A program made the translations under genes and the position numbers. Positions 1 to 34,877 of a stretch of DNA of 34,877 nt are shown piece after piece. The DNA is from Sphaerobacteraceae bacterium. GTDB lineage: Bacteria; Chloroflexota; Chloroflexia; Thermomicrobiales; Thermomicrobiaceae. Numbering within the stretch: position 1 is the stretch's first letter; every line of letters begins with the position of its first letter. The notes beneath the pieces are model-generated. The model was not told the DNA's origin and made no database searches. It saw only the letters and a program-made list of their open reading frames with translations. The stretch lies in the NCBI GenBank assembly GCA_007695115.1, contig REEK01000083.1:1-34877 (forward strand). Reading direction: 5' to 3'.

Positions 1-586
1 GGTCATCAGCGTGATCATCATCGTGGTGGTGATCGTCGCCGTGGTCATCAGCGTGATCATCATGGTCATGGTGGTGACCATCGGTTTCGATGCCCTCATC
101 CTGGAGGCCATCGGCCAGCTCAAAGATCGGCGCATCCACGCCACCAGCAGACTCGATCAATCCATCGAGGAACTCTTCGAGACCAAGGCCGTTGACGAAA
201 ATGACGTCCGCATCAGCGATCAGCTGAGCGTCGCCCGGCGTTGGCTGATAGGTGTGCGCATCAACGCCGAGCGGAACGATCGACTCGATCTCGATGTGAT
301 CTCCACCGACGGCGTCAACCATCGAGGGCATGAACGGCATCGATACGACAACCTGGAGCGGTTCGCCATCATCATCGACTGCCGCGTCATCGGCAGCATC
401 ATCGGTTGCGGCGGGTTCCTCAGTGGTCGCGTCATCATCAACGACATCGTCGTCGCCGTCGTCGACACAGGCAGCCAGTGCCGCCAGCGCGAGGAACATA
501 GCGAAGACGACATTAAGGTAAACCCAGCCCGGACGGCGATTCAGCCGCCCCAGTTGGTCGGGCGCATTTGAAGTGCGTGTAGTCAC
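1..586 (-). CDS. Metal ABC transporter substrate-binding lipoprotein (ZnuA/TroA family), 3' part outside window
   Basis: Solute-binding protein for Zn2+ or Mn2+ uptake, anchored outside the cytoplasmic membrane. About 195 residues are visible. A GTG start at 584-586 gives a basic N-terminus, a hydrophobic segment (residues 22-39) and a lipobox LAAC with Cys40. An Asp/Glu-rich linker (about 41-76) follows, then the family motif VDAHTYQPTPGD, whose His is a metal ligand in ZnuA/TroA proteins. The fragment ends inside a His/Asp-rich stretch (HHHDHDDH and repeats), as in the metal-capture loop of ZnuA. A GGGGAG sequence lies 12 nt upstream of the start. Family assignment is firm; zinc rather than manganese is inferred from the His-rich loop. 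The transporter partners would lie beyond the left edge. Confidence 0.82.
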   Translation of the reverse strand, partial: MTTRTSNAPDQLGRLNRRPGWVYLNVVFAMFLALAALAACVDDGDDDVVDDDATTEEPAATDDAADDAAVDDDGEPLQVVVSMPFMPSMVDAVGGDHIEIESIVPLGVDAHTYQPTPGDAQLIADADVIFVNGLGLEEFLDGLIESAGGVDAPIFELADGLQDEGIETDGHHHDHDDHADDHGDDHHHDDDHADD

Positions 587-647
587 AGTAAACTCGACTC
601 CCCTGCACGGATCATATTCAGAAAAACAGTCAACAGCCGGCCAGCTT

Positions 648-666
648 ATTGATACCGAGTATCAAT
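648..666. promoter_or_regulatory. Perfect palindrome upstream of the metal-binding lipoprotein, candidate metalloregulator operator
   Basis: ATTGATACCGAGTATCAAT has 8-bp perfect arms around a 3-nt centre, 61 nt before the GTG start of the ZnuA-like gene. Its form (AT-rich inverted repeat of TGATA/TATCA) resembles Fur-superfamily (Zur) operators. Assignment to Zur is inference; no regulator gene is in the window. Confidence 0.5.
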
Positions 667-869
667 ATAACAGGATAGTCAAGCGCCTGAAAAGGGTTTA
701 GTGGCGGCAATCTGGTGTCATTTGCGACAGGATTCGCTGGTTAGTCCGGGCATCTCCCCGGCCGTTGCTCCGTGTCGTCAACGGAATCAGACAGCTCTAC
801 TTCACCGGCCGGTATGTCCAGTAGCTGGATCTGGGGAGACGGCCCTCACCCCGGGCCGGTGAAATCGAT

Positions 870-949
870 CTATGTAGGGGTCGACGCCCCTGTCGACCCG
901 GGGCCTCCACGCGAACACCGGGCGCACAGGGTCGTGCGCCCCTACATAG
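870..949. repeat. Composite palindromic repeat with CTATGTAGGGG / CCCCTACATAG ends
   Basis: Two head-to-head units sharing the 11-bp terminal inverted repeat (870-880 and 939-949). Each unit holds its own hairpin: GGGTCGAC/GTCGACCC on the left, and GGGCGCAC/GTGCGCCC on the right read on the minus strand. The pattern GTAG-N-hairpin recurs near 6380 and 20893, so this looks like a dispersed non-coding element. Apart from the palindrome at 648-666 and this element I see nothing gene-like between 587 and 1132; short ORFs there follow the repeat. Confidence 0.65.
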
Positions 950-1132
950 GGTTTGGCGCACATCGCAGGCCCGGCTTGGACCCGGGCCTCTGGACGAACC
1001 TGTCCAGGCATCGATCATCATTGACTCAAAAAATTCCGTGTTTTCCCGGATGTCTCCGCCGCTGAATATGGGTAGGTTTGGGGGAATCACCGCAATCCAT
1101 ATCCATTGAATTGGTGAAGGGAGCACTCACTA

Positions 1133-1909
1133 GTGGCACAGGATATCAAGCTCGATCTCGATCAGCTCCGTCATGCGATCCAGAAGGAGTATCACGAGGT
1201 CGCCTCACAGCCGGATAAAGGGTTCCACTTCATTGTCGGGCGCCCTCTGGCTGAGAAACTCGGTTACGACATGTCCGAAGTCGATCAGCTGCCTGCCAGC
1301 GTGGTCGAGAGCTTTGCCGGGGTAGGAAATCCGTTCGAGCCGGGCCCGTTGAAGTCTGGCGAGATCGTAGCAGACCTCGGCTCCGGCGCCGGGTTCGATT
1401 CGATTCTGGCCATGCGCCAGGTCGGAAAGACCGGGCGGGTGATCGGTGTCGACATGACGCCGTCGATGCTGGAGAAGGCACGAAGCAATGCCGAATCTAC
1501 TGGACATAATCAGATCGAGTTCCGCGAAGGGTATCTCGAAGACCTGCCGATCGCCGACGATTCGGTCGATGTGGTGATCTCTAACGGTGTTTTCAATCTG
1601 ACACCGGAGAAGGAGACGGCGTTTGCCGAGGCATTCCGGATCCTCAAACCGGGTGGGCGGATGCAAGTCGCAGATATTCTCGTCCAGACAGAGGTCCCGG
1701 AATCGGCCAGAAACGAAGTCGATCTCTGGACTGGCTGAATTGCCGGTGCGCTGCTGGAAGCAGCGCTGGAGCAGGTTATCCGCGACGCCGGTTTCGTGAA
1801 CATCGAGTTCAGTGCCCGGCGCTATGACACCTTCTCGGACGCTCCGCAGCAGTCCAGTGCGGATCAGTTCGGTACTCAGGGCGTCAACTTCCGCGCGCAC
1901 AAGCCATAG
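1133..1909 (+). CDS. Candidate selenoprotein: ArsM-like SAM-dependent methyltransferase with in-frame TGA (Sec202)
   Basis: Class I SAM methyltransferase. GTG start with AAGGGAG 9 nt upstream. Motif I is DLGSGAGFDS (81-90), followed by GRVIGVDMTP (101-110) and the LKPGG loop (171-175). These match the arsenite methyltransferase (ArsM) family as I recall it. Codon 202 is TGA (1736-1738). The frame then stays open for 56 codons to TAG, reading IAGALLEAALEQVIRDAGF and onward, a normal ArsM-type C-terminus. Family members read LWxGCxAGAL here, so TGA replaces the conserved Cys. The family cysteines in GCGNP and GFDC are Val64 and Ser90, and no Cys occurs anywhere in the protein. A 7-bp hairpin follows the TGA. 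A terminator follows the gene. The alternative is a nonsense mutation or sequencing error; the true substrate is unknown. Confidence 0.78.
1748..1766 (+). promoter_or_regulatory. Candidate bacterial SECIS hairpin for the ArsM-like gene
   Basis: GCGCTGC-TGGAA-GCAGCGC is a perfect 7-bp stem with a 5-nt loop that has G at its second position. The stem starts 9 nt, and the loop 16 nt, after the TGA at 1736-1738. Bacterial SECIS elements are stem-loops within coding sequence just downstream of UGA with an early loop G, so geometry and loop fit. The hairpin also encodes the amino acids expected by the family. Confidence 0.65.
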
Positions 1910-1941
1910 TCGTCGGCTGCGCGTGATCTACACACACCGGG

Positions 1942-1975
1942 ACCCCTCCCTGAGTATCAGGTGAGGGGTTCTTTT
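1942..1975 (+). terminator. Rho-independent terminator after the ArsM-like gene
   Basis: ACCCCTC pairs with GAGGGGT, with an inner CCTGA-GTA-TCAGG stem stacked inside, followed by TCTTTT. It lies 33 nt past the TAG at 1907-1909 and not after the TGA. This supports the longer reading frame as the true gene end. Confidence 0.85.
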
Positions 1976-2052
1976 AAACGACAGTTGATGGAATCCCCGG
2001 GAATTGCCCTGCTCGAAGGTGACAGTCACACGAGAATAAACGGAGGTAGAGA

Positions 2053-2859
2053 ATGACTTCTGGGCGCGAGGACCACCTCATCGCACGTGAAACGGTGGGA
2101 ACCAACGTGATGAACCGGCGTCAGTTTTTGCTCAGGACAGCGGCGCTCGGGCTGGCGATTCCATCGTTCTCAGCACTGCTAGCCGCCTGTGAAACCAACA
2201 ACGACGCCGACGCCGATGTTGACGATGACGAGCCAGTGGAACCGGACGAGGATGACGAACCGGATGACGCCGACCATGACGATGATGACGAGGTCGAAGC
2301 GGCGACGCCGGAAGCTGAGCATGATCCTGTGGCAATGGCGCCTGAGCTGGACCTGGAGACACTGGAGGCGGAGACACCAGATGGCACCTTGACGGCACAG
2401 CGTGCTGAGAACTCCTACGTGGGCGAGATTGCCGACGGCCGGGTTATCGGAATCGCGTTCCGATCCGAGGTTGGAGCAGCCGAAGATCCCTACAACGAAG
2501 ATGAGATCGTCGTCCATCTGTACGACCGGCAGGAAGCCGCGCTTTTTCTTGGCGAGCTAGATGATCAGAGAGCGGCATCACTCCAGAGCCTTGAGGGAGG
2601 GTATTTCGAGGCGACCGTCGATCTTGTCATGGAGGATGACGTTGTCACCGGCACGGTCACGTTTCGGGACGAAGATTCCATGTCGTTCAGAGCGGATGCG
2701 GCCAACGGGGCCGGCGGTGTCTACTGGGCCATGGGCGATGAGGATTGGGAGTTCAGATCTGCTGACTGGGTCGTGCTGCCCGACGGTCGTCAATGGGGCG
2801 CTGTCTGCTTGCCAGTTGGAGACTTGATTGTCTGGTGTGCTATGAGAGCAGCACAATGA
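2053..2859 (+). CDS. Tat-type lipoprotein with acidic linker, unknown function
   Basis: A 268-residue protein. The ATG at 2053 has GGAGG 6 nt upstream; Met20 (2110) is a possible alternative start that keeps the whole signal. The signal reads NRRQFLLR, a hydrophobic run, then LLAAC with Cys46, so a twin-arginine lipoprotein exported folded and lipid-anchored. Residues from about 47 to 90 are almost only Asp, Glu, Ala, Pro and Val. The remaining domain (about 100-268) is globular, with Asp/Glu-rich hairpins and the distinctive stretches VGEIADGRVIGIAF and GGVYWAMGDEDWEF. I do not recognise it. It stands alone between the methyltransferase terminator and the convergent anti-sigma gene. The 230 bp after it hold no feature I can support. 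Confidence 0.75.
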   Translation: MTSGREDHLIARETVGTNVMNRRQFLLRTAALGLAIPSFSALLAACETNNDADADVDDDEPVEPDEDDEPDDADHDDDDEVEAATPEAEHDPVAMAPELDLETLEAETPDGTLTAQRAENSYVGEIADGRVIGIAFRSEVGAAEDPYNEDEIVVHLYDRQEAALFLGELDDQRAASLQSLEGGYFEATVDLVMEDDVVTGTVTFRDEDSMSFRADAANGAGGVYWAMGDEDWEFRSADWVVLPDGRQWGAVCLPVGDLIVWCAMRAAQ

Positions 2860-3089
2860 CGCACAGAAAGAAGCGAGCATCGAACTGAGTAGCGACCACT
2901 TGCGGCGAGCTTCTGTATTCCGGGCGGCGATCCGGGAACCCGGCTGGTTACTGACCAGCGTGACTTCCGGGAGCGGTATTCGCGTCAAGCACCTGCCAAG
3001 CACGGATCACTACTTTGCACGGGCGTCGTGCAATCGCACGGGGTCTGGTTCGCACTGCTCCGCGAAACTGAGTGGGGGTCGGACTCATC

Positions 3090-3872
3090 TCAGCGTGATT
3101 CGAAGGTCGCCGCCATCACCTGATCACCGCTCGGACCGGCAACGTTGGCCGCTTCGACCTCTTCGGTGATCATCATGCCGTCGTAGCTGGACAGGGCGCC
3201 AGGGGCGGTAATGTAGAGCTGGCCGCGGCCATCCTCATCAACGATCAGGTTGCCAACATTGAGGTGTTCGCCGTTCTGCTCATCGACCATCCAGACCACG
3301 TAGGCGTGCTCATCCTGTGGCGGAGCAAGGCCATCAACGACCATGATCGCCCGGTTCGTGGTTGGATCCACGATGATGCCGCCGCCAGCACCAGCAGCGC
3401 CACCTTCGAGGCTCGTCATCCAGCCACCGGGGGACTGCACCATCTCGGCGATATTGGCTCGCTCTTCGGATGCTTCCTCGGCCGCACGATCCATCTCGCT
3501 CTGCATCTGGAAGCTGTTGACGGCAAAGACCAGCGCCAGAGCCGCCGCCGAAGCCGCGGCAATCCAGCCAGTTCGGCCGCTCGGCAGGAGAAATGACTTC
3601 AACCGACTGGCCCGGGTCTGCGGCAATGAAACGGGCTCGACATCGGCCCGCGCGCGCGCCATCAATTGCGTCCGTGCCCGTGCGGGAACTGGCTGTGGCT
3701 CAGCGAGATAGGGAAGGGTCGATACCACCCGTCGCTGCTCATCAACCAGCGCGCGACAGGTAGCACAATGTGCCAGATGCGATTCGACCTGGTCGATCTC
3801 ATCCGGCTCCAGCGCTCCGAGAACATACGGAGCAACTAATTCACTGATGTGGCTCTGATCGCTGCCATCCAT
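3090..3872 (-). CDS. Anti-sigma factor, RskA (anti-sigma-K) type
   Basis: Membrane protein of 260 residues that should hold the neighbouring ECF sigma factor inactive until a signal releases it. The cytoplasmic N-terminus has the anti-sigma zinc-finger motif H32-x3-C36-x2-C39. A single transmembrane segment spans about 102-121 (GWIAAASAAALALVFAVNSF). The extracytoplasmic half (about 150-260) resembles RskA, with VDGLAPPQDEHAYVVWMVD and a C-terminal beta-rich region. Its ATG overlaps the TGA of the sigma gene by one base (TGATG), indicating translational coupling. Signal and regulon are not visible from sequence. Confidence 0.87.
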   Translation of the reverse strand: MDGSDQSHISELVAPYVLGALEPDEIDQVESHLAHCATCRALVDEQRRVVSTLPYLAEPQPVPARARTQLMARARADVEPVSLPQTRASRLKSFLLPSGRTGWIAAASAAALALVFAVNSFQMQSEMDRAAEEASEERANIAEMVQSPGGWMTSLEGGAAGAGGGIIVDPTTNRAIMVVDGLAPPQDEHAYVVWMVDEQNGEHLNVGNLIVDEDGRGQLYITAPGALSSYDGMMITEEVEAANVAGPSGDQVMAATFESR

Positions 3873-4459
3873 CAGTCTGGTAAACCCTCCTGTTTGGACA
3901 ATACGTCCTTCAACTTCTGCATCGCCAGCCGCATACGTGTCTTGATGGTACCCAGCGGCTCATTGAGAAACGCGGCTATCTCGCGCTGGGACAGTCCCTC
4001 GAAATATGCGAGCTCGACCGCCCTCCGCTGTGCATCCGGGAGCGTGTCCATCGCCGTGCGAATCACACCCCGAAGCTCGGTGGCCTCTGCAGCCTCTTCA
4101 ATGTTTACCGTCGTATCAACCTCGCTCCGGAGAACGTCAGTGATATCGACCATGTCGGCCTTCTGCGGCCGTCGCTGGCTCTTGCGAACTTCATCGATCG
4201 CGAGATTATGCGTAATGCTCAACAGCCAGCTGGCATAATTCCCACGGTTCAGTTCATACCGCCCGGATTGCTGCCAGGTACGCATGAACGCTTCCTGAAG
4301 CACTTCCTCGGCAATGCGGCTATCGTGCACGATGCGCACCGCGAAGGAGAACACGGCCCGAGCGTAGCGATCGTAGAGCACGTCGAGCGCATCTACGTCA
4401 CCCTCGCTCATCCGGGCCACAAGCTGATCATCAGGCAGGTCCTGCAAATCAGCGCTCAT
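3872..4459 (-). CDS. ECF-type RNA polymerase sigma factor (SigK/RpoE-like)
   Basis: A 195-residue sigma-70 family protein with only regions 2 and 4. Region 2 covers about 12-95 (LYDRYARAVFSFAVRI, EEVLQEAFMRTWQ, WLLSITHNLAIDEVRK). Region 4 covers about 135-185, with the helix-turn-helix in YFEGLSQREIAAFLNEPLGTI split around the recognition helix. An acidic linker joins them. It is the first gene of a two-gene unit with its anti-sigma factor. A GGAG sits 4 nt before the ATG. A small palindrome, GTGGTAACCAC (4487-4497), lies 28-38 nt upstream and could be an operator. It is divergent from trpS across a 287-bp gap. Confidence 0.92.
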   Translation of the reverse strand: MSADLQDLPDDQLVARMSEGDVDALDVLYDRYARAVFSFAVRIVHDSRIAEEVLQEAFMRTWQQSGRYELNRGNYASWLLSITHNLAIDEVRKSQRRPQKADMVDITDVLRSEVDTTVNIEEAAEATELRGVIRTAMDTLPDAQRRAVELAYFEGLSQREIAAFLNEPLGTIKTRMRLAMQKLKDVLSKQEGLPD

Positions 4460-4637
4460 ATGGCTCCAGGATCACGGCGATCATCGTGGTAACCACCGTG
4501 CTATTTCAATGTACGTCGAGAGTACGGTCACAGGATGTATCTCCCTCGATCCGACTGCCTGAACACCGATGCGTTGTCTCCTGCCCGCTACTTCAGTATA
4601 CCGAACCGGCCAGCGCACTCCCGGAATGGTGGGGATA

Positions 4638-4646
4638 TGCTAGGAT
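4638..4646 (+). promoter_or_regulatory. Extended -10 promoter for trpS
   Basis: TGC-TAGGAT lies 100 nt before the trpS ATG. There is no good -35 box 17 nt upstream, as expected when an extended -10 is used. The same TGN-TAnnnT form recurs at 8858, 13349, 17786 and 25189. Confidence 0.45.
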
Positions 4647-4746
4647 GTTTCGCGCTGACATCACCGCAGCGCCTTCTATTGGAAGCAGGCGCTCGAACCA
4701 GGCACACACCATCGTCTCAACGCTCTGGAAGGAACAGGCACAGGAT

Positions 4747-5751
4747 ATGGCACAGACCAAACCGCGCGTATTTTCCGGAATCCAGCCAACCGGTGGCACT
4801 CACATCGGAAACTATCTTGGGGCGATCCGGAACTGGGTCGACCAGCAGGACATGTACGACAACATCTTCTGCATCGTCGATCTGCACGCCATCACCGTCC
4901 CCTATGAGGCCGGTGACCTGCTGGAGCGCAAGATGGATATGGCCAAGATTCTGCTGGCCTCCGGGATCGATCCCGAGCGATCGATCCTCTTCATGCAGTC
5001 CGACGTCCGCGAGCATTCTGAACTGGCCTGGATCCTCGGGACTCAGGCGATGTTCGGCGAACTGCGCCGGATGACCCAGTTCAAAGAGAAATCCGGTGGA
5101 CAGGAGAGCGTCAGCGTTGGGCTCTTCGGCTATCCGGTGCTTCAGGCCGCCGACATCATTCTCTACGATGCGGAAAAGGTTCCTGTCGGCGAGGATCAGA
5201 AGCAGCACATCGAACTGACCCGGGACATTACCATCCGGTTCAACGCCAACTTTGGCGAAACATTCGTCGTGCCCGAGCCTGACATCAAAAAAGTCGGTGC
5301 CCGGGTGATGTCGCTGGATGATCCGTTCTCCAAGATGAGCAAGAGCAACCCGAACGAAGGCAGCCGGGTAGAGCTCCGTGATACGCCGAGCCAGATCAGC
5401 AAGAAGATCCGGCGGGCAGTGACGGACTCCGGCTCGGAAGTTCGCTACGATGAAAACGAGAAGCCCGCCGTTTCCAACCTCATCAATATCTATTCGCTGT
5501 TCGCCCGGATCAGCGTAAATGAGGTCGAAGAACGCTATGCGGGCAAGGGCTACGGGGACTTCAAGAAAGATCTCGCCGAAATCGTGGTTGAAGGCTTGCG
5601 GCCGATTCAGGAGCGGATTACCGAGCTGGATGAATCTCCAGACGAGGTCTACCGCCTGATCGATGAAGGCCGGCAACGCGCAGAGGCGATCGCCAGACCG
5701 AAGATGGAGCGAGTCCGCCACGTCACCGGATTGACCTTCACCAACTCGTAG
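4747..5751 (+). CDS. trpS: Tryptophanyl-tRNA synthetase
   Basis: Charges tRNA-Trp with tryptophan in the cytoplasm. The product is 334 residues, the usual size for bacterial TrpS. The class I signature HIGH appears as THIGNYLG near residue 18, after the typical start FSGIQPTGG. The KMSKS loop is FSKMSKSNPNEG near 197. I chose the ATG at 4747, since the open frame extends upstream to 4486 without family sequence and GGAAGGA lies 13 nt before this ATG. The gene is followed after 59 bp by the redoxin gene on the same strand. Confidence 0.97.
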   Translation: MAQTKPRVFSGIQPTGGTHIGNYLGAIRNWVDQQDMYDNIFCIVDLHAITVPYEAGDLLERKMDMAKILLASGIDPERSILFMQSDVREHSELAWILGTQAMFGELRRMTQFKEKSGGQESVSVGLFGYPVLQAADIILYDAEKVPVGEDQKQHIELTRDITIRFNANFGETFVVPEPDIKKVGARVMSLDDPFSKMSKSNPNEGSRVELRDTPSQISKKIRRAVTDSGSEVRYDENEKPAVSNLINIYSLFARISVNEVEERYAGKGYGDFKKDLAEIVVEGLRPIQERITELDESPDEVYRLIDEGRQRAEAIARPKMERVRHVTGLTFTNS

Positions 5752-5810
5752 AGGCCGAATCGTACAGCGATCGATGATGCATCGATCCGACCAGACAGAA
5801 GGAGCCGAAC

Positions 5811-6305
5811 ATGACGATCGCCGTTGGAGATACCGCACCAGCTGTAAAACTTCCAGACGCCGCCGAAGGTACGGAATACAGCCTGACGGATGCCCTGGCA
5901 TCAGGCCCGGCAATCGTTGGGATCTACAAATCATCCTGCGAAGCCAGCAAGACGATGTTCCGAATGCTGGAACAGGTTCGCCAGACCTACAAGGACGAAC
6001 GATTGACCGTCCTCGGTGTGGCGCAAGACTCGCCCAACGTGACACGATCGTTCATCCGGCGACTCGAACTGAGCTTCCCGATTCTGGTGGAGGGCGACGA
6101 ATACCCGGTATCGAAAGAATACGCCGTCGAAGCCACGCCGACGGTCTTTCTGATCGATCAGAGCGGAAATGTAATCTGGCAGGCGATGGGCTTCCAGAAG
6201 GATGCCATCAACGAATTGTCGGAGAAGGTCGCCGAACTCCTCGGGGAAGCCCCGAAGGACGTATTTGCCGGGCTCGAAGATGTTCCCGGCTGGGTGCCTG
6301 GCTGA
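5811..6305 (+). CDS. Redoxin (AhpC/TSA-TlpA-like), CxxS active site
   Basis: Thioredoxin-fold protein of 164 residues, with GAG of an AAGGAG motif 6 nt before the ATG. The active-site loop reads YKSSCEASKTMF: Cys43 is kept, while the position of the second cysteine (CxxC in the related proteins I know) is Ser46. The cis-Pro loop EATPTVFLIDQSG is intact, and GVAQDSPNVTRSFIRRL and FPILVEGDEYPVSKEY match the peroxiredoxin-like family. No signal peptide is visible, so it is probably cytoplasmic. A CxxS site cannot form the internal disulfide, which suggests a mixed-disulfide or peroxidatic one-Cys mechanism; that part is inference. Confidence 0.85.
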   Translation: MTIAVGDTAPAVKLPDAAEGTEYSLTDALASGPAIVGIYKSSCEASKTMFRMLEQVRQTYKDERLTVLGVAQDSPNVTRSFIRRLELSFPILVEGDEYPVSKEYAVEATPTVFLIDQSGNVIWQAMGFQKDAINELSEKVAELLGEAPKDVFAGLEDVPGWVPG

Positions 6306-6319
6306 CCATCGAAGCATCT

Positions 6320-6336
6320 GTCCTGAGTTTCAGGAC
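6320..6336 (+). terminator. Possible terminator hairpin after the redoxin gene
   Basis: GTCCTGA-GTT-TCAGGAC forms a perfect 7-bp stem 14 nt after the redoxin stop codon. There is no U-tract behind it, so termination would be weak. Confidence 0.35.
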
Positions 6337-6378
6337 GTAACGAAACGGCCCTCACCCTCGGCATCCCTCGGCTTTGCT

Positions 6379-6460
6379 CGGTAGATCGGCGACCTCCGTG
6401 TCGCCCCGTCCAGCAAACCGGTCTGATTGGCGGGGGCAGACGGAGCTGCCCAGTCTACCG
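6379..6460. repeat. Dispersed palindromic repeat with CGGTAGA / TCTACCG ends
   Basis: The element has 7-bp terminal inverted repeats (6379-6385 and 6454-6460) and an internal hairpin GGCGAC/GTCGCC. The first 43 bp (6379-6421) recur nearly unchanged at 20892-20934. It fills most of the gap between the redoxin and cupin genes. It resembles a short MITE or REP-type element without coding capacity. Confidence 0.65.
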
Positions 6461-6514
6461 TGAGTCGGATGCCATGTCCGACTCGACACCGATCCCCTAC
6501 CTGAAAGGCAAGAG

Positions 6515-6859
6515 ATGGCCGCACCAACCAACTGGTCGAATGTTCCCGCCGAAGAGGTCTATCCCGGCATCACCCGGCAAGTACTGCACGGTGAGCGTCA
6601 GACGATGATCCGCTACGTCTACGCTCCGGGGTCGGTGTTTCCAGAGCACCACCACCCACAGGAGCAGATCACCACAGTACTAATCGGCCAGATCGAATTC
6701 ACGGTCGGTGGAGAAACGATGCTCTTCGGCCCTGGTGATACCGGCGTCATCCCCGGTGATGTGCCGCATGGCGCAACCGTCATCGGAGACGTAACCGTGG
6801 AGACCATCAACTGCCTCAGTCCACGACGAGATGCAGCGCCGGGACCTGGATCGAGCTAG
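6515..6859 (+). CDS. Small cupin-domain protein
   Basis: Single-domain cupin of 114 residues. Motif 1 is FPEHHHPQEQ (His45-47, Glu50) with Gly58 at the end, and motif 2 is PGDVPHGA (His85), giving a plausible 3-His/1-Glu metal site in a beta-barrel. Such small cupins serve as metal-dependent enzymes or sensors, and the substrate cannot be read here. The TAG stop shares its final G with the GTG start of the next gene (TAGTG), so the two are probably translated together. AAAGG is present 9 nt before the ATG. Confidence 0.85.
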   Translation: MAAPTNWSNVPAEEVYPGITRQVLHGERQTMIRYVYAPGSVFPEHHHPQEQITTVLIGQIEFTVGGETMLFGPGDTGVIPGDVPHGATVIGDVTVETINCLSPRRDAAPGPGSS

Positions 6860-7632
6860 TGGGTCGCACCCCACCGATGGATCCGGCGCTGGTCGATGCG
6901 CTGAGCCAGGTGATCCTCGATATCGCGCAGGACGTGTTCGGCACGTCGATGACTGGCATGATCGTCAAGGGTTCGGCCATCAAGGGCGATTTCATCCCGT
7001 ATTTCTCCGATTTCGATGTCCACCTCTTCGCCGATGATCGGGTGATGCGTGGCCCGCTGGTGCCTGACATCTCAGTAGCGATCCCGTTTCAGGAGCGATT
7101 CTCGGCGATCGACGTCGACGCATGGCAGGTCAGTCAGATCCAGGTGATGATGATCGCCGCTGACAACCCGCCGCAGGGCTGGATTCCACCGCTGCCGGGC
7201 AGCTACCGGGTGATCGCCGGAAACACTCCACAGTCTTACAACAACGTGGATTCTGATCGATTCAGGCATCAGGCAAAACTGAATCTCAGCGGGTACGCAA
7301 GGTGGGTTGAAACGCTGCTGGGTCGAATCGTCGACAAGCCAGATCATCAACTGGCAGACAGCGTTCGGCTGGCCGGGACGATCATGAAAGCGGCCCTCTA
7401 CGAAGCGGCAATCGAACTGGGGGACGATCCAGTCGACGTCTGGAACAGATCTCTCCAGGAGATTCTGCAGACGGTAGAACCACAGGTGTTCGATGATCGA
7501 CCAGCATCGCGCTACTACGAGCGAGCCTGGAACTGGCGCGACATCCGCACCGATGGAAACGAACTCCGCCCCATGCTCGCCGACGCCCTGTCGGCCCTGG
7601 ACAAGCTCTCCAGCCTTCCGGACCTTTCCTGA
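6859..7632 (+). CDS. Nucleotidyltransferase-like protein
   Basis: A 257-residue protein translationally coupled to the cupin gene through a shared base (TAGTG). A later ATG (6877) is a possible start but has no better ribosome site. Residues 38-56 read GSAIKGDF...SDFDVHLF, the GS-x-D-x-D pattern of the polymerase-beta/minimal nucleotidyltransferase superfamily, with Asp51 and Asp53 as probable metal ligands. The C-terminal half is helical, like the HEPN-type or substrate-binding helices fused to such domains, but I cannot name it. Substrate unknown; an aminoglycoside-type or protein target would be typical of the superfamily. Confidence 0.68.
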   Translation: MGRTPPMDPALVDALSQVILDIAQDVFGTSMTGMIVKGSAIKGDFIPYFSDFDVHLFADDRVMRGPLVPDISVAIPFQERFSAIDVDAWQVSQIQVMMIAADNPPQGWIPPLPGSYRVIAGNTPQSYNNVDSDRFRHQAKLNLSGYARWVETLLGRIVDKPDHQLADSVRLAGTIMKAALYEAAIELGDDPVDVWNRSLQEILQTVEPQVFDDRPASRYYERAWNWRDIRTDGNELRPMLADALSALDKLSSLPDLS

Positions 7633-7735
7633 ACAGGTAAACACTGACAGAATGGAGCACAAACATCCGGCAATGCTGGATCGCGCGTCCAGCAATCCAC
7701 GACTCGGCTCCTCGCCAAGTGAAAGGCGGTCAGTC

Positions 7736-8818
7736 ATGCGTGCTGCAGTCTGCTATGAGTTCGGCAAGCCACTGGTTATCGAAGAGGTCAGGCTCGATCC
7801 GCCGGAGACCGGGGAAGTACGGGTCCGGATTGCGGCGATCGGGATCTGCCACAGCGATATCCACCTGATCCGTGGTGAGTGGGGTGGGAGCGTGCCGGTC
7901 ATCGCCGGTCACGAGGCGTCCGGCATCGTCGATGAGGTTGGACCAGGCGTGACGCTGGTGAAGCCGGGAGATCGTGTGGTGGTGACCCTGCTGCGCTCCT
8001 GTGGACGCTGCCGGCACTGTCTGACTGGCTCACCGTATGCCTGCGCAACCCGCTTCCCGATCGACGACGCTGGTCGATTTCACACACTCGACGGGCAACC
8101 GATCAAGCATGGTCTGAATACCGCAGCATTTGCCGAGTACACGGTGGTCGATCAATCTCAGCTGGCTGTCATTCCAAAATTCGTCCCGCTCGATCTCGCC
8201 TCACTGCTCGCCTGTGGAGTTATCACCGGCGCCGGAGCAGCCCTGAATACCGCGGGTGTCAAGTTCGGTGAAAGCGTCGTGGTCATCGGAGCCGGTGGAG
8301 TTGGACTGAACGCGATACAGGGAGCGCAGATTGCTGGAGCTGACCCGATCATCGCTATTGACGTGCTCGATTCCAAGCTCGGTACCGCCCGGGATTTCGG
8401 CGCAACGCATGGGCTGAACCCGCACAGCTCGGATGTCACCGAATCAGTCCGGTCACTGACCGGTGGCGGCGCCGATCATGTTCTGGTCACCGTGGGGACA
8501 ACATCGGCAGTCGAGATGGCATTCCCGCTGCCGCGAATCGAGGGCAACCTGGTGCTAGTCGGTATGCCGCCGGCCGACGCATCGGCACGTTTCTCCCCGT
8601 TCGAGACGGTCTCGTCCGGACAGCGCATTCTCGGCAGCATCATGGGTTCGACACGGTTGTCGATCGATATCCCCAGGATGGCGAATCTGTATCGACAGAA
8701 GCGACTCCGTCTCGACGAGCTGGTTACCCTGCGCTACCCGTTTGACGAGATCAACGCGGCGATCGATAGCAGTGAACAGGGTGAGGCCGTGCGCAATCTT
8801 GTGGTTTTCGACATCTGA
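7736..8818 (+). CDS. Zinc-dependent alcohol dehydrogenase (MDR superfamily)
   Basis: NAD(P)-dependent oxidoreductase of 360 residues. Catalytic zinc residues are Cys38 (GICHSD) and His59-Glu60 (GHE). The structural zinc lobe has Cys89, Cys92, Cys95 and Cys103. The Rossmann motif GAGGVGLNAIQ and the acidic end of beta-2 (IIAID) point to NAD(H). I chose the ATG at 7736 because AAAGGCGG lies 6 nt upstream and the upstream frame lacks family sequence. It resembles the class III and aryl-alcohol dehydrogenase branch. Substrate cannot be told from sequence. Confidence 0.92.
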   Translation: MRAAVCYEFGKPLVIEEVRLDPPETGEVRVRIAAIGICHSDIHLIRGEWGGSVPVIAGHEASGIVDEVGPGVTLVKPGDRVVVTLLRSCGRCRHCLTGSPYACATRFPIDDAGRFHTLDGQPIKHGLNTAAFAEYTVVDQSQLAVIPKFVPLDLASLLACGVITGAGAALNTAGVKFGESVVVIGAGGVGLNAIQGAQIAGADPIIAIDVLDSKLGTARDFGATHGLNPHSSDVTESVRSLTGGGADHVLVTVGTTSAVEMAFPLPRIEGNLVLVGMPPADASARFSPFETVSSGQRILGSIMGSTRLSIDIPRMANLYRQKRLRLDELVTLRYPFDEINAAIDSSEQGEAVRNLVVFDI

Positions 8819-8837
8819 AAGTCCTTGCTGCACCCTA

Positions 8838-8866
8838 TTGACACCCGTCGGAACCGTTGCTAGCCT
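8838..8866 (+). promoter_or_regulatory. Promoter TTGACA-17-TAGCCT for the orphan binding protein gene
   Basis: TTGACA (8838-8843), exactly 17 nt, then TAGCCT (8861-8866) with an upstream TGC giving an extended -10. The start codon is at 9009, so the leader is about 135 nt long. Confidence 0.65.
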
Positions 8867-8915
8867 GAGCGGGATTGGCCATTTTTAAATGACTGGCACG
8901 CCTGTGTCTGCTCCT

Positions 8916-8969
8916 CACCAGATTCTGTGAACATGTGCTTTTCTGCAAAAGCGTGGCAATAGTCTGGTG
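8916..8969 (+). promoter_or_regulatory. Nested hairpin in the 5' leader of the binding protein gene
   Basis: CACCAGA (8916-8922) pairs with TCTGGTG (8963-8969). Inside it, GCTTTT (8937-8942) pairs with AAAAGC (8947-8952) around CTGC. The structure lies between promoter and ribosome site (GGGAGGAG at 8995-9002). It may stabilise the message or regulate it; no known riboswitch class is recognised. Confidence 0.4.
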
Positions 8970-9008
8970 ATCTGCGAGCTGACATCTGTGTCACGGGAGG
9001 AGTGGGGC

Positions 9009-10835
9009 ATGAAGACCCCGAATATTCAAACGCTGCTAACCGCGAGTCCGCTCAACCGGCGGCAGCTCCTGCAGCGTGCCGCGCTGCTGGGCGTGTCGAT
9101 GCCGATTTTCGGCTCGCTGATCACGGCGTGTAGCGTCGACGACGATGAAGCCGAAGCCACCGACGATTCGGCGGACGACGTTGTCGAAGACGATGACGAC
9201 GAAGACATCGCCGATGAACCCGACACCGATGACGATGAAGAGCCGGATGACGACGAACCCGTCGACGAGCCGGTCGATGATGAGGCCGCCGATGACCATG
9301 ATGACGCCGATGAGGATGACGATGACGATGACGACACCGACGACGATGATCGCTACGGTGGACGCATCATCGCCATGGGCCATCACTCGATCGACAGTCT
9401 GCATCCGGATGACACCGGCCAGACCGTTGCCTGGGCAGCAATCACCCAGATTCACGACGCGCTCGTGGCCGTGGACGAGAACTACGAAATCGAACTGGAA
9501 CTGGCCACCGACTACGAAGTTTCAGATGACGGCCTCGAGGTTCACGTCACGGTTCGCGATGACGTCCTGTTTCACGATGGCGAAGAGTTCAACGCCGAAG
9601 ACGTCAAGTACACCTTCGAGTGGTTTATGGACGATGACAACGCGGCCATCAGTTCTGCGGACTTCGTCTCGGTAGACAGCGTCGAACTCGAGGACGACTA
9701 CAATCTAAGAATCATGATGGCTGAGCCGGATGCCTCGTTCCTCCGACGCGGAATGACGGCGATGATCGTACCGGAGCACTACCACAGTGAAGTCGGCTAC
9801 GATGGCCACAGTTCCGAGCCGATCGGCACCGGACCGTTCATGCTTGCCGAGTGGAATCCTGATGACTTCACCCTGCTGGAAGCGTTCGAGGATCACTGGC
9901 GCGGGCGACCGTATGCTGACGAATTCGAAGTCCGTATCGTTCCCGAGGGTTCGGTTCGTGTGCTGGAACTGGAAACAGGCGGCGCTGATACGTCGATCTG
10001 GGTCGCCGGGACCGACGACGAGGTCCGCCTGACTGAAGAACCACACCTGACCAGCTACGTTACTGCCTCCCTGGCGGTCAACAACTTCCCGATGAACAAC
10101 ACCCGGCCACAATTCGACGACGTTCGGGTTCGCCAGGCACTCATGTTTGCACTGGACCGCGACCAGATGATCGAAACGGCTTTTGTTGGCGCGGCCGTGA
10201 AAGCTACCGCCAACCTGGCCCCGACACTGGATGAATGGTACGAGCCGGACGTTGCTCAGTATGACTACGATCCCGACCGGGCTATCGAACTCCTGGAAGA
10301 GGCTGGCTGGGTCGAAGGTGACGATGGAATCCGCGAACGAGATGGTGAGCGCTTCGAATGGGAGTGTCTAACGTTCGTTGGCGATGAAGTCCGTCGGCCG
10401 CAAGCCGAGATGGCGGTTGAGTACTGGAGCGCGATCGGCGCAGAAGTCAGCATCCGTGAAGTCTCCGCTGCATCTGCCGAGATGCGCGATGGCACCGGTG
10501 ATATGGCGCTCCACAACTGGACCTATGGTGGTACCAACGGCGAGCCAGACGCCCGCACCGTTCTGCAGACCGGCGGCGGCAACAACTTCAACCACTTCAG
10601 CAATGAAGAGATGGACGACCTGCTCGATCGCGGTGTTGCCGAGGTCGATCCGGAAGTCCGACGTGAGATCTACAGTGAAGTCCAGAAACTCTTCGCCGAA
10701 GAGGTCCCAACGCTGTTCATGATGTACTGGGACTGGTTCAACCACTTCAACGAGCGAATCAAGGGTCTGCCTGACGATGTACAGAGTGGATCGAACCTCT
10801 ATCGCAAGGTCCGTGACTTCTGGATCGAAGAGTAA
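9009..10835 (+). CDS. ABC transporter substrate-binding protein, peptide/nickel (SBP_bac_5) family, Tat lipoprotein
   Basis: A 608-residue extracytoplasmic binding protein of the DppA/OppA class. The signal reads NRRQLLQRAALLG with a lipobox LITAC (Cys41), so Tat-exported and lipid-anchored. Residues 42-114 are nearly pure Asp/Glu, followed by the folded domain with family stretches DDVLFHDGEEFNAEDVKYTFEW (start to end of that motif), EPIGTGPFMLAEW and FDDVRVRQALMFALDRDQMI. The ATG at 9009 is preceded by GGGAGGAG; the frame is open upstream to 8967 without a signal sequence. No permease or ATPase genes adjoin it, and a terminator follows directly, so it is an orphan that probably docks with permeases encoded elsewhere. 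Confidence 0.93.
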   Translation: MKTPNIQTLLTASPLNRRQLLQRAALLGVSMPIFGSLITACSVDDDEAEATDDSADDVVEDDDDEDIADEPDTDDDEEPDDDEPVDEPVDDEAADDHDDADEDDDDDDDTDDDDRYGGRIIAMGHHSIDSLHPDDTGQTVAWAAITQIHDALVAVDENYEIELELATDYEVSDDGLEVHVTVRDDVLFHDGEEFNAEDVKYTFEWFMDDDNAAISSADFVSVDSVELEDDYNLRIMMAEPDASFLRRGMTAMIVPEHYHSEVGYDGHSSEPIGTGPFMLAEWNPDDFTLLEAFEDHWRGRPYADEFEVRIVPEGSVRVLELETGGADTSIWVAGTDDEVRLTEEPHLTSYVTASLAVNNFPMNNTRPQFDDVRVRQALMFALDRDQMIETAFVGAAVKATANLAPTLDEWYEPDVAQYDYDPDRAIELLEEAGWVEGDDGIRERDGERFEWECLTFVGDEVRRPQAEMAVEYWSAIGAEVSIREVSAASAEMRDGTGDMALHNWTYGGTNGEPDARTVLQTGGGNNFNHFSNEEMDDLLDRGVAEVDPEVRREIYSEVQKLFAEEVPTLFMMYWDWFNHFNERIKGLPDDVQSGSNLYRKVRDFWIEE

Positions 10836-10865
10836 TCGTTCGAGATCACCGAAAACCGATGGAAC

Positions 10866-10891
10866 ACCGGGAGCCAGATCCGGCTCCCGGT
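10866..10891 (+). terminator. Rho-independent terminator after the binding protein gene
   Basis: ACCGGGAGCC and GGCTCCCGGT form a perfect 10-bp stem around AGATCC, followed by TCGCTCTT. It lies 30 nt after the stop. Confidence 0.82.
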
Positions 10892-11085
10892 TCGCTCTTG
10901 TCCGCGCGTTCAATACGCTAAAAATCTAGCGAACTTTGCCCGAGCCAGAGTATGTACAAATGTCCTTGCGTCGTAGTACAATGTAGCTAGTTTCTGTAGA
11001 GGAAGTTATCAGCGAGCCATGTAACACCGTTCAGTGACTCAAAATTCGCGCTCGGCCTCATGGTGAGTCAGATTGGGCACCCCTG

Positions 11086-11790
11086 ATGGAACCACGGTCG
11101 CACATTGAGCGTACGAGTATTATCCTTGCGCTCATCAGCAGCATAGGACTGGTTGCGTTTGCCGCAATCTGGGAGCTCCGGTGGTCCCGGCTTGTTTCCA
11201 CGCTCACCCGTAGACAACAAACAGCCGATGAATGGGTTGAACGTGCGTTGCACGATCCGCTGACCAACCTGCCGAATCGCTCCCTTCTCAATGACCGGAT
11301 CGAGCAGGCGCTGATCCGCTCACAACGCAATGGCACCTCGGTTGCAGTGCTGTTCATCGACCTGGACAATTTCAAAGCGGTCAACGACCGCTATGGCCAC
11401 CTGATCGGTGATCAATTGCTGATCGCCGCGGGGGAGCGATTGCGCCAGCATCTGCGCGCCAGTGATACCGCTGGCCGGATGGGTGGCGATGAGTTCGTTG
11501 TCCTGCTCGAGATCCGGGACCAGAACGATCCAGTCAAAATGGTTGCTGACCGGCTGCGCCGGGCACTGCACGTTCCACTTCTGCTGGAACCAGCTCCGAT
11601 AACCCTCGGCGCGAGCATCGGGGTGGCGATCTCCACCGGGACCGGTGATCGCGTCGAAGAGCTGCTTGATAGAGCCGACTCTGCATTGCTACAGGCAAAG
11701 CACGCGGGGAAAGATCAGGTTGTCATGGCGCCAGTCACCCCCGCCGCTGAGAGGGAAGAGACCCAGATCTCGCAGCACTTGTCCCACTGA
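11086..11790 (+). CDS. Membrane-anchored diguanylate cyclase (GGDEF domain)
   Basis: Makes the second messenger c-di-GMP from two GTP. 234 residues: one transmembrane helix at about 11-29, a short basic coiled segment (30-55), then the GGDEF domain (about 55-222) starting DPLTNLPNRSLLNDR. The active-site motif GGDEF is intact at 133-137. The inhibitory site RASD (124-127) sits exactly five residues before it, so product inhibition is expected. There is no sensory or EAL domain. A TACAAT -10-like box lies at 10978-10983 in the 250-bp gap upstream. Confidence 0.93.
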   Translation: MEPRSHIERTSIILALISSIGLVAFAAIWELRWSRLVSTLTRRQQTADEWVERALHDPLTNLPNRSLLNDRIEQALIRSQRNGTSVAVLFIDLDNFKAVNDRYGHLIGDQLLIAAGERLRQHLRASDTAGRMGGDEFVVLLEIRDQNDPVKMVADRLRRALHVPLLLEPAPITLGASIGVAISTGTGDRVEELLDRADSALLQAKHAGKDQVVMAPVTPAAEREETQISQHLSH

Positions 11791-11919
11791 CGTTTCACAT
11801 GTGCCTCTGTTGTACGTCTCAGATCCAGTGACGCTGACGAAGATCTGCACACAGATTGCGCTACCGTGATTCGATACTGCCAGGAAAGACTGAGATATTT
11901 CCCACGCATGCTTGGCTAA

Positions 11920-12004
11920 CCGCTGTCTCGCCTATCTGACGCGATGAGACAGCGGGAGTTCAAGCGTCCCTCTCCGGGCCAGAACTCCCGTCAATTCTGA
12001 CGGG
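11920..12004 (+). promoter_or_regulatory. Chain of three overlapping hairpins before the MFS gene
   Basis: Hairpin 1 is CCGCTGTCTC (11920-11929) with GAGACAGCGG (11946-11955). Hairpin 2 is GGGAGTT (11954-11960) with AACTCCC (11983-11989). Hairpin 3 is CCCGTCA-ATTC-TGACGGG (11987-12004). Neighbouring arms overlap by 2-3 nt, and the last arm ends at the only Shine-Dalgarno-like bases (GGGA, 12002-12005) before the ATG at 12016. This looks like a translation-control leader; no known class is recognised. Confidence 0.5.
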
Positions 12005-12015
12005 AACGTTTCAGC

Positions 12016-13299
12016 ATGAACCTCGAATCGAATACTGATGACTCATCATCACTCTGGCGATCCTCTGCCTTCCGGCGTGTCTGGGGCGCGGACGGAACAT
12101 CGGATCTTGCCCGGCAATCATCGATTGTCGTGATCCCGCTGATCGGCGCCCTGACGCTGGACGCCACTCCGTTCCAGATGGGCGTCCTGGGCGCCGCGGC
12201 CACAATCCCATCGCTCCTGATCAGCCTGATTGCCGGGGTCTGGGTCGACCGTCTGGCTCCACGGACGACCATGATCCTCGCGGCACTGGTTCGATGCCTG
12301 CTGGCGCTCAGTATCCCGGTCCTCTGGTGGCTGGATTTCCTGACGGTCTGGCTATTGAGCGGAATCGTTGTGCTGATCGGTACGACGACACTCTTTTTCG
12401 ATCTTTCCCGCCTTGCCTGGCTCCCTGCGCTGGTTGGCCGGCGCCGGCTCTCCGATGCAAACGGGAAGATGCAGGCCAGCAGATCTGCTGCACAGATGAT
12501 CGGCCCATCTGCCGGTGGGGCCGTCGCCAGCGCACTCTCACCACCGCTCGCCCTGCTGATGGATGGTCCAGCATCACTGATTTCTGCCGTGCTGTTGCGT
12601 GGGGTTCCACGAGAGACGGGCGCACGGCGAATCGAGCGAGAGCGAACGTCCATCTGGCGCCAGGCCTTCGACGGCATGGCACTCAGCCTCCGGAACCCCG
12701 TCCTGCGAGCGACGATCGGTGCATCCGGCCTGACCGCATTCTTCGGGCACATCTTCCTCGCCGTATACGTGCTCTATATGGCGACCACGCTCGATCTTTC
12801 CTCGTTCGAGGTCGGGCTGGTCTTCGGTATCGGCGGGGCCGGAGCGTTGATCGGCTCGTTCCTGGCTGCACCGCTGGCGGCTCGATTCGGCGTCGGTCGG
12901 ACCATCGCTGCAGGGTGGCTACTGTTCGGACTCGGAGGATTACCGATCCCGCTTGCGTTCATGGTTCCCGAGTACGCCTTGCCACTGGTGATCTTCTCGG
13001 AGTTCTTCCAGTGGATGGTGCTCCCTGTCGCGGAGGTCAATCAGCTCAGCCTGCGACAGGCGATAACGCCCGACCGCTATCTGGGTCGAGTGGCAGCCAG
13101 CTCCAGGTTCTTCGTCAGTGGGATGATTCCGGTGGGGTCATTGATCGGGGGAACACTCGGTTCCCTGATCGGCTTGCCCGCTACCCTCCTGCTGGGTGTC
13201 GGCGGGATGATGCTGGCGTTCGGCTGGATAGCCATATCTCCCGTGCGATCAATCCGGCACCTGCCGGCGGGAGCCGATGAAACGCTCGAGAGACGATAA
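12016..13299 (+). CDS. MFS transporter (MFS_3, enterobactin/macrolide exporter type)
   Basis: A 427-residue integral membrane protein with about 12 transmembrane helices, probably a proton-driven exporter of small molecules. The loop between helices 2 and 3 has the MFS signature GVWVDRLAPRTTMI. Family features include LAWLPALVGRRRLSDANGK and the duplicated LRNPVLRATIGASG start of the second half, as in MFS_3 proteins such as MefA and EntS. The substrate cannot be named. Translation probably depends on the hairpin chain just upstream. A methyltransferase gene follows on the same strand after 95 bp with its own -10 box. Confidence 0.88.
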   Translation: MNLESNTDDSSSLWRSSAFRRVWGADGTSDLARQSSIVVIPLIGALTLDATPFQMGVLGAAATIPSLLISLIAGVWVDRLAPRTTMILAALVRCLLALSIPVLWWLDFLTVWLLSGIVVLIGTTTLFFDLSRLAWLPALVGRRRLSDANGKMQASRSAAQMIGPSAGGAVASALSPPLALLMDGPASLISAVLLRGVPRETGARRIERERTSIWRQAFDGMALSLRNPVLRATIGASGLTAFFGHIFLAVYVLYMATTLDLSSFEVGLVFGIGGAGALIGSFLAAPLAARFGVGRTIAAGWLLFGLGGLPIPLAFMVPEYALPLVIFSEFFQWMVLPVAEVNQLSLRQAITPDRYLGRVAASSRFFVSGMIPVGSLIGGTLGSLIGLPATLLLGVGGMMLAFGWIAISPVRSIRHLPAGADETLERR

Positions 13300-13348
13300 T
13301 GAGTTGCGTGCGTGCAATCAACTGGCAACATTTTTGCTGTACCTCATG

Positions 13349-13357
13349 TGCTACTAT
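13349..13357 (+). promoter_or_regulatory. Extended -10 promoter before the methyltransferase gene
   Basis: TGC-TACTAT lies 37 nt before the ATG at 13395. No convincing -35 box is present. Confidence 0.45.
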
Positions 13358-13394
13358 CGCTCAGATGGTTCGAAAGAAAATACCGGAGTAATAG

Positions 13395-14066
13395 ATGAGC
13401 GACCAGAACCCCTTCGCCACCGCGCATCAGGCATGGGATCAGCGCTGGACCGATGAAACGATCCGGCAAGACTGGCTGACTCCCGAGCCACTCGTGGTGG
13501 ATTCGCTCGCGTTTCTGAAGGAGCGAGGAGTCCAGACCGCGCTCGACATCGGATGCGGAATCGGACGGCACGCGCTGTTTCTGGCTCAGCACGGTGTACG
13601 TGTCACCGGCATCGACCTGAGCCAGTCAGGGCTGGAGACCGCACGATCAGCAGCGACTGATGCCGGGCAGACCATCGACTACCAGTTTGGCGATTTCACC
13701 AATCTGCCGATACCGGATGGTTCGATCGATCTGGCTCTGGCCTGGAACGTGATCTATCACGGCGATACCGACGTGGTGAAGACAGCTCTCACTGAGGTTC
13801 GGCGTGTTCTGAAACCTGGCGGACTCTTTCTGGGAACCATGATCTCCAAACGGCACAACCGATATGGCGATGGAACAGAAATCCGCCCGAACACGTTCAT
13901 TGTTGATGACGACGACGAAAAGGCACATGCGCACTTCTACTGCGATGATCGGGAGTTGATGAGCCTGCTGGAATCCTTCCAGCTCTTTCGACTCCAGGAT
14001 CGCGAGCAGCGCGAACCCGGCACCTGGCACTGGGAGTTTCTGGCCGAGCTGACACCAGTGTCTTGA
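13395..14066 (+). CDS. Class I SAM-dependent methyltransferase (TehB/UbiE-like)
   Basis: A 223-residue cytoplasmic protein with motif I at 51-58 (DIGCGIGRH), the acidic SAM ribose contact GIDLS (72-76) and motif LKPGG in the later half. After the core comes an Asp-rich loop, FIVDDDDEKAHAHFYCDDREL, resembling TehB-type proteins that methylate small molecules. CGGAG lies 7 nt before the ATG. It ends with TGA, one of many cases where TGA is a plain stop in this genome. Substrate unknown. Confidence 0.9.
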   Translation: MSDQNPFATAHQAWDQRWTDETIRQDWLTPEPLVVDSLAFLKERGVQTALDIGCGIGRHALFLAQHGVRVTGIDLSQSGLETARSAATDAGQTIDYQFGDFTNLPIPDGSIDLALAWNVIYHGDTDVVKTALTEVRRVLKPGGLFLGTMISKRHNRYGDGTEIRPNTFIVDDDDEKAHAHFYCDDRELMSLLESFQLFRLQDREQREPGTWHWEFLAELTPVS

Positions 14067-14139
14067 CGAAATTCTGATTCGGCCACATCATAGAGTGCAC
14101 GGTTACGATGGCGTAACTCAACACTGTTCAGGAGGAACG

Positions 14140-16413
14140 ATGACAGCGACTTCAATCATCGGGACGGCAATTGCACGTACTGACTCAGCGGAAAAGGTTC
14201 ACGGGCAGACCCGCTACGCGGCGGATCTGACAGCTCCCGGCCTGCTTCACGCTCGATTGACAACCGCCTATCAGGCGCACGCCAATATCACGAACATCGA
14301 TACGTCCGCGGCACTGAAGGTGCCGGGCGTCAAAGCGATCTATACCGGCAAGGATCTCCTGCCGGACGGCCCGGAGCCGGCTTCCCGCCCGATGGCGATG
14401 CTGGCCCGCGACAAGGTTGTCTTCTATGGACAGCCAGTGGCGATCGTTCTGGGTGAGACCGAAGAGGCGGCTGAAGAAGCGGCTGGTCTGATTCAGGTCG
14501 ATTACGAACCACTCGGCGTGAACGTCGACCCGATTGCATCGACCGGCAAAGACGCCACGCCAATTCGCTCGCGCGATATCGACGCGGGTGAGGGCGAAGG
14601 CGAGGCCCACGCCACGGTCTCTGGTGGCGCCGAAATGGATGTCTCGGATCTCGGCCCGAACGTGACTGACGCCGTTGCCTTCAAGCGTGGTGATGTCGAA
14701 AAGGGCTTCTCCGAGGCTGATGTCATCGTCGAGCGCACCTATCGATCGCACTCGGTGCATCAGGGCTACATCGAACCACAGGCGATGATGGTCGTACCGG
14801 ATCCGGTCGGTCACCTGACGATCTACACCCCGACTCAGGGGCAGTTCTTCGTCCGGAACATGGTGGCAAACGCACTCGGCCTGGAGCACAACGACATTAC
14901 CGTAGTGCCGATGGAAGTCGGCGGCGGATTCGGCGGCAAGACCTGTCTGCTGCAGCCCCTGGTTGCCGCAACGGCAAAGCGAGTCAAACTGCCAGTGAAA
15001 CTGGTCCTCAGCCGGATGGAAGAGTTCCTGCTGACCACGCCAGCACCGGGCACCGTTATCGAGATCAAGAGTGGCGCAAAGAAGGACGGCACCATCACCG
15101 CCATCCGGGTACGGGGTGTCTTCGATTCCGGCGCCTATCCGGCCAGCCCGACGAACGTGGCGACGCTGATCTCCGGTGGCTACTACCGATGCGCCAATCT
15201 CGATCTCGAGGGCGTTGAAGTAATCACCAACAAGCCGGGCGTTGGCGCCTATCGCGCCCCTGGCTCACCGCAGGCAACATTCGCAATCGATCAGAATATC
15301 GATGAGATGGCCCGGAAACTCGAATGGGATCCGCTGGAGTTCCGGATTCACAACATCTCGGTTGAGGGTGATCCCCAGCCAAACGAAGAACCGTGGCCGG
15401 CAATCGGCGCCAAAGAGGTGCTGGAAGCCCTCCGCACCCACCCGCTCTACACCAACAAGCCAACCGGCCCGGGTGAGGGCATCGGTATCGCCGTTGGTGG
15501 ATGGCCCGGCGGTGTGGAACCGTGCGCAGCTCATCTCCGACTGAATACCGATGGCACCGTCAACCTCTCGCTTGGTTCGATGGACATCAGCGGCACGAAC
15601 ACCACGATGGCGATGATCGCCGCTGATACGTTCGGTGTCCCGATGGACCAGATTCGCCTGACCACTGCCAACACGGACTCGGCGCCATACGCCGGTATGA
15701 GTGGCGGCAGCAAGGTGACCTACACCATGGGTATTGCGGTGCAGGCCGCAGCTGAGGAAGCCCGTCAACAGGTGATGGCAATTGCCTCAGCCGAGCTCGA
15801 AGCGTCACCAGATGACCTCGAAATGATCGACGGCGTAGTTCAGGTGAAGGGGTCTCCGGACGCCTCGCTGACGCTGTCTCAGATCGCTACTATGAGCATG
15901 AGCTTCGGCGGCAAGTACATTCCGGTCTCCGGCAACGGCAAGTCGGCCGTTCAGGACAAGGCCCCTGGCTTCTCGGCTCAGCTGGCTCACGTCCATGTGG
16001 ACGAAGATACCGGCGAAGTCGAACTCAAACACCTGGTCGTGGCGCAGGATGTCGGAAAGGCACTCAACCCGGCAATGGTCGAAGGTCAGATCATGGGTGG
16101 TGCCGTCCAGGGTGTCGGCTGGGGTCTCTATGAGGGACTGATCTACGACGACAACGGCCAGCCTCTGAACCCGAATCTGATGGATTACACACTGCCGAAG
16201 CTCGATCAGACGCCAACGCTGGAGATCATCCTGGTGGAGAAGACCTCCAAGGCTGGTCCATACGGCGCCAAGGGTGTCGGCGAGCCGCCAGTGGTTCCAA
16301 CCGCCGCCGCGATTGCCAACGCAATCTCGGACGCTACCAATGGGGCACGCGTCTCCGAAATCCCGATGACCTCGCAGATTGTGCTCGAGGCTATCCAGAA
16401 GCGAGACAGCTAG
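14140..16413 (+). CDS. Xanthine dehydrogenase-family molybdopterin-binding (large) subunit, orphan
   Basis: Molybdenum hydroxylase catalytic subunit of 757 residues. The N-terminal domain starts KVHGQTRYAADL. The molybdopterin region has GGGFGGK (261-267) and GAYRAPGSPQ (369-378). The catalytic glutamate is in GVGEPP (Glu715), near the C-terminus as in the family. The CO dehydrogenase loop AYRCSFR is absent, so it belongs to the broad xanthine/aldehyde oxidase group. The ATG at 14140 has AGGAGG 4 nt upstream. Family enzymes need a 2Fe-2S subunit and usually an FAD subunit; neither is next to it, and a terminator follows at 16439. The partners must be elsewhere or shared. Confidence 0.93.
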   Translation: MTATSIIGTAIARTDSAEKVHGQTRYAADLTAPGLLHARLTTAYQAHANITNIDTSAALKVPGVKAIYTGKDLLPDGPEPASRPMAMLARDKVVFYGQPVAIVLGETEEAAEEAAGLIQVDYEPLGVNVDPIASTGKDATPIRSRDIDAGEGEGEAHATVSGGAEMDVSDLGPNVTDAVAFKRGDVEKGFSEADVIVERTYRSHSVHQGYIEPQAMMVVPDPVGHLTIYTPTQGQFFVRNMVANALGLEHNDITVVPMEVGGGFGGKTCLLQPLVAATAKRVKLPVKLVLSRMEEFLLTTPAPGTVIEIKSGAKKDGTITAIRVRGVFDSGAYPASPTNVATLISGGYYRCANLDLEGVEVITNKPGVGAYRAPGSPQATFAIDQNIDEMARKLEWDPLEFRIHNISVEGDPQPNEEPWPAIGAKEVLEALRTHPLYTNKPTGPGEGIGIAVGGWPGGVEPCAAHLRLNTDGTVNLSLGSMDISGTNTTMAMIAADTFGVPMDQIRLTTANTDSAPYAGMSGGSKVTYTMGIAVQAAAEEARQQVMAIASAELEASPDDLEMIDGVVQVKGSPDASLTLSQIATMSMSFGGKYIPVSGNGKSAVQDKAPGFSAQLAHVHVDEDTGEVELKHLVVAQDVGKALNPAMVEGQIMGGAVQGVGWGLYEGLIYDDNGQPLNPNLMDYTLPKLDQTPTLEIILVEKTSKAGPYGAKGVGEPPVVPTAAAIANAISDATNGARVSEIPMTSQIVLEAIQKRDS

Positions 16414-16438
16414 CCCGAACGACGAGAAAACTGGTACG

Positions 16439-16468
16439 CGGGGAAGAGCAATGCGCTCTTCCCCGTTT
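16439..16468 (+). terminator. Rho-independent terminator after the molybdenum hydroxylase gene
   Basis: CGGGGAAGAGC and GCTCTTCCCCG form a perfect 11-bp stem around AATGC, followed by TTT. Confidence 0.83.
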
Positions 16469-16499
16469 GCGTTGTCATATCGTGATGAGGAGGCACTGG

Positions 16500-17018
16500 A
16501 TGGCCGAAGCGTTTCCCCAGCCGGAACGACAGGAAGATGTGCTGGCCAACATTCGTGATGCGCGTGCCGAGCTGGAAGCATCGTTTGCCGGACTCCCGGA
16601 AGCGGTGCTCGATGGGCCGACCACTGAGGGAGGCTGGACCATCAAGGACCATCTGTCTCACATCGCCGAATGGCAGCGCCGGGCGCTGGCGGTACTCGAC
16701 GGAAAACATATGTGTGAAGGGTTCCGGTTAGACCAGGAGACGTTCGAGAGTTTCGAGGATGTCCACGAGCTGAACGCCTATCTCTATCAGCGGAACCGTG
16801 ATCGATCGCTGACTGATGTGATCGAGGACTTCCGGGCCACGCACGAGATCGTTGAATCCCGGGTGGCCGCGATGAGTGATGAGGATCTCCAGAGCGAACT
16901 CACCGCACCCGGGCCGATTGCCGCCCGATTTCCGAGAGCTGTCGATCTGGTGAACTTCAACATCGCCCGGCATGATCGCTCCCACATCGGCGATATTCAG
17001 CAGCTGGCCGGCCTCTGA
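16500..17018 (+). CDS. DinB-family four-helix-bundle protein (first of tandem pair)
   Basis: A 172-residue DinB/DfsB-type protein. The ATG at 16500 has GAGGAGG 6 nt upstream. The motif GGWTIKDHLSHIAEWQRRAL gives His51 and His54. The C-terminal motif RHDRSHIGDIQ gives His158 and His162. His54, His158 and His162 fit the metal triad of the superfamily. Members include thiol-dependent transferases and damage-induced proteins; the reaction here cannot be told. The next gene encodes a paralogue of exactly the same length. Confidence 0.86.
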   Translation: MAEAFPQPERQEDVLANIRDARAELEASFAGLPEAVLDGPTTEGGWTIKDHLSHIAEWQRRALAVLDGKHMCEGFRLDQETFESFEDVHELNAYLYQRNRDRSLTDVIEDFRATHEIVESRVAAMSDEDLQSELTAPGPIAARFPRAVDLVNFNIARHDRSHIGDIQQLAGL

Positions 17019-17160
17019 CCGTATCCGCTCATTACGATCTGGTGCGTGACAGCGCCGGTACAATAAGCACCGAATCGACAGTGGCAGGCATCATGCTCCG
17101 AGTTCCACTGGACCGCCGAGTCCCGAGATTGATTTCAACAGGGTCGCAGGAGAGGGCTGG

Positions 17161-17679
17161 ATGAACGAATACGACGACATGTCAACGGGCGCCGAAGAGG
17201 TGCTGGAAGATGTTCACGCTGCTCGAGCCGAGATCGAGGCGATTATCGAGGAGTTGTCACCGGAACAGATGACCCAGGCCACTGACGAAGGTGGGTGGGC
17301 CATCAAGGATCATCTGATCCACATTGCCGAGTGGCAGAATCGCGCCATCGGTATCTTTGAGAACCGGACGTCATGGGAATCGCTGGAGATCGACGAAGAG
17401 ACCTATCGCTCGAGCGATATCGACAGCATCAATGACATTATCTTCAAGCGGCATCAGAACCGCGATCTGAAGAGCGTCCTGACTGAGTTCCGCAAGAGCC
17501 AGGAGCGAGTGGTCCTGACACTGGAACAGTTGAATGAGGACGATCTCGAACGCCCGACGCCGACCCACATTCGGGATGAATACCCGCGCCTGATCGACCT
17601 GATCGAGGCGAACTTTGCTGGACACGATCGGGACCACGTAGAGGACATTCGCCAGCTGGCCAACGAGCCACTGGACTAA
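17161..17679 (+). CDS. DinB-family four-helix-bundle protein (second of tandem pair)
   Basis: A 172-residue paralogue of the preceding gene, with GGWAIKDHLIHIAEWQNRAI (His51, His54) and GHDRDHVEDIRQL (His155, His159). The metal triad is conserved. AGGAG lies about 10 nt before the ATG, and a TACAAT -10-like box at 17059-17064 suggests its own promoter. Equal length and shared motif spacing point to tandem duplication followed by divergence. Function unknown. Confidence 0.85.
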   Translation: MNEYDDMSTGAEEVLEDVHAARAEIEAIIEELSPEQMTQATDEGGWAIKDHLIHIAEWQNRAIGIFENRTSWESLEIDEETYRSSDIDSINDIIFKRHQNRDLKSVLTEFRKSQERVVLTLEQLNEDDLERPTPTHIRDEYPRLIDLIEANFAGHDRDHVEDIRQLANEPLD

Positions 17680-17693
17680 TTCGATTCCTCGGA

Positions 17694-17724
17694 GAACGGC
17701 AGGGGATGCACTCCTCTGTCGTTC
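17694..17724 (+). terminator. Probable terminator after the DinB pair
   Basis: GAACGGCAGGGG pairs with CCTCTGTCGTTC (12 bp with two G-U pairs) around an ATGCACT loop. The downstream sequence is only moderately U-rich. Confidence 0.6.
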
Positions 17725-17785
17725 CGCCTTCTCAGGTACTCAGAACGATTCCAGAACGCTCTTACTCCTCAACTCGTGCACCGTG

Positions 17786-17794
17786 TGCTAACCT
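17786..17794 (+). promoter_or_regulatory. Extended -10 promoter before the GNAT-like gene
   Basis: TGC-TAACCT lies 117 nt before the GTG start at 17912, without a clear -35 box. Confidence 0.42.
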
Positions 17795-17911
17795 GCATCT
17801 ATAGCACTCACCCAAGTCTTGTTCTCCGGGGCGGAATGCTTATCGTCGTTTCTGCAACAGCAGTCCTCGCCGCTTGTAGATCCATGACCGTTTCGTCATC
17901 GGGAGGCACTC

Positions 17912-19072
17912 GTGATCGTCACCAGCGTTGACCATACAACTCTGTCCAGCTCTCCGAGCGATTCGTTTCCTGCCTGGAAATTCCGGCTTGGCCGGGAACC
18001 GGCAACCGCGCAGGAGCAAACGCGGTTCACCGCAGACCTCGCACGGCTAGATCTCGGTGAGGGGATCTGGAATGTATTCAATGCCACGCTGCAAACCAGG
18101 ACGAAACACTCCCGCCCGCTGGCGCTTCGCGCCTACCATAACGGCTCGCTTATTGGGCTCGCTCTTATCTACGAATGCCGGAAGACCGGTGAGTGCTTCT
18201 TCGACCCTCCCGTTTCGACAATGATGGACATGCCCGGCATTCCTATGTTCGTCTGGCTTCGCTACGGCACCACTGTAGACCACTTCACCAATCCAGGCTT
18301 TGTCGCGGAAGGGATCGACCGTCAACTGTTCATCGAGCAATCCATTGCCCGTCTTCTGCGGCATTATCTCTACGGCACTGTGGTCGAGTACCGCGCGTCT
18401 GCGGCGTTCGATGGGGCAGTGAAGCTGCCGTTTGTCGACAGCGGCGTCATCGATCTGGACGGTATGGCGTCAATTGACAGCTACCTCGCGCGTGCGAAGA
18501 ACCTGGCCAGGAAGCTGAAGAAATTCCGAAACAAAGGTGGAGAGATCCGGGTGATTCAGGGAGCGATGCCTCCGGAGTTGATCGCTGCCGCGCTGGAAGC
18601 ATTCGACACGCTCACAATCGGGGTGCGGACACCGTTCCAGGACAACTATCTGAACATGGCGAAAGCCGGCCTGTCTCAGGAGTCAACAGACAAGGTACAC
18701 ATCGTTGCACTACTGAATGGCAGATACGCTGGACACCAGTCATTCCTGCACTCAGGGGACGGTCTCCATTGCCAGGCTGGTGTGTTCGATCGCCGTCACA
18801 AATCTACCTATCACGCGTACGAAAACATCATTGTCAGCAGCGTGGAATACGCGCTGGAACACAACCTGCAGCGAATCGACTGGGGTCCCGTGATCAACGA
18901 GACCAAAGCCAAAATGATGACCGGGTTCATTCCGTGTGAGAACAGAACCTATGCTCGGTACCGACCTGTCGCGGCGGCGCTTCCACTTATCCTGAAACGA
19001 TCCAAGCTGTCTCCGGAAACACTAGAACCGTGGTGCAACCTCGGGAAGCAACCCCCTCTCAAGTTTGTCTAA
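17912..19072 (+). CDS. GNAT/FemAB-like acyltransferase (BioF2-like)
   Basis: A 386-residue soluble protein. The GTG start has GGGAGG 5 nt upstream. Its architecture is a double acyltransferase fold: the N-terminal half covers about 20-190, and the second half has KNLARKLKKFRNKGGEIRV followed by GRYAGHQSFLHSGDGLHCQAG near 265-285 and the conserved-looking end RIDWGPVINETKAKM. This resembles GNAT proteins of the CelD/BcsL and FemAB type, which attach acyl or aminoacyl groups to polysaccharide or peptidoglycan precursors. I am sure of the broad fold only. A ThDP enzyme gene follows after 95 bp. Confidence 0.7.
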   Translation: MIVTSVDHTTLSSSPSDSFPAWKFRLGREPATAQEQTRFTADLARLDLGEGIWNVFNATLQTRTKHSRPLALRAYHNGSLIGLALIYECRKTGECFFDPPVSTMMDMPGIPMFVWLRYGTTVDHFTNPGFVAEGIDRQLFIEQSIARLLRHYLYGTVVEYRASAAFDGAVKLPFVDSGVIDLDGMASIDSYLARAKNLARKLKKFRNKGGEIRVIQGAMPPELIAAALEAFDTLTIGVRTPFQDNYLNMAKAGLSQESTDKVHIVALLNGRYAGHQSFLHSGDGLHCQAGVFDRRHKSTYHAYENIIVSSVEYALEHNLQRIDWGPVINETKAKMMTGFIPCENRTYARYRPVAAALPLILKRSKLSPETLEPWCNLGKQPPLKFV

Positions 19073-19167
19073 CTCGTTCAGCGTGTTCTGGCTCGAGCCC
19101 ACTTCTCGCCGAATGGCCTTATACTGGATTGCGCAGCCACTCGTCCGTGCAGGGAGGGCAACCAGCT

Positions 19168-20856
19168 ATGCGCCAGTCGCCAGCGGCAATCACCATCGAC
19201 TGTCTCCGACAGCAGGGGGTTTCGACAATCTTCGGGCTCGATGGGGATCACGTCATCTATCTCTACGATGCCCTCTCGGATGCGCCAGACATCGACGTTG
19301 TTACTGTGATGCACGAGAACAACGCCGCAATCGCTGCCGAACTCTACGGACGCGTAACCGGCAGACCGGGTGTAGTGATGCTGACGGCAGGACCGGGCGC
19401 AACCAACAGCCTCTCCGGGATCGCCGGAGCCTACGCGGCCGGAGTGCCGATCGTCCACATCACTGGAGGTGTCGCCCAGGACGCAGCTAAAGAAGCGTTC
19501 CATGGGGTAGACGATCCGAATTTTCTGCAACGGGTCTTCGAACCAGTCACCAAGTGGTCGGTACGGATCGAAGATGCTAACGAGATTCCGACAATGATCG
19601 CGCTCGGCTTCGACATCGCCACCCGAGGCAGACCCGGACCAGTTCATCTGGAGATCGCGGTTAGCGCTCTGACCATGGACCCGATCGAGGCCCCGGACCT
19701 CGACGTTCCTCTTCTGCTGCCCGAAGAACTCGTGGTGGAACCGAATGGACTGGTGGCACGGATCGATGCCGCAGACAGAGTCGCCATTGTCGCCGGCAAG
19801 AACGCATTCTGGCCGGAGGTCAGCCAGTCTCTGGTGTCGCTCGCTGAACACCTGCAGGCACCTGTGCTCCACGTCTGGGATTCGCATGGCGCGATGCCGA
19901 CCGTGCATCCGCTGTCACTCGGTCTCTGGCGTGAGGGGAACAGCAACGAATTCGTGGAGCAAACATTCGATGAGTCGGATCTGGTGCTGGGAATCGGTGT
20001 CCGGGCCGGAACAGAGTCGGAGATCGGTCTGAGCAATCGTCTCGGTGAGCGGTTCGTGACAATCGATGCAGTCGACGAACCGAATGTTGATCAACACATC
20101 AACGTATCATCGATCGATGCGCTGTCGAGCACGTTGGACCAGATCGTTGAATCGACTCGAGAGCGGGAAACGAACCCGGCGATCCTTGATCGGTGCGCGG
20201 AAGCGAGGCAAACGTTCCAGGCTGGTCTGGCAGTCGAGATCGAACGCTATCAGGATGATCGCCCGTGGCCGATTTCACTCGCACTGGAGAGTCTCGACCG
20301 GAAGATCGATACGGACACGATCGTGGTCAGCGACGTCAGCAACGTGAAGATCTGGGCGCCAGTTCAACTGCGGACCTACAACTCGCTGACGCATCTGCAG
20401 TCCGGAAGCTGGGGCGCGATGGGGTATGTCGTTCCCGGAGTCCTCGGGGCGGCACTGGCCCGGCCAGATCGCAAGATCGTCGGCATCGTTGGAGATGCAT
20501 CCTTCCTGATGGGCTCCAATGATTTCGGGACGATCTGCGCACTCGGTTTGCCGGTAGTCATCGCGGTTCATGCCGACCAGCAGATCGGGATGATCTACTA
20601 CTCGCTGAAGCAGGCGTTCGGGCGTACTTACAAGACCGATGTCCCGCCAGTCGATTTCATCAAATACGCCGAAGCATTCGGGGCAACAGGGATTCGGGTG
20701 AATGAGCCGGAAGAGATCGACGCCGCCTGGGACGAGGCACTCAGCGCCACAGGCCCGGTGCTGATCGAATTCCGGGCCGGGCACGACTTCCCGCGGCCAT
20801 ATCCGATCCAGCGAATTATCGAGCAGGGGCGTGAGCGCCTTCAGGCGAAGACGTAA
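19168..20856 (+). CDS. Thiamine diphosphate-dependent enzyme, acetolactate synthase/decarboxylase-like
   Basis: A 562-residue protein with the three POX-type domains: pyrimidine-binding (1-165), central (about 190-320) and pyrophosphate-binding (about 370-540). The catalytic glutamate is in VMHENNAAIAAELYGR. The Mg-ThDP motif begins GDASFLMGSNDFG; 27 residues after its Asp comes HADQQIGM, where the family has NNGxxGM, so the second metal-ligand Asn is Asp. I chose the ATG at 19168 with GGGAGGG upstream. No acetolactate synthase small subunit adjoins it, so a biosynthetic IlvB role is doubtful; a 2-oxoacid decarboxylase or lyase is equally likely. A TATACT -10-like box lies at 19120-19125. Confidence 0.85.
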   Translation: MRQSPAAITIDCLRQQGVSTIFGLDGDHVIYLYDALSDAPDIDVVTVMHENNAAIAAELYGRVTGRPGVVMLTAGPGATNSLSGIAGAYAAGVPIVHITGGVAQDAAKEAFHGVDDPNFLQRVFEPVTKWSVRIEDANEIPTMIALGFDIATRGRPGPVHLEIAVSALTMDPIEAPDLDVPLLLPEELVVEPNGLVARIDAADRVAIVAGKNAFWPEVSQSLVSLAEHLQAPVLHVWDSHGAMPTVHPLSLGLWREGNSNEFVEQTFDESDLVLGIGVRAGTESEIGLSNRLGERFVTIDAVDEPNVDQHINVSSIDALSSTLDQIVESTRERETNPAILDRCAEARQTFQAGLAVEIERYQDDRPWPISLALESLDRKIDTDTIVVSDVSNVKIWAPVQLRTYNSLTHLQSGSWGAMGYVVPGVLGAALARPDRKIVGIVGDASFLMGSNDFGTICALGLPVVIAVHADQQIGMIYYSLKQAFGRTYKTDVPPVDFIKYAEAFGATGIRVNEPEEIDAAWDEALSATGPVLIEFRAGHDFPRPYPIQRIIEQGRERLQAKT

Positions 20857-20891
20857 TACCCGTCCCTGGACCTATTCTCATTGGCGTCGAC

Positions 20892-20934
20892 CGGTAGACC
20901 GGCGACCTCCGTGTCGCCCCATTCCGCGAACCGG
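20892..20934. repeat. Second copy of the CGGTAGA dispersed repeat
   Basis: A 43-bp match to 6379-6421 with few differences, including the GGCGAC/GTCGCC hairpin. The right half of the longer element is not conserved here. It lies between the stops of convergent genes. Confidence 0.65.
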
Positions 20935-20992
20935 CCTTGTGGGGCGAGGGATAGGCTATGGGGCCTGGACGGAAGTGACTTTCAAGCGGGAG

Positions 20993-21244
20993 TCAGGCAG
21001 CTGGCGAGAAACCGAGTCTGTAGAACGTAGGCTCCACGTCCGACTCCGGACTGTGCAGGATCATCGGGAACGAGGCGGTTGACGGCTGCTCGATCATCGA
21101 TTCCGGCTGGGGATTCTCACGCTGTTGCTCCATGCTGGACAGGTGCTGGGCACGCAACAGGAGGATGTAGAAGATCAGTGACATTGCCGCAACAACGAGC
21201 ACGATCATCAGAATCCAGCCACTCAGATCTCCACGGCGACGCAC
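20993..21244 (-). CDS. Small single-pass membrane protein downstream of the heme synthase fusion
   Basis: An 83-residue protein beginning RRRGDLSGWILMIVL, with one transmembrane helix (about 10-31) and a hydrophilic tail rich in Pro, Glu and Ser. I chose the GTG at 21244, which has GGAG 8 nt upstream; an in-frame TTG at 21262 is possible. It lies 58 bp after ctaAB on the same strand and is probably co-transcribed. Small membrane proteins often accompany cytochrome oxidase genes, but no family match is recognised. Confidence 0.55.
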   Translation of the reverse strand: MRRRGDLSGWILMIVLVVAAMSLIFYILLLRAQHLSSMEQQRENPQPESMIEQPSTASFPMILHSPESDVEPTFYRLGFSPAA

Positions 21245-21302
21245 AGTAAGAACTCCGATCAACCAGTCAGTCTCGCCGGCAACTTGCGTGATTCAACCAC
21301 GC

Positions 21303-23132
21303 CTAGCCGAACCAGACCATCCGGTCGATAACCATCGCCAGGAATATGAAGGCGAGATAGTACAGCGAAAAGAAGAACACGCGCCGGGCTGCTGCGTCAG
21401 ACGGATTAGACGAGAGCTGCCAGGTTCGGAGCAGGAAGATTCCACCCAGTACCACGGCACAGGTGAGGTAGAACAGACCCATGAACTGAAGCGCAAACGG
21501 GAAGAGGCTGACGATGAACAGCATCACCGTATAGAGAAGAATATGCCGCCGGGTTTCCGTATCACCGTAGATCTCCGGGAACATCGGCACTCTGGCTTTT
21601 TCGTAGTCACCTCGCTTGTAAAGCGCTAGCGCCCAGAAATGCGGTGGCGTCCAGTAGAAGATCACCGCGAAGAGGATCAGCGCCGGGACTCCGATCGAGT
21701 TGGTGACCGCAGCCCAGCCGATCATTGGCGGAACCGCACCGGCCGCCCCACCGATCACGATGTTCTGCGGCGTCGCTCGTTTCAGGTACTTGGTGTACAT
21801 CACCACATAGGCGAGGTTGCCGGTGAGCGCCAGGATCGCGGTCAGCGGGTTCACGAAGACCACGAGAATGTAGATCGCCAGCACACTCATCGTGATCCCG
21901 AAGATCACCACCTGTACCGGAGCAACCCTTCCGGCCGGAAGCGGTCGCTTACTGGTCCGGGACATGAGTCCATCGATATCGCGATCAATGTAGTGGTTCA
22001 ATGCGCTGGCACCACCAGCCGACATTCCACCACCGACCATCGTCCAGAAGATGAGGTCGATCGACGGCCAGCCCGCGGCAGCGATCAGCATTCCGCCCAG
22101 GGTGGTTATCAGCAGGAGAACCATGATTCGCGGCTTGGTAAATTCGACATAATCCGCCCAGGTTTCCCGGAACGGACGCGCGGCCGGGGCGTGATCCGCC
22201 GTCCCGAACGGCAGGCTCATCGGCACCATTCGATCGAGTACGGTGGCCCCGATCAACAGTCCCCAGATGACTCCGGCAACGCCGAGATGTGCCGCGCTGG
22301 CGATCGGGTTCTGATCCGACCAGACGGTGGCAGCACCAATGAAAATCTGCGCCGCCATCAGCACCGCAGCGGCATTGATCAATCCTCGGACTGCCGCCAT
22401 ACCGGGGTAAAACCGCCGGGCGAGCGTCGCGGCAACCAAAATTCCAATCGTCGCAAACAGGGCAACCCAGCGATGGGACAGATGCAGATCAGTAGCGGTA
22501 AACCCGCTGGGGAAGAGCTGTCCATCACAGAGTGGCCAGCCGGTGCAGGCACCAGACGCCGCTTCACTGGTGGCAATCGCACCACCGGCGATGATCAACC
22601 CGAGCACGGCAACAGCCGATCCACCGGCGATCCAGCCGAACTGCGTAAATCCACTGGTCGGCTTGAGTTCGACCTGATTGACTCGGAGAATCGCCAGAAT
22701 CGAGGTAATAACCAGAATCGCCAGCAGGATCTGCATCGAACCGATCCGGCTCAGCGTCAGATCGAGCGAGGTGCCGCTGAAGGTCAGTCCAGCGATGACA
22801 CCCATGACGAGCGCAGCGATGACTGGCAATACAACGTAGGCACGGGACAGCTGACGAATCGACCAGCCATGATAGATCAAGAGTGCCAGCGCAACGGTGA
22901 GGCCGGTCAGCGTACCGCGGAGGCCGAACTCGACTGCCGCCGTCCATGACCAGAGCGACGCAGGCTCCGACGCACAGAGATACCAGTCTGCGGTGCAGCC
23001 GAGGCCAGTGCCGGCAATCCGGACTATGCCCTCGAGCAGCACAAGCAGAAACGCCAGCACCGTCGCGGTCATCGCAACGGTCTGGTAGCGCTTCAGAGAA
23101 GATTCAGTATTCGGCTGGTCCGGTGCAGTCAT
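21303..23132 (-). CDS. ctaAB: Fused heme A synthase-like (CtaA/COX15) and heme O synthase (CtaB, protoheme farnesyltransferase)
   Basis: A 609-residue integral membrane protein. The CtaA part (1-310) has the extracytoplasmic Cys pairs Cys46/Cys53 and Cys196/Cys202. Its second half keeps the heme ligands His220 (LSHRW) and His282 (AAHLG). The first half keeps Glu68 but has Leu71 and Gln134 where the family has His. The CtaB part (about 325-609) is a UbiA prenyltransferase with NHYIDRDIDGLM (Asp383, Asp387) and YTKYLKRATPQN; it farnesylates heme b. Such fusions are known in Thermus and Chloroflexota. A product role in cytochrome oxidase assembly is expected, although no oxidase genes are in the window. 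Confidence 0.93.
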   Translation of the reverse strand: MTAPDQPNTESSLKRYQTVAMTATVLAFLLVLLEGIVRIAGTGLGCTADWYLCASEPASLWSWTAAVEFGLRGTLTGLTVALALLIYHGWSIRQLSRAYVVLPVIAALVMGVIAGLTFSGTSLDLTLSRIGSMQILLAILVITSILAILRVNQVELKPTSGFTQFGWIAGGSAVAVLGLIIAGGAIATSEAASGACTGWPLCDGQLFPSGFTATDLHLSHRWVALFATIGILVAATLARRFYPGMAAVRGLINAAAVLMAAQIFIGAATVWSDQNPIASAAHLGVAGVIWGLLIGATVLDRMVPMSLPFGTADHAPAARPFRETWADYVEFTKPRIMVLLLITTLGGMLIAAAGWPSIDLIFWTMVGGGMSAGGASALNHYIDRDIDGLMSRTSKRPLPAGRVAPVQVVIFGITMSVLAIYILVVFVNPLTAILALTGNLAYVVMYTKYLKRATPQNIVIGGAAGAVPPMIGWAAVTNSIGVPALILFAVIFYWTPPHFWALALYKRGDYEKARVPMFPEIYGDTETRRHILLYTVMLFIVSLFPFALQFMGLFYLTCAVVLGGIFLLRTWQLSSNPSDAAARRVFFFSLYYLAFIFLAMVIDRMVWFG

Positions 23133-23167
23133 GGTTTTCGCCCACCGTGTCGCGCAGTGGATACCTT

Positions 23168-23194
23168 CTGGCGTTGCTCAGTGAACAACGCCAG
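23168..23194 (-). promoter_or_regulatory. Perfect inverted repeat in the leader of ctaAB
   Basis: CTGGCGTTG and CAACGCCAG form a 9-bp perfect stem with a 9-nt loop, 36-62 nt before the ctaAB ATG. It could be an RNA hairpin or an operator. Confidence 0.4.
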
Positions 23195-23323
23195 TTCAGG
23201 TGCAATGATACAGAAGGGTAGTCGCCGCAGGAATATCAGTTCCGTTACAGATTACTCAGGAATTCCCCGATAGCTCTGACCACGGGTTACACCTGCGTGG
23301 CGAACACTCCGATCGGACGTCGC

Positions 23324-23791
23324 TCAGGCCTTTGCGGTCTCGACCAGCTGATCCAGCAGTTTCTGGTCAGCCCGGTCATCATTGATAAGTGCCCGGCAAT
23401 ACTCCCGGATGGACATCTTCCCACGCGGGCCGCTGTGCTCGGCGTCGATCGTCTCGTCATCAACCTGGCGCACCAGTGACAACGTTGCCTCCCGGGCCGT
23501 TCCGAACTGCGAGAGCAGGATGATCGGGGTCACACCGGTAGCAACCAGTTCATCCAGCACCGCGGCTTGCGTCTTCTCATCGATGTTGGACGCATCTTCA
23601 CCCATGGACATGATCTTGATGGCCTGGGATGCGTTGTACTCCCGGTTTCGCATCCGATTCAGGATATCCCGCACGGTCTCACCATTGTCGGCTTTCTTGT
23701 CCGCGATCGCTGCGAGATCGACGCCACGAAGCTTGAGATTCAGATCTCGATAAATCTCAATCATCTCATTCAGGATTTCCTGATCAGGCAT
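23324..23791 (-). CDS. Divergent DinB-like helical protein
   Basis: 155 residues from the ATG at 23791, which has GGTGGAG 6 nt upstream; an in-frame GTG at 23803 overlaps that ribosome site and is less likely. The layout resembles DinB/maleylpyruvate isomerase N-terminal domains: ETVRDILNRMRNREYNAS, then a helix with ATLSLVRQVDDETID, then GKMSIREYCRALINDDRADQKLLDQL. The family His residues are missing, so metal binding is unlikely. The assignment rests on pattern only. A TATAAT box lies about 55 nt upstream. Confidence 0.6.
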   Translation of the reverse strand: MPDQEILNEMIEIYRDLNLKLRGVDLAAIADKKADNGETVRDILNRMRNREYNASQAIKIMSMGEDASNIDEKTQAAVLDELVATGVTPIILLSQFGTAREATLSLVRQVDDETIDAEHSGPRGKMSIREYCRALINDDRADQKLLDQLVETAKA

Positions 23792-23844
23792 TGTCGACTC
23801 CACCCTTCATCTATATGAATTCATTCCCCCGTCAAGTGCCGGGA

Positions 23845-23850
23845 ATTATA
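23845..23850 (-). promoter_or_regulatory. Consensus -10 box for the DinB-like gene
   Basis: TATAAT on the minus strand, about 55 nt before the ATG at 23791. No good -35 is seen at 17-18 nt. Confidence 0.4.
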
Positions 23851-23959
23851 GTCTGTATCCGGCATTCACGGTAGTGCCTGACCAATATTGTCAGGAACTC
23901 TGCGCGATTTCCACCCAACGCCGGCCAAAGACTGCGTGCATCGCAGCTTCCCGACCGGT

Positions 23960-25063
23960 TCAGGAACTCATGCCGAACTCTTCACGAATTGCTGCCAGGA
24001 CGACCTTCTCCTCGCCCGGTTCGATCGTCTGCGGATTGAGCGCAACGGCAATCTTCTCATCTTCACTGACGGCGATCCGCGGATTCCGATTCCAGAGCCG
24101 CTCCACCAGCTGGTTGCGGTCGAGCGCGGCCTCCGGGCCCAGATTCAGAATCGCCCGCGGATGTGGCTGACCGGCCTCGCTCGGGAATCCACGCTCACCG
24201 GTCACCCCGGGGATATCCTGGACCCCATCCAGCCAGTATTTCACCACGTCCTCGTAGCGCTGGAGCAGAGCTGGCTCATCCTGAGACATTGACCATTCCA
24301 GCGCTGTCAGGATTCCGGCAATATCTTCCTTGGCGACCTTCATCGGCCGGCCTAGCGCCTGATTCGGTGCGCCATGCACGCTGCAGCCAAGGATGATGTC
24401 CCGCCGGCCGAGAATCAGCCCAGTCGTCTGTGGGCCGCGCAGCCCTTTGCCACCGCTGAAAATCGCGACATCGGCGCCGAGCTCACGAGTGAAATAGGAG
24501 AGGTTGCTCATCGGAGGAATCTGTGCCGCTGCATCTACGATGACCGGTACCCGGAGTTTCTTCGCTTCCCGGATGACGTCCGCCAGCGGTGGCGAGGAAT
24601 CGGACAGGCTGCCCGCAAACCAGAGAATACAGGCGGTACGCGAGGTAATGCCGCCGATGAACTCGTCGAGATCACCACCAACTTCGACGATCTTCGCCCC
24701 GGTGATATTGGCCGCGTAGCGATAGGGGCTCGGCTGATCCGGACGACAGAGCACCTCGTTGCGCTCGATCCCTTCAAGCTGCGGAAACACGAACCGGTCA
24801 TCCGGCTCGTTTCCGGCGATACAAGTCGCCACCGTCAACGTAATCCCCGCAGCCGCACCACTACAGATGAACGCCGCTTCATTGCCGGTCATTTCCGCGA
24901 TGCGTTTTCCGGCAAGTTCCTGGAACTCGAAGAGGTCGATAAAGCTCGTGGATGCCTGCCGCATCGCCTCGACCACCGGTTCAGGCATTCGTGACCCACC
25001 GAGCTTGGTCAGAGTAGCCGATGCATTGATTACAGGCCGGACGCCGAGTTGCTCGTAGATCAC
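23960..25063 (-). CDS. PLP-dependent enzyme of the SelA/DgaE-like fold
   Basis: A 367-residue fold-type I PLP enzyme. It opens IYEQLGVRPVINASATLTKLGG, typical of the group holding SelA-like proteins and D-glucosaminate-6-phosphate ammonia-lyase (DgaE). The PLP lysine is Lys206 in FSGGKGLRGPQTTG, and Asp177 (VIVDAAAQ) should contact the pyridine nitrogen. Bacterial SelA is about 460 residues with an N-terminal tRNA-binding domain, which is absent here. The likely role is therefore lyase or ammonia-lyase chemistry on a sugar or amino acid rather than Sec-tRNA synthesis. A possible weak hairpin, CCTGAC/GTCAGG (23877-23895), follows the stop. Confidence 0.82.
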   Translation of the reverse strand: MIYEQLGVRPVINASATLTKLGGSRMPEPVVEAMRQASTSFIDLFEFQELAGKRIAEMTGNEAAFICSGAAAGITLTVATCIAGNEPDDRFVFPQLEGIERNEVLCRPDQPSPYRYAANITGAKIVEVGGDLDEFIGGITSRTACILWFAGSLSDSSPPLADVIREAKKLRVPVIVDAAAQIPPMSNLSYFTRELGADVAIFSGGKGLRGPQTTGLILGRRDIILGCSVHGAPNQALGRPMKVAKEDIAGILTALEWSMSQDEPALLQRYEDVVKYWLDGVQDIPGVTGERGFPSEAGQPHPRAILNLGPEAALDRNQLVERLWNRNPRIAVSEDEKIAVALNPQTIEPGEEKVVLAAIREEFGMSS

Positions 25064-25188
25064 GGGGAATTCCCTCCAGGTCGGGTCATGCGCGAAACGG
25101 CCGATACCGGCACTCTACCCGGGTCGCACCGGCTGTGCAAGATAGTCACGAAATCGGACACATAACCACGATATGAACCGGGTGCCTA

Positions 25189-25197
25189 TGGTAGGAT
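25189..25197 (+). promoter_or_regulatory. Extended -10 promoter before the zinc-ribbon gene
   Basis: TGG-TAGGAT lies 63 nt before the ATG at 25261. Its context, TATGGTAGGATGTT, closely resembles TATGCTAGGATGTT before trpS. Confidence 0.5.
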
Positions 25198-25260
25198 GTT
25201 GCCGTTAACCGACGCCCGAACCCGGCACCGATTCACGACGGCTAAAGGAGACGAAACGCA

Positions 25261-25629
25261 ATGCAATCCGGAACCCGGACGCCGCTGCGCTGTCCGCTCT
25301 GTGATGGCGAACTGACCAGCACCCGTATCAAGCAGATCGGGGACGTGACCGCAAACCTGCGTTGGGAAATCCACGCTGGAGAATGTCCGGAACACGGCTG
25401 GTTTCAGGCCGAAGTCATCAGCAAGCCGCCACGTGAGGTCTTCCCGGTTCACCGGCTCGGTGGCGCCACGCGTCGAGTTCAGGTCGAAGGACGTGATGTC
25501 TTCGCGTTCCCGACTGTCTGGAACTCAATGGATGCACGCACCATCGTTGATCCGCTGGATCCAGAATTGTGGAAGATCGACTGGGAGCGCCTTCGACTGC
25601 GTTCGCCAGTTGCCGGCTCCACCACCTGA
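25261..25629 (+). CDS. Small zinc-ribbon protein
   Basis: 122 residues. The N-terminal ribbon has Cys11-x2-Cys14 and Cys42-x2-His45 (CPLC, CPEHGW), a probable single zinc site. The rest is a basic domain with GGATRRVQVEGRDVFAFPTVW. AAAGGAG lies 10 nt before the ATG. I do not recognise the family. It precedes a membrane permease gene by 51 bp and may share its transcript. Confidence 0.7.
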   Translation: MQSGTRTPLRCPLCDGELTSTRIKQIGDVTANLRWEIHAGECPEHGWFQAEVISKPPREVFPVHRLGGATRRVQVEGRDVFAFPTVWNSMDARTIVDPLDPELWKIDWERLRLRSPVAGSTT

Positions 25630-25680
25630 TAGCACAAGCGCGCGACGGATCGGCGTCGCCTCGAAAAGAGCGCACAGCAC

Positions 25681-26889
25681 ATGAGTGAGCGCCGACCGGA
25701 ACAGCAACAGCAATCACGATTGAGGCACCTGACACCGATCAAGTTGCTCGTGGTGCTGCTTGTTTTCTACCTGCTGGTGCAGGTACAGATCATCGTGCTC
25801 CTGGTTATTCTGGCACTCCTCTTCGCCACCATTATCGAAAAGCCACTCCGCAGGCTGGAGAATCGCGGCGTGCCGCGGGCTCCCGGCATTCTCGTCATCT
25901 ACGCCACCATTCTGGCCAGCCTGATCGTGCTCGGGCTCGTCTTCGTGCCACTAATCGTCCAGGAATCGCAGGCGTTCGGCAGGCAAGCGCCAGACCTTCT
26001 CGATCAGTCCGCTGAAAACTGGCGCGAGAGCGACAATCCAATCCTTTCCGGATCCGGCTATCGCCTGCTCACCAGATTGAGTTTCCAGCTGGAGAATCCA
26101 CCACCACCCCCCGGCGGGGTGGCGCTCGATGCTGTCGGGCAGATCGCCGCAGTCGGCCTCGGTATCGTCTCGATGTTCGTCATCGGGTTCTACTGGCTGA
26201 TGGAGAAACGGCTCATCAGGCAACTCGTTCTCTCTCAACTGGATGACAACGCTCAACGCCGCATGACCCGTATCTGGGAAGACGTAGAGATCAAGGTCGG
26301 TGGCTGGCTTCGCGGTCAGTTGCTCCTCTGTTTGATCATCGGTGTAGCGGCCGGGTTGATCTACTACATTCTCGATGTCCGGTTCTGGTTCCTGTTAGCC
26401 CTGCTGGCCGGGGTGATGGAACTCATCCCGATTCTCGGTCCGTGGGTAGGTGCGATCCCGGCCGTCATGGTGGCACTGCTCGACTCCTGGGAGAAAGCGC
26501 TGATTCTGGCGATTGCTCTGGCTTTCCTGCAGCTGGCCGAGAACACGATTCTCGTGCCACGGATCATGAAAGGAACGATCGGGCTGTCACCGCTCACCGT
26601 CTTCGTCGCCGTGCTGGCAGGTGGTGCCTACATGGGCGTGCTGGGTGCATTACTGGCGATCCCGATCGCGGCCGGACTTCAGGTGATCATTGGTGATCTG
26701 ATTCGAGAGCGCCAGCGTCAGATGCAGCTTGCCCCCGCCGGAATGGCGACCTCGTCGCTCGACTGGCGAGGCATCTTTGGACAGTTCCTGACGCACGATC
26801 AGGTGTCCGGTCAGGACAAACGCCAGCAGAACGAGACCGGAGACGAGCGCGAAGAACCCGAGCAGGAGGAGCCGAAGCGCGACTCCTGA
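25681..26889 (+). CDS. AI-2E/PerM-family permease (UPF0118)
   Basis: A 402-residue membrane protein with about eight transmembrane helices. Family marks are ELIPILGPWVGAIPAV and NTILVPRIMKGTIGLSPL, followed by GVLGALLAIPIAA. A long soluble loop between helices 3 and 4 (about 95-150) contains the Pro-rich run NPPPPPGG. The C-terminal tail (about 345-402) is charged and disordered (ETGDEREEPEQEEPKRD). Family members export small molecules or act as ion antiporters. The substrate is not deducible. The ribosome site is weak. Confidence 0.87.
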   Translation: MSERRPEQQQQSRLRHLTPIKLLVVLLVFYLLVQVQIIVLLVILALLFATIIEKPLRRLENRGVPRAPGILVIYATILASLIVLGLVFVPLIVQESQAFGRQAPDLLDQSAENWRESDNPILSGSGYRLLTRLSFQLENPPPPPGGVALDAVGQIAAVGLGIVSMFVIGFYWLMEKRLIRQLVLSQLDDNAQRRMTRIWEDVEIKVGGWLRGQLLLCLIIGVAAGLIYYILDVRFWFLLALLAGVMELIPILGPWVGAIPAVMVALLDSWEKALILAIALAFLQLAENTILVPRIMKGTIGLSPLTVFVAVLAGGAYMGVLGALLAIPIAAGLQVIIGDLIRERQRQMQLAPAGMATSSLDWRGIFGQFLTHDQVSGQDKRQQNETGDEREEPEQEEPKRDS

Positions 26890-26953
26890 CCTCGCCAGAC
26901 CCGGACGCCAGTCAACTAGAAGTAGAGAAACAAAGAAACGGAGCAGGGCAGAC

Positions 26954-27829
26954 GTGCCTGAACTTCCCGAAGTCGAGGCTGCCCGTCGTGGCATTCATGA
27001 CCAGTTGCGCGGTCGCACCATCGTCGGAATCGAGCTCCTGCGTCCCGGCCTCGTGCAATCGGAAGCCGGACTGACGATCGACCTGCTCCAGGATCAATCG
27101 ATCGATGACACCTCCCGGCACGGGAAGTACATGGTCTGGCACACCGAGCCGATGGCGCTGGTTGTCCACATGAAGATGACCGGGCAATTTGTGGCTCGGG
27201 GAGATGGGATTCCCGGTTTCGTGTCCGGCCACCCGGTGCCGGCTTACGATACCGAGCTGCCCCACAAATCGACGCACCTCATCCTCGATTTCGAGGGTGA
27301 GGCCAGGCTGTATTTCACCGACATCCGCCACTTCGGCCGGATCTGGCTCGTCCCGCACGATGATCTGGCTGATCATATGGCCAGACTCCGACTGGGCCCG
27401 GATCTGCTGTCTGACGCATTCACCCTGGAAGCGCTGAGGGACAGGCTGCGGCGCCGCTCGATCGGACGAATCAAGCCAATCCTGCTCGATCAGACCACGG
27501 TGGCAGGCCTCGGCAACATCTACGTTGATGAAGTGCTCTGGTACGCAAAAATTCACCCATCTCGAACCGCGGAATCGCTCACCGATGCAGAGATCGACCG
27601 CATCTACGAGGGTATCGTCGAGACGATGAAGATTGCGGTGCCGGAAGGTGGTGCGAAGATCAACCGGAGCAAGGCCCTCACCGATCTGGGCCAGTTTCCT
27701 TTCATTCATGCCCGGGAGGGCTTCCCCTGCCAGCACTGTGGGGCAACCATTACCAAGACGAAGGTCAACAACCGCGGCACCTACCTGTGCCTCGATTGCC
27801 AGCCCGAGCGGGGCAGACTGTCATCCTGA
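26954..27829 (+). CDS. mutM: Formamidopyrimidine-DNA glycosylase
   Basis: Removes oxidised purines such as 8-oxoguanine and nicks the abasic site. 291 residues with a GTG start; the catalytic Pro2 and Glu3 follow (PELPEVE). Also present are the lysine in VVHMKMTGQF, the helix-2-turn-helix LLDQTTVAGLGNIYVDE and the C-terminal zinc finger CQHC-x16-CLDC (about 260-285). The last two codons and the TGA stop fall inside the dispersed motif GTCATCCTGAGCG (27820-27832), so a repeat has supplied the gene end. Confidence 0.97.
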   Translation: MPELPEVEAARRGIHDQLRGRTIVGIELLRPGLVQSEAGLTIDLLQDQSIDDTSRHGKYMVWHTEPMALVVHMKMTGQFVARGDGIPGFVSGHPVPAYDTELPHKSTHLILDFEGEARLYFTDIRHFGRIWLVPHDDLADHMARLRLGPDLLSDAFTLEALRDRLRRRSIGRIKPILLDQTTVAGLGNIYVDEVLWYAKIHPSRTAESLTDAEIDRIYEGIVETMKIAVPEGGAKINRSKALTDLGQFPFIHAREGFPCQHCGATITKTKVNNRGTYLCLDCQPERGRLSS

Positions 27830-27905
27830 GCGGAACGCAACAACCTCCACGCGTAAAGACGTCATGTGCCTGAACCACTTCGTTTCGGCGTTCCCGTGGC
27901 CGATA

Positions 27906-28122
27906 ACGTCATCCTGAGCGCAGTCGAAGGATCTGGGAGTTCCGGCTCGATCCCTTCCGGAGAAGCGCTTACGCATTGAGCGTCAGAGATCCCTCGACAA
28001 GCTCGGGATGACGTAGGGGGCGCGAGCTGACGTGGTGGAGCTTTGCGGTGACCTTTGCACCATCCGTCACAACCGTCCTCACCCCGACCCTCTCCCAATA
28101 CTGGGAGAGGGAGAAGGTCTTG
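27906..28122. repeat. Repeat unit A (about 217 bp)
   Basis: Nearly identical to 28194-28414. It contains a long inverted repeat, from GTCATCCTGAGCG...GAAGGATCT to AGATCCCTCGA...GGGATGAC, and a second hairpin CTCTCCCA-ATAC-TGGGAGAG near its right end. Both are dispersed element types seen in many bacterial genomes. The 27830-28579 stretch is otherwise empty: the open frames there follow the repeats. Confidence 0.85.
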
Positions 28123-28193
28123 GGAATGAACCGCTTGGCTTCGAGGTTCCCACGACCCGCTGAGCGGAGCCGCGCACCCTCCACCCGCAAAAG

Positions 28194-28414
28194 ACGTCAT
28201 CCTGAGCGCAGTCGAAGGATCTGAAATGTCCCAACACGATCCCCTTCCGGAGAAGCGCTTACGCATTGAGCGTCAGAGATCCCTCGACGAGCTCGGGATG
28301 ACGTCGTGGGGGCTCGAGATGACGTCGTGGAGCTTTACGGTGACCTTTGCACCATCCGTCACAACGGCCCTCACCCCGGCCCTCTCCCAATACTGGGAGA
28401 GGGAGAAGGTCTTG
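28194..28414. repeat. Repeat unit B (about 221 bp)
   Basis: A direct copy of unit A, starting 288 bp later, with scattered substitutions and small indels. The same inverted repeats are kept. Two copies so close suggest segmental duplication of a composite element. Confidence 0.85.
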
Positions 28415-28579
28415 TGCCTCACCCGTTTCCCCTGCCGCCCAGCATACCGAACCCGATACGAATCTGTTACGTCCCACGCACGCTCCCCACGCAGTTGAGA
28501 CGGGCTAGCACCCACACTAAGAGTGAGCCGGATCACCCGGTGATTCCGGTGTCGATACCGATAGTGATCGGAGTTGGCC

Positions 28580-28978
28580 ATGAACCGGATAGCATTGCTC
28601 CTGTTGACCATTTTCGTTGCGGTGAGCGCATTTCTGGGCGGTATTGCCCTGATCATCGAGGCCGATCTCGGGCTCAGCGCATCCCTGCTGAATGGCACCC
28701 CGTTCGCCAGCTTCGTGGTGCCTGGCTACATTCTGCTGATCGCGGTCGGTGGATCGAACGCCATTGCCGCCATTCTGCTGGCGCTTCATCACGAGGAGGC
28801 GTCGTCGTTCGCGTTTCTGGCGGGAGCGGTTCTCACGGGCTGGATCGCCGTTCAGGTGGTCATGATCGGTATGATGAGCTTCCTGCAGCCCGCAATGTTC
28901 ACCTTCGGACTGATGACGATGGGATTCGCCTATCGCTACTGGCTGGAACACCACAATGAAACCAGCTATGCACCGTAG
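28580..28978 (+). CDS. Small four-helix membrane protein, unknown
   Basis: 132 residues, with about four transmembrane helices separated by short loops (LLLLTIFVAVSAFLGGIAL, PGYILLIAVGGSNAIAAILL, FAFLAGAVLTGWIAVQVVMI and a last one near FTFGLMTMGFAY). GGAG lies 6 nt before the ATG at 28580; an in-frame TTG at 28574 is less likely. I do not recognise the family. It lies between the repeat cluster and an MFS gene. Confidence 0.72.
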   Translation: MNRIALLLLTIFVAVSAFLGGIALIIEADLGLSASLLNGTPFASFVVPGYILLIAVGGSNAIAAILLALHHEEASSFAFLAGAVLTGWIAVQVVMIGMMSFLQPAMFTFGLMTMGFAYRYWLEHHNETSYAP

Positions 28979-29072
28979 CTGATGTCGGCATCCCGGTCGG
29001 CGAGGGGGTGACTCGGTCCTGTATCCTGTCAGCGGTTCGGCACGCTCGGGTCGAGACGCTGACGGGACACTC

Positions 29073-30302
29073 ATGTCGCAAGCACACCACGCGCCGCCCA
29101 CCGCGGTGGAGTCATTCGACCGCACCGGAATCCTCGTCCTGGTGGTCCTCTGCCTCGCGATGTTCACCAGCGGCATGAACGCGATGGGACTCCAACCGTT
29201 TCTGGTCAGCGTCGGGGAAGACCTCGGAGTCAGTGTTCCGTCGGTCGGCCAGGCGGTGACCGTAACGCTGCTGATGAGCGCCGTCAGCGGCCTGATTGCC
29301 GGGCCGATCGCCGACCACTACGGGCATCGACGCCTGATGGTCCTCGGCGCCGCGGTGCTGGCAGTGAGTGCCATTGGATCGGCACTTTCGCCAACCTACT
29401 TCATCTTCATGGGGTTCCGGTTGTTCGGTGGACTGAGTCTGGCACTGCTCACCGGCCTGGCGCTGGCGATTGCCGGGAGCTATTTTGCTGGAGAAGCGAG
29501 ACGCCGGGCACTGAGTGTGACGGTCTCCGCGATGTCCGGTACCGCGATTCTCGGCGTTCCGTTGCTCTCCTGGATCGGTGACGCCTTCAGCTGGCGATGG
29601 GCTTTCGGGACGATCGGAGCCATTGCAATCGTCCTTATCCCGATTCTGGCAACTCTGATTCCTTCGACACTGGCCCCCACTCGGCGGTTCCGGCTCTCCC
29701 AGCTAATCAGCTCCTACCGGCCGCTCCTGGCGCAGCGTGCCATGATCGCGCTCTATATCGGGAGTTTTCTCCGGGCGATCTTCTGGCTCGGAATCCTCAC
29801 CTATTTCGGCGCATTCCTCATCGAAGAGCATGGTCTGACACTCCAGCAGGTCGGCATCACCTATATGTTCGGCGGGCTCGGGTTTCTGATCGGTAGCCTG
29901 GCCGCGGGCGGCCGCGTCGGCCAGTTCAACCATCGAACCCTGTTTACGATCGTCACCGTTGTCGGTGCGCTGTTCTTCGGGCTTGCCTACACGGCGCCAG
30001 TGGGGCCAATCGGTGCGGTGTTGTTGCTGACAATCGGCGGGTTCTTCGGTGCGATGGGGTGGGTGGTCCTGAACACGATGATGGCCAACGAGAGCGATGC
30101 CGGGGCCGGGACCACGATGTCGTTGAACACGGCGATCTTCAATCTTGGGTCGGCGGCCGGCGGGGCAGCGGGAGGAGCAATACTTGCCGTGGGCGGGTAC
30201 AGCGCCATCGGTCTAACGCTGCCAGTTCTGGCGCTGATTGCCAGCGTTGTTGTGATGCTTTCCGGTCGATTTCGACCGATGGCGACCACCACAAAAAGTT
30301 GA
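29073..30302 (+). CDS. MFS transporter
   Basis: A 409-residue, 12-helix secondary transporter. The MFS signature in loop 2-3 is GPIADHYGHRRLMVLG. Other marks are GFRLFGGLSLALLTGLALA and GDAFSWRWAFG at the end of the first half, as in drug and sugar efflux permeases of the AraJ/Bcr type. Substrate unknown. Its TGA stop (30300-30302) lies inside the -35 box of the next promoter, so the two units are packed without a terminator between them. Confidence 0.9.
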   Translation: MSQAHHAPPTAVESFDRTGILVLVVLCLAMFTSGMNAMGLQPFLVSVGEDLGVSVPSVGQAVTVTLLMSAVSGLIAGPIADHYGHRRLMVLGAAVLAVSAIGSALSPTYFIFMGFRLFGGLSLALLTGLALAIAGSYFAGEARRRALSVTVSAMSGTAILGVPLLSWIGDAFSWRWAFGTIGAIAIVLIPILATLIPSTLAPTRRFRLSQLISSYRPLLAQRAMIALYIGSFLRAIFWLGILTYFGAFLIEEHGLTLQQVGITYMFGGLGFLIGSLAAGGRVGQFNHRTLFTIVTVVGALFFGLAYTAPVGPIGAVLLLTIGGFFGAMGWVVLNTMMANESDAGAGTTMSLNTAIFNLGSAAGGAAGGAILAVGGYSAIGLTLPVLALIASVVVMLSGRFRPMATTTKS

Positions 30303-30327
30303 CAACTTTGTAACCATCGGGTAGATT
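30299..30327 (+). promoter_or_regulatory. Promoter TTGACA-17-TAGATT for the ABC operon
   Basis: TTGACA (30299-30304), exactly 17 nt, then TAGATT (30322-30327). It is the best sigma-70-type promoter in the window. It overlaps the stop of the upstream MFS gene and gives a leader of about 270 nt. Confidence 0.65.
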
Positions 30328-30408
30328 ACGTTTGCTCGCGACCTCCCGGGTTAGCTGAGCATCGGGGCTGTTATCGTGATGTTCGGTTGATCTCAACGGT
30401 CATCCATT

Positions 30409-30426
30409 TCCGGAAACGTTTCCGGA
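30409..30426. promoter_or_regulatory. Perfect 18-bp palindrome, LacI-family operator type
   Basis: TCCGGAAACGTTTCCGGA is a fully symmetric palindrome with a central CG step, the hallmark of LacI/GalR/CcpA-family operators. It lies about 75 bp downstream of the predicted transcription start, so it could act as a roadblock. No LacI-type regulator is encoded in the window. Confidence 0.6.
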
Positions 30427-30512
30427 TCTCCTCACAGACTTTACGGTTTCGGTACCCTGTCTGCGCTGGCAACACCCATTGTCAGCCAAAAAATATTTAT
30501 GTTTTGTTACGT

Positions 30513-30572
30513 CACATGTGTCGCTCGTCCACAGATAAGTGCGACGTGTGCCATTTTTGCTGGACACATGTG
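30513..30572. repeat. Pair of CACATGTG palindromes in the ABC operon leader
   Basis: CACATGTGTC (30513-30522) and GACACATGTG (30563-30572) form a 10-bp inverted pair. Their centres are 52 bp apart, about five helical turns, which would suit cooperative binding of a regulator. A third CACATGTG occurs at 11796-11803 just after the diguanylate cyclase gene. Confidence 0.4.
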
Positions 30573-30603
30573 CGCCTGTTTCAGGAGAGGATTTGAGTCC
30601 GCT

Positions 30604-32418
30604 ATGTCTCACCCAACGAATAGCGATAATCTGCATGAGTCTAAAGCCGGCATTGGCAGTCTGCTGGATCTTGGATTGAACCGGCGACGCTTTCTGAAAG
30701 CAACCACCGCCGTGGCTGCCACCGCAGGTCTGGGGACACTGCTGGCTGCTTGCGAAGACGACAGTGATGATGCCGACGACGCAGCAGCGGCAGTCGATAC
30801 CGACGATGCCACTGATGATGATGTTGCGGCCGATGATGCAACTGATGACGAAGAAGATGCACCGGCAGATGATGCCGCTGATGACGACGCCCCGGCGGCT
30901 GACGGCGAAGGCGGCGTTCTGATCCGTGCCGAGAGCAACGATGCCGAGAATCTCGACCCTCACCGTCGCCGAACTGCTTACGCTGGATACGTGATCCAGG
31001 AGATGTGCCAGACGGTTGTCGAGCTCAACCCTGACCTCGAATACGATCCAATCCTGCTCGAATCCTTCGAAGTCTCCGACGATGGTCTCGTCTACACGAT
31101 GAATGTGCGTGAGGACTACTACTTCCAGGATGGTACCCAGCTCGATGCCGAGGCGATCAAGATCAGCCACGAGCGTTCAGTTGATGAGGAATCGACCTGG
31201 CCAGATCAGTTCTACGGTGCGACCTGGGAAGTCATCGACGATATGACGGTCGAGATGACCATGCCCGAGCCGAACGCCGGCGTGATTATGATCATGGCGT
31301 TCAACGGCACTTCAATCCTCTCCCCGGCGTCGCTCGAAGAGGCCGGTACTGGAGATCTTAGTGAGGGCGCGGTTGGTTCTGGACCGTTCAAGTTCGTCGA
31401 GTGGGACATCAACCAGCAGGTCGTGATGGAGCGCTGGGACGAGTTCGTCGACAACTACAGCCATTCAGACAATGATGGACCGCCAAAGGCTGATCAACTG
31501 ATCTTCCGGGTTATTCCGGACGAGCAGACACAGATTGCCGCTCTGGAAACGGGCGAGATCAACATTCTCGATCTGCCGTCGCAGCAGGTGTCGAACTTCG
31601 AAGACGATGACAACTACGAGCTGTTCCGCAACGAGCAGGGCACCATCATCGCCTTTCTGAGTCCGGTTATCCCCGAAGGTGGCGACGACTTCGTTGCCCC
31701 ATTCGATGAACTCAACGTTCGCCGAGCTGTTGCTCAGGCAGTGAACGTTGACGAGATCATCGAGGGTGTCCTGGCTGGGCTGGCCGTCCGGAACCGCAGC
31801 ACGCTGCCAACCGGTAACCCCGGCTACACGGACCAGTTCCAGGAAGACATGGGATACGATTTCGATCCCGACGAAGCGATGGCACTGCTCGACGAAGCAG
31901 GCTGGGAAATGGGTGACGATGGCGTCCGCGAGCGGGACGGCGAGCGTCTGAGCATCCTGATGCGCAGTGTTTCCGAAACGACCCTCGGTCGGATTGCCCA
32001 GCTGATTCAGAACCAGCTGCAGCAGATCGGCTTCGAGATCGAATACGAGGGCCAGGAGCGCGCACTCTTCTATGAGGGCATTCGTTCTGGCGAGGCTGAA
32101 CTGGTCCTCATGGACTACAACTGGGGTGAAGCCGACATCGTCTGGTGGATGGGCAACGACACCACCCTGCCAGCCGGCGTCTATGGCGAGATGAACGAAG
32201 AGTTCCAGGAAGTTGCCACCGAAGGCTGGCTGCCGACTGATCCGGCAGAACGTGCCGAGCTCTACTACCAGGCATCTCAGATCATGGTCGAGGACGTCGC
32301 CTGCATTCCGCTGTACACACCAGTATCTGTCACAGCTGTCCGCAGCGAGGTTCGTGACTTCAAGCTCGGTGGCCAGGGCCGGATGGTCTACACCGACGCC
32401 TACGTCGAAGAAGACTAG
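30604..32418 (+). CDS. Oligopeptide-type ABC transporter substrate-binding protein, Tat lipoprotein
   Basis: A 604-residue DppA/OppA-class binding protein. The signal is NRRRFLKATTAVAAT with lipobox LLAAC (Cys50). The acidic linker runs from 51 to about 103. The folded part has the family stretches VREDYYFQDGTQLDAEAIKISHER (motif within), AVGSGPFKFVEWD and ELNVRRAVAQAVNVDEIIEG. The ATG at 30604 was chosen because the signal sits just downstream; AGGAGAGG lies about 15 nt before it. It is the first gene of an operon with two permeases. Peptides are the usual ligands of this family, though sugars are possible given the LacI-type palindrome. Confidence 0.95.
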   Translation: MSHPTNSDNLHESKAGIGSLLDLGLNRRRFLKATTAVAATAGLGTLLAACEDDSDDADDAAAAVDTDDATDDDVAADDATDDEEDAPADDAADDDAPAADGEGGVLIRAESNDAENLDPHRRRTAYAGYVIQEMCQTVVELNPDLEYDPILLESFEVSDDGLVYTMNVREDYYFQDGTQLDAEAIKISHERSVDEESTWPDQFYGATWEVIDDMTVEMTMPEPNAGVIMIMAFNGTSILSPASLEEAGTGDLSEGAVGSGPFKFVEWDINQQVVMERWDEFVDNYSHSDNDGPPKADQLIFRVIPDEQTQIAALETGEINILDLPSQQVSNFEDDDNYELFRNEQGTIIAFLSPVIPEGGDDFVAPFDELNVRRAVAQAVNVDEIIEGVLAGLAVRNRSTLPTGNPGYTDQFQEDMGYDFDPDEAMALLDEAGWEMGDDGVRERDGERLSILMRSVSETTLGRIAQLIQNQLQQIGFEIEYEGQERALFYEGIRSGEAELVLMDYNWGEADIVWWMGNDTTLPAGVYGEMNEEFQEVATEGWLPTDPAERAELYYQASQIMVEDVACIPLYTPVSVTAVRSEVRDFKLGGQGRMVYTDAYVEED

Positions 32419-32443
32419 CTCCCCTCTCCTGTTGATCGATGAT

Positions 32444-32472
32444 CTCCCGGCCGCGCCTTCTGCGGTCGGGAG
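32444..32472 (+). terminator. Intra-operon hairpin between binding protein and permease genes
   Basis: CTCCCGGCCGC pairs with GCGGTCGGGAG (11 bp, one G-U) around GCCTTCT. No U-tract follows, so it may act as a 3' stabiliser or partial attenuator that keeps binding protein levels above the permeases. Confidence 0.55.
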
Positions 32473-32499
32473 CCGCTCATAACCGGGAGTAGCACTACC

Positions 32500-33423
32500 G
32501 TGGGCAAATACATACTCTACCGTCTGCTCGGCTCGATACCGGTTCTGATCGGTGTCCTTTTCGTTGTCTTCATGATGGTTCGCATGGTTCCGGGTGACCC
32601 GGTGCGAATCATGCTCGAAGGGCGCCCGACGACCCAGGAACAACGTGATGAAGTTCGCCAGGAGATGGGCCTCGATCGCCCGATCCCTGTCCAGTTCGTC
32701 ACATTTGTTGGCGGAGTGGTTCAGGGAGATCTCGGCAACTCTTACCGAACAACACGGCCCGTCACAACCGAAATAGCTCAGCGCGTGCCCAACACGGCCA
32801 AACTGGCTGGTGCCGCATTGCTGGTGACGGTGGTATTCGGCGTTGGTACCGGGGTGATGGCAGCCATGAAACGTGGCTCCTGGCTGGACTTCACCACCAT
32901 GGGGACATCCATCCTTGCAGTTTCGATTCCGAACTTCTGGTTCGGCATGATGCTAATGCTTCTCTTCGCCGTGACCCTCGGCTGGTTCCCCGTCTCGGGC
33001 GCTGATACCTGGAAACATCTGGTCCTGCCCGCACTGGCGCTGGGGCTGAGATCGTCAGCGGTGCTGGCGCGTGTCACCCGCTCGACACTCCTCGAGGTGC
33101 TCAGTCTGGATTACGTGCGAACCGCCCGGGCGAAAGGCCTGCGGGATCGGTTCGTGATCTATCGACACGCCATGCCGAACACCCTCATTCCGATCCTGAC
33201 GCTGGTTGGACTGGAGATTGGCGCGCTGCTGACTGGCGCGTTCATCATCGAGGTGGTGTTCTCCTACCCGGGGATGGGCTGGTTGCTGATCGAATCGATC
33301 GCACAACGTGATTTCCCGGTGATTCAGGGCGTGGTTCTGCTTACCGCGGTGAGCTACATCGTGATCAATCTTGCCGTGGATGTGCTGTACGCATTCACCG
33401 ATCCGCGTATCCGGTACAGCTAG
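32500..33423 (+). CDS. ABC transporter permease, DppB family
   Basis: A 307-residue membrane permease with six helices. GTG start with GGGAG 11 nt upstream. The N-terminus (YILYRLLGSIPVLIGVLFVV) and the sequence MVPGDPVRIML are typical of DppB/GsiC. The EAA loop that contacts the ATPase reads DYVRTARAKGLRDRFVIYRH and is intact. It forms the translocation pore with the next gene product, which starts 10 nt later. Confidence 0.96.
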   Translation: MGKYILYRLLGSIPVLIGVLFVVFMMVRMVPGDPVRIMLEGRPTTQEQRDEVRQEMGLDRPIPVQFVTFVGGVVQGDLGNSYRTTRPVTTEIAQRVPNTAKLAGAALLVTVVFGVGTGVMAAMKRGSWLDFTTMGTSILAVSIPNFWFGMMLMLLFAVTLGWFPVSGADTWKHLVLPALALGLRSSAVLARVTRSTLLEVLSLDYVRTARAKGLRDRFVIYRHAMPNTLIPILTLVGLEIGALLTGAFIIEVVFSYPGMGWLLIESIAQRDFPVIQGVVLLTAVSYIVINLAVDVLYAFTDPRIRYS

Positions 33424-33433
33424 GAGAGTAACG

Positions 33434-34354
33434 GTGGAAACAACACAGGGACAATCCACAGCGCGTACCGGTTCGGGGAAGACATCTGCGCTCAGCGCAA
33501 ACGATAAATCGCACCGGAGCCACACCTCGATCGTTATTCGTCGGTTGCTTCGCAGCCCGCAGGCGGTCGTCGGTGGGGTAATCCTCATCACGCTGGTGCT
33601 CGTGGCGCTGGCTGCGCCGCTGATCGCTCCGCACGATCCGCTGGAGATGTCGGTTGTCGATCAGTTCCAGGCGCCATCAACGCAGAACTTCTTCGGTACT
33701 GATGAGTTCGGACGAGATGTCTTCTCCCGTGTCCTCCACGGTGCCCAGATCTCACTCCGTGTCGGACTGATGGCGACACTGATCGCCGTTGGTGGCGGTA
33801 CCTTGCTCGGGATGGTTGCCGGGTACTTCGGACGATGGGTCGATAGTGTGGGCCAGAAGATCATGGACACGCTCCTGGCGTTCCCAGGTCTGCTGCTGGC
33901 GCTGGCGATTATCGCCGTGCTGGGGCCGGGGCTTCGGAACGTGCTGATTGCGCTCGGTATTGGTGGGATGCCCTACTACGCCCGTCTGGTGCGTGGGCAG
34001 GTGCTTTCCATCAAGGAACGCGAGTTCATCGAGGCAGCACGCGTTGTCGGGGCACGACATCCCCGCATCATGCTGCGGCACATTCTGCCGAACACCGTCT
34101 CCCCGCTGATCGTGGTGGGGTCGCTCGATCTCGGCTGGAATATTCTGGCCGCGGCATCGCTCTCGTTCATCGGGCTGGGTGCCCAGCCACCGACGCCGGA
34201 GTGGGGCTTCATGCTCTCCGCTGGACGTGACTTCATGCGCGATCAGTGGTGGATCTCCACCTTCCCGGGTATCGCCATCGTTCTGGCCGTGCTGAGCTTC
34301 AACCTACTCGGTGACGGTCTGCGAGACGCCTTCGATCCGCAGTCGCGGGATTAG
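33434..34354 (+). CDS. ABC transporter permease, DppC family
   Basis: A 306-residue permease. I chose the GTG at 33434, 10 nt after the dppB stop and 7 nt after AGGAG; the frame is open upstream but that overlaps dppB. A polar N-terminus of about 40 residues precedes helix 1. Family marks are GTDEFGRDVFSRVLHGAQISL, the EAA loop REFIEAARVVGARHPRIMLRH (within) and GLGAQPPTPEWGFML. The operon ends here with a strong terminator. The two ATPase subunits usual in this family (DppD, DppF) are missing from the operon. Confidence 0.96.
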   Translation: METTQGQSTARTGSGKTSALSANDKSHRSHTSIVIRRLLRSPQAVVGGVILITLVLVALAAPLIAPHDPLEMSVVDQFQAPSTQNFFGTDEFGRDVFSRVLHGAQISLRVGLMATLIAVGGGTLLGMVAGYFGRWVDSVGQKIMDTLLAFPGLLLALAIIAVLGPGLRNVLIALGIGGMPYYARLVRGQVLSIKEREFIEAARVVGARHPRIMLRHILPNTVSPLIVVGSLDLGWNILAAASLSFIGLGAQPPTPEWGFMLSAGRDFMRDQWWISTFPGIAIVLAVLSFNLLGDGLRDAFDPQSRD

Positions 34355-34395
34355 CCGAACGCAAGACGGCCGCCACATTAGAGAACTTTACGAAG

Positions 34396-34424
34396 AACCG
34401 GGAGGCAGCAGCTGCCTCCCGGTT
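34396..34424 (+). terminator. Rho-independent terminator of the ABC operon
   Basis: AACCGGGAGGCAG and CTGCCTCCCGGTT form a perfect 13-bp stem around CAG. The tail has few U residues, but the stem is the strongest in the window. Confidence 0.82.
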
Positions 34425-34453
34425 TGCAGTTCGTCATTCTGTTCAGCTCAGGA

Positions 34454-34877
34454 TCACTCGCCGAGCTGCGCTTCGATCCACTGGATCGTGCTGTCGGACT
34501 CAACGCGCCCGGCTCCACTGTCATGTAGGGATCCATCCGGATTGATCAAGGCATACGATGGGTGAGAGCGCAGTCCGTAGATCTCCCAGGTTTCGAGCCC
34601 TGTATCGTTGACGTAGGTGTACTGGATACCCCAGTTGTTTGCCGCATCGTCCATTGGCACCTGTCCCTGATAGAACTGACCGTGGATCGCGATAATGCGC
34701 AGACCTTCGGGAGCATACGTTTCCTGCCACTCATTGATGGTCGGAACCTCCGACCGGCAGGTCGTTCATATGCTATTCCAGAAGACGAGCACGACTGGCT
34801 CGCCCCGCAGATCTTCAAGGGTGACTGGATCACCATTGCGCCAGTCAGTCAGGCCGGCAAGTTCCGGGGCAAGATCG
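34454..34877 (-). CDS. Candidate selenoprotein: TlpA/thioredoxin-like protein with UxxC motif, 5' part outside window
   Basis: 140 residues are visible. They read through LRGEPVVLVFWNSI, then TGA (34766-34768), then TTCRSEVPTINEW, and continue to GLETWEIYGLRSHPSYALINPDGSL and the stop. In TlpA/redoxin proteins this position is FWATWCxxCRxEMP, so the TGA replaces the first active-site Cys and the motif is Sec-Thr-Thr-Cys. The fold continues normally afterwards: the cis-Pro loop (SHPSYALI) is intact. A perfect 7-bp hairpin follows the TGA. Without read-through the gene would be split into two useless pieces. Such proteins reduce or shuffle disulfides, usually outside the membrane; the targeting signal lies beyond the edge. 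Confidence 0.8.
34739..34755 (-). promoter_or_regulatory. Candidate bacterial SECIS hairpin for the TlpA-like gene
   Basis: On the minus strand, GGTCGGA-GGT-TCCGACC is a perfect 7-bp stem with a GGT loop. The stem begins 10 nt, and the loop 17 nt, after the TGA. The loop GGT resembles that of the E. coli fdhF element (GGUC). Spacing and stem length match the hairpin in the ArsM-like gene. Confidence 0.72.

Follow-up and report, generated by a model that had tools for sequence, protein, structure and literature searches.

The window analysed here, a stretch of 34,877 nucleotides, is a contig (C11) of a Thermomicrobiaceae metagenome-assembled genome (MAG) of 3.68 Mb that is 98.5% complete. It carries a gene for a class I SAM-dependent methyltransferase (Table 1), which standard annotation would end at TGA codon 202, in the context LWTG-U-IAGAL. 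When this codon is read as selenocysteine (Sec), the protein contains no Cys in its 258 residues. The first-pass annotation of this DNA had reported the TGA in this context, the family-like sequence beyond it, and the lack of any other Cys, and these points were confirmed by the reading of the ORF and by full-length homologues. A terminator had also been noted past the distal TAG, and a GC-strong hairpin followed by UUUU was indeed found there, although it was not called by the strict scan. Neither a promoter nor a terminator consensus was found by scanning the locus, and an Rfam scan of the locus gave no match above the gathering score.

Upstream, the gene is flanked by a divergent ZnuA-type gene, and the product of its downstream neighbour has no Pfam match and is unassigned. 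The closest named relatives are found in two Thermomicrobiaceae MAGs, L070 (81% identity) and L071 (79% identity), whose isolate names start with CSSed, which we take to designate soda-lake sediment samples. An anti-sigma factor (RskA/zf-HC2) and an ECF sigma factor are encoded as a pair near the gene (3090-4459 of the window, minus strand), and similar pairs recur next to other family loci.

Table 1 Features of the methyltransferase locus, in positions of the window.
Feature	Position	Strand	Description and basis
Likely ribosome-binding site GGGAG	1119..1123	+	9 nt upstream of GTG; read directly from the sequence
Sec-containing SAM-dependent methyltransferase gene	1133..1909	+	258 aa with Sec202, GTG start, TAG stop
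Val64 codon; CmArsM C72 position	1322..1324	+	Profile alignment to 4FR0
Gly152 codon; CmArsM C174 position	1586..1588	+	Profile alignment to 4FR0
TGA codon 202, Sec202; CmArsM C224 position	1736..1738	+	Homologue column and profile alignment
Bacterial SECIS hairpin	1748..1766	+	Stem 1748-1755/1759-1766, loop GGA 1756-1758, 17 nt past UGA
TAG terminating the methyltransferase ORF	1907-1909	+	ORF reading
Probable intrinsic terminator hairpin	about 1939..1972	+	-25.1 kcal/mol, fold z -4.0

We searched 400 genomes of the phylum together with GTDB species genomes and obtained 105 distinct members of the family. At column 202, 75 of them have Sec, 29 (about a quarter of the family) have Cys, one has TAG, and nothing else occurs. 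The homologues run full length through this codon, and no other in-frame TGA was present in family members besides one partial sequence (L068). Compared with the closest relatives, codons differ mostly at third positions both before and after TGA202. On the tree, Sec and Cys were exchanged at least nine times inside the family, seven of these changes being forced by well-supported (starred) branches. Two hallmarks of bacterial selenoproteins, an in-frame UGA followed by conserved coding sequence and Cys homologues at the UGA column, are thus both found here. The first-pass annotation had proposed to examine whether homologues exchange Sec and Cys at this position, and had named as grounds for abandoning the idea a column occupied by unrelated residues or a protein found only as a 201-residue fragment. 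The exchange was observed, and neither of the latter was encountered in the 105 homologues.

The codon is directly followed by a hairpin. In the family, nucleotides 10-17 past the codon pair with nucleotides 21-28, with an early G in the loop, and the hairpin in the window reads GCGCTGCT-GGA-AGCAGCGC. It satisfies the constraints published for bacterial SECIS elements (loop 16-37 nt past the UGA, G in the first two loop positions, and MFE ≤ -7.5; PMC13188914). When the stem was counted as present if at least six of the seven outer pairs formed, it was found in 67 of the 73 distinct Sec forms versus only 1 of the 29 Cys forms. The proportion of paired cells was 88.5% in Sec forms, 33-48% when the partner strand was slid, and 45.7% in Cys forms. 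Pairs were also found to covary, with CG/GC at 11-27 and TA/CG/GC at 12-26, well above shuffles. Local folding energy was only weakly shifted relative to synonymous shuffles (mean z of -0.77 for Sec forms and -0.21 for Cys forms), and it is the register-specific pairing count, not folding energy, that was decisive for the SECIS.

The host encodes the complete machinery for Sec insertion expected of a selenoprotein producer, with tRNA-Sec(UCA) at 74.7 bits, SelA at 524.5 bits, SelB at 361 bits, and SelD at 367 bits. Among the Chloroflexota genomes carrying a Sec form, 23 of 24 had a tRNA-Sec of at least 55 bits, the exception being 82% complete, and this tRNA was also present in two of the four Cys-form genomes of the Chloroflexota set. 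Outside this set, the Cys-form genomes of Aromatoleum, Haloarcula, Kribbella, and Halomonas had no tRNA-Sec above the cut-off. The host SelD gene (L037, G000:C39:27511-28437) itself contains an in-frame TGA.

The TAG form was found in Modestobacter sp. DSM 44400 (L121, 6001-6762), and the tRNA-Sec of the same genome (L172, 1501-1596) has the anticodon CUA. This strain is a member of the Geodermatophilaceae, which are known for a tRNA-Sec with a CUA anticodon (PMC5330540). The TAG/CUA pair is a natural recoding experiment that supports Sec at this column. As an observation in its own right, the Modestobacter gene adds a methyltransferase to the Sec-UAG proteins of PMC5330540, which names FDH, UGSC, and AhpC.

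The homologue column, the SECIS hairpin, the host machinery, and the TAG/CUA recoding are four independent lines that concur. A sense reading of the codon exceeds chance by far, and TGA202 is, on these comparative grounds, almost certainly decoded as Sec. The opposite reading, in which TGA202 truly terminates translation or results from a sequencing error, leaving a 201-residue fragment or a pseudogene, agrees with the end that standard annotation would assign to the gene. It was rejected because the same TGA occurs in the same column of 75 distinct homologues of many phyla together with a covarying SECIS, and the Cys homologues, the matching TAG/CUA pair, and the complete Sec machinery also stand against it, so that its probability is negligible.

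The best model match of the protein was NF008823, arsenite methyltransferase, at 252.2 bits (244.9 bits in the genome search), which is below the cut-off of 263. Canonical ArsM controls scored 293-364 bits with this model, whereas the family members tested all fell under the cut-off. An AlphaFold2 model of the protein (pLDDT 92.8) matched the ArsM structures 6CX6 (Z 26.3, 2.1 Å over 218 residues), 4FR0 (Z 26.1), and 5EVJ (Z 24.7), and the next methyltransferase match after these enzymes was AtmM (Z 21.8). The modelled protein has the ArsM fold and its SAM site, and the SAM-binding core (G83, G85, G87, and D107) is conserved in full. It resembles CmArsM (4FR0/6CX6) and CrArsM (5EVJ) in its SAM motifs and overall profile, and shares with them a W-x-G-[C/U]-IAGAL segment bearing the C224 position.

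In characterised ArsM enzymes, arsenite is bound by C72, C174, and C224 (PMC5552862). In the profile alignment to CmArsM, these residues correspond to Val64, Gly152, and Sec202, so that only the C224 position retains a Cys or Sec, in the form of U202. The same holds for the whole family, since none of its 105 proteins has a Cys at the C72 column (Val in 68, Thr in 29, Ile in 5, and Met in 3) or at the C174 column (Gly in 105/105). By contrast, in 20 canonical ArsM proteins of the same phylum, the SNCV motif and the C224-type Cys were present in 20/20 and the C72-type GCG in 19/20. The N-terminal CC motif of canonical ArsM is absent from the family. The first-pass annotation had named Val64 and Ser90 as the missing arsenic sites. 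The former was correct, but Ser90 was rejected: it aligns with a Cys found in only 12 of the 20 canonical proteins and lies outside the trio, the position of C174 being Gly152.

In the maximum-likelihood tree, the family forms a sister clade to canonical ArsM, separated by a branch with 100/100 support. Placement of the protein within canonical ArsM was rejected because of its score, its cysteines, and the tree, and no canonical ArsM exceeded the cut-off in the window's genome. Thirteen members from several phyla, including that of the window, have no Cys besides column 202. Since other members bear Cys at varied new places, such as INLC in 50 of the 105, a second thiol is optional and not conserved. 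Nearly all members keep His32 (101/104), and a second His position (H34) is Ile in the window. As judged from the aligned sequences, the trithiolate site is lost across the whole clade, in line with the earlier proposal that this site would be unusable, and the other arsenic Cys are lost together, for which the first-pass annotation had suggested looking. The idea of a single-chalcogen, Sec-dependent methyltransferase is likewise supported; Sec dependence holds for the window's clade, about a quarter of the family having Cys.

The gene neighbourhood of the relatives was analysed by clustering ORFs within 3.5 kb; some of these loci are near-duplicates of each other. Same-strand neighbours recurring within 200 bp were rhodanese (13), DsrE (12), OsmC (11), and TusA (4), each at a minority of loci only. 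MFS transporters, ArsR-rhodanese regulators, rhodanese-MBL proteins, and second methyltransferase copies also recurred, and Pfam confirmed OsmC, TusA, DsrE, ArsR+rhodanese, and MBL+rhodanese. In a wider Pfam count, rhodanese (8), OsmC (7), DsrE (5), and MBL (4) were among the most frequent families; the ORFs counted were chosen by length, and short genes such as tusA may be missed. The neighbours of the 20 canonical ArsM loci instead showed ArsR, plus ArsP twice, and neither rhodanese, DsrE, OsmC, TusA, nor MBL was among the listed families common to at least two neighbours of these loci.

In-frame fusions of the methyltransferase with TusA were found in a Sec form (L046, 1198-2253, minus strand) and in a Cys form (L077, 6001-7068, plus strand), the TusA-like domain being recognised by its likeness to a Pfam-confirmed TusA neighbour. 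Directly downstream of the gene in the nearest relatives lie TusA, at +55 in L070, and OsmC, at +56 in L071. The window gene itself stands alone, without adjoining sulfur genes, and no OsmC of the neighbour type was seen in the window's genome. The ArsR-rhodanese neighbour weakly matches the TsoR and BigR models, and ArsR-type sensors of sulfane sulfur are known (PMC12423496). Near the family genes, neither an arsenic transporter/reductase cluster nor a selenium-, tellurium-, or mercury-specific neighbour was recurrent.

Some minor features of these loci may also be mentioned. OsmC adjoins both Sec and Cys forms (loci L137/L133/L148 and L073/L075/L076/L078), and those OsmC neighbours that were scanned are similar to the NCBIfam 'OsmC-related (seleno)protein' model but score below its cut-off. 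In L043, a second methyltransferase copy follows the first by about 580 bp, while L099 and L106 have adjacent copies, the first being a Cys form and the second a TGA form in L106. Several second copies also have TGA at the same column. Apart from the Sec codon, the methyltransferase genes of L081 and L084 are each interrupted by one more in-frame stop and are broken copies or assembly errors.

With C72 and C174 gone from the whole family, no tri- or dithiolate As(III) site is possible, and the protein is very probably not a classical trithiolate arsenite methyltransferase; more broadly, an ordinary arsenic enzyme is unlikely. Since the classical site cannot form, the substrate may be held by one selenolate or thiolate. 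TusA, DsrE, and rhodanese are suggestive of sulfane-sulfur transfer, and OsmC and MBL dioxygenase-like proteins of defence against reactive sulfur, so that sulfur, or a thiophilic substrate delivered by a sulfur carrier, is favoured. The explanation that we consider best, with about an even chance of being right, is a Sec-decoded methyltransferase of ArsM fold whose lone selenolate would hold a soft, most likely sulfur-linked substrate; the sulfur link, taken alone, may fall slightly short of even. On the comparative evidence, UGA202 is read as Sec by SelA, SelB, SelD, and tRNA-Sec through the hairpin, and the selenolate of Sec202 (a thiolate in Cys forms) would be the single covalent ligand for a soft electrophilic substrate. 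This substrate would most likely be sulfane sulfur or a sulfur-carried species from TusA-, DsrE-, or rhodanese-type carriers, which, once bound, would take the methyl group of SAM and be released as a methylated thiol or a related product. We put forward more tentatively that this widespread clade depends on its Sec or Cys to methylate sulfane sulfur, either persulfide or TusA-borne, with Sec as the sole acceptor site. To our knowledge, methylation of sulfane sulfur has been assigned to no ArsM-fold enzyme.

By structure and by profile, the protein is nevertheless matched best by arsenite methyltransferases, which counts against a sulfur substrate. These matches agree better with a variant arsenite methyltransferase that would take thiol-borne As(III) (carried by glutathione, bacillithiol, etc.) through a single strong Se-As bond to Sec202, with exogenous thiols or His residues of the protein supplying the two remaining ligands. 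Sec lies exactly at the C224 position, His32 is retained, and ArsR-family regulators recur nearby. TtArsM of Thermus thermophilus, which has one conserved Cys and two His ligands, is reported to methylate arsenite (PMC8649762), so that an arsenic role is conceivable for the family. However, of the binding trio (PMC5552862), C174 is replaced by Gly in every member, the N-terminal CC motif is absent, and the second His is Ile in the window. Moreover, the members tested fall under the NF008823 cut-off, and no arsenic transporter/reductase cluster recurs, while ArsP appeared twice in the canonical control. We thus regard this variant as possible but rather unlikely. The sulfur genes near the relatives lend weight to the earlier suggestion of a substrate other than arsenic, but fall short of proof.

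Two other roles for the Sec residue appear less probable still. Sec binds soft metals more strongly than Cys and could be the single landing site of an enzyme that methylates selenide, tellurite, Hg(II), or some other soft element and so detoxifies it by volatilisation. The clade is present in many Sec-using genomes, and in the part of their work relayed by PMC13188914, Haft and colleagues tie other Sec proteins to organometallic chemistry. Yet no neighbour specific for Se, Te, or Hg recurs, and the Cys form occurs in genomes without a tRNA-Sec above the cut-off, which makes this role improbable. Alternatively, Sec202 may itself be the methyl acceptor or a redox switch, in a self-methylating or peroxide-sensing protein and not a multiple-turnover enzyme. 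The 13 members with a lone chalcogen and no resolving Cys would fit such a function, and the OsmC, rhodanese, and ArsR neighbours suggest stress by reactive species. This proposal is highly improbable, as the SAM-binding core is fully conserved and the free interchange of Sec and Cys suits catalysis as well.

Compared with known systems, the clade of the single-Sec, sulfur-linked methyltransferase favoured here differs from ArsM/AS3MT in its missing Cys ligands, its model score, its fully supported separate position, and its gene neighbours. A Sec-containing arsenite methyltransferase with Sec in a UxxG motif, as in the window, was described in the GOS study of 2008 (PMC2398784, where the ArsM-like protein is PRK11873) and in a review (PMC13188914), and methyltransferase selenoproteins of algae are also in the literature. 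No account of such proteins with a lost trithiolate site or with sulfur-gene neighbours was found. The methyltransferase parts of three NCBIfam models, NF041537 (ArsM_AhpD_UU), NF041536 (ArsM_DUF2284_UU), and NF047649 (MTase_UXPK_star), are close to the window clade, with 180-238 bits for the family members tested and 163-196 bits for canonical ArsM. These models, however, describe multi-Sec fusions or double selenoproteins, whereas the protein studied here has one Sec in a single domain, and no second Sec-bearing domain was found in it; its scores of 231, 217, and 217 bits, respectively, are far below the cut-offs of 510, 575, and 460. TtArsM shares with the window protein a single conserved chalcogen residue instead of three Cys, but is an evolutionarily distant ArsM that uses C77 and lacks Sec (PMC8649762).

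No NCBIfam model tested recognised, above its threshold, a single-Sec, sulfur-linked clade without the arsenic trio, and no paper was found on clade-wide trithiolate loss together with sulfur neighbours. Two papers by Haft cited in PMC13188914 may deal with related Sec methyltransferases, and the one of 2025 (Haft and Tolstoy) may contain a prior description of the clade. The first-pass annotation had suggested that the mechanism or substrate may be new. Sec in ArsM-like proteins is itself already known (PMC2398784, PMC13188914), and the part undescribed in the literature found is that the whole clade lacks the trithiolate site and has recurring sulfur-gene neighbours. Standard gene calling cuts the Sec forms at the TGA, and the nearest model is that of an arsenite methyltransferase. 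If arsenic is not a substrate of the clade, surveys of arsM and estimates of arsenic cycling that include such genes would be off, and if sulfane sulfur is methylated on a single selenium, Sec would have a new function and sulfur carriers would be newly linked to SAM chemistry. The question of the substrate is directly testable, because Cys forms occur in cultured organisms without Sec machinery.
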